This document shows positions 1 through 64,000 of a DNA stretch of 64,000 bases, in pieces. The stretch is from positions 1-64,000 of the forward strand of contig JAOXFI010000025.1 in assembly GCA_029232285.1 (NCBI GenBank), in the 5' to 3' direction. The notes beneath the pieces were generated by a model that worked only from the letters and a program-made list of their open reading frames with translations, ran no database searches and was not told the DNA's origin. A program made the translations under genes and the position numbers. The stretch is from Agmasoma carcini (nom. nud.). Its lineage: Eukaryota > Microsporidia > Thelohaniidae. The stretch's first letter is position 1. Every line of letters begins with the position of its first letter.

Positions 1-245
1 ATAATAATACTATAATAAAAAAATAATAAAATCTACTATAATAAAGAAATACTATAGTAATGAAATACTATACTAAAAAAATAATAAAAAATCTACTATA
101 ATAATAAAATAATAAAAAATCTACTATAATAATAAAATAATAAAATACTATAATAATATATTAATGAAATCTACTATAATAAAATCTACTATAATAATAC
201 TAAATAATAAAATCTACTATAATACTATAAAATATTATTATTTTT
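1..245. repeat. AT-rich degenerate tandem repeat at the window edge
   Basis: The stretch is built from interspersed copies of CTACTATAATAA and AATAATAAAA words and holds no open frame of note. It runs off the left edge of the window, so its full extent is unknown. It borders the 3' end of the YIF1-like gene. Confidence 0.8.
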
Positions 246-261
246 TATACTAACTTTTTAT

Positions 262-828
262 TTAATAAGAATGCATAAATATTAGTATAACTTCCATCCC
301 TACAATACAAAACAATAAATAAACTTGTTTATCTGCCATGCTTCTCTTTAAGCTTCTACTAAGAAAGAAAAAAAATGAAACATACAAATAAAGTTTTACA
401 AACCATAAATTTTTATGCGTAAGCATTAAATTTAACAAAATTATAAAATATTTATAGCTCGTGTAAGCAAACATTTCTAGAAATCCAATTTCAATTTTAT
501 AAGCAAATACTAAAAATTTATAAATCAAACTAAAAATAAACTGAACAACAACAATCCTATTGAAAATAGACGAACTCACATCAAAACTCTTATAGAACAT
601 AACTTTATACAAATTAAGACTAATAATGGACATCAAAGGTATGTACAAGTCAATCTTATTAAATAATTCAGAATATCTAAAAGGATAAAGAATTAAACCT
701 ATTTTAGATAACAAATACTTATTATCGATATCTAAATAACTTCTGGCTGTATTCATCTCTAATTTATCAATATGAGAATCAAACATAGATTTAACATTTA
801 TCAGTTCTTTTCCAAATCCAAAGTCCAT
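262..828 (-). CDS. YIF1: YIF1-like Golgi/ER membrane protein
   Basis: The 188-residue protein fits the Yif1 family, multi-spanning proteins that work with Yip1 in ER-to-Golgi COPII vesicle traffic. Seen in the sequence: GLILYPF near residues 44-50, DLYIPLM at 60-66 (the family signature at the start of the membrane domain), AYTSYKYF at 121-128 (the family has a similar AYSGYKYV), and SRSLKRS at 157-163 in the C-terminal half. Several hydrophobic segments lie between 62 and 188. Yeast and animal Yif1 are about 300 residues, so the cytosolic N-terminus is strongly shortened. The ATG follows a T/A-rich run with AAATTTTTTT just upstream. Recognition rests on these motifs. The family call is fairly secure, and function is inferred from the family. 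Confidence 0.78.
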   Translation of the reverse strand: MDFGFGKELINVKSMFDSHIDKLEMNTARSYLDIDNKYLLSKIGLILYPFRYSELFNKIDLYIPLMSIISLNLYKVMFYKSFDVSSSIFNRIVVVQFIFSLIYKFLVFAYKIEIGFLEMFAYTSYKYFIILLNLMLTHKNLWFVKLYLYVSFFFFLSRSLKRSMADKQVYLLFCIVGMEVILIFMHSY

Positions 829-1084
829 GTTTTTGTTGTAAAATTTTTTTTAAAAACTTTGCATAAATTATGTAAAATTCCAATATTTTATTATTATGTA
901 AAAATCTAATATTTTATTATTATGTAAAAATCTAATATTTTATTATTTTATAACATACATAAATTATGTAAAATTCTAATATTTTATTATTATATAAATA
1001 TCATAAATTATGTAAAATTTTATTATTTTACTAATATTTTAAAACTTGCATAAACAATTTGCATAAATATTTTTTATTTTTTAT
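829..1084. repeat. AT-rich tandem repeat between convergent-side genes
   Basis: The gap contains repeated CTAATATTTTATTATTATG units and several TGCATAAA words. No coding potential is visible. The TTTATGCA/TGCATAAA word recurs at many gene edges in the first 7 kb. Confidence 0.7.
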
Positions 1085-1267
1085 TTAAAGTTCAAATTCT
1101 TTATTATTAAAAATTATTTCTAAACTCATTAAATCATTTGATATTAAACATTCTTTATCATAAAACTTACAATATTCTTCTAAAGCCTCCTCATAATCTT
1201 CATTTATCTTACTTGCATAATATAAATAATCTTCTACATCTGTAAATTTCTCCTTTGAAAATTTCAT
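1085..1267 (-). CDS. Small hypothetical acidic protein
   Basis: I chose the second in-frame ATG, which gives 60 residues beginning MKFSKEKF. The longer frame would begin at 1309 and overlap the divergent Brix-like gene. The protein is rich in acidic and aromatic residues (for example DVEDYLYY and YEEALEEYCKFYDKE) with no recognised domain. It is divergent from the gene at 1293, with only 25 bases between the two ATGs, so the two would share a promoter. A chance ORF cannot be excluded at this length. Confidence 0.4.
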   Translation of the reverse strand: MKFSKEKFTDVEDYLYYASKINEDYEEALEEYCKFYDKECLISNDLMSLEIIFNNKEFEL

Positions 1268-1292
1268 GCAAAATTTTTTACTAAAATAAAAA
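1268..1292. promoter_or_regulatory. 25-base divergent intergenic spacer
   Basis: If the short gene starts at 1267, this spacer separates two opposite ATGs. It contains AAAATTTTTT next to TGCA, matching the AAATTTT-like start-site signal seen at most genes here. The spacing depends on the minus-strand gene being real. Confidence 0.35.
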
Positions 1293-1757
1293 ATGTTAGA
1301 AACTGACAACAGCAGTGGTTTATTATATAGAGATTTATGTAAGTTAATTCCTGATAATATTAAAGCTTTATTACAAAGGAATGAGTTTCTAACTATTTAT
1401 TATGAGGATTGCACTTATACTTTCAAAGTTATAAACCATATACCCTCTGAATATGAGATTGGTGAGGATTATCAACTGGTTTTAACTAATTTTACTACAG
1501 ATTTGGGTATTAAAGTAGCTGAAATGCTTATTTCTACATTTCCTTCAAATCTGGAATCTAACAAAGTAGTTAGTTTTAATGTGCATAAAGATTTTATATT
1601 TGTATCAGTATTTTTATGCAGAATAGAAGATAATGTTAAAATGAAGATTGGAGGACCGCAATTTACAATTAGATTATACAAAATTAAAGAAAATGGAGAA
1701 GAATTTTTCTTTAAAAATTATAAAAGAAAAGAAAATTTACTTGGTGAATATAAATAA
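1293..1757 (+). CDS. Brix-domain protein, IMP4-like, N-terminally shortened
   Basis: The 154-residue protein resembles the C-terminal half of Brix-domain ribosome-assembly factors, closest by eye to IMP4. IMP4 works with MPP10 and IMP3 on U3 snoRNA/18S rRNA pairing in the nucleolus. What I see: LVLTNFTTDLGIKVAEML near 82-99 (IMP4: helix after LGKRVSDIL), then VVSFNVHKDFIFVSV near 112-126, and GGPQFTIRLYKI near 141-152 of the reading, matching the Brix signature in which GPRF is followed by a hydrophobic strand. The invariant R of GPRF is Q here. Yeast IMP4 is about 290 residues, so the first half is missing or unrecognisable. It may be a genuinely minimal protein or a partial paralogue. Confidence 0.5.
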   Translation: MLETDNSSGLLYRDLCKLIPDNIKALLQRNEFLTIYYEDCTYTFKVINHIPSEYEIGEDYQLVLTNFTTDLGIKVAEMLISTFPSNLESNKVVSFNVHKDFIFVSVFLCRIEDNVKMKIGGPQFTIRLYKIKENGEEFFFKNYKRKENLLGEYK

Positions 1758-2477
1758 ATTTTATTTATGCAATAACTTTAAAAAAAATATTTGATAATTT
1801 TAATATTGTATAGTGATAACTTGATTATATATTTTTTATCTAAAAAGAATTATAATACAAGCTTTAAATAGATAACATACAATTATATAATACATTTGTT
1901 TTTATAATGATGATTATTAATTCAAAAAAACCATAAATTAATCACCTGATAAGCTATACCAAACATGTTTTAATTTATTAAAATACGAATATTGAAATAG
2001 TTATTCAATTTTAAAACCCATTGACTTAGAGAACTCTTGAGTATGTTTAAAAATATAAATTTTAATGAAATATAAAATACCAAAAATATAATAATTTATG
2101 ATCAAAAATATGGATTCATCACTCCATAAAATCACTTAAATTTACATAAATATGCTTTGTAAAATAATATTGAATAGTTTGTATGTCAGATTTAATGTTT
2201 AAGTCATTACATTAATTAATTTAAGTCTTTTTTTAAAATTATACCATAAATATTATAAGTATATATGATGAAGTGTGTTAATAGATAGATTCACTTTTCT
2301 AGTGATTTCTTTAAGTTTGAATTATAAAATTAAATGAAATCATATATGTTTAATATTAGTTGATTTTTTGGTATTTTTAATTAATTTAAAAACTTAATCT
2401 GTTTTGATGGTGTCATAATTAATTTCTTTTTTACTAGCCTTGTATAAAATATTTATCGGATCAAGGGAATGTTTTAC

Positions 2478-2561
2478 ACATGTTGGTATAGATTTTAAAC
2501 ATTTTGGTATAAATTTTAAACATTTTGGTATAAATTTTAAACATTTTGGTATAAATTTTTT
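2478..2561. repeat. 21-base tandem repeat, four copies
   Basis: The unit ACATTTTGGTATAAATTTTAA is repeated four times head to tail. The first copy has two substitutions and the last runs into a T tract. The copies are otherwise nearly identical, which suggests recent expansion. Confidence 0.9.
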
Positions 2562-3199
2562 TAATAGTCTCGGTCAGAACTGCTTATTCTCGTAGACCAA
2601 GATTAATATTTCTGTAACAAATATTATTATATATTTTATGTTCAGTATGTAAAAATAACAATCATAAAATATTATAATTCTTCTTGTTAGTATTGGCTAT
2701 GATTATTAAATTATTTATCAGAAAATCCAAAAAAGATATTAATAAATTTAATTACTAAGACTTAGTTCATATACTACCCCAAATAATATATCACAAATGG
2801 TTATAACCTATACATTAACTTTAAATCCTATAAATAATACCTAATTCAATTATAACATATTAGTACCTACCAAGGCATAGGTGATATATAAAATTAGTCT
2901 GTAATTATAAGTAAACATATTTTATTATTGCGGGAAAGGTTACTTGGATGTATGTAAAGCACCAAATCAAATGGAAGGTATCTTTAAAGAAAATAATCAC
3001 ATTTAAGATGGCATAATAAGTGTATAATTACTATCTCAGTAATTATATTCTTCTATTTAAATCCTATTATTGATATATTGTGATTTATATATGTTTGTAG
3101 ATAAATATTAATCAATTTTGATGTAATTGAAAAGAGTTAGTTATTTCCAAAATTTATTATCTGGATTTTATAATAAATATTTTTAGTTAATATAAAGGA

Positions 3200-3425
3200 A
3201 TGTTGTTATTTATAAATTATATTATATTATTATAGTATAAAATTATAGAATTATATTATATTATATTATAGAATTATAGTATAAAATTATAAAATTATAT
3301 TATTATAGGATTATATTATAGAATTATAGTATATTATATTATATTATAGAATTATAGTATATTATATTATATTATCTTATATTATATTATATTATATTAT
3401 ATTATATTATATTATATTATATTAT
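3200..3425. repeat. ATTAT simple repeat
   Basis: Long runs of ATTATATTAT with interspersed AGAATTATAGTAT words form a low-complexity block. Nothing in it looks coding. Confidence 0.9.
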
Positions 3426-4174
3426 GAAAACATGTTCAAAGATCAAAATTTAAAATATTAGTTTGATACATTATTTCCACTCTGAACCACATTAAGATTT
3501 TGATTATTCACAAAAATTTAACTATTTTAACAATCACCTTTAAAAATCCATTAAATATTCTTTAATGACTTAAACAATGGTTTATCTCAGTGATAATATA
3601 CATTAAATGATATTTAAATAAAATAGGTGGAAACAGAGACTAATTAGGTTATAACAGAGTCAAGGTAGCACTTACAACCTTATTTATTATAGATATGTGC
3701 CTTTTCTTATTGTTAGGGAAGGTCACTTCGGGTGTTCTAAGATAGACACGTAGAACAACTAAAACCAGCTACAAACGAATTCTATAGAATGTGAATTAAA
3801 GTTTTTTCATATTGAAAATCTAAATTAATAATTCATTTCTTTATAATATTATAAAAAATAATTACCTTATTTAAATAAATCACCCATTTTAATAATCTTG
3901 TCATTAAAATATAAAATTTATTCATAAATGTGACAATATTTATGTTTATATGTATAATATTGATAAATGATATAATTGTAATTAAGTAAAAAATGATTAA
4001 AAAATTATCTCCTTTATTTATGCATAAATACAAAATTATTATATTTTAATGCATAAATTACAATACAAAAATTATCTCTTTTATTTATGCATAAATATCA
4101 TACATAAATTATTATATTTTTTAATGCATAAATATAAAAATTATTTTCTTTATGCAAAATTTTTTTATGCATAA

Positions 4175-5251
4175 ATGAGTACAACTGTCAAAAGAGATGA
4201 AATATATAGACTAAGAAATGCTGAAATGTCAGCAACCAGAATCAAATCTATAGTAGAGAAGTACAATCTAAACTTTAGATTTGGTTTATTTTCAAAAACT
4301 GAACATGAAATATCAAACAAAGTATTAAATGATTTCTTAACTGACACTTCACTTACCAAATTAGATCTTCAAAATTATTTAAGAAAAGGCTCATATTTCC
4401 CATTTAAAGAACTTGCTAGAAGAGTCTGTCATGAGTTGGATCACAGAGCATTAACAACCACCCTCCACTTCCTAGAGTTCTACTACCATCCTGACAACAA
4501 TGTCAACATGACTAACGACCAGCTTGAGATATTCCTGGACATGGCCAACTCTAGGTGTCCCTGGAAAGAAATAGCCTATGCCTCTGGAAAATCACCTGTC
4601 ATTCTTAGAAAACTTTATGCAATAATTAAAAATGATTATGCATATCATAAAGAGAAAAAAATATTATTTGATAAATTTAAAGAAGATCCAAAAACATTTG
4701 ATGAATGGTATGAAATATATGAAAAAAGTTCATTAAATAGAAAAACAATTGATAAACATTATCAAATATTTATAAATAGAAAATATTATGCAGATGATAT
4801 AAATTTGATGAATGTTATTTTGTTGATTTATATTGAAAAATATAATCATTTTTGTTCAATTGAATATGAAATTAGAGAATTTGAAAATTTTATAAGGAAT
4901 GTTGAAAAAAAAGAAATTGAAATTAAAGATTTAGCTATTAAGAAAATAAGTAAAAATGGTGGTTTCGATTCTCAGAGAGAAGAAGAATTAAGAGGAAGAG
5001 TGAATGATTTTTTAAAGCCGAGTGAAGATATAAATTTGAATGTTGAGATTGAAGAATGTGATATATTTTTTTATAATATTTCTAATGAATTATTAATAGA
5101 AACACAAAAATTAATTAATAAATTTAAAACATTAAAAAATAAACATAAAATTAAAAGTTTTATGGATTTGCATAAAGTTTTGATTAAAGAAATTGAAAAT
5201 TTTATAAGTGAAAGAAATAAAAGTGAATTTAAGTTAATTAAAAGTGATTAA
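4175..5251 (+). CDS. Myb/SANT-like hypothetical protein
   Basis: The 358-residue protein has no certain family. Around residues 112-154 it reads MTNDQLEIFLDMANSR, CPWKEIAYASGKSP, LRKLYAIIKND, which has the spacing of a Myb/SANT helix-turn-helix repeat (a tryptophan followed by the I-A-x-x-x-G-K-S-P recognition-helix entry seen in Reb1/TTF1-type repeats). The C-terminal third is Lys/Glu/Ile rich and probably helical. DNA composition is uneven: roughly 4400-4600, which covers this domain, is visibly GC-richer than the rest of the gene, consistent with constraint there. The ATG follows ATTTTTTTATGCATAA. A DNA-binding role is inferred only from the Myb-like stretch. Confidence 0.5.
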   Translation: MSTTVKRDEIYRLRNAEMSATRIKSIVEKYNLNFRFGLFSKTEHEISNKVLNDFLTDTSLTKLDLQNYLRKGSYFPFKELARRVCHELDHRALTTTLHFLEFYYHPDNNVNMTNDQLEIFLDMANSRCPWKEIAYASGKSPVILRKLYAIIKNDYAYHKEKKILFDKFKEDPKTFDEWYEIYEKSSLNRKTIDKHYQIFINRKYYADDINLMNVILLIYIEKYNHFCSIEYEIREFENFIRNVEKKEIEIKDLAIKKISKNGGFDSQREEELRGRVNDFLKPSEDINLNVEIEECDIFFYNISNELLIETQKLINKFKTLKNKHKIKSFMDLHKVLIKEIENFISERNKSEFKLIKSD

Positions 5252-5442
5252 AAGTGGTTAAATGTGTTGTTAAATGTGATTATTAGTCTATTATAGTTAT
5301 AATTAAATAAATATATAAAATAATAATTTTTATGCACTATTATAATTTTTATGCAATATTGTAATTTATGCATTATTATAATTTTTATGCAATATTGTAA
5401 TTTTTATGCAAATAAAATTTAAAAAAAAATTATTATTATTAT

Positions 5443-5820
5443 ATGCAAATATTTAAAACAGTTGAAGAAATGAACTTATCAATTCTTTTAGCTTCAAATT
5501 TAATAAAAATAATTTTTATTACTGAAATGAACATAAATTCAATGTTAGAAAATGTTGATAATATTTTATTAGAAAATAAAATAAATTTTAATGTTATTGA
5601 AATAAAAAAAGAAACTGACAAATTTTTAGAAGAAATCAACTTAGAATTTATAAAATTATTTGATTTCAATAAAGATTTATGCATAAGAAAAATATTTAAA
5701 ATTTGTGGTAAAAAAACACATAAAGTTTTATTTAATAAAATTTTATGCATATCACATAAAAAAGTAAGAAAAAAAATTAATAAAGAAATTAAAAAAATTA
5801 GAAACATGATAGAAAATTAA
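5443..5820 (+). CDS. Small hypothetical protein
   Basis: The 125-residue frame is rich in Ile, Lys and Asn and ends in a basic stretch (KKVRKKINKEIKKIR). No domain is recognised. The opposite strand carries an almost equally long frame (5439-5807), a common artefact in AT-rich DNA. I prefer the plus strand because the protein has a balanced, charged composition, while the reverse frame is a run of Phe/Leu/Ile. Flanking sequence contains the TTTATGCA words seen at other gene edges nearby. Confidence 0.4.
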   Translation: MQIFKTVEEMNLSILLASNLIKIIFITEMNINSMLENVDNILLENKINFNVIEIKKETDKFLEEINLEFIKLFDFNKDLCIRKIFKICGKKTHKVLFNKILCISHKKVRKKINKEIKKIRNMIEN

Positions 5821-6090
5821 ATAATAGAAAATTAAATAATAGAAAATTATGCTATTATAAAAATTTATGCTATTATTATATTATAACATACAACTATATA
5901 AAAAATTAAATAATAGAAAATTAAAAAATCAATATTATATTAAAAATTTATGCTATTATTATATAATAAAAATTAAATAATAGAAAATTAAAAAATCAAT
6001 ATTATATTAAAAATTTATGCTATTATTATATTATAACATACAACTATAAAAAATTAAAAATTTATGCTATTATACTATAACTTATTACTA
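5821..6090. repeat. AT-rich tandem repeat
   Basis: Repeated AATAGAAAATTAAATAAT and AAAAATTTATGCTATTATTA blocks occur in alternating order, in three longer copies. The array lies between the hypothetical gene and the 3' end of the R-SNARE gene and has no coding potential. Confidence 0.85.
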
Positions 6091-6099
6091 AAATTTTTA

Positions 6100-6726
6100 T
6101 TATTTTCTTAATAATAAATAAAATACAAACATAACGACAAGTCCTACAATCACATAAAGCTTATATTCATCAAACTTAGCATTCATCCTCATCGTATGAA
6201 CCCTCTTAGATATTTCCTTTGTCTTAAAATTAAGATTTGTAGCTAAATCACCTAAATTATCTAAGCTTTCTCCTCTTTGGTTAAGTGTTTTAAAGTTCTC
6301 AACCATCACAGAATAAACATTCTCAAGCTCTTTCGTTCCATCATCAAGCGTGTTCTTCTTATTAAATTCATTTGATATTTTTATTATTTCAGTATCAAAC
6401 TTATAGAAAGTCTTTTGATAATTAAATTCACTTTGAGAGTCTAAACTTGTCTTAAGTGCTTCAAAAAACCCATTAACTACTGCTGTGCCTGTCCTTTCTT
6501 CAGTTATGCTTGCAAATATAAGATTTTCAGTTATTTTTACATGATAAACTGAATTATTCATAATTGAATTATAAAATTTAGGTTGACCAGTCGGTATTTC
6601 AGTAATAACCGTTTTCAAGTTTCTTAATATGACAGAATTCTCTTTATAAGCTTGACCTAATGATGAAAAGCCTGCACATAATATTGTTTTGTTCTTATTT
6701 AGAATTTGTGTATAAATTATGGACAT
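6100..6726 (-). CDS. R-SNARE with longin domain (SEC22/VAMP7 type)
   Basis: The 208-residue protein has the three-part architecture of longin R-SNAREs, membrane-fusion proteins of the ER-Golgi-endosome route. Residues 1-115 form a longin-like domain. Residues 130-185 form the SNARE coiled coil, with MVENFKTLNQRGESLDNL placing the ionic zero-layer arginine at R151. A hydrophobic anchor runs from about 189 to 206 and ends in RK, so the protein is tail-anchored. The motif wording is closest to Sec22 (family: MVANIEEVLQRGE), but the longin half does not let me exclude VAMP7/Nyv1. The start has CC immediately before ATG. Yeast Sec22 is 214 residues, so this is full length. Confidence 0.82.
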   Translation of the reverse strand: MSIIYTQILNKNKTILCAGFSSLGQAYKENSVILRNLKTVITEIPTGQPKFYNSIMNNSVYHVKITENLIFASITEERTGTAVVNGFFEALKTSLDSQSEFNYQKTFYKFDTEIIKISNEFNKKNTLDDGTKELENVYSVMVENFKTLNQRGESLDNLGDLATNLNFKTKEISKRVHTMRMNAKFDEYKLYVIVGLVVMFVFYLLLRK

Positions 6727-7064
6727 GGTATAATTTTTTTTGTTTATGGAAATGCATAAAAAAAATATAACTTAGTAAGATTAGTTAGTCAAATTAGTTA
6801 GTCTATTATTTTTTGTTTATGGAAATGCATAAAAATATCTATTAGTCAGATTAGTTAGTTAGTTAGTCAGATCAGTTAATTAGTTTATCAGATTAGTTAA
6901 TTGGTTAATCTATTATTTTTTGTTATAGTTTTTATATTTAACTTATGCTTCATATTATAGACTAATAATTTTAATATGAAACATAACTTAATTATAAAAA
7001 ACTAACTAACTTAAATATCACTTTTTTATGCACATTAAATTTTATGATATTTGCATAAACATTT
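6727..7064. repeat. TTAGTTAG/CAGATTAG repeats in an intergenic spacer
   Basis: The spacer between two divergent genes contains two copies of TTTTTTGTTTATGGAAATGC and several GATTAGTTAGTTAG units, then an unremarkable AT-rich stretch with TTTATGCA near the start of the MEI2-like gene. Confidence 0.7.
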
Positions 7065-7694
7065 ATGATCTTTGATAAAGATCGTAATAAAACAGATTTA
7101 ACTTATGAAGAACTACTTAACTCATCTTTACCTGCCACTAAATCTGATAAGGAGAACAACAACAATCAAACATTTTCATTCCCTAATTATTTAAATGAAG
7201 ATATTAAGGTTGAGGTTGAGAGTTCTTTTAAAATTCAATTTTTAAGAGAATTCACAATAAAAAGAACTGACTTTAAAATTCATTCACATTTAGTAAATGA
7301 AGATGGAAGAACAACATGCATGATTAAAAACATACCAAATAGGTATTCAATATCAATGCTTATAGATTTTATCAATGAAACCCACTTTGGAACGTACGAC
7401 TTTATATATTTAAGAATGGACTTTAAAAATAGATGTAATGTTGGATATGCATTTATTAACTTTATAAATGTTATAAATGTGAAGAGTTTTTATGATAGGA
7501 TCAATGGGAAGGGGTGGAAGAGGTTTTGTAGTGGTAAAATAGCTGAGCTGACGTATGCAAGTGTGCAAGGGATTGATAATTTGATTAGAAGATTTAAAAA
7601 TTCTAATATTATGACAGAAGAAGAGTCTTATAGACCTAAGGTTTTTTATGTGAAAGGGCCACTGAAAGGGAAGGAGAAGTCAACCTTTGAATAA
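7065..7694 (+). CDS. MEI2-like RNA-binding protein
   Basis: The 209-residue protein carries the special C-terminal RRM of Mei2-like proteins (RRM_2 family), which in fission yeast sequesters the mRNA-elimination machinery to permit meiosis. Key sequence: GRTTCMIKNIPNRYS at 81-95 (RNP-2 region), FDFIYLRMDF-like TYDFIYLRMDF at 110-120, NVGYAFINF at 125-133 (RNP-1 region), then a basic IAELTYASVQG strand and RPKVFYV near the end, all in family order. The N-terminal 75 residues are unstructured and Asn/Ser rich. Canonical Mei2 has two further RRMs and is over 700 residues, so this is a single-RRM form. A meiotic role is inference only. Confidence 0.85.
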   Translation: MIFDKDRNKTDLTYEELLNSSLPATKSDKENNNNQTFSFPNYLNEDIKVEVESSFKIQFLREFTIKRTDFKIHSHLVNEDGRTTCMIKNIPNRYSISMLIDFINETHFGTYDFIYLRMDFKNRCNVGYAFINFINVINVKSFYDRINGKGWKRFCSGKIAELTYASVQGIDNLIRRFKNSNIMTEEESYRPKVFYVKGPLKGKEKSTFE

Positions 7695-7704
7695 TAAATT
7701 TAAT

Positions 7705-8036
7705 ATGATTGTATTATGGTATGATGGGGTTATAATGGGGTGATTATGATGGGGTGATGGGGTGACGATGATGGTGTGATGATGATGTGATGATGGGGTG
7801 ATGATGGGGTGGCGATGATGGGGTGACTATGATAGTGTGACTATGATAGTGTGACTATGATAGTGTGACTATGATAGTGTGACTATGATAGTGTGACTAT
7901 GATAGTGTGACGATGTGACGATGTGACGATGATGGGGTGATGATGGGGTGATTATTATGGGGTGGTGATGAGGTGATGATAGTGTGATGATAGTGTGACT
8001 ATGATAGTGTGACTATGATAGTGTGACTATGTAACT
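7705..8036. repeat. 14-base minisatellite with GATGGGGTGAT repeats
   Basis: Two families are interleaved. GATGATGGGGTGAT-like units lie at the flanks, and the 14-base unit CTATGATAGTGTGA is in near-perfect head-to-tail copies in the middle and again at the right end. The same CTATGATAGTGTGA unit recurs in the separate array near 10.8-10.95 kb. Confidence 0.92.
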
Positions 8037-8063
8037 ATATAAATATAATTTTAAACAAATATT

Positions 8064-8414
8064 TTATTTACAATTTTTTTCTAAGAAACTTAGAAGATCT
8101 TCTTTATCCTTTAAAATTTCGAAATAAATTTCATAAACTTCACCTTCTGTCTTTACAAATATAATTTTTTCTTCTAAACAACCAAAATCAACCTTTTGGA
8201 ACATAAAACTAAACATGAAAGGATTTTCAGTGTTAGGTAAGAAAAGTTCATACCATTGATCTACTTTATTAAGATAAAGAGAACCTGTTGTTATTACAAC
8301 ACCTTCAGCATAGATTGTAACTGGATAGTACACCTCCAAGCTTTCACTAGGTATTGAATGCCTTTTTAGATTGTATCTTTCCAATATTGCCTTTTGGACT
8401 TTGTTTAGAATCAT
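8064..8414 (-). CDS. Hypothetical protein
   Basis: The 116-residue protein has a mix of hydrophobic and charged residues and alternating beta-like segments (VYYPVTIYAEGVVITTGSLYL, then VDQWYELFL), suggesting a small beta-rich domain followed by a C-terminal helix. The pattern is reminiscent of a PH-like fold, but no family motif is recognised. The start codon is preceded by AAAAATTTGTA, the local promoter-like signal. It sits between a minisatellite and a palindromic AT repeat. Confidence 0.6.
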   Translation of the reverse strand: MILNKVQKAILERYNLKRHSIPSESLEVYYPVTIYAEGVVITTGSLYLNKVDQWYELFLPNTENPFMFSFMFQKVDFGCLEEKIIFVKTEGEVYEIYFEILKDKEDLLSFLEKNCK

Positions 8415-8978
8415 TACAAATTTTTATAATATTTTTTTAAATAATAAATAATTTTGTAAATATCAAAAGTTTTATAATATTTGATAAAGATTGGTTATGA
8501 AATAAAATAATTATTTATTAAAAAAATAAAAATATTTTTATTTGTTTATAATTATGAATCTTTCATTGATAGTCCAATAATTATTTATTAAAAAAATAAT
8601 TTTAATATTTTCTTTCAATAAATAAATATTTTTCATCAATCTTAACATGTAAGAACTTGACCTGAAATCAAATTTTATTATGAGATATGATGACTTTTAT
8701 TATATAGTATATAGTGTATAGTATATACTTATATACTATATACTATACACTATATACTATACACTATACACTATACATATAACACTATATACTTATATAC
8801 TATACACTATATACTATACACTATACACTATATACTTATACACTATATGATATACACTATACACTATACACTATACAGTATACACATAACACTATATACA
8901 TAACACTATATACATATTTAACCAATAATTTATTTCCCCTTATTTTTATATAATAAATTTCCTTTAAAATTTTTTTAT
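8415..8978. repeat. TATAGTGTATAGTATA palindromic repeat block
   Basis: The AT-rich spacer is dominated from about 8700 to 8915 by alternating TATACTATACAC and ATATACTTATATAC units. They are largely self-complementary and could extrude as cruciforms. The remainder is featureless AT. The last bases, AAAATTTTTTTAT, are the start signal of the phosphatase gene. Confidence 0.85.
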
Positions 8979-9782
8979 ATGAAAGTTCTATGTTTTACTT
9001 GGAACATGAATGGTTATGAACATTTAGATCTAAATTTAATAGAAGATGTTGATCTATTACTTATATCACTACAAGAGTGTTACTATCCAAACATTGTATA
9101 TCCAACTCAATACAAATACGTAAATATTTCTAATTTACACACTCTTAAGACTATAGTTTTATCTAAACAACCAATCAAGTATGAATCAATCATGGTAGGG
9201 CTGGGACTCTTCGGCTTTATAAACAAAGGATTTATCATATCAAAAATCAATGATTTAGTTCATGTAAATTGCCATTTAATACCTCATGGCCACAACCAAG
9301 AGAAGAGAATGGATCAAATCAAGCAAATACTAAGCATTTGCACCCCTGACCTATTAACAGGTGATCTTAACTTTAGAATGGTCAATTCTATTGATCAAGG
9401 CTCTGAATTTCTTAAAAAATCTGATTTCAATGAAATGGATATAAAATTTAAATTTACTTATAAATTTAACAAAAATGATTTTGATATGTCAAGAACACCT
9501 TCATATTGTGATAGAGTCTTCTTTAGTAAAAATATAAAACCTGTAAAATATTTTAGCTTGGATTATTTCAATACTTCTGATCATAAACCAGTGTTGTTCG
9601 AGGGTGAGTGTGAATTAAATAAGAGAAATGTGATTTTAAACAAACCAAATAGTTTTAGAATTGTTTATACGAAATTTATTGTTCTTATAATAGAAAATAT
9701 CAATTTTGCATTAATATTTGGGTTTTTGTTCTTTTTATTGTTTTATAAATTTATATATTCAAGGAAGTTAAATGATAAGTGA
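8979..9782 (+). CDS. Inositol-polyphosphate 5-phosphatase with C-terminal membrane anchor
   Basis: The 267-residue protein is a compact IPPc-family phosphatase, predicted to remove the 5-phosphate from phosphoinositides or inositol polyphosphates. Catalytic motifs in order: TWNMNG 7-12, SLQE 30-33 (metal-binding Glu), HLIPH 99-103, GDLNFRM 128-134, RTPSYCDRVF 172-181 and TSDHKP 199-204 (catalytic His). Family IPPc domains are usually about 300 residues, so loops are trimmed. After the domain comes a hydrophobic segment at about 242-258 followed by a basic tail, suggesting anchoring of the enzyme on an internal membrane, as some animal and yeast members are tail-tethered. The start has AAAATTTTTTTAT immediately upstream. 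All key residues are intact, so it should be active. Confidence 0.92.
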   Translation: MKVLCFTWNMNGYEHLDLNLIEDVDLLLISLQECYYPNIVYPTQYKYVNISNLHTLKTIVLSKQPIKYESIMVGLGLFGFINKGFIISKINDLVHVNCHLIPHGHNQEKRMDQIKQILSICTPDLLTGDLNFRMVNSIDQGSEFLKKSDFNEMDIKFKFTYKFNKNDFDMSRTPSYCDRVFFSKNIKPVKYFSLDYFNTSDHKPVLFEGECELNKRNVILNKPNSFRIVYTKFIVLIIENINFALIFGFLFFLLFYKFIYSRKLNDK

Positions 9783-9789
9783 AATAAAT

Positions 9790-10045
9790 CAGGTCAGATG
9801 TGTGATGGAGTTGGATGATTGGTCAGATAGATTATATGTCAGATAGTGGCATGTTCGGTCAGATAGATGTTCGGTCGGATAGTGTTCAGATGATTGGTCG
9901 GATAGTGGTCAGATAGATGTTCGGTCGGATAGTGGTCAGATAGTGGCATGTTCGGTCGGATAGTGGTCAGATAGATGTTCGGTCAGATGATCGGTCAGAT
10001 GGTGGCATGTTCGGTCAGGTCATATTCGGTCAGGTCAGACATGGC
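9790..10045. repeat. GGTCAGATAGATGTTCGGTCGGATA minisatellite (imperfect)
   Basis: An array of GGTCAGATAG, TGTTCGGTCG and GGATAGTGGTCAG modules in variable order lies right after the phosphatase stop codon. It is GC-richer than its surroundings and extends into what a naive frame would call the N-terminus of the next gene. Confidence 0.9.
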
Positions 10046-10141
10046 AGATTAATCACTGTTAGTCTTATAAATAAATATTTAATTATTACAAATTATTATA
10101 AATTATTACAAAATTATTTTAAAATTTTTATCCATTCAAAA

Positions 10142-10774
10142 ATGAGTTCAATGTTTTTTATTTCCTGTGTTGAAAATAAAGAAATTATGGCTTATAATGA
10201 ATTAAATGTTCAAATTAATTCAATTTTACAACAGAAAGACATAAAATTTGATTATAAGTCAAATTTTAAAAAAATATTAGAAAAAGAACTTTCTTTATAT
10301 AATAAAAACTTTCTTTTATTAAAGGAAAAGGAAAGAAGTTTTATAATTGTAGAAAATAGAAGTAAAGAAAGTCCAAGTGATATATTATTAAGTATTAATG
10401 GATTAAATGATTGTTATTCAAGTCAAATAGTTGATAAATCAGGATCTATCAATCAATCAAATAATATCAATCAAAGTGTCACTAATTGTAATATTTTTAA
10501 ATATATTTTTAAAATAATTCCAATTGACTTTTATGATTTAAGTTTGAATGACTTAAAAAATTTTAGCTTTAGTGGAACTTTTAAAATTGATTTTAAAGGC
10601 ATTTTTTATGATAAAGATTTGAAAAACAAGATTTTTGATAAAATTTTATGCAAAATTGATAATCAAGTTGATTTGAAAAATCCTCAAAATTTGATTATTG
10701 TTAGAGTTTTTAAAAATAGAATTGGAATGAGTTTGACAAAGAATATGAATTTTAGATTTTCAAATAGAATGTAA
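10142..10774 (+). CDS. TAN1/THUMPD1-like tRNA acetylation adaptor
   Basis: The start at 10142 gives 210 residues. A longer frame from 10007 would translate the minisatellite and is rejected. TTTTTATCC lies just upstream of this ATG. The C-terminal half resembles the THUMP domain of Tan1/THUMPD1, the tRNA-binding partner of the Kre33/NAT10 acetyltransferase that makes ac4C at position 12 of tRNA-Leu and tRNA-Ser. Matches are FKYIFKIIPIDF (family: R-V-I-P-I), a SFSGTFKIDFKG strand, and VDLKNPQNLIIVRVFKNRIGMSL, which mirrors the family's VDLKNPD...EVFKN..GIS. Yeast Tan1 is 289 residues. The middle has an Asn/Ser-rich insertion. The family call is based on these motifs only. Confidence 0.72.
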   Translation: MSSMFFISCVENKEIMAYNELNVQINSILQQKDIKFDYKSNFKKILEKELSLYNKNFLLLKEKERSFIIVENRSKESPSDILLSINGLNDCYSSQIVDKSGSINQSNNINQSVTNCNIFKYIFKIIPIDFYDLSLNDLKNFSFSGTFKIDFKGIFYDKDLKNKIFDKILCKIDNQVDLKNPQNLIIVRVFKNRIGMSLTKNMNFRFSNRM

Positions 10775-10784
10775 ATAGCAGTGA

Positions 10785-11045
10785 TCAAGTCTCTGTGTGT
10801 GGTGGGACTATTATAGTGTAAGGGTGTGTGTGGTGGGACTATAAGTGACTATGATAGTGTAAGGGTGTGTGGTGGGACTATATGTGACTATGATAGTGTG
10901 TGGCTATTATAGTATGACCATGTGGCTATTATAGTATGACCATGTGACTATGATAGTATGACCATATGACTATTAACTACTATCCAACATCTATCCAACA
11001 TCTATCCAACATCTATCTACTATCTATCTAACATATACTATTATA
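10785..11045. repeat. GTGTGGTGGGACTAT / CTATGATAGTGTGA / CATCTATC arrays
   Basis: Three short arrays follow one another: GTGTGTGGTGGGACTATTAT, then variants of GACTATGATAGTGTG shared with the 7.8-kb array, then TATCCAACATC repeats. No coding potential. Confidence 0.88.
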
Positions 11046-11058
11046 ACTTAAAATAAAT

Positions 11059-11316
11059 TTATTTAAAACAATAACAACATGGTTTATATTCATCAATCTC
11101 TTCAATGTCATATTCCTCCTCTTGACTATCCATCAAAATACTTAAATCATTTGTTTCTACGTAAATTACTTCATTTTCTTCATGAATATTAATTTTATAC
11201 GTTTTTGGCTTCTTCTTAAGACCATTTACAATATTTGACCTACTTTTATTATATTTCTCTTTTTGTACATAAATATTCTTCTTTAATTTGATTCCTCTTT
11301 GTCTCTTAAAGCTCAT
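11059..11316 (-). CDS. Small hypothetical protein, basic head and acidic tail
   Basis: The 85-residue protein starts with a strongly basic stretch (FKRQRGIKLKK, then KEKYNKSR) that looks like a nuclear or nucleolar signal. It continues into an acidic segment (QEEEYDIEEIDEY) and ends in PCCYCFK. No domain is recognised. The charge-split architecture is typical of small ribosome-assembly or chaperone-like proteins, but that is speculation. The spacing to neighbouring repeats is normal for this region. Confidence 0.5.
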   Translation of the reverse strand: MSFKRQRGIKLKKNIYVQKEKYNKSRSNIVNGLKKKPKTYKINIHEENEVIYVETNDLSILMDSQEEEYDIEEIDEYKPCCYCFK

Positions 11317-11622
11317 TCGTATGGTTAGACAAAAAGGATATTAATTTAGGAGGTTAAGGGAAGTGATGAAATATCAAATAATTTAGTTATATAGTTAGAT
11401 AGTTAGATAGTTAGATAGTTAGATAGTTATAGCATATACTATAGCTTTATAACATTATTATTATACTTATAGCTTTATACTTATACATATAGCATATACC
11501 ATATAACATATACATATAGCATATACCATATAACATATACACTTATAGCTTTATAGCTATAATATCATGACTAACATTTTAAGTCTATCAAAAAATATTG
11601 ACGTATATTAATTCTCAAAAAT
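11317..11622. repeat. ATAGTTAG and CATATAGCATATACC repeats
   Basis: AGTTAGAT is repeated five times near 11395, followed by ACTTATAGCTTTATA and CATATAGCATATACCATATA repeats up to about 11560. No gene is seen. Confidence 0.85.
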
Positions 11623-11934
11623 TTATTCCTTTTTAAAATTTGGCCTTTTAGTAAATAAATCATTACAATTTGGATAATAAGTTATTATCATATCACTATT
11701 ATTTACAAGACTTGCACAACTTAAGTAGAAATCTTCAGAATGGATTGATTTCTCTTTAGCCCTTCTGTTTTGAAACCAATTCTTTATCTTTTCTGGTTCT
11801 ATCCCCATTTTCATAGCTATTTGATCTCGATCACTCGCATTTGGCTTAGGATTCTTCTTAAAGAAACAAACTAGTCTTTCCTGCTGAGGTGTTGTCAATT
11901 TAATTCTAGATGTTCTCCTTCTTGAGTCTGACAT
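11623..11934 (-). CDS. Homeodomain transcription factor
   Basis: The chosen start (second ATG) gives 103 residues, because CCC sits directly before that ATG as in the microsporidian start signal. The alternative ATG is six bases upstream. Residues 5-62 are a homeodomain: RRRTSRIKLT leads the basic arm, followed by helix 1 (QQERLVCFF), helix 2 (DRDQIAMKMG) and helix 3 with WFQNRRAK at 53-60, including the invariant W, F, N and R. The short C-terminal tail has no recognised motif. Microsporidia encode a handful of such small homeobox genes. Their targets are unknown. Confidence 0.93.
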   Translation of the reverse strand: MSDSRRRTSRIKLTTPQQERLVCFFKKNPKPNASDRDQIAMKMGIEPEKIKNWFQNRRAKEKSIHSEDFYLSCASLVNNSDMIITYYPNCNDLFTKRPNFKKE

Positions 11935-12658
11935 GGGCATATGAATTCATAACCTTTACATAAAGGGTAATAAATCTAAATATGTCATTAAATCATCTTA
12001 AAAATTATAATTTTCAATTATTTATTAAACAAACAATAATAAATGATAAGTTAGTTAGTTATAGCATAGAAATGATGCACCTGTTAACATTTATTCTTAT
12101 CTTGACATATTTTGATATTGTTAGTTAGATTTTATATAATAAAAATAAGCATTACAAATAATAAATAATGGTATTTCAGTATAATTATAAATATATAATA
12201 TTAGACTAAAAAAATCAATATATAAACTTTTATATAAATATTATACATCAATAATGTAATTTTATATCAATATATAAATATTATACATCAACATACAAAC
12301 TTTTATATAATATAATTTTTACATCTATATGTAATGTTTATACATCAAAATATAAACTTTCAAATCAAATAACACTAATATTTTATAATATTTTTTACAT
12401 CTATATACAAACTTTTCACATCAAATTACACTAATATTTTATAATATTTTTTTATAAGTTTTACATCTATATACAAACTTTTCACATCAAATTACACTAA
12501 TATTTTATAATAATTTTTATAAGTTTTACATCTATATACAAACTTTTCACATCAAATTACACTAATATTTTATAATAATTTTATAAGTTTTACATCTATA
12601 TACAAACTTTTCACATCAAATTATAATAAAATTTTTAAGTTCTAAAAATTTTATCCTA
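11935..12658. repeat. AT-rich spacer with about 65-base tandem repeat
   Basis: The left half is plain AT-rich DNA. From about 12390 to 12625 a unit of roughly 65 bases, containing ACATCTATATACAAACTTTT and CACATCAAATTACAC, is repeated about four times. It ends within 35 bases of the UTP14 start codon. Degenerate copies extend left to about 12230. Confidence 0.85.
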
Positions 12659-13531
12659 ATGGACATAAAAGATTTACACTTAGATCAGCTAGAAAGTTCA
12701 TCTGAGGATGACAACAATCAAGCATTAGCATATGAACTAGTCAAACATGAAATAGAATCATTCGTTCCAACATCAACCATCAAAGAATCAACTTCTTTCT
12801 TTCAAAATATACCACAAAGTAATTTAAGTAAAATTAAAAAAACTGAAAATATAAAATTAAAATCAATACAATCAAGATTAGCTGCTAAGATGAACAGAAT
12901 TAATAAAATTAAAAGTAAAACATTTAGAAAATTAAATAGAAGAAATAAAAACAAACAAATAATACTTGAAGATGAAGAATCAACTGATAATGAAGACATA
13001 AAAGTACCAAACTTTGAGTTTAAGAATAAAGAATACGACATAAGCAATACTAATGTAGGTATAGTTAAGGAAATGTTTAATAATGAAGAAATTAAAGTTA
13101 GTGATACTGATAGTGATATTGATGAGATTAGGGGTGTATTTGATGAAGAAAAGAAAAATATTGAGAAGGAGGATGCACCTTCTATTAAAAAAACGGTTTT
13201 AGAGGGCTACAACTCATGGGGTGGACCAGGGATAGTTACTAAAGAACATAAAGGTAATACAATATACGAAAAAAAGGATGGTATTAAAATAGAAAATAGA
13301 AAAGACTTCAGTAAGAGCAATGTAATCATTAATGAACATGTTATAAGCAATCCTAAGTATAAATCATCTCTTCCCTATGGACACACCCAGAAGGAATATG
13401 TTAAAAAATTAAAAAACCCGATAACTTTAGAAAGCAACACAACTAGAGTATTTAAAAGGTACGTACAAAACAATGGTAAGTCTAAAAACATTCCTGGAAA
13501 GGATATAGATCCTTCTATATTTGATCCATAA
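12659..13531 (+). CDS. UTP14: UTP14-like SSU-processome protein, strongly reduced
   Basis: The 290-residue protein matches Utp14, the nucleolar U3 processome subunit that activates the DEAH helicase Dhr1 to release U3 from pre-18S rRNA. Family landmarks in order: a KIKSKTFRK motif at 83-91, an acidic middle, GYNSWGG at 183-189 (Utp14 GxGSWGG), RKDFSKSNVIINE at 214-226 (family: R-K-D-x-x-x-x-x-V-I-I-N-E), and LPYGHTQKEYVKKLKNPI near 238-255 (family: LPYPFKSxExYExSLRxPIG). Yeast Utp14 is about 900 residues, so more than two thirds is gone, yet the conserved blocks stay in register. The start is preceded by AAAATTTTATCCTA, the strong start signal. Confidence 0.88.
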   Translation: MDIKDLHLDQLESSSEDDNNQALAYELVKHEIESFVPTSTIKESTSFFQNIPQSNLSKIKKTENIKLKSIQSRLAAKMNRINKIKSKTFRKLNRRNKNKQIILEDEESTDNEDIKVPNFEFKNKEYDISNTNVGIVKEMFNNEEIKVSDTDSDIDEIRGVFDEEKKNIEKEDAPSIKKTVLEGYNSWGGPGIVTKEHKGNTIYEKKDGIKIENRKDFSKSNVIINEHVISNPKYKSSLPYGHTQKEYVKKLKNPITLESNTTRVFKRYVQNNGKSKNIPGKDIDPSIFDP

Positions 13532-13544
13532 TAATAATTGAAAA

Positions 13545-13900
13545 AAATAAATTTATTTATATTCAGAAAATTGATTAAAATGATATGTGTAAATAATAGA
13601 CTAGTATATGTTAATGCTGTAGTGATATATATTAATACTAGATTAATATATATTAATAATAGATTTATATATGTTAATAATAGACTAAGATATATTGATA
13701 CTAGATTAGTATATATTGATACTAGATTAGTATATGTTAATAATAGATTTATATATGTTAATACTAGACTAAGATATGTTAATACTAGATTAATATATGT
13801 TAATAATAGATTTATATATGTTAATAATAGATTTATATATTAATACTAGACTAAGATATGTTAATACTAGACTATCATATATTAATACCACACTAACATA
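13545..13900. repeat. 21-base minisatellite
   Basis: About 14 or more copies of a 21-base unit, TATATGTTAATAATAGATTT and variants, lie head to tail after the UTP14 stop. Because 21 is divisible by three, one frame stays open for 102 codons (13538-13843) as a heptad-like peptide. I regard that as a by-product of the repeat. Confidence 0.92.
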
Positions 13901-13902
13901 CA

Positions 13903-14331
13903 CTATACAATAACATTATACAACATCTTAAACCTCTCCCTTTTACTTTTCCTTGAACTTAACAATCCTTCAATTATATAATTTATGCACATATTTTTAT
14001 CTTCAATGATTAAAAGCAATTCAATAAATGATTTTTCTTTATAAAATTCTAAACATTCAACAAATAGAAAATGTTCAATTTTTTTTGAATAAATCACATT
14101 TTTTAAAACATTTATACAAATTTTTATAAAATGATTTGGAAATTTCTTAAATTTATATAAAAAAGGTAAAATCCACTCACCAACTTTGATTTTAGTTAAA
14201 ATTTTGATGTATTTATTGTCTTTATCATAATTCTTCACTATTTCTATGCCATATTCTGGATTTCTATTAACAAAGTCAATAATTCTCCTTTTATCAAAAT
14301 AATAAACAAACATTTTAAAATCTTCATCCAT
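13903..14331 (-). CDS. Hypothetical helical protein
   Basis: I place the start at 14331 (142 residues, MDEDFKMF...), where TTTTTACCC abuts the ATG, rather than at 14367. The protein is rich in Ile, Lys, Phe and Tyr, with repeated amphipathic helices (for example FIKICINVLKNVIYSKK and SFIELLLIIEDK) and a basic end RKSKRERFK. No family is recognised. The overall look is of a small alpha-helical repeat or assembly factor, but no function can be given. Confidence 0.55.
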   Translation of the reverse strand: MDEDFKMFVYYFDKRRIIDFVNRNPEYGIEIVKNYDKDNKYIKILTKIKVGEWILPFLYKFKKFPNHFIKICINVLKNVIYSKKIEHFLFVECLEFYKEKSFIELLLIIEDKNMCINYIIEGLLSSRKSKRERFKMLYNVIV

Positions 14332-14518
14332 GGGTAAAAATAATTGTAATGTTGAACTTTGACACATTTATTAAATAAACATTGATCAATGGGTATAAAT
14401 AACTCAATGTTGAACTTAAATACAATTATTAATCAAAACAATAAACCTTCACCCATCTAAAATTAACTTAATATTGAACTTAAATACAAAATTTTGATTT
14501 TTATAAAAATGACATATT

Positions 14519-15493
14519 TTATTTATCATTAGACAGTAAAAAATCAATAGCTGCCCTAGAAAACACTTCAGGCTCCAAATCAGACACTAATAAGTTCATA
14601 ATTGTCCATAAATAGCTCTTCTCAGCTTTACTAAAATACTTCTTAGCAACTTCCATCTTCCCCTCCTTCAACAATAAATAAACCTTTAAAAGTCTTAACT
14701 TTTGACTCTTAGGCTTCACATCATGTGATGTAACATTTTTAGTTTCAAAAACCTTTTTGAACAAATTAAGCTCAGAATTTTGATCTTCTATGCTGCAGAA
14801 GTTCTTTTGGAAGTGAATCGGTGTTTTTATGGGTTTTTGATCAACATTAAATAACTTAGTCTCCATTTCCTTGTTGTTATCGGGTTTAAAGTCTTCAAGG
14901 CGCAGATTCCTGATCTGTCTCTCCATAACCGAATCTTTTAAGGTATTAAACTTAACAATCAACCCATTTAGCTTTTCTATAAATAAATCTTCATCTTCTA
15001 AATACTTAAAACATTCGTTGTATTCATACTCCATTGATAATTCAGGATTAGAAAATCGGGGGTAGAAAGGGGCGTTAATAAATTTTTTATCACATCCTGT
15101 AAATAATGTGGACTGTGTTTTATATGAAAGAGTGTTAAAAGATTGTATAGCTCTAAGATTCACACCATATTCATCATCAGTTCCTTGTGCTTTGAGCAGC
15201 TCATAGCTATCTGAGTACCTACCTAAGTTGTATAGACATTGTGACATTAGTATATCGACCTTTTTACATGTTTTTAGTGTTTTTAATACTTTTAGAGCTT
15301 TTTTGTATTGTTTTAGTCTGTACATGACATAAGCCTTTTCAAAAGTTTTATTTTTAGCATAGGTGTATGCTACATCCCATTTCTTCAAGTAAATGGCTGC
15401 TATTGTCTTATATTCATCGTATTCGGGGCTTGGTAGCTCTAAAATAGATTCATGTTGGTTATTTGCTATTAAATCCTCAACCTTCTCCACCAT
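14519..15493 (-). CDS. SRP72-like signal recognition particle subunit
   Basis: The 324-residue protein is probably SRP72, the TPR scaffold that binds SRP68 and SRP RNA in the cytosol. The N-terminal half shows successive TPR helices: KTFEKAYVMYRLKQYKKALKVL (SRP72 family: KFEKAYCLYRLNRxxEAL), then CLYNLGRYSDSYELL (family: LYRLERYDECL), then DDEYGVNLRAIQS (family: ERKTNLSAVVAAQ). A second helical block with LLKVYLLLKEGKMEVAKKYF lies near 270-290, and the C-terminus lacks the Lys-rich RNA-binding region of larger homologues. Yeast SRP72 is about 640 residues. A generic TPR protein is the alternative. The start has CC close to ATG. Confidence 0.65.
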   Translation of the reverse strand: MVEKVEDLIANNQHESILELPSPEYDEYKTIAAIYLKKWDVAYTYAKNKTFEKAYVMYRLKQYKKALKVLKTLKTCKKVDILMSQCLYNLGRYSDSYELLKAQGTDDEYGVNLRAIQSFNTLSYKTQSTLFTGCDKKFINAPFYPRFSNPELSMEYEYNECFKYLEDEDLFIEKLNGLIVKFNTLKDSVMERQIRNLRLEDFKPDNNKEMETKLFNVDQKPIKTPIHFQKNFCSIEDQNSELNLFKKVFETKNVTSHDVKPKSQKLRLLKVYLLLKEGKMEVAKKYFSKAEKSYLWTIMNLLVSDLEPEVFSRAAIDFLLSNDK

Positions 15494-15969
15494 GAGGTAA
15501 ATTTTTCAAATTAATATAATAAAAAAAATATAAAAATATAAAATATAATATAATTGAAAAAAATCAAGTGTGAATATGTTAAGTATAGATTTATGAACAT
15601 GATATCATTCATACTAGCACTTATAGTATCATTTGTAGTATCATTTGTAGTATCATTTGTAGTATCATTTGTAGTATCACTTATAGTATCACTTATAGTA
15701 TCATTTATAATATCATTTATAATATCACTTATAACAACATTTATAATATCACTTATAACAACATTTATAATATCATTATTGAATAAATCTAAGTCTTTAA
15801 CTGGTATAATCTTCAACATTACTTATTTAGATTAAGTTCACTATAATTTAAAGTATAAAATATGACTTGATACTGATCATTATCAATATTTATATATAAC
15901 CTTAATTCACTTATAATAAAATATTGTAATTTAACTAAAAATAATATATTAAAAATTATCGTATTTATT
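15494..15969. repeat. 12-base tandem repeat in a gene-free spacer
   Basis: Between 15595 and 15780 a 12-base unit ATCATTTGTAGT and variants (ATCACTTATAGT, ATCATTTATAAT) is repeated about 15 times. It keeps frames open on both strands, but the peptides are pure repeats and are rejected as genes. The rest is AT-rich filler. Confidence 0.9.
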
Positions 15970-17040
15970 CTATTTGTTAAAGTTTATAACTCTACTGATA
16001 TTTGAAATTATTGATAATACTCTTATTAAACACAGAGAGGTAGATATAAATGCTAAAAGAACTAATATTACAGGTTTTAGTTCATAATAAAGAGCAATAA
16101 CAGCAAAAACACTAAACAAATGAGGTAAACTACCATTTATCACTGGTGTTGATGTTTGTAATAATAAATATAATATTTCTTCTATATATAAAGTTATAAA
16201 AGAAGATGATATGATTAGCAACATAATCCACTTAGAAAAAGCAGTATTTGTCAATTTTAGTCCTAAACCAGCTAAAAATACCATAAATAATAGTCCAACT
16301 GTTTCAACAATATAATATTTTAAATTATTTTGATCTTTTAAATGTTCTTTGATTTCATAAAAACCCAAAGCTAATTGAAAAAGCAGGTTAAACACACCAA
16401 ACAATATAAAACTAAAGGTAGATACGTTCAAATACTTCATCATATAACCAAAATCCATAAAATTGCTTAATAAATGTAAAAATAATACAAAAATCACTGC
16501 TTCGTTTACAGAAAAGTAGTCAAACTTAAACTTATTTGTTATTCTTTGATAAATTACTGCTTGATAGAAGCCGAACATGGCATTTAGCAATATAACTATG
16601 AAAGAATCAGTAAAACCTATTTTTAAGCTAGATCCTATTGAAGTAACAGCAATAAATGTAACAAATGAATCAACCACATGATCAAGCAATTGTCCAAGCA
16701 CAGAACACTGGCCAGTAGCCCTTGCATGTACACCATCACATCCATCAGCTATAAAATAAATGAGTAGGCAAGTAAAATGGACTAGAGAGGTTCCAAATGA
16801 TGAATTAGTTAAATTTGGGTCTGTTATTAATGTTATACTTAGATCTAACAACATAGCTACCAAGCCAGCTATTGTTACTTGATTAGGAGTAACTGAAGAA
16901 GGGATAAAAGTTTGTATAAACTTAAAGATAGTGTCTAGAAAGTACTTAGAAGATAATGATTTATCCACTGATTGGTATTTGTAATTGGCTATGTCTGCCA
17001 ATTCCTTGTTAGATAAAGATGTAAGAGGATAAGAAACCAT
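15970..17040 (-). CDS. CDP-alcohol phosphotransferase (ethanolamine/choline type), copy 1
   Basis: The 356-residue multi-spanning protein carries the complete CDP-alcohol phosphotransferase signature D-x2-D-G-x2-A-R-x8-G-x3-D-x3-D: D99, D102, G103, A106, R107, G116, D120, D124. The N-terminus (YQSVDKSLSSKYFL, then VTPNQVTIAG) is typical of CPT1/EPT1, which makes phosphatidylcholine or phosphatidylethanolamine from diacylglycerol in the ER. About ten hydrophobic segments follow. The length is normal for the family (about 390 in yeast). A second, divergent copy lies 1.8 kb away on the same strand, so the two may have split substrates. AAAATTTTACCC lies upstream of the ATG. Confidence 0.93.
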   Translation of the reverse strand: MVSYPLTSLSNKELADIANYKYQSVDKSLSSKYFLDTIFKFIQTFIPSSVTPNQVTIAGLVAMLLDLSITLITDPNLTNSSFGTSLVHFTCLLIYFIADGCDGVHARATGQCSVLGQLLDHVVDSFVTFIAVTSIGSSLKIGFTDSFIVILLNAMFGFYQAVIYQRITNKFKFDYFSVNEAVIFVLFLHLLSNFMDFGYMMKYLNVSTFSFILFGVFNLLFQLALGFYEIKEHLKDQNNLKYYIVETVGLLFMVFLAGLGLKLTNTAFSKWIMLLIISSSFITLYIEEILYLLLQTSTPVINGSLPHLFSVFAVIALYYELKPVILVLLAFISTSLCLIRVLSIISNISRVINFNK

Positions 17041-17234
17041 TGAGGGTAAAATTTTTAAATCAGTAAAAAACTATAAAAGGATTAATTTTATTATTAAAAG
17101 ATTTTTCTGTTACAATAATAAAAATTTTTAATAAAATATTTCATATTTGTTTATATTGATGTCATATGTCCTAGTTTTTTAATATATCAATAAATCATAT
17201 CATTTGACCCTTTAAAATCAAATCATTGATTATT

Positions 17235-17450
17235 TAGTATGTTAGTTAGTATATTAGTTAGTATATCTTAGTTAGTATGTTAGTTAGTATATTAGTTAGT
17301 ATATCTTAGTTAGTATGTTAGTTAGTTAGTTAGTTAGTATGTTAGTTAGTTAGTTAGTATGTTAGTTAGTTAGTTAGTTAGTATGTTATATATCTTAGTT
17401 AGTATGTTAGTTAGTATGTTATATATCTTAGTTAGTATGTTATATTATAT
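17235..17450. repeat. GTTAGTTAGTAT tandem repeat
   Basis: Runs of GTTA are interrupted by TATGTTA or TATCTTA to make higher-order units such as GTTAGTTAGTTAGTATGTTA. Similar GTTA repeats occur at 6.8 and 11.4 kb. Confidence 0.92.
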
Positions 17451-18000
17451 GTTATTGATCTATCCTTTGTATAATAAAGTTTAAATCAGTGTATTATACA
17501 GTTGTAAAGGATTAATATATATATATACCAACTCACATTTAATAAATCATAAACAGATTAAATAATTTTATTTAGGCTCATATCCGTTTCAATTGATTGT
17601 TGAAACATTTAATATTTAAGATTTGATTATCTAAATTATTGGTTATGAGAATCACAATTCATCAATACCAACAAATATTAAATTGTAAAATAAATCATCA
17701 TTTTTAATAAACTCATGTCGGTTATAAAATAAAAATTTAAATAATTTTGAACCATAGTTAGAATAATCAAAGATTAATTGTTATGCAAGAGTTTGTCTTT
17801 ACTTACAGTGAAAGTGTTTTATACTTACATAAAAAAAACAAAAATTAATTCTTTTTAAATAAAATAAACTATGACAAGACATAGTCGATTAAAGTAAATA
17901 AAAACTTAATTCTAATATAGAAGTGATATATAACTTGGTACACTTTCTGTTAATAAAAGTATGTGTTAAGTTAGAAGAAAATTGAATAATTTTTATTTTA

Positions 18001-18235
18001 GGAAAAGTGAAAATGGGTTTTTGGGTTGTAGAAATGGAGATTGAAAAATGGACATGTAAATATTTTATGGAAGTGGTTGAGAACAGAAACAAATACAACT
18101 TTGAAAAGAATAATACATGAGAGTTCAATTATCATAACTGATCAATGAATCATTTCTATAATTCTGATTCACGTGTGCATACTCAATCAATTGATAGTCT
18201 TTGGTCACATATAAAACATAATTTAAAAAAAGGTG
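18001..18235 (+). mobile_element. IS1595/ISXO2-like transposase relic (C-terminal part)
   Basis: Translating the plus strand with frameshifts gives FWVVEMEIEKWTCKYFMEVV, then VENRNK, and after a gap FYNSDSRVHTQSIDSLWSHI followed by KHNLKK. This mirrors the end of DDE_Tnp_IS1595 transposases, in which H-T-Q-x-I-E-S-x-W precedes a basic helix and carries the catalytic Glu. Here that Glu is Asp. Stops and frame changes show it is dead. A 79-codon minus-strand ORF here is only the antisense of this relic. Confidence 0.6.
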
Positions 18236-18799
18236 ATTTATTATAACTAATATAACTTTTATTTAATATGTTTATTTTCATAATAAGCTCTAATGCTTAT
18301 GATCAAGAATTTCAAAAAAAATATATTTATTTATTATGTTATTATAATTTATGTCAGGGGAGACCAAAATTATTCATAAATTATTCTTTAATTTTTAAGA
18401 ATTTCTAAAATGTTGAACATTATTACAAGTATTTGGTTTTCCTATAGAATTACATACACTTTACAGCAATATTCTGATTAAGTAAAACTTATTTTAAATA
18501 TTTATTATTATGATACGTGTCGTAAGCCAGAAGAAATTGTTTATTTTGATATAATATATGTAAAACCACGGAACTGCTCTGTATCCATACTTATGGTTAA
18601 GGTTTTCTTCATGCTTGAATGTTTTTACAATAACATGATTAGACATAGAAGCATCAACCCTAACGATAGTAATTAATTCATGTCAAACCTTTATGTTGAA
18701 ATTATTAATAATTTTTATATATATTTTTTATAATTTTTATATAATTTCATATATTATAATTTATCATATATAATTTTTATATATTCTTAAAAAACTAAA

Positions 18800-19855
18800 T
18801 CATAATAATTTATTTAAATTTAAATAAATAAGATAAAACCTTGAAAAGGTATGTGTTACAGAGAGAATACTTATAAAAGGTATCAGGAATGATACTTTTG
18901 TGTTAAAAGTCGTCAATATCAAATATAAAAACACACTAGACACTATTAAAGGTACTTTATCAACATCCTTCTTCATCAAAACTGATAAAACCTCCTCTAA
19001 ATAAAATATTGTAAAGCAAGAACTTAAACTAAATACATAAAGCCACATAACCTCATAATCTTCAACTGTATTAACACCTAATGCAACATTAAACAATATC
19101 AAAAACATCCTCTCCATCGAATCTAAATAAACTCTTGAATTCTTTTTAGTTATATATATCCTTATAATCATAAAATTATAAAAAATTATACAAAAAAGTA
19201 CCAAAAATGACAATATAACAAGATTATCAATATTCAAGAAATAACTATACCTAAATATATCATTCAATGTGATATCACTCAAAAAACTTACAAAATTGAT
19301 CAAAATCGCAAAACAAATCATTTCAGTAACCGAAATATACCAAAATTCAAAAAAACCAACAATTTTCTCATAAATAACTGCATTATAGAAGCAAAATAAG
19401 ACATTCATTAAAAGTAATATTAAAAATTGATTAAAACCACCCTTAAGTGATGATATAATGCTTAATATTATACCAATACAAGAAATAGAATCAGAAGCAT
19501 GATCTAACACCTGTCCCAGAGGAGAACATCTGTCAGTTTTTCTAGCATGTATACCATCTACAGCATCAGCCAAGAAATATAAAAATATACAAATGGCTGA
19601 TATCAGAGAAAGAAAGCGAGGCCTTTCACTCAAGGTTAAATCAAATTTAAATATACAAAGAATATTAAAAATCATTACAAGTAGTCCAAAAATAGTAATT
19701 TGGTTTGGGGTGATAGAATTTGGAATGTAAGATTGTACTTTTCGGTAAATATGCCTAAGAACGAACCTATTAAGGAAGGATCTGTCAATAGTTTTGTATT
19801 TATGATTCTTAAATGTTTCAACTTGAGATTTAGAAAAATTTGGATTTGGATACAT
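18800..19855 (-). CDS. CDP-alcohol phosphotransferase, copy 2
   Basis: The 351-residue protein is a paralogue of the gene at 15970, with the same domain layout and a complete active-site signature: D97, D100, G101, A104, R105, G114, D118, D122. The N-terminal block (YKTIDRSFLNRF, then ITPNQITIFG) aligns with copy 1. The membrane segments have diverged, especially after residue 180. It is likely an ER enzyme transferring phosphocholine or phosphoethanolamine to diacylglycerol. Retention of both copies with intact catalytic residues suggests substrate division, but which copy uses which alcohol cannot be read from the sequence. Confidence 0.92.
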   Translation of the reverse strand: MYPNPNFSKSQVETFKNHKYKTIDRSFLNRFVLRHIYRKVQSYIPNSITPNQITIFGLLVMIFNILCIFKFDLTLSERPRFLSLISAICIFLYFLADAVDGIHARKTDRCSPLGQVLDHASDSISCIGIILSIISSLKGGFNQFLILLLMNVLFCFYNAVIYEKIVGFFEFWYISVTEMICFAILINFVSFLSDITLNDIFRYSYFLNIDNLVILSFLVLFCIIFYNFMIIRIYITKKNSRVYLDSMERMFLILFNVALGVNTVEDYEVMWLYVFSLSSCFTIFYLEEVLSVLMKKDVDKVPLIVSSVFLYLILTTFNTKVSFLIPFISILSVTHTFSRFYLIYLNLNKLL

Positions 19856-20574
19856 GTAAAAAATTTGTAAATTATTTTTAAAGAATTTTTTTAAATAATA
19901 AAAAATATAATTTTCATATTATTTTAGTATTGATTTATATATAATAATTCAAGGTTAAGAATTAATAATTTGTACTGTAGTTAGGAAAATTATGAAAATA
20001 TTTTTTTTGATATTAATAACTTATAAAGTTGAATAACTGGTTTTTTTGATATATTACATTTGATAACTAACTAACCGATTATTTTAATGTTTTCTAAAGA
20101 GTATCTGTTAATCTAGAAAATAATAAATGCTAAACCAGTAAGTAAAAACTCTTAAAATCAAACAATAATAAATAAATGTGGAAGGGACGGACGCGGGAGG
20201 GGTAGTGACCATACACTTATCGTGTTTTGGTAAAAATTGACTGTCATACAATATTATATTGTAGATGGGTTTAATTCTATTACGCACACCAACCATCTTA
20301 AATCTTTGAGATTTCGAACATAATGTATATTTATCAAATATATAACAGGTCTGCAGAGCGAACAAGATTGACCGTATCCCTTTGGCCCTACTTTAGTCCC
20401 TGGCATGCCCGACTTGTTATAGCCCATTAGCAGTTGTTACCACGTGGTGGTCTAGACTCATCACATAGCTAATTAGACGTAATTTACAACATTTTAACTC
20501 TGTACTAACCGCAAAATATCTAATTTCATAAAAATATTGATAAACACTTAAAATAACTTAAATATGGCTAATTT
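19856..20574. other. Intergenic spacer with dispersed GC-richer repeat (copy A)
   Basis: About 20150-20475 is clearly GC-richer than the flanks and shares blocks with the two halves flanking the Tc1 element at 30.8-32.1 kb: TATTGTAGATGGGTTT, CTATTACG, and near its right end CCACGTGGTGGTCTAGACTC ahead of ATCACA. It is therefore a dispersed repeat of unknown class. No gene is accepted here. Confidence 0.7.
20150..20475. repeat. Dispersed repeat, uninterrupted copy
   Basis: This copy corresponds to 30640-30780 joined to 32084-32225. Shared words are GTGTTTTGG/GTGCTTTGG, TATTGTAG, GGGTTT, CTATTACG, then after the interruption point ATCTTTGAGATTT/ATCTTTATGAAAT, and finally CACGTGG-x-GGT-TxGACTCATCACA. 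Its class (LTR, SINE or other) is not clear. Confidence 0.65.
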
Positions 20575-23163
20575 TTATTTAATTAAGTCATAAACAGGAT
20601 TAAATCCAACATTCTTCTTATGCTCTAAATTCCCAATGATCAAATTTTTTGATATTTTGAAAAAACCTTTAGTGTACGTATTTTTAAGAATATTCAACAA
20701 AGATTCATTATCATTGGAATATATAGCAAATATGTCCTTATTATCAATTAAACAATGAACACAACCTACAATCTTCTCCTTAACCAATACAGAGCCTATG
20801 GTTGCTACACCTTTTATCAAATCAACTGCCTTAAATCCATCATAACCATCCAACTCGTACATAAATGGATTAACTTTCAATAAAGTATCAACTTTTATGT
20901 TCAAAACTTCATTTTCTAACTTTATTTTATCATCACTGATTTTTGCAGCAAGTCTTTTCTTTAGATTTTTAAAGTTATTCTTATTCATTTCTTCAAATTC
21001 TTTTCTCTCCTTCAATGGTATAATTTCCTCTTCAAGGCTTATAACCTTACCTTGATCAATTTCATTTTTAAGATATTCAACTCTTTTTTCAATCTCAATT
21101 GCTCTTTCACCTGAAACAGCTATAATTCTTCTTACATTAGCAGATACACCTTGTTCACTAATGATACGTATCTTTTTGATCTGACTGGTGTTAGAAACGT
21201 GTGTACCTCCACACATATCCTTTATTATATCATCTTTACCAGTCATTTTAACAACCCTTACAATATCAGGATATTCTTCATTAGCCATAGAAATAATTGT
21301 AGGATCATTTTTAGCAACATTCTTCTCAAGATGCAATACTTCACCCTCAGCATTTTCCGACACAAAATTGTTGATTTGTCTTTCAACCTCCCACAATACA
21401 TCCTCTGATACTTTCTTAGATGAAAAATCAAACCTGCACTTCTCATTATCAACTAAAGAACCTCTTTGGTCTGTATCAAAGTGTTTACGTAAAAAGTAAA
21501 AGATGATATGACACGTTGAATGATTATTCATCGTCTTATATCTTTTATCTTCATCATACGACAAGACAGCAGTCTCAGATAGGTTACCAGAAAGAACACC
21601 TTCATGCAAAACTATACCATTTGATATTTTTGTATTCTTTACAAAGAAAACACCAACCTTAATTTCACCATCAAAAAAGCTAATTGCTCCAGAATCTCCT
21701 ATTTGACCACCACATTCACCATAAAAACAGGTCCTATCAAACACAAGCTTCATATCATTACTACTTTTGACTGCACCGGATCCACACCAGTAGAATGTCT
21801 CATTATCTACGACATACCCTAAAAGTTTTGACTTAATATTATTAGAATTGTATTTAAAGGAATCTTCAGTATGAGGGAAAATAAGTTCTAAGACTTTCAC
21901 ACTATTAGCACAACTCTTCTTTCTGGCCTCTTCCTTATATTCATAATAACCATTGATATCAATTGGTATTTTATTTTCAGTTGCCTTAAGTATAGTCAGC
22001 TCTAGAGGATGACCATAAGTATCTTCTAATATGAACGCTTGTTCACCAGAAATCATACCATACTTCTTGTAAAAAGCTTTAAGCACATTATTCCCTTTTC
22101 TTAATGTATTACTGAACTTCTTCTCCTCATCATCAACAACATCAGCATTTATATCCAATTCCATCGCTTCAGCAGCTTTCTCAACAATTGATTTTAATAG
22201 GCCATCGTTAATGTTAAGAATTTCTTGGCTGTATCTGATTGCACGTCTACAAATTCTTCTTAAAACAAAGCCTGCGCCTTCTGGAGCAAACTCAACCTTA
22301 TCATATAAACACACGGCCATGGTTCTAGCGTGATCGGCCAAAACCCTAAATGCGGTGTCACTCCTTGTGGCAGAGTCAGTGTATTTAAATTCACACAGGG
22401 TTTCTATATAAGAGATTATAGAAGTGAACGTATCAATTTTATAATTTGAATCATAGTCATTGAGAATGCTAAGAAGCCTCTCAAGTCCAATACCTGTATC
22501 CACGTGCCTTGACGTAAGAGGAATTAGGCCTTTGCTAGTTCTATTATACTCCATAAAGACTATATTCCAAATTTCAATTACGGAGGGATCGTCCATGTTT
22601 ACTAAATGGGAGGCATCCCTAGAGCCGATTCTGTCATAGTGAATCTCAGTGCAAGGTCCACATGGTCCAAAATCACCCATTTCCCAGAAATTATCTTTGA
22701 ATGAAGCACTTATGATTTTATTTTGAGGGAAATATTTCGTCCAGATTTTCCTAGAATCCTTGTCTTTCTCATCATAAACAGTGACGTACATTCTCTGTGG
22801 ATCTAACTTAAGTATATTTACTAGGAAATCAAAAGCATATTCAATGGCCTCTTCCTTAAAATAGTCGCCAAATGACCAATTGCCCATCATTTCAAAGAAT
22901 GTGTGATGATAATTGTCTCTTCCAACCTCATCAAGGTCATTGTGTTTGCCACCAGCTCTTATACATCTTTGAATTGAACAGGCTCTTTTCATGTCTGTTG
23001 ATTTGCCAAGGAAGATAGGCTTGAATTGAACCATTCCACTGTTTGTAAAGAGTAGAGTAGGATCATCTCTAGGTGATACGGGAGACGAGGCTACCACAGT
23101 GTGGTTTTTGTCTTTAAAATAGTCAATAAATTTGGTTTTAAGTTGTTTTGTAGTCCAAATCAT
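20575..23163 (-). CDS. ALA1: Alanyl-tRNA synthetase
   Basis: The 862-residue class II synthetase charges tRNA-Ala and edits mischarged Ser/Gly. The N-terminal catalytic domain has the classic start FxxxFKDKNHTVVASSPVSP, motif 2 around KHNDLDEVGRDNYHHTFFEMMGNWSFGDYFK (given here in overlapping parts: RAGGKHNDLDEVG and HHTFFEMMGNWSFGDY), and motif 3 GIGLERLL. The editing domain shows the zinc ligands HSTCH near residue 547 and CGGTH near 649. The C-terminal C-Ala region is short but present. Typical eukaryotic AlaRS is about 960 residues. A single gene without an import signal fits cytosolic-only translation. Codon use and composition match its neighbours. Confidence 0.97.
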   Translation of the reverse strand: MIWTTKQLKTKFIDYFKDKNHTVVASSPVSPRDDPTLLFTNSGMVQFKPIFLGKSTDMKRACSIQRCIRAGGKHNDLDEVGRDNYHHTFFEMMGNWSFGDYFKEEAIEYAFDFLVNILKLDPQRMYVTVYDEKDKDSRKIWTKYFPQNKIISASFKDNFWEMGDFGPCGPCTEIHYDRIGSRDASHLVNMDDPSVIEIWNIVFMEYNRTSKGLIPLTSRHVDTGIGLERLLSILNDYDSNYKIDTFTSIISYIETLCEFKYTDSATRSDTAFRVLADHARTMAVCLYDKVEFAPEGAGFVLRRICRRAIRYSQEILNINDGLLKSIVEKAAEAMELDINADVVDDEEKKFSNTLRKGNNVLKAFYKKYGMISGEQAFILEDTYGHPLELTILKATENKIPIDINGYYEYKEEARKKSCANSVKVLELIFPHTEDSFKYNSNNIKSKLLGYVVDNETFYWCGSGAVKSSNDMKLVFDRTCFYGECGGQIGDSGAISFFDGEIKVGVFFVKNTKISNGIVLHEGVLSGNLSETAVLSYDEDKRYKTMNNHSTCHIIFYFLRKHFDTDQRGSLVDNEKCRFDFSSKKVSEDVLWEVERQINNFVSENAEGEVLHLEKNVAKNDPTIISMANEEYPDIVRVVKMTGKDDIIKDMCGGTHVSNTSQIKKIRIISEQGVSANVRRIIAVSGERAIEIEKRVEYLKNEIDQGKVISLEEEIIPLKERKEFEEMNKNNFKNLKKRLAAKISDDKIKLENEVLNIKVDTLLKVNPFMYELDGYDGFKAVDLIKGVATIGSVLVKEKIVGCVHCLIDNKDIFAIYSNDNESLLNILKNTYTKGFFKISKNLIIGNLEHKKNVGFNPVYDLIK

Positions 23164-24234
23164 TGAGAGTTTTTTTTTTTGAAAATATAAAAATTTTTAT
23201 ATTTTTTTGTTTGATAAAGATTGATAGGTTTTTAATACAAAATTTTTATATACACAGGCATCATTAATTTACATTGTTAATATAGGATTTAGATAAAAAA
23301 TGATCATTTTGTAAAGGATTTAATGTTCAATTTATTATATTTGGACTAAATCAATCCTATTTTTGGTTTTTTATAAAATAGTTTTAAAATTTCAAGATTA
23401 ACCTGGCTTTATGTACATAACTTCACCTATAAAGTACACCAACATATTTTATTATTTTTCTATTTGATAATGTTGGTTAAAGAACACACAATCTAAAGTT
23501 GTAAATCATATAATAGGTTAAAATCCTGTGAGCTTTACCAGATATAACAAAGAGCCATAAAAAGTTATAAAAAATTCTGAAATTATTTAAATTTATTTAA
23601 CTTGGACATTTTATAGGATTGTAAAAAAATACAAAACAATTCATCTGTAATACTTGGGGTAGTAAATATTGATGTTACACATGCTCACAGAGCTTTGGTT
23701 ATTGGTGGGTTTTTATAGGTAAAATTTTGCATTGGAAATCAGTTGTTTCTTGAATATTTGTGAAATTAGGGAACAAGGGTCACCAAAAATACTTCAACCA
23801 GGGAAATTGGCCAACCCCCCCTCTCTGAGAAATTTGGTTATACTAGCTAGATTTTTATGTCCTACCATTACTTAATCATCCTATATTCTTCATATTTAAC
23901 AATGTGCTGTTTACAGCTAGGACAGACAGACTCTGAACCATATTTTTGTCCCTGCTCAGATTTTAAGCATGTTACCTATCCTGTTGACTAGATTTGAATT
24001 ACTTAGACTGTTTCTAAAAGTCTCTTAATGATTGAGGGCTAACATCCTTTATAATAGAATTGACTAATTTATTTTTTTGTGATCTCTTGCTGCCTAATAT
24101 TTATATTAAGTTTTACTAAAATGAATCAAATTGATCAATTTATTTGCTAAATTTGACATACACTATCGTTTCGCTTATTTAAATAAAAATTACACTTTTA
24201 TATCATAAATAAACATAGATTCTAATTTATTATA
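23164..24234. other. 1.07-kb gene-free interval
   Basis: No frame of useful length on either strand. The centre (about 23640-24000) is GC-richer than usual. On the minus strand around 23870-23970 a 34-codon stop-free segment contains a CPSC pair, VCPSCKQH, but in-frame stops flank it. It may be a decayed transposon zinc ribbon. I do not annotate it. Confidence 0.55.
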
Positions 24235-26634
24235 TTAAAACATATTTCTACTGTTGGCAAATCTGGAAAATACACTTCCTCCTGATGATGCATCATTATT
24301 ATCATTATTGGGTTGTTTGTCATTATTTTGTTGAATATCCAACCTTTGATTAGAGAAGGATGAAAATATATCAGAGGAAGACTGCTGGTTCAGATTATTA
24401 TACAAAAAAGGCTGTTGTGGATTAACACTTGCTTGATTTTGTGTCACATTTGATGGTGGGAATAACGTTGAATTAAAATTACGTTGATTATTATCACAAG
24501 CTTCCACTTCTTTTGAAATTTCTAGATTTAATTGTTCTTGTTTTATTGCCTCAGATGGTTTTTTCTCATAAACAATATTTAAATGTTCTTCACGTCCTTT
24601 CTCACTTTTTGTAGATGGTCCTTCATCTTTAATATTAAACAATACCATTTTATCTAGCATTTGATGAACTTCAATTTCTTCTTCAATCCTGGGTGATCTA
24701 ATTGTAGGCGTTTTAAAATATTTAATAGTGCTGATACCCCTCCTATCAGATATATATTGATCAAAAAGACTTATGTGCTTTTTAACTTTGCCTTCATCAA
24801 AATCAAGTAATAAAGTGATTTTCTCAACCATAGAATCAACCTTGTCACAAAGATCATTATTATTAAAAACCATGTTATAAACTTTACCTAATTTTATCTC
24901 TGAAGGTTTAAAGTGGGGAATATCAGGTATAGTTGGAATTTCTATAGATTTAAAGCCTTCTTTTAGTTTATTAAGTCTTTCCTTAAATTCTTTTTCCACC
25001 TTTTCAACCTCCTTACGTTCTTCATCAGTCAATTTTGATATATCAACACCCATGGCAGATTTCAGTTCATTATTTGAAGATGTGTCAAGACTAAATGATT
25101 TAGATTGAGGCTGATCTGAATATTCTTTTAACACTGTTGATTGACCACTTAAGTTAATAGGTGAAGGGTTTAAAGAAAATGTGCTGTTTTTTTCATCTTT
25201 ATCATTCAAAGTTGCTTTAGAATCAGTGAAGGAATTTAATTTTGAAAAATCATCAGGCTTGACTTCCTTCTCAGTTGAATTCTGACCAGCCAAGCTCTTG
25301 TTAAAATCAAATAAACTAGATTTTGACGAACTTTCAGGCTTGACTTCTTTCTCAGTTGAATTCTGACCAGCCAAGCTCTTATTGAAATCAAATAAACTGA
25401 ATTTTGATGAACTGTCAGGCTTGACACCCTTTTCACTTGAATTATCACTGGTTAAGCTCTTGTTAAAACCGAATGAACTAAATTTTGATGAACTGTCAGG
25501 TTTGATACCCTTTTCAGTTGAATTTTTCCCGATTAAGCTATTATTAAAATCAAATGAACTAAATTTCGATGAAGTGTCAGGCTTGATACCCTTTTCAGTT
25601 GAATTATTCCCGATCAAGCTATTATTAAAATCAAATGAACTAAATTTCGATGAAGTGTCAGGCTTGATACCCTTTTCAGTTGAATTATTACTGGTTAAGC
25701 TATTATTAAACCCATTATCAAGACTCTTAACGCCTTCTAAAAACTCATCTACTGATCCTTTAGAAATATCACTAATATTTTCTTGCAATGGTTCTGTAAA
25801 GCTTTTAGTTAAACCTTCAAATATAGATTTGCTAGTCACACCAGCTGTTTCCTTTTTAGTATCAAGATTTAGATCAGAAAGTGAACCAATCCTAGAAAGC
25901 TCAGCCTTAGCAACCTCACTCGGATGCAAATCCATACTCTCAGATTCACCTATCATTCCTAAATTTTCATCATATGATCTTCCTTTGATGCTTATTTCTT
26001 TAACCAACTTTAATTCATCACCAACAATATCATATTCTTCTACTCTCTCCATATCAAAGGTTGCATCATAGCCAATAATCTTAAACTTCCTTGTAAACTC
26101 CTCATCCATCATCATACAATAGCCCCTATGAAACTTAATATCATTACAAAAGACTTGTTCAAGATTGTCATTAACTCTTATTGAAAGAACATTCTCATCA
26201 TCAACTTCATACAACTCATTTTTATAAATATACATAAAGTCATAGGAGTTCCTACCCCCTACAACTACAAGATTGTCCATATAATCATAAATTACATCTC
26301 CTTCCGTTTGAAGTTCATAGCTTTTAGAATTAACGGTTATACTATTATTAGATTCTATTTTAACATCAATTGGTTGCGATAAACCTTGGAATTGAAATTC
26401 CTTGTATAAGCCTTCATAATCTATCAATATTTTATCTTTTTTCTTTATCACATTTGAACACCTCGTATTTATTTTTATAATTGTTTTCTCATTAAATACT
26501 ACACAAAAATTAGCAAATGTTAATGTTTCATGGTCCGATTTGATATAATTAGAGCTATAAAGGTCAGGGAATGTAACAGAGCCTTTCTTTCTTGTTTCAA
26601 ACAGTTCAAAACCAATTTCCTCTGGATAAGGCAT
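24235..26634 (-). CDS. Repeat-containing protein, possible nucleoporin
   Basis: The 799-residue protein has three regions. Residues 1-240 are beta-rich with repeated hydrophobic strands (for example NFCVVFNEKTIIKI and NLVVVGGRNSYDFMYIYKN), compatible with a beta-propeller. Residues 309-470 are six tandem copies of a 27-residue unit of the type FNNSLIGNNSTEKGIKPD followed by TSSKFSSFD. The C-terminus has a charged coiled-coil-like part (TDEERKEVEKVEKEFKERL) and an Asn/Gln-rich tail ending SVFSRFANSRNMF. Propeller plus Phe-rich low-complexity repeats plus coiled coil resembles Nup159/Nup214, but true FG dipeptides are scarce, so this is a guess. The start is preceded by AAAAATTTTATCCA. Gene calling itself is secure. 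Confidence 0.72.
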   Translation of the reverse strand: MPYPEEIGFELFETRKKGSVTFPDLYSSNYIKSDHETLTFANFCVVFNEKTIIKINTRCSNVIKKKDKILIDYEGLYKEFQFQGLSQPIDVKIESNNSITVNSKSYELQTEGDVIYDYMDNLVVVGGRNSYDFMYIYKNELYEVDDENVLSIRVNDNLEQVFCNDIKFHRGYCMMMDEEFTRKFKIIGYDATFDMERVEEYDIVGDELKLVKEISIKGRSYDENLGMIGESESMDLHPSEVAKAELSRIGSLSDLNLDTKKETAGVTSKSIFEGLTKSFTEPLQENISDISKGSVDEFLEGVKSLDNGFNNSLTSNNSTEKGIKPDTSSKFSSFDFNNSLIGNNSTEKGIKPDTSSKFSSFDFNNSLIGKNSTEKGIKPDSSSKFSSFGFNKSLTSDNSSEKGVKPDSSSKFSLFDFNKSLAGQNSTEKEVKPESSSKSSLFDFNKSLAGQNSTEKEVKPDDFSKLNSFTDSKATLNDKDEKNSTFSLNPSPINLSGQSTVLKEYSDQPQSKSFSLDTSSNNELKSAMGVDISKLTDEERKEVEKVEKEFKERLNKLKEGFKSIEIPTIPDIPHFKPSEIKLGKVYNMVFNNNDLCDKVDSMVEKITLLLDFDEGKVKKHISLFDQYISDRRGISTIKYFKTPTIRSPRIEEEIEVHQMLDKMVLFNIKDEGPSTKSEKGREEHLNIVYEKKPSEAIKQEQLNLEISKEVEACDNNQRNFNSTLFPPSNVTQNQASVNPQQPFLYNNLNQQSSSDIFSSFSNQRLDIQQNNDKQPNNDNNDASSGGSVFSRFANSRNMF
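25225..25710. repeat. In-frame 81-base tandem repeat, six copies
   Basis: Six copies of an 81-base unit lie inside the 799-residue gene and encode 27-residue repeats. Adjacent copies are more alike than distant ones: the two at the N-terminal end read nearly the same, and so do the two at the C-terminal end. This indicates local duplication or gene conversion. Confidence 0.92.
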
Positions 26635-26648
26635 TGGATAAAATTTTT
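26635..26648 (-). promoter_or_regulatory. AAATTTT-CC start-site signal
   Basis: Read on the minus strand, AAAAATTTTATCCA precedes the ATG directly. It is a clear example of the AAATTTT-like block plus CC element found at most genes here and known upstream of microsporidian genes. Confidence 0.7.
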
Positions 26649-26707
26649 ACTTGTCACAAATATAAATTATTACAAAAAAATTATCAACTAAAAATAATAG
26701 AAAATAT

Positions 26708-28537
26708 TTAATATGTTCTTTTTTGCTTGGTATAAGGAATGAGATTGAAATCCTCTGAAGCATCACAATAATAAAAACCTATTCTCTCAATTTGAATACT
26801 TTGACCAGGTCTAACATCTTTACTTGCATTCTCTAAAAGCCAATATTCTGAACGCTTCGAATCAACGTTAAATTTCTCATGAAGATCTTCAGTTTCTTTA
26901 TCATTAAGAATATTATCATATTCATTTAACTTGCATATTATGCTACCCTTCTGTGATATCCACGTAATTTTATTCTTTGTCAGCTTAAAGTCACCTTCTA
27001 AGTGTAGTCTCAGAATTATTTCCTTAATAATTTCATTTTCTATCACTTTTTTAATCACTATTGCATTTCCCCAATTCATCAAAGTAAATTCTTCGCCTTC
27101 TTTCAAAACTTTACCATCCTCTTGTGATATCAATATATCATTGGAATAAAATACACTTTTTGTACCAATAGCACTGTTTTTCTTATATTTAAGTACTTCC
27201 TTGTATTCAGATATTGTTTTTCCTTCAATTTTACAGGGTACCATGTTCCTAAGTGGTACGCCAGATAATCTTGGGCTTATCGTATCAATTTCTTTCTTGT
27301 TAAAGGCCCAAATCTTATCCCAACTGTTAACAGAATTCTTTTGAGCAACACCTTGGGATATAACAAATTTTCTAATAGCATTCATGCTCATTCCTAGTCT
27401 TTTGATACCTCTAATGGTCTTAAGACGAGGGTCATCCCAACCATCAACATACCCATTATCAACATAAAATTTAATCTTCCTCTTAGAAAGTAATGTATTT
27501 TCAAAGCATAGCCTTGAAAAATCAACTATTTTTGGCTTATTTTCCAATTTTAAATTTTCTATAAACCAATAATATTGTGGGTTTCTGTCCCTATATTCAT
27601 TTGTACGAAGACATAGACCAATCTTTTCTAATGAATCCACAATAGGGCACGTAAAGTCATAGGTTGGATAAATATGATAATCTTTACCAGTGTGATGATG
27701 TACATCTTCAGATCTTCTGTATATGACAGGATCTCTCATTGCCTTGTTTAAGTTAGACATATCAATCTTTGCTCTAAGACAATATTTTTGAATGCCTTCA
27801 CCTGTATTTGTGGACATATTTTTAAATATTTGCAAGTTTTCTTCAATATTATTGTTTCTGTACTTAGATTCAATACCTTCAGTTCTTTCGTACCTCATTT
27901 GATCGACATCAGTAGCATCTACATAGGCCTTACCATCTCTTATAAGGTTAATAGCATAGTCAAATATGGTACCAAAGTGGTCTGAACTTCTTGTTAGCTT
28001 GTATTCTGTTATGCCTAGTGTCTTAAGATCTTCAAGTATTGAATCTTCAAATTCTTTTGACTCTTTTTTTGGGTTTGTATCGTCAAATCTCACGATCAAT
28101 TCAGAGCCCATTGTTTGATTCAATATTGCCGCCTTGGCATGTCCTATATGAAGATATCCTGAAGGTTCAGGAGGGAATCTTGTTATAACCTTTTCTTTAG
28201 GCTTTTGATTAAATGCTTTTAAAAAGTCTCTGTTTTGACTTAGGGAAGAAGTATAAAATTCCTTAATCTTAATATTTTCCAATGTTTTGATCTTTTTTAC
28301 AGAATCAAGCACATACAATAAACTAAATATAAAATCCTTTAAACAAATTTCCATTTCATCGTTCAAATCAAGACTAGAAATGAGTTCAATGTTTTTTGAG
28401 TAATCTTCGAATGAGGTATCATAATCGTGAAGGATATGAAAGTATTCAATGAAGAATTTTATATTATCACCTTTTATATTGTGTTTCTTCTCCATTAAAA
28501 ACATAGGAAAGTTACGTTTGGTGTTTTCTTGTACCAT
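26708..28537 (-). CDS. Glutamyl-tRNA synthetase
   Basis: I start at 28537 (609 residues), where GCAAAATTTTATCCA precedes ATG. The frame continues 28 codons further upstream without support. This class I synthetase is of the eukaryotic cytosolic GluRS type: RFPPEPSGYLHIGHAKA with HIGH at 130-133, FDDTNPKKESKEFEDSIL, the KMSKS-like LSKRK near 350 followed by VDNGYVDGWDDPRL, and SWDKIWAFNKKEIDTISPR near the start of the anticodon-binding barrels. TIRGIKRLGMSMNAIRKF after the DDPR block is GluRS-like rather than GlnRS-like. The N-terminal 100 residues are a reduced GST-like appendage. The length is shorter than yeast Gus1 (about 708). Confidence 0.93.
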   Translation of the reverse strand: MVQENTKRNFPMFLMEKKHNIKGDNIKFFIEYFHILHDYDTSFEDYSKNIELISSLDLNDEMEICLKDFIFSLLYVLDSVKKIKTLENIKIKEFYTSSLSQNRDFLKAFNQKPKEKVITRFPPEPSGYLHIGHAKAAILNQTMGSELIVRFDDTNPKKESKEFEDSILEDLKTLGITEYKLTRSSDHFGTIFDYAINLIRDGKAYVDATDVDQMRYERTEGIESKYRNNNIEENLQIFKNMSTNTGEGIQKYCLRAKIDMSNLNKAMRDPVIYRRSEDVHHHTGKDYHIYPTYDFTCPIVDSLEKIGLCLRTNEYRDRNPQYYWFIENLKLENKPKIVDFSRLCFENTLLSKRKIKFYVDNGYVDGWDDPRLKTIRGIKRLGMSMNAIRKFVISQGVAQKNSVNSWDKIWAFNKKEIDTISPRLSGVPLRNMVPCKIEGKTISEYKEVLKYKKNSAIGTKSVFYSNDILISQEDGKVLKEGEEFTLMNWGNAIVIKKVIENEIIKEIILRLHLEGDFKLTKNKITWISQKGSIICKLNEYDNILNDKETEDLHEKFNVDSKRSEYWLLENASKDVRPGQSIQIERIGFYYCDASEDFNLIPYTKQKRTY

Positions 28538-29039
28538 TGGATAAAATTTTGCTTTATTGTTAAAATATTTGAAAAATATAAATTTTTGATATAAAAAATG
28601 GTTAAACGATAAAAAACACACAATCTAGTCAAATATCAACTAATAAACAACAAAAATCTATTGTATTGATATTTAAAAGGTAAAATATTTTACCTTAATA
28701 TAGACAAGTGGAAATATAAAGAATATCAATAAAAATGATTTCAACAAAGTTAAATATTTTGAATTAAGTAATATGACTAGCAAGAACTTTATTATTGTGG
28801 TTTTTATATCATTAATTTAATTTAATCCATCAAATACCATATAAGCTTACATTTAACTATTAAAGAATTTGAAAATCAACAAAATTAAATATTAAGAAAC
28901 TAAAATTTGTTTATTATCATTTTATAACAACCAATTCAACTTTAAAACATTAAATATATTATTAACATACACCATTATCGATTACAATATGTTTCATCTC
29001 AATACAAATCATTTAAAAAAAATTTGAAAAATTTGTTTA
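28538..29039. other. Divergent AT-rich spacer
   Basis: The 500-base spacer between GluRS and the CCCH gene holds no visible gene, RNA or repeat. It ends in AAAAATTTGAAAAATTTG just before the plus-strand ATG. Confidence 0.6.
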
Positions 29040-29942
29040 ATGATTGAACAAAGAATTCAAATACCTATTACAGAAGATATGTGTCAGTTTATTGAACTTT
29101 CATACCCAGAATCAGCCCAATTGATTATAAAAACGATAGAATTTACTTCAAACAATTCAGCTGACTATAAACAGGATCTAATGGATGCTTTAATTCCTGT
29201 CATAGGAAGCGAGGCAAGAAATTTTATAAATAAACTTTTTATATTTAGAAAACTGCAATGCAGGTATGGAACAAAGTGCACGAACAAGTTTTGTGTGTAT
29301 AGGCATGATGCCGATGCACATGATGAAAGGACAGATGGTTTTAATCAGCATGAAAGACGTGATTCATATAATAGTCATGACAATACTTATCAAAATCATC
29401 ATCAATTGAAAAATCGTAATTCGGAAAACAAAGAAGTCATTTTTAACCACATAGACGATGAAAAATACACCGAGTCTGATGTGATGAGTTATTCTTCAAG
29501 TTTTGGATGTGTTAAATCGTTAAAACGTATTGGAAGATATAAATATGTTGTAACATATGAATATATAGAAGATGCCAAGGCTGTGATGAATGATGAGGGT
29601 CTTATTTTGGATGATAAAAGTATTAAAAAATATTTTAATAATGATCCTTTGAAAAGGTTTGATATTGCGGACCTACTTCATCAGCAAAAGGTTATGGTTA
29701 ATAGATTGGCTAATCAGTCGTCAGCTGAAATACGTGATTTGTCTATTATTACATTAAGGATTCGTAATTATATTCTTAGTAAGGAAGGAAAGCTAGACAG
29801 GACGTCTCGTTCTAATAGAACGCGTGTTAATGGTAATTATGAGAGAGTGGAGAAGGATCATGATGATTCTAGTCAAGCTACACCAACTGAAAACAACGCA
29901 GATGATGATAATAGCCTTTTTAAGAGCATGTTTAGTAATTAA
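29040..29942 (+). CDS. RBM26/27-like CCCH zinc-finger protein
   Basis: The 300-residue protein has the domain order of RBM26/RBM27 and fission-yeast Rmn1, which act with the MTREC/PAXT nuclear RNA-decay machinery. Residues 8-70 form a PWI-like helical domain. A CCCH finger follows with ligands C74, C80, C85, H89 (CRYGTKC...FCVYRH). A degenerate RRM lies at about 143-200 (SSSFGCVKSLKRIGRYKYVVTYEYIEDAKAVM, in parts VTYEYIEDAKAVMN and GLILDDKSIKKYF). A helical segment with LLHQQKVMVNRLANQ at about 216-230 matches the coiled region after the RRM in RBM26. The C-terminus is acidic and Asn-rich. The combination is distinctive. The exact orthology is inferred. Confidence 0.75.
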   Translation: MIEQRIQIPITEDMCQFIELSYPESAQLIIKTIEFTSNNSADYKQDLMDALIPVIGSEARNFINKLFIFRKLQCRYGTKCTNKFCVYRHDADAHDERTDGFNQHERRDSYNSHDNTYQNHHQLKNRNSENKEVIFNHIDDEKYTESDVMSYSSSFGCVKSLKRIGRYKYVVTYEYIEDAKAVMNDEGLILDDKSIKKYFNNDPLKRFDIADLLHQQKVMVNRLANQSSAEIRDLSIITLRIRNYILSKEGKLDRTSRSNRTRVNGNYERVEKDHDDSSQATPTENNADDDNSLFKSMFSN

Positions 29943-30639
29943 AAATATTTAAAAATGATGACGAATGTTTTTTACTATGATCAACACAAAAAATTGACTA
30001 TATTTTAGGATTGTTTAATTTGTATATTATTTATTAGACGAACAAGGTTCACCACTAATGTAACACATCATAATTTTTTAATATTTATATTTTATTAATC
30101 TCATTGTAGCTTTTAAATACACCATATATTATTACTATAGATATATTCTAATTAAAATTTGATAATATTTATAACCAACAGTCTTAAAAATAACTTAAAT
30201 TTATATTTTAATACCAAAAACAATATACATTGTAAGAATGCCTTGATTTTAATACGCCTAATTGTAATGAGAAATAATAGTAAAAAAACTTGAATTTTTC
30301 ATAACCTAAAACGATATATGCTATAGAGATGATAAAGGGTTCTTAGAAATATATTTTAGTAATAATCAACACCAACCTGAGACTTTATCTTGAGATATTG
30401 TTTACCAGATTAAGAAGGTTTTTTGCATCACTAAACAAGTTTGAAATTTCGATCATTTCCAATAGAATAAGAAAAGGTTTATTTGTCCAATATGGTAAAT
30501 CAGACATAAGGTAGTATCAATTTGAAACTTCTTCACACAAAGAATCTTATTTATCAATAAACTTACCATAGGAGAAAAGCTGAATTATAAATTAAAAACA
30601 CCCAAATCAATCAACAATAATAAAATATAGAATAGGCGA
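29943..30639. other. Gene-free interval
   Basis: AT-rich sequence without a useful frame on either strand. It separates the CCCH gene from the interrupted dispersed repeat. Nothing recognisable is seen. Confidence 0.6.
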
Positions 30640-32225
30640 AAGCAGATATTAATGACAATAAACTATTCGTGCTTTGGTTAAAGGTAGTAGAGAACATGAT
30701 TGATATAGTAACAGTAAGATATTAAGTAGAACAAACTATATTGTAGCTGGGTTTTGTGCTATTACGTATATCCTAACTTACACTGCTTTGAAAAAAAAGT
30801 ATCACCCCAAAAAATGAAAATATAAATAAATTTACTCTTTAAATACTTATGTATTGACATATTTTTAATAAGAATTCTAAATATAATATTTACTTTGAAT
30901 ATGTTTGCAAAAAAAGGTTCACCCTGTAACTTCCACTGTTTTTATAAAAAAATTAACTAATAACCCATTTCAAAAATTCCTAGAAAAGCAAAAGTCAATG
31001 TTATTAATGATTTAATAAATGGGTTTAGCGAAAATTTCATCCCTTTAAAACACGGTATTTCATGCAAAACATCAACAATAAATAAAAAAACAAATCAATT
31101 AATCGAAGAACAAGATCTTGACGACATATGGAGCTTAATTCTTTATCAGTAAAATATTTGATAAACTGTATTGATAAAATCCCATTAATCACTTTATCAA
31201 TAATTTAAAATCATTTGTTAAATCAATACGATATCAAGGTCTTTAAATAGACAAGGTATCAACACATTTATTCCTGTTATTAAGCCATTAATAAGTAAGA
31301 AGAACATTGTTTTATGAAAAAATATATATAATGAATTTTTAGAATTTTCAAAATATGAGCTTAAATCAATTATTTTTCTGATGAATGCAGATTTAGCTTT
31401 TATAAGCCAGATAGCTCTAATTTGTGTTACGAAAGATGGGAAAGCCTAACTCCTAAGTATATTTTACCATCACTAAAGCATGGTGGATGATCAGTAATGA
31501 TATAGGATTGTATATCGTTTGAAGAGGTAGATAGACTGTGTTATTTATTGAACTTTTGACACTGTTGTATAATCAACTTCTTGCTCAAAATCTATAAAGA
31601 TTCTGCATCTATGATGAGTATTTCAGATTTTATTTTTCAGCAAGACAGTGTACCTTATCACACAGTAAAGTCGGTTCAAACAATTATTAATTGTAAAAAT
31701 TTGAATTTAATAAAATAAATACCACAATCGCACATCTTAAACCCTATCGAGTATATTTGGGCATATATTAAGCAAAATTTAAAAGGTTTTGGGTTTTTGG
31801 GAAATGATTAATATAAAGACAAAATCCTTCAAATATAGACTAGTATGGATCATGGAATTGTGAGGCTGTATGCTTAGAGCTTTGGGTATCTATAGAGCTA
31901 AACGGATACATGTTAATCATTAAATTTCAAGGTGCTACTTTTTTGCGAACATGTTCACAATAAATATTATATTTAAATTAAAAAACATAACTATGTATAT
32001 GTATTTAAAGAGTTGATTTTATCATTTTTTCCTATCTAGCTCAATATTTTCATTTTTTGGTGCTACTTTTTTGCAAAACAGTGTATATCTTTATGAAATA
32101 GTACTTCCCTGTCTATAGAGAAGACGGGTCTGTCTATCGACTGTAAATAAAGCCATCTGTACGTTGTTTCCAACGTTACTACTCTGCACCACGTGGAGGT
32201 TTGGACTCATCACAGAACAAAGTGT
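30640..32225. repeat. Dispersed repeat copy B, split by a Tc1 element
   Basis: The left part (30640-30780) and right part (32084-32225) together match the intact copy at 20150-20475. The interruption falls at a TA dinucleotide, as expected for Tc1/mariner insertion. The right part ends with CACGTGGAGGTTTGGACTCA as in the intact copy. Confidence 0.65.
30781..32083 (+). mobile_element. Tc1-like transposon, defective, about 1.3 kb
   Basis: Both ends are flanked by TA and begin CACTG (left CACTGCTTTG, right end on the minus strand CACTGTTTTG). Terminal inverted repeats are about 145-154 bases (30781-30925 and 31930-32083), and each carries the motif TTTGCAAAAAAGTAGCACC or a variant at both its outer and inner edge. 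Between them a broken plus-strand transposase is readable in pieces: an N-terminal helical part, IFSDECRF (first Asp), KHGGWSVMI, FIFQQDSVPYHT (second Asp) and LNPIEYIWAYIKQNLKG (third acidic residue). Several stops and frame changes make it inactive. The double repeat within each end is the IR/DR arrangement known from some Tc1 elements. Confidence 0.9.
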
Positions 32226-32673
32226 TATATTATAAATTTGCTAGAATATAATACAAATTTTTAATTACAATTCCTTAATTTTTGTTGATCTTGAAAATCT
32301 ATTAGTTTTCACCCAAAATATTGAGCTATTTTAGATAACATTAAAAAGTGTAAAAACTACAAACCTTATCGTCGATTTTTAGATATTTTATTACGTTAAA
32401 ATTGATTTTATAGTTTATCTGTAATATTGAACATATTTTAAATAACCTAAACAATCTCTCCACAGAGTACACTTAAAATATAATAAAAAAATTATAAAAA
32501 AATATATTGAAAATATTATAAAAATTTAAAAATATAATTTTTATTTCTAACTATAAACTTTGATTTGTATAAAATACATTCAATACACAAAACCTGATAT
32601 CAATGAGATGGATACAAGTTTTACATTAATTAATCTCTCTACTATTTTATTTCTATCAACAAAAATTTTACCG

Positions 32674-32946
32674 ATGAAAGGAACCAAAGATGAAAAAACA
32701 CATTCTGAGCCAAAAAACAGCAAGAATGAGTTACAGACTTCTGATAAGAATGTTATGGTCTTATTTCATGATCTAAAGAAATTTTGTAACAATAGAGTGA
32801 ATGTATATCTTACTAACGATCTATCAATAGTAGGAACACTGTTAGATTATGATGAGGTTGCTAATTGTACAATAAAAGATGACAATGGCCTGCTTAACGT
32901 AATAATGGGCAGAATGATTGTATTAATATGTGAAGAAGAAAAATAG
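32674..32946 (+). CDS. LSm/Sm-like RNA-binding protein
   Basis: The start at 32674 gives 90 residues and is chosen because AAAAATTTTACCG precedes this ATG. The upstream 38 codons of open frame are not supported. The C-terminal 65 residues are an Sm fold: LKKFCNNRVNVYLTNDLSIVGTLLDYDEVANCTIKDD is the Sm1 motif (in parts VNVYLTNDLSIVGTL and YDEVANCTI), and NVIMGRMIVLICEEE is Sm2, whose V-x-L-I-C is like LSm7. LSm7 belongs to the LSm1-7 mRNA-decay and LSm2-8 U6 rings. The loop between Sm1 and Sm2 is very short. The family is fairly sure, the paralogue less so. Confidence 0.75.
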   Translation: MKGTKDEKTHSEPKNSKNELQTSDKNVMVLFHDLKKFCNNRVNVYLTNDLSIVGTLLDYDEVANCTIKDDNGLLNVIMGRMIVLICEEEK

Positions 32947-33179
32947 ACAAGAAATAAATATTTTTTCCTTATTTAAATTATTTTACAATAAAACACATTA
33001 CTTAGATTATAAATTAATAAAGAAAATCATGTTTTTAATTATACAAAATCAAGTAATTTTAAGTCATATCATGTCATAATCACACATATCGGGTCATAAT
33101 AGACACATACCAACTCATAATCAACCCATAATCAATTTATATTATAAATAATTAATAAATTTAATATAAATATATCAAT
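32947..33179. other. Convergent 3' spacer
   Basis: A short AT-rich gap with CATATC and CATAATC repeats lies between two convergent genes. No feature is seen. Confidence 0.5.
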
Positions 33180-33797
33180 TCAATTCTTTTTCCCTTTAAA
33201 ATATCTCTGACAACCATAAATTTCTCTAAAATTCTTTGTAAAAGGTGAAATACTCTCATTTGAATGATTATTAGCACAATCATCAGCAAAATGATCCTTT
33301 CTAAAACATATTGAACACGACATAACAATATTCTTGTTTTTAAGATTTTTAAACCTATAAATTCTAAAAACACTGGGACATTGCTTAATGGCATGCTTCT
33401 GTAATCTACATCTAGTACATTCCTTAAATGGATTTATAACATGCTCCCTACATTTATTATCAGTGTGACCTAAATTATCACATCTTGTACATAACATAAA
33501 ATTACATGGTTTCTTTTGATGAAAAGCACCACAGAACATGCAAGCCCTAACCTCTCGCTTTGTACACTCCTTCGATGTATGTCCTACTTCACCACAACTA
33601 TAGCACACTGTGTTATCACCATAATATCTTTTACTTTCATTCTTGATGATTACTAAACTCGTGTCCTTCTCGATGTGTTCTGTTTTCGTGTGGAATATAA
33701 GGCTTAATAGATCATATTTATCAATATCATACTTCAAATCTCTAACATTATACCCATTCTCGTTAATTTCATCTCCCAGAATACATTCATCGACCAT
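33180..33797 (-). CDS. AIR1-like zinc-knuckle protein (TRAMP complex)
   Basis: The 205-residue protein contains five CCHC-type zinc knuckles: C65/C68/H73/C78 (canonical CYSCGEVGHTSKEC), a variant CMFCGAFHQKKPC at 86-98, C103/C106/H111/C116, a variant around 127-140, and one around 161-174. The segment CPSVFRIYR directly after the fourth knuckle matches Air1/Air2, in which CPxIWRxY contacts the poly(A) polymerase Trf4. Air proteins are the RNA-binding subunits of TRAMP, which tags nuclear RNA for the exosome. The arrangement and length suit Air1/2 (344-360 in yeast, reduced here). Confidence 0.85.
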   Translation of the reverse strand: MVDECILGDEINENGYNVRDLKYDIDKYDLLSLIFHTKTEHIEKDTSLVIIKNESKRYYGDNTVCYSCGEVGHTSKECTKREVRACMFCGAFHQKKPCNFMLCTRCDNLGHTDNKCREHVINPFKECTRCRLQKHAIKQCPSVFRIYRFKNLKNKNIVMSCSICFRKDHFADDCANNHSNESISPFTKNFREIYGCQRYFKGKKN

Positions 33798-34178
33798 TTT
33801 ATAAAAAAATTTTACAAAAAAACTTTAACAATTTTATTTTCTTAATTTTTTGAATTTATAGTTATAATAGCAGTAATACATCATTTTATTGTTATTTATC
33901 TAAATATATTCAATAAATGATTTAAGTAAAATTGATTTGACTGGAATAAACAACCTTTATTTCATAATCAGAGCTATACGTTTATTATAAAGGCTTAAAT
34001 GATCAATAAATTTTGGTATTTTTATCTATTTTAAAATTAACTTCCGTAAAATTATGAATAAGTACAAAACACTTAAAAACATGATAAAATAATAAAAAAT
34101 ATCAACCATAATAAACAAATTTATTTACTAAATGTAACTACAAAAGGTACACGCAAAAATAAAAACTTAATTTTTTTT
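33798..34178. other. AT-rich spacer upstream of AIR1 and downstream of tRNA-Val
   Basis: No gene is seen. The sequence is uniformly AT-rich, and TTTTTTTATAAA precedes the AIR1-like start on the minus strand. Confidence 0.5.
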
Positions 34179-34186
34179 AAAAAAAA
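34179..34186 (-). terminator. RNA polymerase III T-run of tRNA-Val
   Basis: On the minus strand the tRNA is followed immediately by a run of eight T residues, the standard pol III stop. Confidence 0.75.
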
Positions 34187-34259
34187 TGTGAACTACCAGG
34201 ATCGAACTGGTGACCTCTCGCGTGTAAGGCGAACGTGATAACCACTACACTAAGTCCAC
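34187..34259 (-). tRNA. tRNA-Val (anticodon TAC)
   Basis: The 73-nt minus-strand sequence folds as a cloverleaf. Acceptor arm GTGGACT pairs with AGTTCAC (one G-U). The D-arm contains TAGTGTAGTGGTTATCAC, a good pol III A box. Anticodon loop CTTACAC gives TAC, and the T-arm has GTTCGATCC (B box). The discriminator base is A, as in eukaryotic tRNA-Val. No intron is present and CCA is not encoded. Confidence 0.95.
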
Positions 34260-34414
34260 GTTAAGAATAAATACATCATAGTATTTCATAATATATACAC
34301 TAAATAGCTATTTTATGTTATTAATATTCTATTATAAATTTCACTAATTATATCAAACATTATAACTAAATATTTTAACATAATAAAATTTTAGTTTTTA
34401 AGCTTTTATTTAAT

Positions 34415-37400
34415 TCACACATGCATAACAGCGCCACAGTTAGGGGCTCCACAATAACAATTCTCGGCTTCCTCTTCAGACAACCTATAGTTTAAAGTTA
34501 GCTCATCTCCAGACACAAGCTTACGCAAGGTATAATACAACACACGCTTGGTTGTTTGATCTATTCTTGCTTCACAGTTAGGGTCACAAGAATGGTTGAT
34601 AAATCTTGCTATGTTACCATTAATTGTAGCATCAACGATCAAGTCTTCTTCAACTGCAAACATGTATACCGACTTAAGCCCACTCTTCATATACATTTTC
34701 TCTCTCTTGTCTGACATCAGTCTTCCTATGTGCTCACCACAGTAATGAATTATTGGAACATTCTCAGGAATTTCACATATAGCAAAAACACCGTATCCAT
34801 GGATTCCGGATGGTCGTACCTGTAACGTACCATTTTCTATAGGCCCAGTGTCACACCTTCTAGTCAAATGACGAATATCATTATTACACATTTTACAGGT
34901 TTCTTTTTGATTATTAAACTTCAACCTTAATACAAAATGGTTATCTTCAACTGGACGAGCAAATATAGACTGATCCTTCGTCTCATCTCTAAAATTATTC
35001 CTCCATTTGCCCTTTTTCAGAATTTTTGAATAATCATCAACATTTAATAGCTTCCAGTCATAAAGCGTACTACATTGTATCTGTTCCTCTTCAATGTGTT
35101 CATCACTTCTTTTATATATTTCAATTTCATCTTCAGTGTAATTTTCAGCTTTTGGTATTATTTCCCTTTCCGTAGATCTTCTTATAGAAAAACCAGTATC
35201 TTGTTCTTTATCTTTAATTCTCCTTTTACGAGTTGAATGCAGAGCCTGCTCTCTTGCCTTATTATATGCCACTAGTGAAAATATATTAATATGTTCCTTA
35301 ATAATGATAGGGTTAGTCTTGTTGTTCTCAATTGCATCATATGCTATTTTTTTAACATCAACTTTAAACCTAGAAGTGTGTTTTCTAACCAAACCTAGCT
35401 TGATGCCTGTTTGAAGCTCTTTTGCTTCAAATTTCCTTCTTTCATCCATCAAAGCCTTAACTTTATTTGAAACTTCTATTTCAATCACATTTATCTTCTC
35501 TTCTTCTTCCTGTGTTCTCCTCTTAGCTGCTATCATTTGATCATGGTCAGCATCCTCTATTTCTCGGTTAGAACACTTCATAATCTTCTTTTTTAGATCT
35601 TCATATGATATAAGCGGTTTTTTTGTTAAAAAATTACCAACTTTGAAAATATTTGAGTTAAAACACTTAGACGACCACGAATTATCATCATTCTGTACAC
35701 CTGCTAATTTATTTAGACCCTCCTTCTTAGAATAATGCTCAACACCCTCTGGCTTATTAACAATATAATCATCAAGGGTAAATATATTTTGATTAGTCTT
35801 AACACTATTTCTATTATCTTTTATTTTTTGATTTTTAATTAGATCATTGTCTTTATTAACATTTTGTTTAATATTAGAATCGGAATTGTTTCTATAATTA
35901 TGATGATCACTTGTTGTAATTTTATCATCTTTAAGAAATTTTTCCATATTTTCACTGGTTTCTATATTGTGCTTGAAATTGCCCAAAAACCACAGGTTTA
36001 TTGTATCATTACTAACAATATAATTATAGCTGTTATAATGACATTCACCCAGAACAAAACCTCCATCAATTTTATTCTCAGTTATTTTTAAGTTCAATAG
36101 ATGTGCTAAATCATGATTATCCCCCATGTATAGATTATCAAATGAATATTTAGTTGAATATGTTCCTTTTGTATATATTTTAATGGCTTCATGTCTTATC
36201 ATGATTGGATTTTCTAGACTACTTAATCTATGTGATTTACATGGTGTTCCCAATACTTCAAACACTATCTTGCATCGATTATAAAGCTCCTTGTATATAA
36301 TAACATTCTCTCTGTCGCTTATCCTACAACTAAAGGGAAAAAATCCAGTTTCTCTAATTAACAGGGGTGTTTTTGAATTTGTAAATGTCAAATTCTGTTT
36401 TAGCTTGTTATATCGAATCCAAAATTTTTTTGAATTAAACGGATACACAAAAATGTTTACATTGATGCTTTCATTAACTATAAAATCTATTAATTGCCGG
36501 AATTCAAACTTAGACATATCATCAATTGTAATAATTTTCTCTAATTTAAAGTTTTCCTGTCTATAATAGCAATAGGTTTTATTGTTATGATTGCCATATT
36601 TTACTAAATTATTGATTGGAGGAATTTGCTTTAAAGAACAAAGAAATGTACCAAAGCATGAAGATTTTGGATAAAATTGATTTTCGCTTTGCATTTTATT
36701 CTTGGTTTTACCACTTCCTTTTTTAGTTTTTTCAAAATTTGAAGTAGAAGAATCGAAAGATTTGTTTTTGATCAACTTATCATCATCTTTCGTAGTATGA
36801 TTCAAATCCTCCATTCCACGCGTCCTTAGCTTTTTATTTGCAGGCTCTGGTAGTGATAGTAAGCATTTTTCGTCTTTCCTCATATTTTTTCTATTTTTTG
36901 AAAAGGGTTTTTTTATTTTGTTTGAAAAATTATTTTCCATTATCCCGATTATATATTGTGATGCTACTTGAATTTGATTAGGATTGCGAGGATCAATAAA
37001 TTTGTTAATAAAATCTGATTTTTGAATGTTTTTGTGTTCAGATTTATCGATCTGTTGAATATTTGAAGTTTGTGGTGCCGGTAGACACAATAAAGGTTGA
37101 TTTTTATATTTTGGGTTAACATTTGTAGTCTCGCTCATATCACTGTCAGCCTTTTCATTTAATTTCTGAATTTCAACCTGCTTTGATTTTATATCATTTG
37201 TATTTTTAAGATTAGTGTTATCAGACCCACTTTGATCCATTAAAGCACCGCTAATGGGCTTCACTGAATTTGAAGTTTCTAAAGACTGCATTTGAATAGA
37301 TCTCTCAAGTTTAAACTTCTTATTTTTAGTCATTGAACAACGTTTGAAATTATGGAAAATATTATTCGATTTAGAAAAAACAGAAAATTTTTCAAAATAA

Positions 37401-38059
37401 TTTTGATTTGTTTGAAATAGATTTTGTTCGTTTTTGATGTTTTTCCCGCTTATACTTTTTTTATTGTGTATTGATTTGGTATTTTTAGGATTATTTGTAT
37501 CTTTTTGTGCTATTTCATCATATTTATTATTTTTTATGTTATGATTTATAAATGGGGCCTGTCTTACCTTTTTATATCTTTTGGTAGGGGATGAGCTTAT
37601 ATAATTTTCAAATGTTAGACAAGGATTTTTACTCTTTTTATTTCTTTTGTTGTCTAAAGGATTTAATTCTGATGATGTTGGATATGATTTGTTGTTCTTA
37701 AGATTAATTTCAGAATTTTCATAAGTTATTGGATTCCTTTTGAGCTTAATATTTGGTATTTTATATTTATTGGATTGATTTTCTTTCTTATTTAAGCATA
37801 TTTTGATTTTTTTGCTTTTTTGTGATTTTATATTTGGTTTTGCTGTTTTATCTGGGATAAGATCAATTGGATAGAGTATTTCAATATCATCGCTACTGCT
37901 GCTTATATCTTTGTGATCTCTGAGGTTGTCTTTTATATTTTTATTTGTTGCTAATCTTGATACCTTTGATCTAAATGGTGTATTTGTTTTTGAACAAGGT
38001 ATACGATCGGTCATTCCTTTCTTGAGGTATTGTTTAAATGAATTTTCAAAATTCTTCAT
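34415..38059 (-). CDS. SET1-type histone H3K4 methyltransferase
   Basis: The 1214-residue protein is the largest in the window. Residues 1-470 are Asn/Lys/Ser-rich and disordered. Residues 480-690 form a folded region of unknown type. The C-terminal part has a long helical, charged n-SET-like region (about 880-1050) and a SET domain from about 1077 to the end: GIHGYGVFA, YCGEHI, MFAVEEDLIVDATINGNIARF in parts, FINHSCDPNC (the catalytic N-H-S-C), DELTLNYRL, and post-SET CYCGAPNC. This order is that of Set1/MLL, the catalytic subunit of COMPASS. A cysteine pair CKMCNND just before the SET domain is unusual. No AWS domain is seen, arguing against Set2. The start is preceded by AAAATTTTAGGCC. Confidence 0.85.
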   Translation of the reverse strand: MKNFENSFKQYLKKGMTDRIPCSKTNTPFRSKVSRLATNKNIKDNLRDHKDISSSSDDIEILYPIDLIPDKTAKPNIKSQKSKKIKICLNKKENQSNKYKIPNIKLKRNPITYENSEINLKNNKSYPTSSELNPLDNKRNKKSKNPCLTFENYISSSPTKRYKKVRQAPFINHNIKNNKYDEIAQKDTNNPKNTKSIHNKKSISGKNIKNEQNLFQTNQNYFEKFSVFSKSNNIFHNFKRCSMTKNKKFKLERSIQMQSLETSNSVKPISGALMDQSGSDNTNLKNTNDIKSKQVEIQKLNEKADSDMSETTNVNPKYKNQPLLCLPAPQTSNIQQIDKSEHKNIQKSDFINKFIDPRNPNQIQVASQYIIGIMENNFSNKIKKPFSKNRKNMRKDEKCLLSLPEPANKKLRTRGMEDLNHTTKDDDKLIKNKSFDSSTSNFEKTKKGSGKTKNKMQSENQFYPKSSCFGTFLCSLKQIPPINNLVKYGNHNNKTYCYYRQENFKLEKIITIDDMSKFEFRQLIDFIVNESINVNIFVYPFNSKKFWIRYNKLKQNLTFTNSKTPLLIRETGFFPFSCRISDRENVIIYKELYNRCKIVFEVLGTPCKSHRLSSLENPIMIRHEAIKIYTKGTYSTKYSFDNLYMGDNHDLAHLLNLKITENKIDGGFVLGECHYNSYNYIVSNDTINLWFLGNFKHNIETSENMEKFLKDDKITTSDHHNYRNNSDSNIKQNVNKDNDLIKNQKIKDNRNSVKTNQNIFTLDDYIVNKPEGVEHYSKKEGLNKLAGVQNDDNSWSSKCFNSNIFKVGNFLTKKPLISYEDLKKKIMKCSNREIEDADHDQMIAAKRRTQEEEEKINVIEIEVSNKVKALMDERRKFEAKELQTGIKLGLVRKHTSRFKVDVKKIAYDAIENNKTNPIIIKEHINIFSLVAYNKAREQALHSTRKRRIKDKEQDTGFSIRRSTEREIIPKAENYTEDEIEIYKRSDEHIEEEQIQCSTLYDWKLLNVDDYSKILKKGKWRNNFRDETKDQSIFARPVEDNHFVLRLKFNNQKETCKMCNNDIRHLTRRCDTGPIENGTLQVRPSGIHGYGVFAICEIPENVPIIHYCGEHIGRLMSDKREKMYMKSGLKSVYMFAVEEDLIVDATINGNIARFINHSCDPNCEARIDQTTKRVLYYTLRKLVSGDELTLNYRLSEEEAENCYCGAPNCGAVMHV

Positions 38060-38544
38060 TCAATGGCCTAAAATTTTTATCTTCAGTGCAAACCAAAATT
38101 TGATAAATAATATAAAGTATTATATATGTATGATTATAACATCTAAGTTGATAATTACTAAAGAATTGATGATGTATCATGTCTAAATATATATTAGTGT
38201 AATAATTATTACTTTTATTTAAGATCAATGATATTTTTATAAAATTTAACAATTACGTTATTAAAATATTATTTTTTTTATTTTAACTTAAAGCAATTAA
38301 TACAATGTTTACATTAGGCAGTTTAGACATATATTTCTATTAAAATGACCTTATCAAGCCATATAAATAATGATTAAGAATATCCCAAATAATAAATACA
38401 ATTTTGTTACCTTTTTAAAAGTAGGTACATATTAATTATATTTCAGGTGGGTGATGAAACGTTTAAATATTTTAATACTAATTTTATATTAACCGTTTTA
38501 AGAAAACTGTTAAGTATCACTTTTAATATTCTTCTTACTTATAA

Positions 38545-38830
38545 TCAGATCGACTTAATTCTAGCCTTCGTCAAGATGGTATTTGGGTGATTTAAAAATT
38601 TGTTCCTCTTTGCACAATATGCTTAAAAATTGAATAATATTAGGATGAGCGTGTTTTGATTCATCATTAAGGGTACATTGATAGGCTTTTGAGACATTTA
38701 TTGTTCTTAAATTATAATATTTTACCATTGAATAGCAATAACAAAATTTTATCTTATAAAATGTAAAGCGGGGAACATCATATTTGTTACTACAAATAAG
38801 ATTAAATATATCGTTTTATAGTCTAATACC
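38545..38830 (-). mobile_element. MULE-type transposase relic (C-terminal part)
   Basis: On the minus strand a stop-free run reads YNLRTINVSKAYQCTLNDES followed by KHAHPNIIQFLSILCKEEQI. It resembles the C-terminus of Mutator-like transposases, where R-T-N-N-x-x-E-x-(Y/F)-H precedes H-P-x-x-x-x-F-x-x-x-L-x-x-E. The preceding portion (about 38730-38830) gives DVPRFTFYKIKF, in the position of the family's tryptophan-rich segment. No start, DDE motif or terminal repeats remain. Identification is from a short stretch. Confidence 0.5.
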
Positions 38831-39756
38831 TTATTATTGATAATTTATAGCTTTACGATAGTAATAGACTGTATATTGCTCAAAACTAGGTATCATACCC
38901 TTTCTCTTACCTTAAATAAATCTTATTCCTTTAGATAACATGGTCTTAAAAATTAATAAAAAAATAAACAAAACATATAAAACGTACCGGTTTAATCGTC
39001 CTATATTATCTGGGTTAATATATAAATAATTCGAAACTAAACTGGTTTAAAAGATTATCAACAGATACTTCTATTTTGATCAATAAAAGCCTAATTCTAA
39101 GCAAAACATAAATTATTTCATCTCATCATAAAACAATTAATATATGTTATACATATAATAATGTACATCTTAAACAGTATTATATGATTAAAGATACCTT
39201 ATATGAGCTTTATATGAATTATGGTCACTAGAATGTAAACATTAATTTAATCTTAAAAAATAAAAAAATTAGTCAATTGTGCAATATCAAACCCCTAAAT
39301 TATCATTAAATTTTTTTATAACCATAAAATATTTTCATATTATACTTTTATGTAAATGAAGCACTGAAAATATTTTAAATATAACCAACCCTGTCGGTTT
39401 ACCCGATCAATGAACAAAAAGCAATTGTTTTATAAACTTACATCAAAGTTCTACAGATATTTCCTTATGTTATAAAAATTCAACGAAAAAATATTACTAA
39501 AAACAAAACGAGCGTTTGTGATCACATTCTTATACATTTATAGAGGAATATTTAATATTTAAGCTCCAAAAAGTCAATCATTAACCCAAATCATATATAA
39601 AACACGTATTACAACTTTATTATATATTATAGAGTGATTTATTAAACAAATGTTACTATCAAACCCTTCTACACTTCTTCATCAAAGATTTTTTTTCAAA
39701 TTTATTTGTTTTAAACCAAGTTGAACTTATTTAAAACTAAATTTTTATCTTTAAAA

Positions 39757-39766
39757 AAATTTATCC
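39757..39766 (+). promoter_or_regulatory. AAATTTATCC start-site signal
   Basis: AAATTTATCC lies two bases before the PP1 ATG and decides the start over an upstream in-frame TTG. Confidence 0.65.
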
Positions 39767-39768
39767 AT

Positions 39769-40701
39769 ATGAAGGCAGCTAAAATAGATATCGATTCAAT
39801 CATATCAAAGCTACTTGCAACAAAAGGCAAGCCTTCAACTCAAGTTAATCTCACCCTCACCGAGCTTGAATTCATATGTAACTCAGCAAGAAGAGTATTT
39901 GAAAAACAACCCATTCTTTTGGAAGTACAAGCCCCTGTCAAAGTTTGTGGTGATATACACGGCCAATACACAGACTTACTCAAAATATTCGAAATAGGAC
40001 TTCATCCCCCTGCATCTAACTATTTATTCTTAGGAGACTATGTCGATAGAGGCAAACAAAGCATAGAATGTATCGCTCTTCTATTTGCCTACAAAATCAA
40101 ATTTCCAGATAATTTCTTCCTTTTAAGAGGAAATCATGAATCTTCTACAGTAAATAAAATTTACGGTTTCTACGACGAGTGTAAAAGAAGGTACAACATC
40201 GAGTTATGGAGATTGTTTTGCGGTTGTTTTGACTTCCTTCCTGTCTCAGCTCTAATAGAGGAGCACATATTGTGTATGCACGGGGGAATATCACCAGAAC
40301 TTAAAAATTTAGAACAAATTAGAGATTTAAAGAGACCAACTGAAGTTCCTGATAAAGGCTTGATTTGTGATATTCTTTGGTCAGACCCTGAAAAATCAAT
40401 TAAAGGATGGGGTGAGAACGACAGGGGTGTCTCTGTTACATTTGGTGTTGATGTGGTAAATAAATTTCTAAATGAGCATAATCTAGACTTGATCTGTCGT
40501 GCTCATCAGGTTGTAGAGGATGGGTATGAATTCTTTGCTGATAAAGGTCTTGTGACTCTCTTCTCAGCTCCTAACTATTGTGGAGAGTTTGATAATCCTG
40601 GTGTGATAATGAATGTGAGTTCTGATCTTGTTTGCAGCTTTCAAGTTCTAAAGCCAACAAATAATTGTCCTAGAAGATCTAAGCTTAATTCGAAGATGTA
40701 A
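39769..40701 (+). CDS. GLC7: Protein phosphatase PP1 catalytic subunit
   Basis: The start at 39769 gives 310 residues and is the first ATG of the frame. The metallophosphatase signature is intact: GDIHGQ, GDYVDRG, LRGNHE, then HGGI, WSDP, the C-terminal [13 protein letters not shown] and [11 protein letters not shown]. The wording is that of PP1 (for example WGENDRGVS and the RVxF-pocket region), not PP2A or calcineurin. PP1 counteracts Aurora and other kinases in mitosis, metabolism and splicing through many regulatory subunits. Its length is standard (yeast Glc7 is 312). It is the best-conserved gene of the window and its codon use is less AT-biased. Confidence 0.97.
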
Positions 40702-40945
40702 TTCTGATTAAATTATATATTTTAAGTTATACTTGTGCATATTTTGATACGTTTTGCTTCACCTTTTGATGGGTCGGTTTATGTGCTATTATATCATTTA
40801 ATGATTGTAACATTATTATATTGCTTAATATTAGAAGCATAGAAGGTCTGCACAACATATTGGAAGGATTTTCATGATTGTTAATATAGAAACGATACTT
40901 CATATGTCATATTTTATATAATAAATTTTTTATGATAAAACTGAT

Positions 40946-42370
40946 TTATTTAAACTGTTCAATTTCTTTTTCAAGCGAAGATATTTTAAATACTTTGTTT
41001 TCATCCTCCAAAGACAAATTTGCACCACTCTGAAGCCTATTCCTCAATTCTTTAGCTTCAATAAGTTCCATTTCGACAATATCTCTTGTTCTTGATGGTA
41101 ATACTTTCTTTGGTTTTACTTTTTTCTTTGGGACCACTTTCGTACTACTTCTAATGTGGGGAGGTACATAAGCTGAGGCAGAAGACTTAACATCAACTGA
41201 TTTATGTTCAACTTTCTCAAATTCATTATCTTCGCCATAAACATTGCACTTTGATAACTTCTCACACTCAAGAATAGTGATTTCATTTCCATAGTAATCA
41301 TAAATTGAAATTTTATTACCGCTTTTCAAATAATCAGTGACACCAACAATGAAATGCTCGCCAGTTGATAACCACTCAATAGTGGTGGCACCAATTTCAC
41401 TAAACTTGGCAACGATTGTACCATCTAAGACAACATCAACACTGCCAGGCAAGTTTCCCATACCAGCAAATACAATTTTATCTTCTTCAGAGTTGAAATA
41501 GATTTGATTTTTGTCGGTATCCTTATAACTTTTTAATACATCTCCATTATAACTAAAAATGGTCAAATTTGAAGGTTGATTACCAAAGCAGACATAGAAA
41601 GATTCCTTCAAAAACCCAAAATCTAAGACTTTATAGAGTTGTTTATAATGATACACTGTTACCTTGTCATCAGAATGGGTTATGATGGGTGTTTTTGTAT
41701 TTTTATCATTTGTTAAAGGCTTTTTAGGCTGATCAAAACTACACAAGAAGAATGAAGACTCTGCGTAATAGCTACTTTTCATATATTCAACATCAACCAT
41801 TATAGCCAAATATTTTTCATCATCGCTTATTTTTGAGACTGTTCTATAAATTCTATCAAGAGAAATTATTTGATCAAAGTTATTATTTTTGTAAATGTAA
41901 ATTTCTTGTTTTTTATCCTTTGCTGGTTTTACAGAGACCAGGACGAAAGAATTGTAGCAAACTAGCTCTTGTACCTTTATTTCTTTAGTAAACAAGGTGT
42001 TATCTGTGAAATTCTTAATAAATAAGGTGTTTTCGTTGCAATAAGCGCAATATTCGTCCGATATGTCAATCATTTCAATATCTGATAGGGTTTCTGTTAG
42101 TATGCCATTATCAAATATAGCACCATTTTTCCTAAGGTCTGTGACAGCGACTTTTATTCCATTTTTAGACATTTTAATTTCTTCACAAGCTGATAATTCG
42201 ACCTCCTTAAATTGATCTGGTGTAGTATAAGTAAAAAATCTAAGCTTACCTTGGTAAAATGATACAAAGTTGTTGTTTCTACATTCATACTTCTTAGATT
42301 TTATTGTTTTTCTTGCATCACTGAAGACGTCTAATGTTAAACCCTTTTTTGTAAGTGCAGCAACTGGCAT
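40946..42370 (-). CDS. Translation initiation factor eIF2A
   Basis: The 474-residue protein matches eIF2A, a beta-propeller factor that can bring initiator tRNA to ribosomes independently of the eIF2 trimer. N-terminal WD-like blades carry NNNFVSFYQGKLRFF and later FAGMGNLPGSVDVVL, the eIF2A hallmark (family: F-G-N-L-x-G-x-x-x-V-W-D). The sequence SSASAYVPPHIRSS, matching the family's SAYVPPHLR, follows near 396-409, and the end is a helical Lys/Glu tail (VEMELIEAKELRNRL, then SSLEKEIEQF). Yeast eIF2A is 642 residues, so blades are trimmed. The start lies after TTTTTTATCCCA. Confidence 0.9.
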   Translation of the reverse strand: MPVAALTKKGLTLDVFSDARKTIKSKKYECRNNNFVSFYQGKLRFFTYTTPDQFKEVELSACEEIKMSKNGIKVAVTDLRKNGAIFDNGILTETLSDIEMIDISDEYCAYCNENTLFIKNFTDNTLFTKEIKVQELVCYNSFVLVSVKPAKDKKQEIYIYKNNNFDQIISLDRIYRTVSKISDDEKYLAIMVDVEYMKSSYYAESSFFLCSFDQPKKPLTNDKNTKTPIITHSDDKVTVYHYKQLYKVLDFGFLKESFYVCFGNQPSNLTIFSYNGDVLKSYKDTDKNQIYFNSEEDKIVFAGMGNLPGSVDVVLDGTIVAKFSEIGATTIEWLSTGEHFIVGVTDYLKSGNKISIYDYYGNEITILECEKLSKCNVYGEDNEFEKVEHKSVDVKSSASAYVPPHIRSSTKVVPKKKVKPKKVLPSRTRDIVEMELIEAKELRNRLQSGANLSLEDENKVFKISSLEKEIEQFK

Positions 42371-42813
42371 TATGGCTGAGTGGGATAAAAAAGTTGAAAA
42401 TTTTTATTCATGATAAAACCAATGAGAATTTGTGTAAAAGGAAGGGGTATTTGATTGGTAGTTTATTTGTAGATAGCGAATGATCAACTATATAAGCAAA
42501 TATATGAGATTGTAGTAGATGGTGAAACGTTTCGGATTGTTTATTGGTATTTAAAGATTTGTTATAGGAGTAATATTAGGTTCATATGTTAGTATGTTGA
42601 TTATATTAGATTAATAAACATTCACTGTTTATATAAATATTTTAAGTGTTATCATAATTTATAAATAAATATCCTTTAATTTTATTAAATATTTATTATA
42701 TAAAAATATTTAAATATAAATAGCTAGGTTTAAATAATTACACTTAATTACCATAATTTTTTTAATTTGATAATTCACATTAATAAAAAATTGTGAAATT
42801 TTTACTGTAAAAA
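42371..42813. other. Divergent AT-rich spacer
   Basis: No gene, RNA or tandem repeat is visible. The spacer separates the eIF2A start from the unknown gene at 42814, whose ATG follows AAATTTTTACTG. Confidence 0.55.
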
Positions 42814-43674
42814 ATGACCATGAACGAGTATTTAATAAAATTAGACAAAATGGTACTAAATAATAACGATTTATCTGATTATGAAACCTTCAAGACATCT
42901 ATTAAGCAATATTTGAATGATATAAGCATAGATGACCAAGAGAAGTATAAACCTGTGCTTAATAAATGTTTAGAAACATTTAAAGACGATTATTTCATTA
43001 ATTTAACTTATGAAATCATTTCCTTTCTAAATTCGTTTGATTTTAACATAATTTTGACAAAAAAACATTTTTCTAATATAAATTTAAGAAAATCAATCTA
43101 CAAATGTTTAAAACATAATATTTTTCTAGATAATGAGATAAAAGAACTTGAATTTGAGAAAGAGCCTGTTGAAATTTGTTGTTTTTTGAATTATAGAAGA
43201 GATATAGCTTCAGATTTTATGTATAAAGCATCTGATAATTACAAATGTATTTATCGTCAACTGGAAATGATGTCATATGCTGGAATATTCATAAATCATG
43301 AATATTTTGTTCAATTTATTGGTTCTAAAGATAAAATGATAGCATTCCAAGCATTTAAGGCCTTTTCCTCCATATCAGATTTCAAAATTACAAACAAAAT
43401 ACGTGTTGAGTCACCCATCAATTTTATTTGTTTTGGCCATAACTTTTTTAGTGAAAAGGAAGAAATCAGAAATTGTAACTTAGAAGGTGATTTAACACAA
43501 ATTGAAAAAATATGTTCAAAATATTTGATAGGAAATTTTAAAATAGAAAAACTATTGAATTTGTGTTATAAAATCTGTAGAAGACCTGTTTATGAGCACA
43601 CCGATGAAACTAATTTTGATTATTTGTTCAATGGGAAAACCTATAAAGATTTTAGTGATTGTATCGAGTTTTAA
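42814..43674 (+). CDS. Hypothetical protein
   Basis: The 286-residue protein has no recognised motif. It looks alpha-helical throughout, with alternating Leu/Ile/Phe and charged residues, such as FINLTYEIISFLNSFDFNII and IEKICSKYLIGNFKIEKLL, and scattered cysteines. There is no signal peptide or membrane segment. The fold may be a HEAT/ARM-like solenoid, for instance a reduced vesicle-coat or transport adaptor, but nothing specific supports a name. The start has a normal signal (AAATTTTTACTG). An alternative ATG lies two codons in. Confidence 0.65.
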   Translation: MTMNEYLIKLDKMVLNNNDLSDYETFKTSIKQYLNDISIDDQEKYKPVLNKCLETFKDDYFINLTYEIISFLNSFDFNIILTKKHFSNINLRKSIYKCLKHNIFLDNEIKELEFEKEPVEICCFLNYRRDIASDFMYKASDNYKCIYRQLEMMSYAGIFINHEYFVQFIGSKDKMIAFQAFKAFSSISDFKITNKIRVESPINFICFGHNFFSEKEEIRNCNLEGDLTQIEKICSKYLIGNFKIEKLLNLCYKICRRPVYEHTDETNFDYLFNGKTYKDFSDCIEF

Positions 43675-43848
43675 ATTTAACATTAAAATGTACAGTCTGA
43701 GGATTAAAAATTGGGTTTTCGTATAAAATTAAATCTATGTTATATAACTTCTATTTAAATCATTTTCTTAAATATATGGAATTGGTTTTGCATGTTTGTG
43801 GTGTTAATTGGATAATTGAATATGATAAAACACATTTTTAGTTTAATA

Positions 43849-45220
43849 TACTGTATTCCAAAAAAAAACCGAACATCCCAAAAAGTTTGTTTAAAAAGTG
43901 TGAATTTTTGAATAAAAAATTCAAGTTTAATAGTATTAGTATATCTATAAATATTTTTTATAATCGCACACTTTATATAAACTCTTTTGATAAATTTTTT
44001 AATTAAAGAACCGGACACCTAGAAAAAATACCATATAATTTTCCTTCCTTATATAGCATAAATACCCTAATGGGTAAACATGTTTCTGAATTCGACCTTT
44101 GTCGAATTTTTCAGTTATTTTCAATAGGGTTTTAAATACGCAAAATCAGTGTAAAAACCGACTTAAAAAGATCTACAATACAAGATCACGTTAGAAAATA
44201 CAAGAATGATAAAGAGGATAAAAGAAAAAGTGATAGTGACAAAAAATTGATATCAGCAATATTAAATTAATAAAAAACGATCGATAAAAACCTATACGCT
44301 ACATGCCGAAATATCAAAAAAAATAAATATAAATCAAATAGCAGTATCTGTGATGAAAATGCGCGCCTTTTCTTAAAGAAGAGCCAGTTTAGATGTGTTT
44401 ATATTTTTCTAAGCTAAAATCATCATATTTGCAGATGTTTAACAGATTAAGAATTGCAAAATGTGGCTATTCAAAAACAAAGACTATTTTGGCGATGTTA
44501 TTTTTTCAGATAAAAGTTTTTTTAATTTATAATGACTCTAAGAGGCAAAAGGTGTAAATTGAAAAGGGGAAATTAATGCCTATAAATGAAACTGTTAAAT
44601 TTGGTTAAAAAAAATATTAGTTTTGGTTGTATGAGTAGAAACAGTGATTGAAAAATTGTATTTTTAAATAAACCTTGAATGCATATATTATACTCAAATA
44701 TTTAACAATAATTTAAATGAAAGTGCACAAAAATTATAAATTTCAAAGTTTTAAGAAGATTTAATCCAAACCATAAAAATAAAATGGCATCTGGGTTTTT
44801 AATATATAAAAATTGAAATGTTAGAACTGCCTTTCACAGGATCCAGATTTAAACCCTATAAAACATGTTTGGACTTACTTAAAGCAAAACTAAGAAATGT
44901 TGTTTTTGAAAATTTGGCGCATTTAAAATCAAATATTAGTGAAATGTGGTCTGAATCGATATTTTATTGTAGAACGCAAGTATATTATATGAATGACAGA
45001 ATTTAAGAAGTTTTCGTATAAAAGGTGATCATACATCATATTAAATAAAGGTATCCGGTTTTTGGTTTTTAATTAGAAATTATTAAAAGAGTTTATATAA
45101 AATGCGCTATTTTAAAATATTATAGATATACTTATACTATTAAATTTGAAATTTTTTAATTTAAAAATTCACACTTTTAAACAAACTCGTTGGGGTGTCT
45201 GGTTTCTTTAAAGTATTGTA
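43849..45220 (+). mobile_element. Tc1-like transposon with about 180-base inverted repeats, defective
   Basis: Left (about 43849-44030) and right (about 45045-45220) ends are inverted copies over roughly 175-180 bases, each with a GTTTGTTTAAAAAGTGTGAA core and a second copy of the tip motif (ACCGGACACC/AACCGGATACC) at the inner edge. The transposase is readable in fragments: MGKHVSEFDLCRIFQLFS (helix-turn-helix), then RSTIQDHVRKYKNDKED, a mid-part LYNDSKRQKVWIEKGKLMPI with IFSD-like FFQIKVF before it, FGCMSRN, and the C-terminal NPIKHVWTYLKAKLRN, where the family has N-P-I-E. Multiple frameshifts and stops kill it. Flanking TA/TA suggests TA target duplication. Confidence 0.88.
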
Positions 45221-45459
45221 TATTTGTTTATATTGTCTCTTTCTGGTTCTACAAGAGGTTTTATAAAATCTATAAATCAAAAACATGAAACTGATGCGCC
45301 TATATATAGTAAATTATGAGACACATTCACAATTATTTTTTGACATTTTGATTGACTAGATATTATGCCATTATCAAGCAAGAATTTATTAAACTATCCT
45401 CTTCAATAATAATTTTATCGTAAATTCCAATAAACTTCAATATAAATTTTTATTTTTTA

Positions 45460-45850
45460 ACCCATTGTAGCTACCTTGGGTTTGGTTCGAAAGTCAAGAA
45501 GACACAATTTTTTTATTTAATATTTTTAATAAATCAATAATTTGTTCAATATCCCTGCACATGATGCCGTTTTTGAACATCATTTCTGCCAAAAAATATC
45601 TATCTTGGTAGATAAAAACCTTTAGCTATTTTATTCGTGTCTTAACCTTTGATCAATTTGATTCAATATTTTGTGAGTAAGTGTGATAGGATCAACAACA
45701 TTGATACCATGATTAACAGTATCTTCATTACATACTATTTGGATTATAGGCAATAAATAGAGTGTATTTATTCTTGAAAAAAACTCCAAATACATTTTAT
45801 ATAGTCTAGAAGATATATCTGCTATGCCAAAGATCTAAATATCATTATTA
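45460..45850 (-). mobile_element. IS1595/ISXO2-like transposase relic
   Basis: On the minus strand a 67-codon stop-free stretch reads FGIADISSRLYKMYLEFFSR, then LLPIIQIV, and TVNHGINVVDPIT, as in ISXO2-like transposases, where L-L-P-I-I precedes V-N-H-x-x-x-F-V-(D/N)-P. Further downstream RYFLAEMMFKNGI resembles the C-terminal helix (family: YLAEFMWR). The middle, including the second Asp block, is deleted, and several stops follow. It is a dead fragment of a different lineage from the 62-kb copies. Confidence 0.6.
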
Positions 45851-46089
45851 AGACATTTTTCTATTTCCTTTTATGTTTGAGTTGACTTTCGTTAAATTTG
45901 ACAAACCGAGTTTCTGCCTTCTGATCTCATTAAATTTATATCAAAAATCCCCAAATATTTTAAATTATACCTTTTATATATCTTATTGATAGTTTTATAA
46001 GGCAAATTCGTGGATTTTTAGCTTTTTAGCTTTTGAAAATTTTATTTTTTTCTAAAAATTAATGAATTACATTATAATCAAAAAAAGAT

Positions 46090-46720
46090 ATTAAAAAAAA
46101 ACTTTTTAACTCTACAACAATATATTATATGGGCATATAAATGCTTTTCCATTAACATTTCTTGTATATTCCATAATATTACAAAAATGTGGCAAATTGG
46201 GCAGCGAAAAACGTTATATAGTAAACAAACTTTATAGAATCGGATTAAACGACTCGTGTCATGTAAATATGGCACCATCTATTTATTAAAAATTTTACTG
46301 ATGATCCATTATTTGTATGGTGCTGCATGACATATAAAAATGTATGAAATTTAGTGGTAATCTTGATGGCTCACAATATGCCAGATTTAGGGAATAATTT
46401 ACATCAGGTAGTTGTTGATCATGGGTTAAATAGTTTTTATTTTAACAAGAAAATAATACAAAGCATACCTGTAAACTTTCTAAAGAATATTTAAACCATA
46501 ATAACATCAAAATTTTGGCAAGATCCTTCTAATCACCTGATTTAAACCCCATAGAAAAATCATGGGCGAATATTAAGCAAAAATTCAAAGGAAAATCTTT
46601 TAATATTTTTACCTGGTTTAATTAACGAAATAAAAAGCATCTAGGACAAAAAGTAGTGAATATTGCTTTAAGCCAATTGTTAAATGAATCACAGATGCTT
46701 GGAAGTAGTTAGAGGTCGTG
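46090..46720 (+). mobile_element. Tc1-like transposase relic, third lineage
   Basis: With frameshifts the plus strand gives NNLHQVVVDHGLNSFYF, then FNKKIIQSIPVNF or, in another frame, TKHTCKLSKEYFKHNNIKIL, then SPDLNPIEKSWANIKQKF. This is the classic Tc1/mariner order, with N-P-I-E and S-P-D-L-N-P intact. It differs in sequence from the elements at 31 and 44 kb. I could not find its terminal repeats. Confidence 0.7.
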
Positions 46721-47077
46721 GCGAGTCATTCAACTTATATAAAAATTCAACCCAAATTTTTGTTTCTCAATGTATTTTTATCAAAAAACGGTGATTTATT
46801 ATATTTTAAAACAAAAAAAGTATAATATATGTTAAAAATTAACAATTTATCTTTGTTATTTTTTGTTTACAAAATAGAAATCCTTTTTTTCCTAAGATTG
46901 TATATCACACCAACCCACATATTGAATATTGACTGATTTTTATTAATAACAAGGAGTGGAATTTTTTTAAATCTCATGAATCTACTAAACATAATTATAA
47001 TAGTTGATATTACGTTATACTAAAATCATTCTCTTATATAATTATCATTTTTTTATAAATCTTAAAAAAAATTATCC

Positions 47078-47338
47078 ATGATTTGTAACTTGGTTAAGGA
47101 AACATTTAATATTTTCAAAGTTGCTTATAATAAGACAATTAAAACATATAAAACCGTTAATTTTATGAATAGAAGAGATGCCATGCAAATCATAAACGTT
47201 CCTGAAAACTTTACAGAAAAAAACTTAAACGAACGTTTTTCTATTTTATACGAAGAAAATTCAAGAAAAAATGGTGGTTCAAAATATTTACAACAAATGA
47301 TTGAAAATGCTTATAAGTTACTAAAAAAACCACTTTAA
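47078..47338 (+). CDS. PAM16: PAM16/TIM16 mitosomal import-motor subunit
   Basis: The 86-residue protein is a minimal Pam16, the J-like partner that restrains Pam18 on mitochondrial Hsp70 at the inner membrane. After a short N-terminal stretch it has RRDAMQIINVPENFTEKNLNERFSILYEEN, read in parts as AMQIINVPENFTEKNL (family: EAQQILNVSKLSPEEVQ) and FSILYEEN (family: YEHLFKVND). NGGSKYLQQMIENAYKLL follows (family: VGGSFYLQSKVVRAKERL). As in all Pam16 the HPD of J proteins is absent. Yeast Pam16 is 149 residues. Presence of this protein predicts a mitosome with an import motor. ATTATCC precedes the ATG, the usual signal. Confidence 0.88.
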   Translation: MICNLVKETFNIFKVAYNKTIKTYKTVNFMNRRDAMQIINVPENFTEKNLNERFSILYEENSRKNGGSKYLQQMIENAYKLLKKPL

Positions 47339-47582
47339 TGTATAAGTTTTATAGGATTGAGCAATTAGGAAGGATAAATCCACTTTGAGAACAACAACTA
47401 AATATACAGATTGTGTTTCAGATCGTTAAGACTGTTTTTTATAAATTATGGTGATCAAAAATACAAATATATTAAAAAGTCTCATAAATTAGATTAAGGG
47501 GGCCTGCTCATAAAATATTATCATATATACCTTATAAAGGGGTATAATCAAATTCACTAAAAACACAATTTAACTACAGCAT

Positions 47583-48569
47583 TTATTTAAACACCGCCTT
47601 CGATATTTGATTCGGGTTTATTTTTTCGTTACATACATTTCTGTTCTCAGAAATTATGACATTCTTCCCTAATATCGAATTATTGATGGTACAATTTGTT
47701 TCAATACAACAACCCCATCCAATAATGCTATCCTTAATGATCACTCCATCACTCACAACAGAATCATCAAAAATGGTGCAATTTTCAAGTTCAACATCTT
47801 TACCAAGCCTTACGTTCTTTCCTATGACAACATTCTTCTCGTTTGGTATTTCCTTTTTAGTTATCTCCTTTTGTGCTCTCAGATAATCCATAGGTTGTCC
47901 AATGTCCATCCAATAGCCTTCAAGCTCATAATACTTTAATTTCATATTTTCAGCTAAAACCGGAAATACTTCATTTTCAATGGACATGTCTCTTAGTTCA
48001 ATATAATCAAGTACTTCGCTTGTAAAGGCATACATACCTGCATTAATACGCCAAGGTCCTTCCCCTATCTTTTGCTTAGGCTTCTCCGTAAACCTTTTTA
48101 TAAAAGTATTATCAACATCAATCAAACCGTATCTCGTAGGATCATCTACATTCGTCGTAACGATCATACCCATTGAATCACAGCGTTCGAATGCTGCACC
48201 AAATGATACAAAATCAATGTTACTGTAAATATCGCTATTTAGTACGAAGAAATTATTGCCCTCAAGATATTTCTCTGCTAGTTTAAGAGGCCCTGCTGTT
48301 CCTAATGGTACGTCTTCCTTAGAATAAATAATCCTAATGTTATACTTCTTTTCATATTCCATACAATTCTTTTTTATGATCTCACTGAAGTAGTTTAGTG
48401 CTAATATAATCTCTTCAATATTAGCCTTTACCAGTTTTTGAATAATACACTCTAAGATCGGAATATTGCAGAAGGGAATCAGTGGCTTAGGTATTGTATA
48501 GGTAAGAGGTCGTAATCGAGTACCCCAACCACCTGCAAGTATAAGTGCTTTTGTTATTTTTCTTTTCAT
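47583..48569 (-). CDS. GDP-mannose pyrophosphorylase
   Basis: The 328-residue enzyme makes GDP-mannose from GTP and mannose-1-phosphate for glycosylation and GPI anchors. The N-terminal nucleotidyltransferase domain opens with LILAGGWGTRLRPLT at 9-23 (pyrophosphorylase signature) followed by PKPLIPFCN. The middle holds GTAGPLKLAEKYL, FVLNSDI (metal-binding Asp) and FTEKP. The C-terminal third is a left-handed beta-helix of hexapeptides (VVIGKNVRLG, CTIFDDSVVSD, NNSILGKNVII). Yeast Psa1 is 361 residues. The shortened tail loses the last coils. It sits convergently with PAM16. Confidence 0.93.
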   Translation of the reverse strand: MKRKITKALILAGGWGTRLRPLTYTIPKPLIPFCNIPILECIIQKLVKANIEEIILALNYFSEIIKKNCMEYEKKYNIRIIYSKEDVPLGTAGPLKLAEKYLEGNNFFVLNSDIYSNIDFVSFGAAFERCDSMGMIVTTNVDDPTRYGLIDVDNTFIKRFTEKPKQKIGEGPWRINAGMYAFTSEVLDYIELRDMSIENEVFPVLAENMKLKYYELEGYWMDIGQPMDYLRAQKEITKKEIPNEKNVVIGKNVRLGKDVELENCTIFDDSVVSDGVIIKDSIIGWGCCIETNCTINNSILGKNVIISENRNVCNEKINPNQISKAVFK

Positions 48570-48987
48570 GTTTATTGTTTCAATTTTTTTTTATATAGAC
48601 CACTCCTCCTTTATTATGAATGATTTAATATTAAAAGGATGACATTGGATCTCTTTACACTAAATTTACATCCGAAACAAAGTGTGTGAAATATTAAATA
48701 ATAAATGAAGGGGTGTTGATAGATACTTAACAAATCCCAACAGATGGAATATACCTTACAATTTACATTGAAACATTTATTTTGAAAATAAACAAAATAA
48801 TTGGTTCATTGATTGTAGTATGTTTAAAGCATGAAACGTTTGATTCGTGAATACTAACATCAAATAAAGTTTAGTAAATTATTATAAGTCAAGTGACCGT
48901 TATAGAACAATATAAAAAGATTAAAAGCATAACAATATCAACTATAAAACCCAAATATTCATAAATAACATTAATTCGTTTTATTTC
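48570..48987. other. AT-rich spacer
   Basis: No gene, tRNA or repeat is visible in this stretch between the pyrophosphorylase start and the 3' end of a small minus-strand frame. Confidence 0.55.
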
Positions 48988-49173
48988 TCATCTTATAAAG
49001 AACGTAACAATTTTATCATTAACTTTATCGTATCCTTTGAATATTTTATAACTTATGCCATTCTCAAGTTCTTTAAAAGATATTGGGCGGTTTAATTTGC
49101 TCTTCTTGTTCTTAACACCTATTTTTAAGCTTTTAATATCATTTGTTATCTTTTTCATGTCCATCTTCTTCAT
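48988..49173 (-). CDS. Small basic hypothetical protein
   Basis: Starting at the first ATG (49173) gives 61 residues rich in Lys. The end (KELENGISYKIFKGYDKVNDKIVTFFIR) has alternating hydrophobics that could form beta strands. The frame upstream uses TTG and is not accepted. It is transcribed away from the tRNA-Cys gene 88 bases distant. No family is recognised. This could be a small ribosomal-type protein or a chance frame. Confidence 0.35.
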   Translation of the reverse strand: MKKMDMKKITNDIKSLKIGVKNKKSKLNRPISFKELENGISYKIFKGYDKVNDKIVTFFIR

Positions 49174-49261
49174 TGCTATTCCTTTTATGGAAGAGTAATA
49201 TAACAAAATACAATTGTGAATATTTTTTTACTGTTATAATTATGTTTTGTTAAGAAAATAA

Positions 49262-49332
49262 GGGTGTATAGCTTAGCGGTAGAGTTTCCGGTTGCAGCCC
49301 GGATTGTGCTGGTTCGACTCCGGCTACACCCT
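49262..49332 (+). tRNA. tRNA-Cys (anticodon GCA)
   Basis: The 71-nt cloverleaf has acceptor stem GGGTGTA paired with TACACCC, D-arm TAGCTTAGCGGTAGAG (A box), anticodon stem TCCGG/CCGGA around TTGCAGC (GCA) and T-arm GGTTCGACTCC (B box). The discriminator is T, the tRNA-Cys identity base. It is followed by a T run that overlaps the start region of the next gene. Confidence 0.96.
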
Positions 49333-49337
49333 TTTTT
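49332..49337 (+). terminator. Pol III T-run fused to a gene start
   Basis: Six T residues, of which the first is the tRNA discriminator, act as a likely pol III stop and directly abut the ATG of the helicase gene. Confidence 0.7.
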
Positions 49338-51446
49338 ATGGAAACAACATTCGACAAATTTTTTTATTATTTACAAACAAACTTAAACATATCTAACTCA
49401 CAATTCACATCTCATGTTATTGACTTGTTTGAATCACAAAACTTTCTTAAGCTTCAAAAGTTATTTGAGTCTAATCATTATGAAAGGTTAAGAGAAATTT
49501 TCCAAAACGAATCAAATTCTACAACTCCAATAAAAAAATTGATGTTTAAAGATCTTCCAGCCTTTCAATCATATCAACTAAACTTTCATAAGGAAATTTT
49601 ATCTATCTACGATTTTCTTCCCCAAATTAGGATGGGTTCAAAAATTGATATTGATACTGTTGTTGAAGTCCTTAAAAACAGACAGGTATGCTTAATTACA
49701 GGGAATACGGGGTGTGGAAAGTCTACACACATCCCAACTCTCCTTCTTAATCATTTCAACAAGATTCTCGTTACTCAGCCAAGAAAGATGGCTGCAATCT
49801 CTATCGCAAAAAAGGTGGCACTTGATTTAAATGTCAATATTGGTGAATATGTTGGATACAGCGTTAGGTTTGATAATTGTTCTACAAACAAGACCAGACT
49901 TAAATATTGTACTGATGGTATCTTACTTTCTGAGTTAGCTAGAAATAGGAGTCTTAAGAATTATGATCTTTTTATTATTGATGAATCACATGAAAGAACG
50001 TTAAATATTGATTTGCTTTTATGTTACTTTAAGCATATCATGAAATCAAATCCCAATGTAAGACTGCTTATTATGAGTGCAACTATTGACGCAGAAAGGT
50101 TTAAGAGTTATTTTCAAACTACATCAATTAACATTTGCGTGGAAAGATTCAAAATAGACAGGTTTTATCTAAAGACGAAATGTTTAAATTATATTGAAAA
50201 GGCTTTAGAAACTATACTCAGAATTGAAAAAGAATACTCAGAAGGTGATATTTTGGTTTTCCTGACAGGAAATGAAGATATAAACATGTGTCATAAGTTC
50301 TTAATACAATATTCTTGTCAAGCTGATATCATTCCTCTGTATTCGATGCTTCCCACTAAATCTCAAAATTTGATTTTTAAAAAAGGGAAAAGAAAGATAA
50401 TTTTGAGCACTAACATAGCAGAAACATCAATAACCATTACCACAGTAAAGTTTGTTATAGACTGTGGTTATGTAAAACAAGTAAGATGTATAAACGGTGG
50501 CTCATTGGAGTATTTAGATACTGTAAGAATTTCGAAAGCACAGACCAAGCAACGTGAAGGTAGAGTTGGTCGTACCCAAGACGGTTATGTTTATAAGCTA
50601 TACACACATAATGAATATTTAAGTATGTTGGACTATACAATCCCAGAAATTCTGAGGTCTAACCTTTCAGAGATGGTACTTAAGCTTAAGAATTTAAAAA
50701 TTAAGAATATTTTTGATCTTGAATTCTTAGATAATCCTGATCATAATAGTTTGACAGTCTCTCTTTCTTTCCTTTATCATTTACGAGCGATTGATGTCTA
50801 TGGTAATGTGACGAAACATGGCATTCTAATAAATAAAGTACCGCTCCCACCCGATCTTGCTACATCTCTTTTAGTTTCTAAAAGATTAGGTGTAGAGGAA
50901 AATGTTTCAACAATAGCAGCATTCCTGTCAGTAGAAAGGGTCTTTAATGAAGTAAAACCAGATGATCCTCTTTACTCTAGATTAATTACAATCAAGAAAA
51001 AGTTTTTAAATCCAAAAGGAGACTTTTATATGTATTTAGAGATATACCGTGCCTGGAAAAAAAGTAAGTTTTCAAAAAAGTTTTTATTTGAGAACATGCT
51101 TGATGTTAAGGGCATGTACGATTTACAGAGAATCCGAACACAACTTCTCATTCTATGCTCTAAATATGTCAAGACTGGTACTACGGATCAAATAAGTAAC
51201 GGAATTGAAGAATCTTTTTGTGCGGGTTACTTCATGAATACAGCGAAGAAAAGCGAAAAAAAATATTTGACAATTTTTGGTGAAATTGAATGTCAAATCC
51301 ACCATAAGGACTTGCTGTTTAAGAAACAACCAAAAATAATACTATTTGTTGACTTTTTGTGTGTTAAGTCCAAAGCTCTATATAAATGTTTGGAAATCAC
51401 TAAAGATGTTTTGATAAAAGCAACAAACACCGCATATATTAAATAA
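49338..51446 (+). CDS. DEAH/RHA-type RNA helicase
   Basis: The 702-residue protein is an ATP-dependent RNA helicase of the DEAH/RHA group, comparable with spliceosomal or ribosome-assembly members. Motifs in order: GNTGCGKST 122-130 (P-loop), TQPRKMAA (Ia), DESH 215-218 (motif II, Ser instead of the usual Ala), SAT 247-249, then TNIAETSITI (V) and QREGRVGR at about 405-412 (VI, usually QRAGRAGR). HA2 and OB-fold regions follow. All residues for ATP hydrolysis are present. Its ATG lies six bases after the tRNA-Cys body, so there is no room for its own promoter outside the tRNA. The next in-frame ATG is near residue 69. Which DEAH paralogue it is cannot be settled by eye. Confidence 0.93.
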   Translation: METTFDKFFYYLQTNLNISNSQFTSHVIDLFESQNFLKLQKLFESNHYERLREIFQNESNSTTPIKKLMFKDLPAFQSYQLNFHKEILSIYDFLPQIRMGSKIDIDTVVEVLKNRQVCLITGNTGCGKSTHIPTLLLNHFNKILVTQPRKMAAISIAKKVALDLNVNIGEYVGYSVRFDNCSTNKTRLKYCTDGILLSELARNRSLKNYDLFIIDESHERTLNIDLLLCYFKHIMKSNPNVRLLIMSATIDAERFKSYFQTTSINICVERFKIDRFYLKTKCLNYIEKALETILRIEKEYSEGDILVFLTGNEDINMCHKFLIQYSCQADIIPLYSMLPTKSQNLIFKKGKRKIILSTNIAETSITITTVKFVIDCGYVKQVRCINGGSLEYLDTVRISKAQTKQREGRVGRTQDGYVYKLYTHNEYLSMLDYTIPEILRSNLSEMVLKLKNLKIKNIFDLEFLDNPDHNSLTVSLSFLYHLRAIDVYGNVTKHGILINKVPLPPDLATSLLVSKRLGVEENVSTIAAFLSVERVFNEVKPDDPLYSRLITIKKKFLNPKGDFYMYLEIYRAWKKSKFSKKFLFENMLDVKGMYDLQRIRTQLLILCSKYVKTGTTDQISNGIEESFCAGYFMNTAKKSEKKYLTIFGEIECQIHHKDLLFKKQPKIILFVDFLCVKSKALYKCLEITKDVLIKATNTAYIK

Positions 51447-51578
51447 TTGTTATTTTATCCTTAGAAATGTATTTTAAACCCCACACACAATTTATTAGGT
51501 CATGTATAATCAATAATAATCTATATCAACATATTTAATCATGAATATTATGTTTATTAAGTAAAAAGAACCACTTTA

Positions 51579-52589
51579 TCATTCATCAGGGTCAGCAATT
51601 CCATTTTCAGTAATTGAGAAGGTAGCTTCAGATTCAGGTATGCTTGGAGAATCATATATTTTACAAATACGGCAATCACCTTTACCTTTTCTAAGATAAA
51701 GACGAGTAGTAGAGGCATGTGCAATAATATGTCCACCAATTGGTTTTTTAGTATCAGCACCAAACATAGCAGCCGCTCCATCCACGTTTGCTACGACTTG
51801 ATTGCTTATTAGAACGGCTATGCCATATGTCTCAGCTAAATTTCTCAATTGCCTTAAAAATCTACCTAAATGTATTTGTCTTGCTCCTAGTTCTCCACGA
51901 CCAAGGTAGTCGGATCTATAAAGAGCGGTTGCTGAATCAATTATTAACAATGAATACTTTGATTCAGCCATAAGGGCGGAAGCCTGTATAAGAAGCTCAA
52001 CTTGGTGATCAGAGTTGTACGCTTTCGCGTAACTTATGTTGTCAAGTACAGTTTCAGGATCTAAACCGAATCTATCAGCCAAAGGTATGATTTTTTCTGT
52101 CCTGAATGTACCTTCTGTGTCAATATACATAACTTTTCCACCTCCTCCACCACATTCTTGTGAAACCTGGGCAGTAACTGCCAAGGTGTGACAGAGCTGA
52201 GTTTTACCGGTTCTAAATTCACCAAAAACTTCAGTTATAGAACCACTTTCAAGACCTCCATTTAAAAGTTTATCAAGTTCTGAACTACCGGTAGTAATAT
52301 AAACAATAGATTGTCTTTTCAAATGATATTCAGAAGCGTTAATAAACCCCATTGGAACAAGCTTACCAGCATCTTTAATAAGCTTATCAACCTTAGCATC
52401 ACTGAAACCTCTTATATTTATAAGTTCTTTCCGAGGTGCCAAGACAACACTTTCAACAGTGTTATATCCTGCTTCTACAAGTTTGTTAACATCACCCGCA
52501 GTAATTCCAACCTGCTTAAAGGCCTCAACCGATAGGACACCACTTCCCTCTACTTCTTCTACCATTGTTTCAGCTCTTTTCTGTACCAT
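51579..52589 (-). CDS. RAD51: RAD51 recombinase
   Basis: The 336-residue protein is the eukaryotic RecA homologue that forms filaments on single-stranded DNA for homologous recombination. The N-terminal helix-hairpin-helix domain spans about 20-80. The ATPase core has Walker [10 protein letters not shown] at 123-131, LLIIDS Walker B near 214, and the [18 protein letters not shown] block in parts ([20 protein letters not shown]), with [19 protein letters not shown] at the end. The wording fits Rad51 rather than Dmc1, since the N-terminal half has the Rad51-type [13 protein letters not shown] and no Dmc1-specific features are obvious. A five-glycine run (CGGGGGKV) before the IDTEG block is slightly longer than in yeast. 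It lies near HOP1 and the U3 candidate. Confidence 0.95.
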
Positions 52590-53016
52590 GGATAGAAATT
52601 TATCAAAAAAAATTATATTCGAAATGTGTCGTAAAAATTTTTGAAATATTTTTTATAGTCGAGCATATTTGAAAATAACTTTTTTTGATATTATAAACCC
52701 CATTCATATACTTACATGATTGTAGAATTAAATTAAATCAAAATGAAATATTGTTTTTAATCCTCTAATCAATAATACCTCTACCAATATTCTTGACGAC
52801 TACTTATGAGGATCAATTCTTAAGCTCCTTCTATGGTTACAATGACTTAGCCACGTCTATCGTTCGATAGCGATAACCGTGAGTGTATTTATCAAAAACA
52901 TTTATAAAGGTAAATATTGAATATTAATCACTACAATTTTTCAAATTTAACTAATACAATATTTTATCACTAATTATCGTTATATTTAAAATAATTATAT
53001 CATTGCTTTTTACATT
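52590..53016. other. Spacer with a GC-rich island
   Basis: The flanks are AT-rich without genes. The centre (about 52780-52900) is clearly GC-richer than any other intergenic stretch nearby and contains the U3-like candidate described separately. Confidence 0.6.
52795..52895 (+). ncRNA. Candidate U3 snoRNA (5' domain)
   Basis: GACGACTACTTATGAGGATC at 52795 followed by AATTCTTAAG resembles the highly conserved 5' end of U3 snoRNA. In fungi and animals a GAC/UACUU box is followed by box A', then AGGAUCAUUUCUAUAG (box A). Box A differs here at three or so positions. A perfect hairpin, CTATCGTTCGATAG, lies about 60 bases downstream. Boxes B, C and D are not recognised, and a full U3 would be longer, so the 3' end is uncertain. 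The GC island in AT-rich DNA also fits a structured RNA. Strand and exact ends are tentative. Confidence 0.45.
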
Positions 53017-54003
53017 TTATTCATTTTCGTAACAATGTATTTTATCCACTGAGATATTACATTCCATATTTGGACCGTTGAAAAGTCCTTTAACCTTTTC
53101 CTTTACGTCTTTAGCTGTTACAATACCAAATTCATACTTTTTGCCTATTCTCTTTACAAAGCCCTCTTCTATAAGCTTGGTAAAATATTTTCTTGTATCT
53201 ACACCAGAAATTCCTAGTCGAACGCTAAGCTTTTTAGGGGTTGTTATTCCTTCATTATAAAGTATTGAGACAATCCTTCGAAATATACTTAAATTTCTAT
53301 CATGGAATGTCAACACCCGCTCGCAAATCAAGCAAATAAATTCTTTGGGTATTCTTCTATCAGTGTTGGTAAAGAAACCTACACAGTTAGTATGCAGCCA
53401 ATTATTACATTTGACACATTCTATCATCTCTCCATCAACATTATTAATTGTGCATATACATCGAATTTGACGATTATCATTTTCCTTCTCTTGATCAAAT
53501 TTATATCCATTAACACATCCAAGTTCTTGGAAATCATCCTCAGGGCCATATTCATTTTTTTTAAAGAATATTTTTACATCATCTACCGACACCTCATTTT
53601 TTCTTTTAATCTCCCAAATTTCATTCCTAAGAACAAAATTATCAATTGATATTGGTGCTTCTGTATATATTTTTAGTCTTAGCACCTTTTTTTTATCAAT
53701 TGATGGTAGTTTTTGCATTTTTTTACAAAATTCTTTAAAATTTTGAATTCCATTGTTGTTAATGTGATATATTTCTTCAAATTCACCCCCTACGCACACA
53801 GCCAGTATTATTTTCTTAATACTTTCTAAGTTTTCAACCGCTTTAATCCATTTCATAAAAGATTCAGTATTTTCGTTATTTTTCAATAATTTTAACTTGA
53901 TATTGCCCATTTTCTCTTCATAAAACGAATCCTCTGAGAAGAAATCACGTAGATATGAGATTGTGCTTAGAACCATGTACATATTGGTTTGCTGCTGGAT
54001 CAT
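53017..54003 (-). CDS. HOP1-like HORMA/PHD meiotic axis protein
   Basis: The 328-residue protein combines three domains seen in fungal Hop1. A HORMA domain covers 1 to about 165 (MVLSTISYLRDFFSEDSF, family: YLRDLFPDxxF; then IIKKIILAVCVGGEFEEIYH). A PHD finger spans 180-228, with ligands C182, C184, C196, C199, H204, C207, C224, C227 (C4HC3). A winged-helix-like segment covers about 235-300 (RIVSILYNEGITTPKKLSVR, then TRKYFTKLIEEGFVKRI). Hop1 builds the meiotic chromosome axis, promotes breaks and biases repair to the homologue. Together with RAD51 nearby, this suggests a retained meiotic programme. The C-terminus lacks an obvious closure motif. The gene shares a 32-base promoter with RRP8. 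Confidence 0.78.
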   Translation of the reverse strand: MIQQQTNMYMVLSTISYLRDFFSEDSFYEEKMGNIKLKLLKNNENTESFMKWIKAVENLESIKKIILAVCVGGEFEEIYHINNNGIQNFKEFCKKMQKLPSIDKKKVLRLKIYTEAPISIDNFVLRNEIWEIKRKNEVSVDDVKIFFKKNEYGPEDDFQELGCVNGYKFDQEKENDNRQIRCICTINNVDGEMIECVKCNNWLHTNCVGFFTNTDRRIPKEFICLICERVLTFHDRNLSIFRRIVSILYNEGITTPKKLSVRLGISGVDTRKYFTKLIEEGFVKRIGKKYEFGIVTAKDVKEKVKGLFNGPNMECNISVDKIHCYENE

Positions 54004-54035
54004 TAAAATTTATGCAAAAAAAATAAATTTTATCC
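54004..54035. promoter_or_regulatory. 32-base bidirectional promoter of HOP1 and RRP8
   Basis: Only 32 bases separate the two divergent ATGs. On the plus strand ATAAATTTTATCC precedes RRP8, and on the minus strand GCATAAATTTTAAT precedes HOP1. One AAATTTT palindrome-like block near each ATG may serve both directions. Confidence 0.65.
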
Positions 54036-54668
54036 ATGGCAATTGAAGATGTTTTTAAAAAAAGACTAATAGGAGGAAAATTTAGACGATTGAATCAAAA
54101 GTTATATGAAAAGTGTGATTTAACTAAAAAAGAGGCCAATGATTACCATGAATACTATAAACATCAACAATCTAAGTGGCCAGAGCACCCTCTCAATAGA
54201 ATCATCCTAAAACTTAAAAAATCAGAGGAAAACCAAGAAATAGCAGATCTTGGATGTGGATCAGCTGAGATAAGCACAAATTTTAAGAATGTAAAGTCTT
54301 ATGATAAGTTTCCAACGTCTAAGAAAATCACAAAGGCTTCATTAGATGCGGTACCATGTAAAGATAATCAATTTGATGTTGCAGTCTGCTGTTTAAGTCT
54401 GATGGAAGCTTATATAAGTCCTATACTTAAGGAGGTCAATAGAATCCTAAAAGTGGGTGGTTTATTTTATATGTCTGAGGTGCGAAGTCGTATTCATAGC
54501 GTTCGAAGGTTTATTGATGATCTTAAGAAGTTCAAGTTTGAGCTAGTTGAGGTTGAAACGGATAACAAGATGTTTGTATTGATTGTGTTTAAAAAGATCG
54601 ATGATTGTAACTTTCCAAAGAAATTACCGGTTGTTACATTAAAGAATTGCCAATATAAAAAAAGATAA
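54036..54668 (+). CDS. RRP8-like rRNA methyltransferase
   Basis: The 210-residue protein is the Rrp8 nucleolar methyltransferase, which makes m1A in 25S rRNA. GGKFRRLNQKLYEK at 13-26 matches the family's RFRYINEQLY. YYKHQQSKWPEHPLNRII follows (family: [20 protein letters not shown]). The SAM pocket has DLGCGSAEIS at 71-80, DVAVCCLSLM (family: DVAVFCLSLM) and EVRSR (family: EVSSR) after the GG loop. Yeast Rrp8 is 392 residues, so the N-terminal extension is absent. All SAM-binding positions look intact. It is divergent from HOP1 and lies 97 bases upstream of NSA2 on the same strand. Confidence 0.93.
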   Translation: MAIEDVFKKRLIGGKFRRLNQKLYEKCDLTKKEANDYHEYYKHQQSKWPEHPLNRIILKLKKSEENQEIADLGCGSAEISTNFKNVKSYDKFPTSKKITKASLDAVPCKDNQFDVAVCCLSLMEAYISPILKEVNRILKVGGLFYMSEVRSRIHSVRRFIDDLKKFKFELVEVETDNKMFVLIVFKKIDDCNFPKKLPVVTLKNCQYKKR

Positions 54669-54765
54669 ATAAATAAATTTTAATAATATTTTTCTATTTC
54701 TCAGAACATTGACAATATATAAAAAGTTTTTTTTTTAATATTTAATTTTTTTTAAAATTTTTTAC

Positions 54766-55539
54766 ATGCCTCAGAACAATTATGTTGAACAATATATTAA
54801 AGAACATGGAAGATCACCAGACTATGAGATAAGAAAAGCTAAAAGAGAGGCAAGAAGTGAGAAGTTAAGAATAAAGAACGCACAAAAACTCACTGGTATC
54901 AAAGCTAAACTGTTTGCTAAGAAGATGTACACTGAAAAAGTTAATCTTAAAAAGAATATTAAGATGAAGGAAAAGAAAATTAAAGAAGTCTCTAAGAAAT
55001 CTTCCGAGCCGCTTCCTGCTTACTTACTTGACAGAGAACAATACGAGAATGCGCAAGATATAAACAACAAAATTAAACAGAAAAGACAAGAAAAGGCTGC
55101 TAAATTCTCTGTTCCAGTAGCTACAGTACAGGGAATGCCAGAAACAGAAGTATTCAGTGTATTTAAGAGCGGTAAGAGGGGAAATAAGAGCTGGAAAAGG
55201 GTGGTTAATAAGCACTGCTTTGTAGGTCAAGATTTTACACGAAAGCCTCCCAAATATGAACGATTTATCAGGCCAATGGGTCTACGTATGAAAAAAGCAC
55301 ATGTTGTCCATCCTGAATTAAATATCACAACCCAACTTTCCATCATATCAGTTAAGAAAAATCCACATTCTGAAGTATTTACTGGACTTGGTGTCATAAC
55401 AAAGGGTACAATCGTAGAAGTAAATGTAAGCGAGTTAGGAATGGTTAATAACACTGGACAAATAATATGGGGTAAGTATGCACAGGTCACTAATCATCCA
55501 GAAAATGATGGCTGTATTAACGCTGTTCTTTTGGTATAA
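54766..55539 (+). CDS. NSA2: NSA2 60S ribosome-assembly factor
   Basis: The 257-residue protein matches Nsa2/TINP1 over its entire length (yeast: 261), making it one of the most conserved genes here. MPQNNYVEQYIKEHG opens it. The middle has PAYLLDREQYENAQ, ending in IKQKRQEKAAKF. Then come KRVVNKHCFVGQDFTRKPPK (in register with the family), ERFIRPMGLRMKKAHVVHPE and the terminal VSELGMVNNTGQIIWGKYAQ, followed by VTNHPENDGCINAVLLV. It acts on pre-60S particles in the nucleolus with Nog1. No truncation is seen, in contrast to UTP14. Confidence 0.98.
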   Translation: MPQNNYVEQYIKEHGRSPDYEIRKAKREARSEKLRIKNAQKLTGIKAKLFAKKMYTEKVNLKKNIKMKEKKIKEVSKKSSEPLPAYLLDREQYENAQDINNKIKQKRQEKAAKFSVPVATVQGMPETEVFSVFKSGKRGNKSWKRVVNKHCFVGQDFTRKPPKYERFIRPMGLRMKKAHVVHPELNITTQLSIISVKKNPHSEVFTGLGVITKGTIVEVNVSELGMVNNTGQIIWGKYAQVTNHPENDGCINAVLLV

Positions 55540-55599
55540 ATATTTAGAAATAAATTCACAGATTAACTAATTTTAAGTATTTTTATAATAATATAACCC

Positions 55600-56985
55600 A
55601 TGGATAGTAACAAAGTTTTAGCATTTGTTGCAGATGGTTTTGTAGAGGAAAGTGAGGAAGCGATGAATCACTTGGATCATATTGGAAAAATGAGATATAC
55701 AACACCAAATGTTGTATTTACCACAGAAAGGAGAATGTATAACTTTTGTTACATCTCTAGCTTCACAACCGACAATTCTATTTCATATTTCAAAGCACTT
55801 GCAGGTGTTGATGTAGAATATTGTAAGATAATGAAGGATGTTAGTGATTCTCCTATGTATAGAATATTTAGAAGGCTAACAAACGTAAATATTGATCATA
55901 AATATTCTACGAAGGTAATTTATCTTAAAAACAATCCAGATGATTACTTGAAATGGATACATATGAGGGTGGAAAGATTAGATTATAACAAAATACTTAT
56001 ATATGTTGCTGGAAATGGACATGCTGTTTATTTGGCTAATCTCTTAAGTAATTACAACGTTAATATTTTATATTTGAACCATAGCAAATGTCATAATAAT
56101 ACAAAAGGGTCTTACAAAACGATTTATATAGTTCCTTATGACTTACCTTTTATTTTCTTGCCCTCCAATATTGAATGTATAATAGATTCTGGTTTATTTC
56201 TTGATAAAAATAATAGGAAGGCGTCAATTTCAAAAAGAATTGCACTCGCTAGGCTTTATGGAGCAAGTGTTGTTTATAGGATGTACACAAGGAAGATACA
56301 CTCCCAATTAATAGATATAAAATATGATTCATATCCATATAGAGAGGTTTTATTGTGCTTAAAGCATCATATCAATCATGTAGATGTTGGTATTTCATCT
56401 TTGTGCTATCAAAATACGTTAATTAAACTAAAAAGATTAGGATTGTGTGGTAGAAATAGTATCACTAACATGGGATATCTGATATTAGAACATAATGATG
56501 AAATATCTGTTGAATATATCGCATTCTTAATGAATTGCTTCGTATATAAATGTTTTAATGAAGGTTTAAATATTTTTAATGAACATTTCAGAAGAAACCA
56601 TGAAAAGCTCTTATCACATAAAAAAGTACATAATCAAATGCTTGATTTGGGCTTACGACCGTTAGATTCGAAGTCTATTGAAGAGGTTTTAATTCTTTTA
56701 TTTTATGATCACATTGTAGTCTTGAGAGACAAAGAGTATTTATATTTATCAAATCTAAAAAAGTGTAGAGTTTCATTACTTAAAAGTGAATATGGCATTG
56801 TTTTAGATCGTTTTGAGCTGCCTATCACTTTAAATGACATCTCGAACACAGTTCCTCATTATTTCAATATTAATAATGTAAAAATTGTCCAAGATACAAA
56901 CATAACTTCATATAATTACATAATTGCAAGTAATATAAATGTTAATATACCTTTGGAAGATGATTTTGAGAAAATAAATGATTAA
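55600..56985 (+). CDS. Degenerate DEAH-helicase-like protein without ATPase motifs
   Basis: The 461-residue protein is not fully recognisable, but the second half resembles the RecA2 region of DEAH helicases with motifs eroded. ILIYVAGNGHAVYLANLLSN stands where helicases have ILVFLTGxxEI. CIIDSGLFLDKN stands where they have VIDSGLxK. ISKRIALARLYGASVVYRMY replaces ISKAxAxQRAGRAGR...CYRLYT. The winged-helix-like LKRLGLCGRNSITNMGYLIL (helicases: LxxLGAL...LTxxG) follows. No P-loop, DEAH box or motif VI arginines remain, and the first RecA domain is mostly missing, so it cannot hydrolyse ATP. AACCC abuts the ATG. A pseudo-enzyme or scaffold role is inferred. Confidence 0.62.
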   Translation: MDSNKVLAFVADGFVEESEEAMNHLDHIGKMRYTTPNVVFTTERRMYNFCYISSFTTDNSISYFKALAGVDVEYCKIMKDVSDSPMYRIFRRLTNVNIDHKYSTKVIYLKNNPDDYLKWIHMRVERLDYNKILIYVAGNGHAVYLANLLSNYNVNILYLNHSKCHNNTKGSYKTIYIVPYDLPFIFLPSNIECIIDSGLFLDKNNRKASISKRIALARLYGASVVYRMYTRKIHSQLIDIKYDSYPYREVLLCLKHHINHVDVGISSLCYQNTLIKLKRLGLCGRNSITNMGYLILEHNDEISVEYIAFLMNCFVYKCFNEGLNIFNEHFRRNHEKLLSHKKVHNQMLDLGLRPLDSKSIEEVLILLFYDHIVVLRDKEYLYLSNLKKCRVSLLKSEYGIVLDRFELPITLNDISNTVPHYFNINNVKIVQDTNITSYNYIIASNINVNIPLEDDFEKIND

Positions 56986-57213
56986 TAGCTGATATAACAT
57001 ATTTAATTTATTATTATTGATCTAAAGGTTTCATGATTTGATTAATAAAATTGTAATTGTATTTAAATATATGAATTAATAAGTTTTTCGTCACAAATAT
57101 AATCATAAAAAGCTAAACTAATTAAATTTGTTATGATTTCTGTTAATATTCATCCAATAGCTTCCAGTCCCACATAAGCTTTGTTTATGAAATAAGACTA
57201 AAAATTTATCCAT
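56986..57213. other. Intergenic spacer
   Basis: AT-rich spacer with no recognisable feature. It ends in AAAATTTATCCAT before the SEC23 ATG. Confidence 0.5.
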
Positions 57214-59286
57214 ATGGAACAACAATTGGAAGCAATTGAAGAAACAGACGGAATAAGGTTAACATGGAACAATTGGCCAATAAACAAAGCTCCTCACGCT
57301 GTAGTACCTATCGCCTGCATATGCAACCTTAAACATAAGGTACCCCTTCTACCTTATGAACCAATTTTTTGTCATTCTTGTCAGGCCGTTTTGAGCCCTG
57401 CTAATGTACCGGATTATAATTCTAGAACATGGACATGTGTGTTTTGTAAAACAAGAAATCAATTCCCTCCACATATAAAGGATATATCGGAAGAGAACAA
57501 ACTACCTGAGCTGGAGGTTGAGAATACAAGCGTTGAATACGCTTTAAGTAAACCAACATCTTTCCCACCAATATTCTTACTTTTAATTGATAGATGTAGC
57601 TTTGATGATTCTAGACATGATCTCATGAAAAGAGGCTTAATTCTCGCATTAGAGAACATCCCTAATGAGGCTTTAGTCTCAATCGTTTTATTTGGTACAA
57701 ACATTGAGCTGTTAAACTTTGATGATAGAGAAATCAAAACGATATTTTGTTTTGATGGTAGAAAGAATTACACAGAGAAAGATGTTGAAAATTGTCAATT
57801 GAAGGGTATGGGAAATTTCTTTGTCAATAAAACGGAAAATATAGAAAAATTGATGAACTATTTGGAAAATCTAAATCAAGACCCATTCCCTGTTATGTCC
57901 GGTATGAGACCTATCAGGTGCACAGGTTCAGCCATAAGTTTTGCAACATCTTTATTAAAGCCTTTCCATGATTCGCCAGCAAAAATAATGATATTTACTC
58001 AAGGTCCTTGTACATATGGCCCTGGTCAATGTTTCCCTATTAGTGTTGCTGAAAAGGCAGCTGACAAGTTTAACTTAGATAGCATCACAAGCTTCTACAA
58101 AGAACTAGGTGAAAGAATCTCATCAAATGGACATTCTATTGATATTATAGCTGAGACATTTGCTGATATTGGTGTAAAACATCTTCAAGAAATGACTAAA
58201 ATCACAGGTGGTGCTCTTATCATGGCTCAAGATTTCTTAGAAGAAGTAAAAAATAATTCAATACAAAAGATATTTGAGAAGGACGATGAAGGTGTGATGG
58301 TTCAAGGGTTTAATGCTAAAATATTGGTAAAAACCAGCAGTAACCTTGTCTTTAAAGGATTCATGGGTGAAGGTAAGCCTAGTGGTTCTGGTTGGAAGTT
58401 AGGCTCTGTTTTCTCAAATTCATCAATTGTTTTTATTCTAGAACCCAATAATCCAAAATTTGATGAACTTGGATATGTTCAGATCCTGTCACAATATCAA
58501 CGCAGTGATATGAAGATTGTGACCAAAGTGACAACATTTTGTAGGAAATTCACCAAGAATAGAGAAGAAATGCTTAATTCTTTTGATCAAAGAGCAGCAA
58601 TCGTTTTTCAGTCTAGAATATTTTTAGCTAACAACTTCGCAGATGTTAGAGATTTCGAAGCAAGCATTGATAAGAGTTTGATCAGATTCTCTAAACAATA
58701 TGCTTCTTATGAAAGAGGTAATCCATCCAGTGTTTATTTCCCAGATTGTATGGATTTCTATCCTAGATTCATGTTTTTTTTCAGAAGGAGCTTAGTTGTT
58801 GATAACGAAGGCATTTCAGAAGATGAAACAGCTTATTTGCGTAACCTTCTAGTTAGGCTTCCGGTTAATGAGGCAGTCAAGTTAATCATGCCAACATTAT
58901 TCTGTATCACTGCTAGTAATGAAACCTTTTCAGTTTCGCTTGATACTGATAGTCTTAGGCCTGATGCTATTTTGATTCTTGATAGTTTTCATAATGTTCT
59001 GATGTGGAAAGGTCAAGAAATAAATGAAATGATAAACAATGGACTTCATTTACAGCCTGGTAATGAGGCATTAAATGAAGCTTATCAGAAGGCTCAAGAT
59101 GTTTATGACTCCAAAAAGGATCGTTTGCCATATCCACAGTTCAAGGAGACGGTTTCTGGTAAATCACAAGAAAGAATTTTACTTCACTTTGTAAATCCAA
59201 GATGTAAAAATATTGTTAAAACCGAAAGAATTGACTTCAACAGTTTTTACACAGCATTATGTAACCATGTGGTACGAGGTGATTAA
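57214..59286 (+). CDS. SEC23: SEC23 COPII inner-coat subunit
   Basis: The 690-residue protein matches Sec23, the Sar1 GTPase-activating coat subunit that builds ER-exit vesicles with Sec24. The N-terminus reads GIRLTWNNWP (family: GVRxTWNVWP). The zinc finger has C53, C56, C75 and C78. The trunk includes RCTGSAISFATSLL and IFTQGPCTYGPGQ (family: F-x-x-G-P-x-x-x-G-P-G). The gelsolin-like tail contains LILDSFHNVLMWKGQEI, and FKETVSGKSQERILLHFVNP is close to the end. Yeast Sec23 is 768 residues. Together with YIF1 and the R-SNARE it shows a conventional early secretory pathway. Confidence 0.97.
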   Translation: MEQQLEAIEETDGIRLTWNNWPINKAPHAVVPIACICNLKHKVPLLPYEPIFCHSCQAVLSPANVPDYNSRTWTCVFCKTRNQFPPHIKDISEENKLPELEVENTSVEYALSKPTSFPPIFLLLIDRCSFDDSRHDLMKRGLILALENIPNEALVSIVLFGTNIELLNFDDREIKTIFCFDGRKNYTEKDVENCQLKGMGNFFVNKTENIEKLMNYLENLNQDPFPVMSGMRPIRCTGSAISFATSLLKPFHDSPAKIMIFTQGPCTYGPGQCFPISVAEKAADKFNLDSITSFYKELGERISSNGHSIDIIAETFADIGVKHLQEMTKITGGALIMAQDFLEEVKNNSIQKIFEKDDEGVMVQGFNAKILVKTSSNLVFKGFMGEGKPSGSGWKLGSVFSNSSIVFILEPNNPKFDELGYVQILSQYQRSDMKIVTKVTTFCRKFTKNREEMLNSFDQRAAIVFQSRIFLANNFADVRDFEASIDKSLIRFSKQYASYERGNPSSVYFPDCMDFYPRFMFFFRRSLVVDNEGISEDETAYLRNLLVRLPVNEAVKLIMPTLFCITASNETFSVSLDTDSLRPDAILILDSFHNVLMWKGQEINEMINNGLHLQPGNEALNEAYQKAQDVYDSKKDRLPYPQFKETVSGKSQERILLHFVNPRCKNIVKTERIDFNSFYTALCNHVVRGD

Positions 59287-59392
59287 ATTTGATGAAGAGA
59301 TTTATTTTTTTGATATTTTTATATAATAATTATTGTCATGTTAATAATGAATCTGATCATAGTTCACTAAAGTAAATATTAATACCATTTTA

Positions 59393-61003
59393 TTATTTTC
59401 TTTGGAAAGTGAACTGGGAAGCGATAAGAATATGATCAGAGGGGAAGTGCAAGCTCGGCAAACCTATGCAAGTATCGCAATACTCATCTTCAATTGGAGA
59501 AAGAACAGCAGTTAACAATAGGTTATCAGAGTAGAATATATAATCAATTGCACCTTTGAAGAAGGGCGTGTAATTTGTAAACGTTAAGTCTTGATTCATA
59601 TAAGAGTCTAATAGATTAAGAGAGTGTCTGTAACCATCCTGAGGGCCTTTTATGTAGGGTTGGAATGGGTTTTGCTTGGTACAATTCTTGATAACATATT
59701 CATACAAATCACTTTCACTAAAGCTATTAAAATCTCCACATATAAGGACTACACTATCTTTATATCTATCCTTAAGCTTTTGAATCTCTTCTAGTAATAT
59801 AATTGCCTGAAGCAACTTAACATCAGGATAATCTGGATTCCAAAACAAATGAGTATTAGCACATATCAAAACAGGAAGACCTGGTCGTTCCAAAATAATA
59901 ACTATGGCTATATTTTCTTTTTTATCATGTCTCGCTAATAAATCATGGCTGGTACAAAATCTTGGGTCGTTTACAATTTTTTCTAAGAAATTAATATTTT
60001 GTTGTTCAATCAATTTGAACTTATCTTTAACCCAAAATATTGCAGAACCATATTTTGCTTTGTTCTCTTGGGGTCTACCTTTCAAACAAAATGTACTATC
60101 ATATTTTAGTCTCATTTCAAGTTGATCTCTATAGAAATCTACAAAGAGGAGAGGATCAACTTCTTGAAGACATAATATATCACAATCAGCACTAACTATA
60201 TCTGATAATATTTGTTCTTTTCTTGCGTCTACGTTAATGACATAGCTTGGGGCATAAAGACATTTGCAGGCGTAAAAGTTACAAAAAATATTATAAGTTC
60301 CAACCTTGACACTCTCATACAACATATCCTTTGATACAGTCAAATCTATCCAAATTCTCTCAGCGGGAGGTTTATAATTTGTATTGTTTTCTCTACAGTA
60401 ACTGATTATTTGTTTTCCTTTCAAGGAATTAAATGGTTCTATCAAATTGTTTTTTGTTAGATCAAGAATATCAAGTCCATATAATGCACCAAGTTCCATT
60501 GGGATTCTTGTTATGCTGTTATTACTCAAATATAACTCTCTAAGAGATATGATACGCCCTAATGATGGTGGTATCTCTTTAATTTTGTTATTTGACAGGT
60601 TTAGTTTTTCCAAATTTTTCAATTTGCAAATATCAGAGGGAATTACGGTCAGATCGTTATTTTGCACAAGAAGTTCTTTAATATAGGTAAGATCGAATAT
60701 TGAAGGCGATAATATCTTTAACAACTGGTATGAGAGGTCCAATCCCAGTACTCGATCTTGTCCAGATGGTGGTGGTAAGTTTGACTTTCTTTTTGTTTGT
60801 GTTTCTTCCATGGATCCTTGGGATGAAGTATTTTTGCGGGAAAAGTAATATGGCATTGACAGGGAAGGGTGTTTGTTATTTGTGTTAGTTCTTTGTTGTT
60901 TTGTTTGTTTTATCCAATAAAATGTGAGACTTTGTACTTTTGTAATTTCATAGTTGATTCTCGATCTCCAAAAATTAAAATCTGGTTGTTTTGTAATAGC
61001 CAT
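59393..61003 (-). CDS. CCR4: CCR4 deadenylase (LRR plus EEP nuclease)
   Basis: The 536-residue protein is Ccr4, the poly(A) nuclease of the CCR4-NOT complex. Residues 90-205 contain about five leucine-rich repeats (LEKLNLSNNKIKEIPPSLGR, then LRELYLSNNSITRIP) that bind Caf1. The EEP catalytic domain follows from about 235: VGTYNIFC, DILCLQEVD (metal-binding Glu), NTHLFWNPDYPD, ICGDFNSF and the final FPSDHILI. All catalytic positions are present. The true start may be the ATG at 60856, preceded by CCCTTCCCTGTCA, which would remove 49 residues of low-complexity N-terminus. The LRR-EEP core is the same in either case. Confidence 0.95.
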   Translation of the reverse strand: MAITKQPDFNFWRSRINYEITKVQSLTFYWIKQTKQQRTNTNNKHPSLSMPYYFSRKNTSSQGSMEETQTKRKSNLPPPSGQDRVLGLDLSYQLLKILSPSIFDLTYIKELLVQNNDLTVIPSDICKLKNLEKLNLSNNKIKEIPPSLGRIISLRELYLSNNSITRIPMELGALYGLDILDLTKNNLIEPFNSLKGKQIISYCRENNTNYKPPAERIWIDLTVSKDMLYESVKVGTYNIFCNFYACKCLYAPSYVINVDARKEQILSDIVSADCDILCLQEVDPLLFVDFYRDQLEMRLKYDSTFCLKGRPQENKAKYGSAIFWVKDKFKLIEQQNINFLEKIVNDPRFCTSHDLLARHDKKENIAIVIILERPGLPVLICANTHLFWNPDYPDVKLLQAIILLEEIQKLKDRYKDSVVLICGDFNSFSESDLYEYVIKNCTKQNPFQPYIKGPQDGYRHSLNLLDSYMNQDLTFTNYTPFFKGAIDYIFYSDNLLLTAVLSPIEDEYCDTCIGLPSLHFPSDHILIASQFTFQRK

Positions 61004-61930
61004 CTAATTAATGACATAACCATTTTTTATACATGTTATATGTTACGATACACCCATAAGAATCACATATCAAAGAAATATTGATTAATTAAGACAAAAC
61101 AAAATGATTATTTGTGTTTTATTTAATAAGATATGAAATCAATATTGGTAGAATATGTATGATAAGATTTATTAGATGAACCTTTACTGTAAATATATGG
61201 CAGTGATACATATGAAGATTATAGTTTGTAAATTATTATTGTTTTAGGGCTAGAGAAATCTAAATGAAAATTTTGAGTAACATTATTAATATTTTCTATG
61301 ACATACTGAGTTCGATTCTTGTATAACGTAATATTACTATATGAAAATAAAATATAATGTATTATAAATACCAAACACGAGTTATGATATAATATAAGAA
61401 GAATAACCTTTTAAAAATATTATGAAAGATTAATATTTGAAATCTAAATAAAGAATAGTTATTTACCATCTCTGCGCAATCAGCTATGTTTAATTTTTTC
61501 AAATAATGTATAATAGGGTTTTCTTATTATTTGAGCTAGTATAAAGCTTTTGTTTTGTTATATCTAAAAATCAAAATTTTATAAATAAGTACATATTGTT
61601 AGAGATTGGAGGTGTCCGCTTGCCAAGATGTATTGATATGAACACGAGTTTTATTGAATGTTTATTAATCAATTATCTGTTCAAAGTTGCTGTTTTCTTC
61701 TCCCATCTTCATGAGTGGATTATAAAACTTTAATCCCAAAAAATAAAAATTTTAATTTAGTTTTTTGCTTTTATAAAATGTTTTAAATCAGCTAGATTGA
61801 AGAATTAATACATATATTGGAAGGTATGTAATTAATTTATTCCTTTCAAAGATATAATTTAAGGATCATAACCCAAACTTTCTCCTAAAATATTAGTAAA
61901 CCTATAAAACGCAAAAATAAGCGAAATAAG
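61004..61930. other. Gene-free interval
   Basis: AT-rich sequence without a recognisable gene. A short T-arm-like word (GAGTTCGATTC) near 61308 has no tRNA around it. A GC-richer patch near 61600-61740 is unexplained. Confidence 0.55.
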
Positions 61931-61935
61931 AAAAA

Positions 61936-62770
61936 TGTTAATTTTTATGATGGATTTCAAACTAATGAGGTTCTTGCAAGAATACTAGTTGATTAAAAAT
62001 GAACTTAAATGCGAATCATAAAAACAAACATGAATATAAATAAATAAATACAAAAACAATAAAGATAGTTATCTGTGGAGATGTATTAAAAGATACTGTA
62101 GAGAATTTAAAGCCTACACCTCTTTACGTAAAGGTTCATCTTTTGAAGACTTTAATATTGATATGAGAGAAATACTTAAAGTAATTATTCGTTATTTTGC
62201 GAATGTTGGGTTGAGAACTTCAGTCATAGGGTGTGATGACATAGTATTAAATATAATAAAAAAAGATAATCCAAAATTTCAGTTATATCATACCTGATCC
62301 GGATTTCTGTAATAATAGGCTCGGAGGTATAAGCAAAATAGATCAAATTGATGAAACAATGAAGAATTTCAAGCGTAAATTGGATTCAGAAGAGATCTAT
62401 TAACAAATCGGACGGATTATGTATAGTTGAGGTTGAAGATCGTCATATACAGCGCGCATTTACAAAAATCATTCTTAATAAACATGCATCAACTATTCTG
62501 CCAATAATAACTGAACAAGTTTTACCAAACAGTATAATACATACCGATAAATCACCAATATATAAAATATTTAATAAATTATGTTTTTCTCATAGTACAG
62601 GATTTCATACCCAAAATGTTGAAAGCTTTAATAATTTACTAAAGGTACAAATAAAACATATAAGGGGTATAAGAATATGCCCTAGAGAGCAATTTATTAA
62701 AGAATTTTGCTTTGTGTGAAATAATAGACATTCTATTATAAAAAATATTTTTGAAATACTCGCTATTCAA
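61936..62770 (+). mobile_element. IS1595/ISXO2-like transposase relic, copy 1
   Basis: Frame-jumping translation follows the family order. LIKNELKCES with KDSYLWRCIKRYCREFKAYT forms the zinc ribbon and wing, GSSFEDFNIDMREILKVII the helix-turn-helix region, and KIDQIDETMKNFK the first catalytic Asp. VEVEDRHIQRAFTKIILNKH, ILPIITEQVLPNSIIHTD (second Asp) and HSTGFHTQNVESFNNLLK (catalytic Glu) follow. Several stops and at least two frameshifts inactivate it. No terminal repeats are recognised. The bacterial-type transposase family is known as a horizontal acquisition in several microsporidia. Confidence 0.88.
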
Positions 62771-62779
62771 TTTAATAGC

Positions 62780-63540
62780 TGATGAGATCCCTTGTCAAAG
62801 ATGTGGAAGAATTTTAATATGAATAAATTTATCAGGAATAGAAAAAAGGTTGATTAAAGTGTGCTAATCAAACTTGCGAATATTTTAAGAAATATATAAG
62901 TATAAGAAATGGTGATTTTTTTGATGTATCGATATAGATTTCAAAACAATATTGAATATTATAATAAAGTATGCAACGGGCAACACAAGACTAATGATTG
63001 AGGTTTCACGAGGTTTAAGTAGATATATGGTACTTAAAATGATAAATAATATTGTTGCATTAATGCAACCTCCAGATTTTAGTACTGATAAGCTAGGGGC
63101 AGAAGTTGAAATAGCACAGGTTATGAAACTATGTAAAACTACAAGTATGAGTCAACACCGTGGTAGATCAGTTTTGAATTATGGTGATGCTCTTTGTATC
63201 ATAAAATTTAATAAAAAGCTCACATGGGTTTTTGCAGCGTGATACCCGAAAAGAAAGCCTCAATTATTCTACAAATAATAAATTCTCGGGTTATGGGAGG
63301 TGAATTATTTATACCGATGGAGATTCGTGCTATAGGTCTCAAACTAAAAATAGTATGCCACAAATATAATTTTATAATAATATTACGGCTGTTCATACTC
63401 GGACAATAGAATCATTTAACAATCAAATTAAAGGTCTGTAAAATAGATTATGTGTTAAAACAACAACAGTTTTAACCGAATTTTGTTTTAATTGGGATAA
63501 TAAACAAATCTTTTGTTGTCTCTATTTAGTTTGATATAAA
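62780..63540 (+). mobile_element. IS1595/ISXO2-like transposase relic, copy 2
   Basis: A second, divergent copy directly follows in the same orientation. It shows IPCQRCGRILI (zinc ribbon half), a 96-codon open run 62952-63242 with ILNIIIKYATGNTRLMIEVS and SQHRGRSVLNYGDALCIIKF, then KKLTWVFAAVIPEKKASIIL. In another frame GSIIYTDGDSCY-like sequence (IIYTDGDSCYRSQ) gives the second Asp, and VHTRTIESFNNQIKG the Glu. The first catalytic Asp block is lost (EIAQVMKLCKTT). Its sequence differs markedly from copy 1, so this is not a recent tandem duplication. Confidence 0.85.
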
Positions 63541-64000
63541 TAATTTGGTAACAATTATAAAACCGTGTGCAAAACTTTTATAGTCAAAGAATTTGATAGG
63601 TTTAAATAAGCAAAGTTCAGTCAAGACGAATTTTAATATGTCATTATACAGTATAAAGTTTCTAATGAACTATTTATATTAATATATGTTATTATTGGTT
63701 TGATCAAGGTATAATTTACTATTCTATAGATGAAATGATTATATTTAAGACATTCTTATATTTCTTTATTGATTAAGCGATTTATCATTAAATCATGTTC
63801 TATTTGGTCAATATTAATATATTAAAAATATCTATTAGAAAATATATTAATTCAATATCAAATGGTACCTGTCGATTGTAAAAAATACACAACAAGCAAG
63901 AGTATTAGTAAATTTTGCTGATATGCAACTACCATACATATAATACACTTTGGTTTTTATGTTTTGTTTACAAAATTTATAGTAAGCCTATAATTAATAT
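63541..64000. other. AT-rich window end
   Basis: No gene, RNA or repeat is supported in the last 460 bases. Confidence 0.5.

Follow-up and report, generated by a model that had tools for sequence, protein, structure and literature searches.

A noncoding island of about 98 bases (52795 to about 52892, + strand), which opens with GACGACTACTTATGAGGATCAATTCTTAAG, carries the features of a U3 snoRNA 5′-end in the 64,000-nucleotide stretch of DNA analysed (the window). The explanation we prefer, to which we give an even chance, is that the island encodes a divergent U3 of small size, normal in its 5′ guide but degenerate in its 3′ boxes. Membership of the locus in the U3 family was not established: it failed on box D, on boxes C/C′ and on the Rfam threshold. 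The initial annotation, which had proposed a possible U3 gene here, was thus borne out at the 5′-end, while canonical C/D boxes, an Rfam match and an alignable 3′ domain were not found.

The letters of the 5′-end were read directly as GACGACTACTTATGAGGATC (52795–52814) followed by AATTCTTAAG (52815–52824). The candidate RNA start is a GAC box-like element at 52795–52797 (in the context GACGAC, + strand). It is followed by a box A′-like TACTT at 52801–52805 (+), which matches the fungal consensus TACTY (PMC5832005), and by the box A-like AGGATCAATTCTTAAG at 52809–52824 (+), which agrees with AGGATCATTTCTATAG in 13 of 16 letters. GAC, box A′ (TACTY) and box A (GGATCA) were therefore all found in the order and spacing of a U3 5′-end, and with GAC, A′ TACTT, A AGGATCA and TTCT..AG this was the best U3-like site of the window. 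A model built on sequence alone from four U3 5′-ends, two of them taken from papers, ranked it first in the window when the filters were off (10.7 bits, E 0.051 per 64 kb, which corresponds to about 3 when scaled to the genome) and missed it with default filters. The first 34 bases were also compared with known U3 RNAs by local alignment: the score against yeast U3 was reached by none of 1000 shuffles and that against Entamoeba U3 by 22 of 1000.

In an AT-rich genome of 4.26 Mb with a dozen TACTT..AGGATCA sites, one of them could have come to lie next to GAC and TTCT in a GC-richer spacer by chance. A block score composed of GAC, TACTY and RGGATCWKTTCTATAG with free spacers gave 26.03 bits at the site and 17.3 at the runner-up in the window, while no score in 60 Mb of simulated sequence exceeded 25.96. 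The motif score by itself predicts about 0.14 such sites per genome (8.5 Mb on both strands, one near-equal score per 60 Mb simulated), a number that leaves room for coincidence, as do the 13 exact TACTT-N0-8-AGGATCA places in the genome, the lack of canonical C/D boxes and the unremarkable fold described below. The wider pattern TACTY-N1-8-GGATCW, which occurred at 51 places of the assembly, was barely above its reversed control (38). On the other hand, the narrower, exact pattern was found at only 3 places in the reversed control, and the flanks set the locus apart: GAC stood in the 6 bases upstream of 4 of the 51 places, TTCT lay downstream in the phase of U3 at one, and both were present together at the 52795 locus only. 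This locus is also outside any long frame and GC-rich (0.39), whereas the other three places with GAC lie in frames of at least 192 codons. We consider chance unlikely. The resemblance to a U3 5′-end proved to be real, and the genome census yielded no other site of this kind.

The island lies between RAD51 (51579–52589, − strand) and a gene for a HORMA plus PHD protein (HOP1-like; 53017–54003, − strand), for the product of which a protein search gave no relative at E ≤ 0.001. The best named relatives of RAD51 were those of Enterospora canceri (74%), Nucleospora cyclopteri, Ecytonucleospora hepatopenaei, Enteropsectra and other microsporidia, which identifies the genome as microsporidian; we take it to be near the Enterocytozoon group. 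The description of the place as a GC island in the AT-rich spacer between these two genes agreed with both the letters and the GC windows: 60-base windows mostly inside the island have a GC content of 0.35–0.43, compared with 0.12–0.25 in the spacer on both sides. Open frames across its middle do not exceed 34 codons, and the DNA search detected it just once in the 4.26-Mb assembly. Where the proposed RNA stops is uncertain; its 3′-end was placed at about 52892, and the first run of five Ts downstream is at about 52936.

The same initial annotation had counted four U3 partners or co-workers in the window. The identities of UTP14 (12659–13531), an RRP8-type methyltransferase (Methyltransf_8; 54036–54668) and NSA2 (54766–55539) were confirmed. 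UTP14 is a factor of the SSU processome, while NSA2 and RRP8 are large-subunit factors, so UTP14 alone stood as a partner of U3; IMP4/Brix was not found in the 27 of 30 window ORFs of at least 150 aa that were scanned. Among the literature titles and abstracts listed, with the microsporidian ncRNA survey PMC5499648 outside this scope, none described this locus.

The GC content of the island could also mark a different structured RNA (another box C/D RNA, an snRNA or a relative of RNase P/MRP or SRP), in which the U3-like 5′-end is accidental. Noncoding GC islands do indicate RNA genes in this genome, namely U6 and both tRNAs of the window; the clear U6 snRNA gene at 60040–60136 of contig C31 (L070), which scored 56.2 bits and exceeded the cut-off, has a GC content of 0.52 between flanks of 0.18–0.21. 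No Rfam family was detected at the island even at E ≤ 10, however, and neither an Sm site, a U6-pairing stretch nor an RNase P core was seen by eye on either strand, which makes such an RNA decidedly improbable. No promoter element common with U6 was seen by eye. GC islands alone are weak evidence for an RNA gene: among the 20 listed GC peaks of the window (80-mers outside ORFs of at least 90 aa) the island ranked 12th, and simple repeats, both tRNAs and others were ahead of it. Degenerate tandem repeats of GATG/GTGA-, GGTCAGATA- and GTGGTGGGAC-type (7748–7986, 9800–10006 and 10799–10878) are among the GC-richest noncoding stretches of the window.

Downstream of box A the likeness to U3 ends, as the initial annotation had warned in calling the remainder unrecognisable: canonical C and D boxes, an Rfam match and an alignable 3′ domain were all lacking. 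The Rfam search that it had proposed was run on the window and on the island and gave no U3, and the gathering cut-off of RF00012 or RF01846 was not reached. Boxes C′ and C (WYGATGA/RTGATGA) were sought as well: between box A and 53250, RTGATGA does not occur even with one mismatch, and the only substitute is a degenerate AUGACUU near 52842. Alignment of a 151-base candidate to yeast U3 gave a score that 6 of 1000 shuffles reached, and against Entamoeba U3 663 of 1000 shuffles were as good. Past the 5′ domain, no alignment to either U3 was better than shuffles: for downstream parts of 119 and 69 bases, 238 and 127 of 1000 shuffles were as good with yeast U3 and 537 and 424 with Entamoeba U3. 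The fold was ordinary as well (z −0.37, and −0.76 for the whole 3′ part). Box D is described as very stringently conserved, almost invariant, in a survey of 310 fungal U3 genes that included Microsporidia (PMC5832005).

The first CTGA that could serve as box D is at 53049, inside the neighbouring gene. With it, a U3 of full length, about 260 nt, would extend into the HOP1-like gene at its 3′-end, and transcripts that overlap are a known feature of microsporidia. Such an RNA would nevertheless have to cross over 100 very AT-rich bases in which neither box C nor box C′ occurs even when one mismatch is allowed, and its CTGA would belong to the coding end of the neighbour; we regard it as very improbable.

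The 3′ part of a short RNA may instead be organized around a stem directly after the 5′ domain, formed by UAUGGUUA (52832–52839) and UAACCGUG (52874–52881), which bracket CAAU-GA ... GA. We take this geometry (52832–52881, +; spacer CAAU) to be that of a C′/D kink-turn, in which AUGACUU and GCGA would be the boxes. A kink-turn stem of equal length occurred in 18 of 3000 shuffles, and none of 3000 matched a stricter definition, which was set after seeing the site. The minimum-energy fold is a different one, the hairpin CACG-UC-UAUCGUU-CGAU-AGCGAUA-AC-CGUG (52852–52881, +); at −12.5 kcal/mol, it is 2.3 kcal/mol more stable than the fold in which the kink-turn stem is forced (−10.2 kcal/mol). The AGCGA at 52869–52873 (+) is identical to the core of the fungal U3 box B (AGYGA), a match of five letters that chance could produce and for which no B/C stem was shown. 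It shares its letters with the GCGA taken as box D in the kink-turn reading, so that the two are alternative interpretations of one stretch. The genome does have box C/D machinery: a single Nop-family protein was found (13555–14103 of contig C20; L112), which among solved structures is closest to Nop56.

A good 5′-end without 3′ boxes is also the expected look of a truncated copy, so the locus could be a 5′ fragment or a pseudogene of U3, with the functional gene unassembled or too divergent for the models used. No SSU rRNA was detectable in the assembly by the family model and two conserved patterns; rDNA seems to be missing or withheld, so that the assembly is either incomplete or in part withheld, and a parental U3 gene could be missing likewise. 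This explanation is weakened by the failure of the DNA search to find a second copy of the island and by the absence of a parent-like site among the other 50 A′–A places or the 41 distinct box A-like places viewed in context (in 49 records; 108 box A-like places were counted in one census), none of which was U3-like by eye. We consider a pseudogene or fragment improbable. The census depends on GGATCW in box A, and a U3 with a divergent box A would escape it.

The fungal model RF01846 pointed to two sub-threshold places in the assembly (L001, 14.7 bits; L002, 12.2 bits). They were rejected as U3, since the full Rfam scan gave no U3 there at E ≤ 10 and TACTY-N1-8-GGATCW was found on neither strand; L001 adjoins a copy of a dispersed repeat. 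RF00012 gave nothing over the assembly at E ≤ 0.001, in a search that had no informative positive control. The check for a convincing U3 elsewhere, which according to the initial annotation would count against the locus, hence turned up nothing convincing in the assembly, with the reservation that the power of Rfam for microsporidian U3 is uncalibrated and that the census needs GGATCW. The viral contigs contained three pattern matches, unrelated-looking by eye, and had neither a relative of the NSA2 of the window nor an exact copy of a 22-base piece of the island.

The dispersed repeat is represented in the window at 20198–20306. A 190-base query detected it in 10 of the records examined, the query's own included (the others being L055, L059, L061, L033, L070:863–957, L001, L043, L044 and L046); the other copies were 74–80% identical over 74–132 bases. 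The U6 gene is about 540 bases away from one copy, and those in L055 and L061 carry AGGATCATTTCTT, a mimic of U3 box A.

The pairing potential of box A was evaluated with a generic microsporidian SSU 5′ primer rather than the SSU of this genome: AGGATCAATT is complementary to GGTTGATTCT of this primer in 10 contiguous pairs, G-U included. The energy of this pairing is ordinary, since it was reached by 259 of 2000 shuffles and by 1443 of 12792 40-mers of the window. A possible hairpin CUUA-U-GAG-GAUCAA-UUC-U-UAAG (52803–52824, +) would expose box A in its loop. It was discarded as a signal, because 949 of 5000 redrawn sequences gave an equally good fold.

Considering the short, divergent U3 that we prefer, we infer that the single-copy gene is transcribed on the + strand from about 52795 into a U3-type RNA of about 90–140 nt and that this RNA assembles into an RNP. 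Its 5′ domain would keep the rRNA-guiding GAC start, box A′ and box A. In the cell it would pair with the 5′-end of the SSU rRNA and delay the formation of the central pseudoknot until the cleavage of the pre-rRNA, as U3 does. The 3′ part may be bound by a reduced set of box C/D core proteins through one degenerate kink-turn, which would substitute for the canonical C′/D and B/C motifs. A more far-reaching form of the proposal, which we put forward tentatively and hold to be rather doubtful, is a minimal U3 of about 90–100 nt, reduced to the 5′ domain that guides on rRNA plus a single degenerate kink-turn; without the B/C motif and canonical C/D boxes, it would perhaps be Rrp9-independent, in a lineage with a stripped-down SSU processome. 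Microsporidia are reported to have a much reduced complement of ribosome-biogenesis and SSU-processome factors (PMC3919561, PMC3879963), which makes a reduced U3 plausible, though it is not evidence for one. Mpp10 (PF04006) was matched neither in the genome nor in the controls, so this result is uninformative. One survey reported U3 for each of its 147 fungal genomes (PMC5832005). If a U3 without box D does exist here, the irreducible core of this RNA is the guide and not the C/D body, and the locus offers a natural minimal SSU-processome RNA for tests of structure and function. If it does not, the locus is a caution against calling U3 from a 5′-end in AT-rich genomes.

Among the known systems, box C/D kink-turns (the C′/D motif, the U4 5′ stem-loop) resemble the 3′ part in the stem – NAAU – GA ... 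GA – stem geometry. They differ from it in that GCGA stands here for CTGA and AUGACUU for RUGAUGA, and in that the competing hairpin is more stable. The M1 hairpin of fungal U3, where box A is in the loop, is comparable to the possible box A hairpin described above. U3 itself (Rfam RF00012; fungal RF01846) shares with the locus the order and spacing of GAC, A′ TACTT, A AGGATCA and TTCT and the setting of an own intergenic gene, while the locus is without a canonical box C, a CTGA box D, a recognisable B/C stem and an Rfam match at E ≤ 10. The candidate RNA, at about 100 nt, is also far from the 333 nt of yeast U3. Short U3 RNAs are found in Entamoeba (209–225 nt) and Leishmania (143 nt by figure-legend coordinates; PMC3542256). 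In the five Entamoeba sequences GTCTGA is at or near the 3′-end, and no such end was seen here; what the candidate has in common with the Leishmania and Entamoeba RNAs is a shortened RNA with a conserved 5′ domain.
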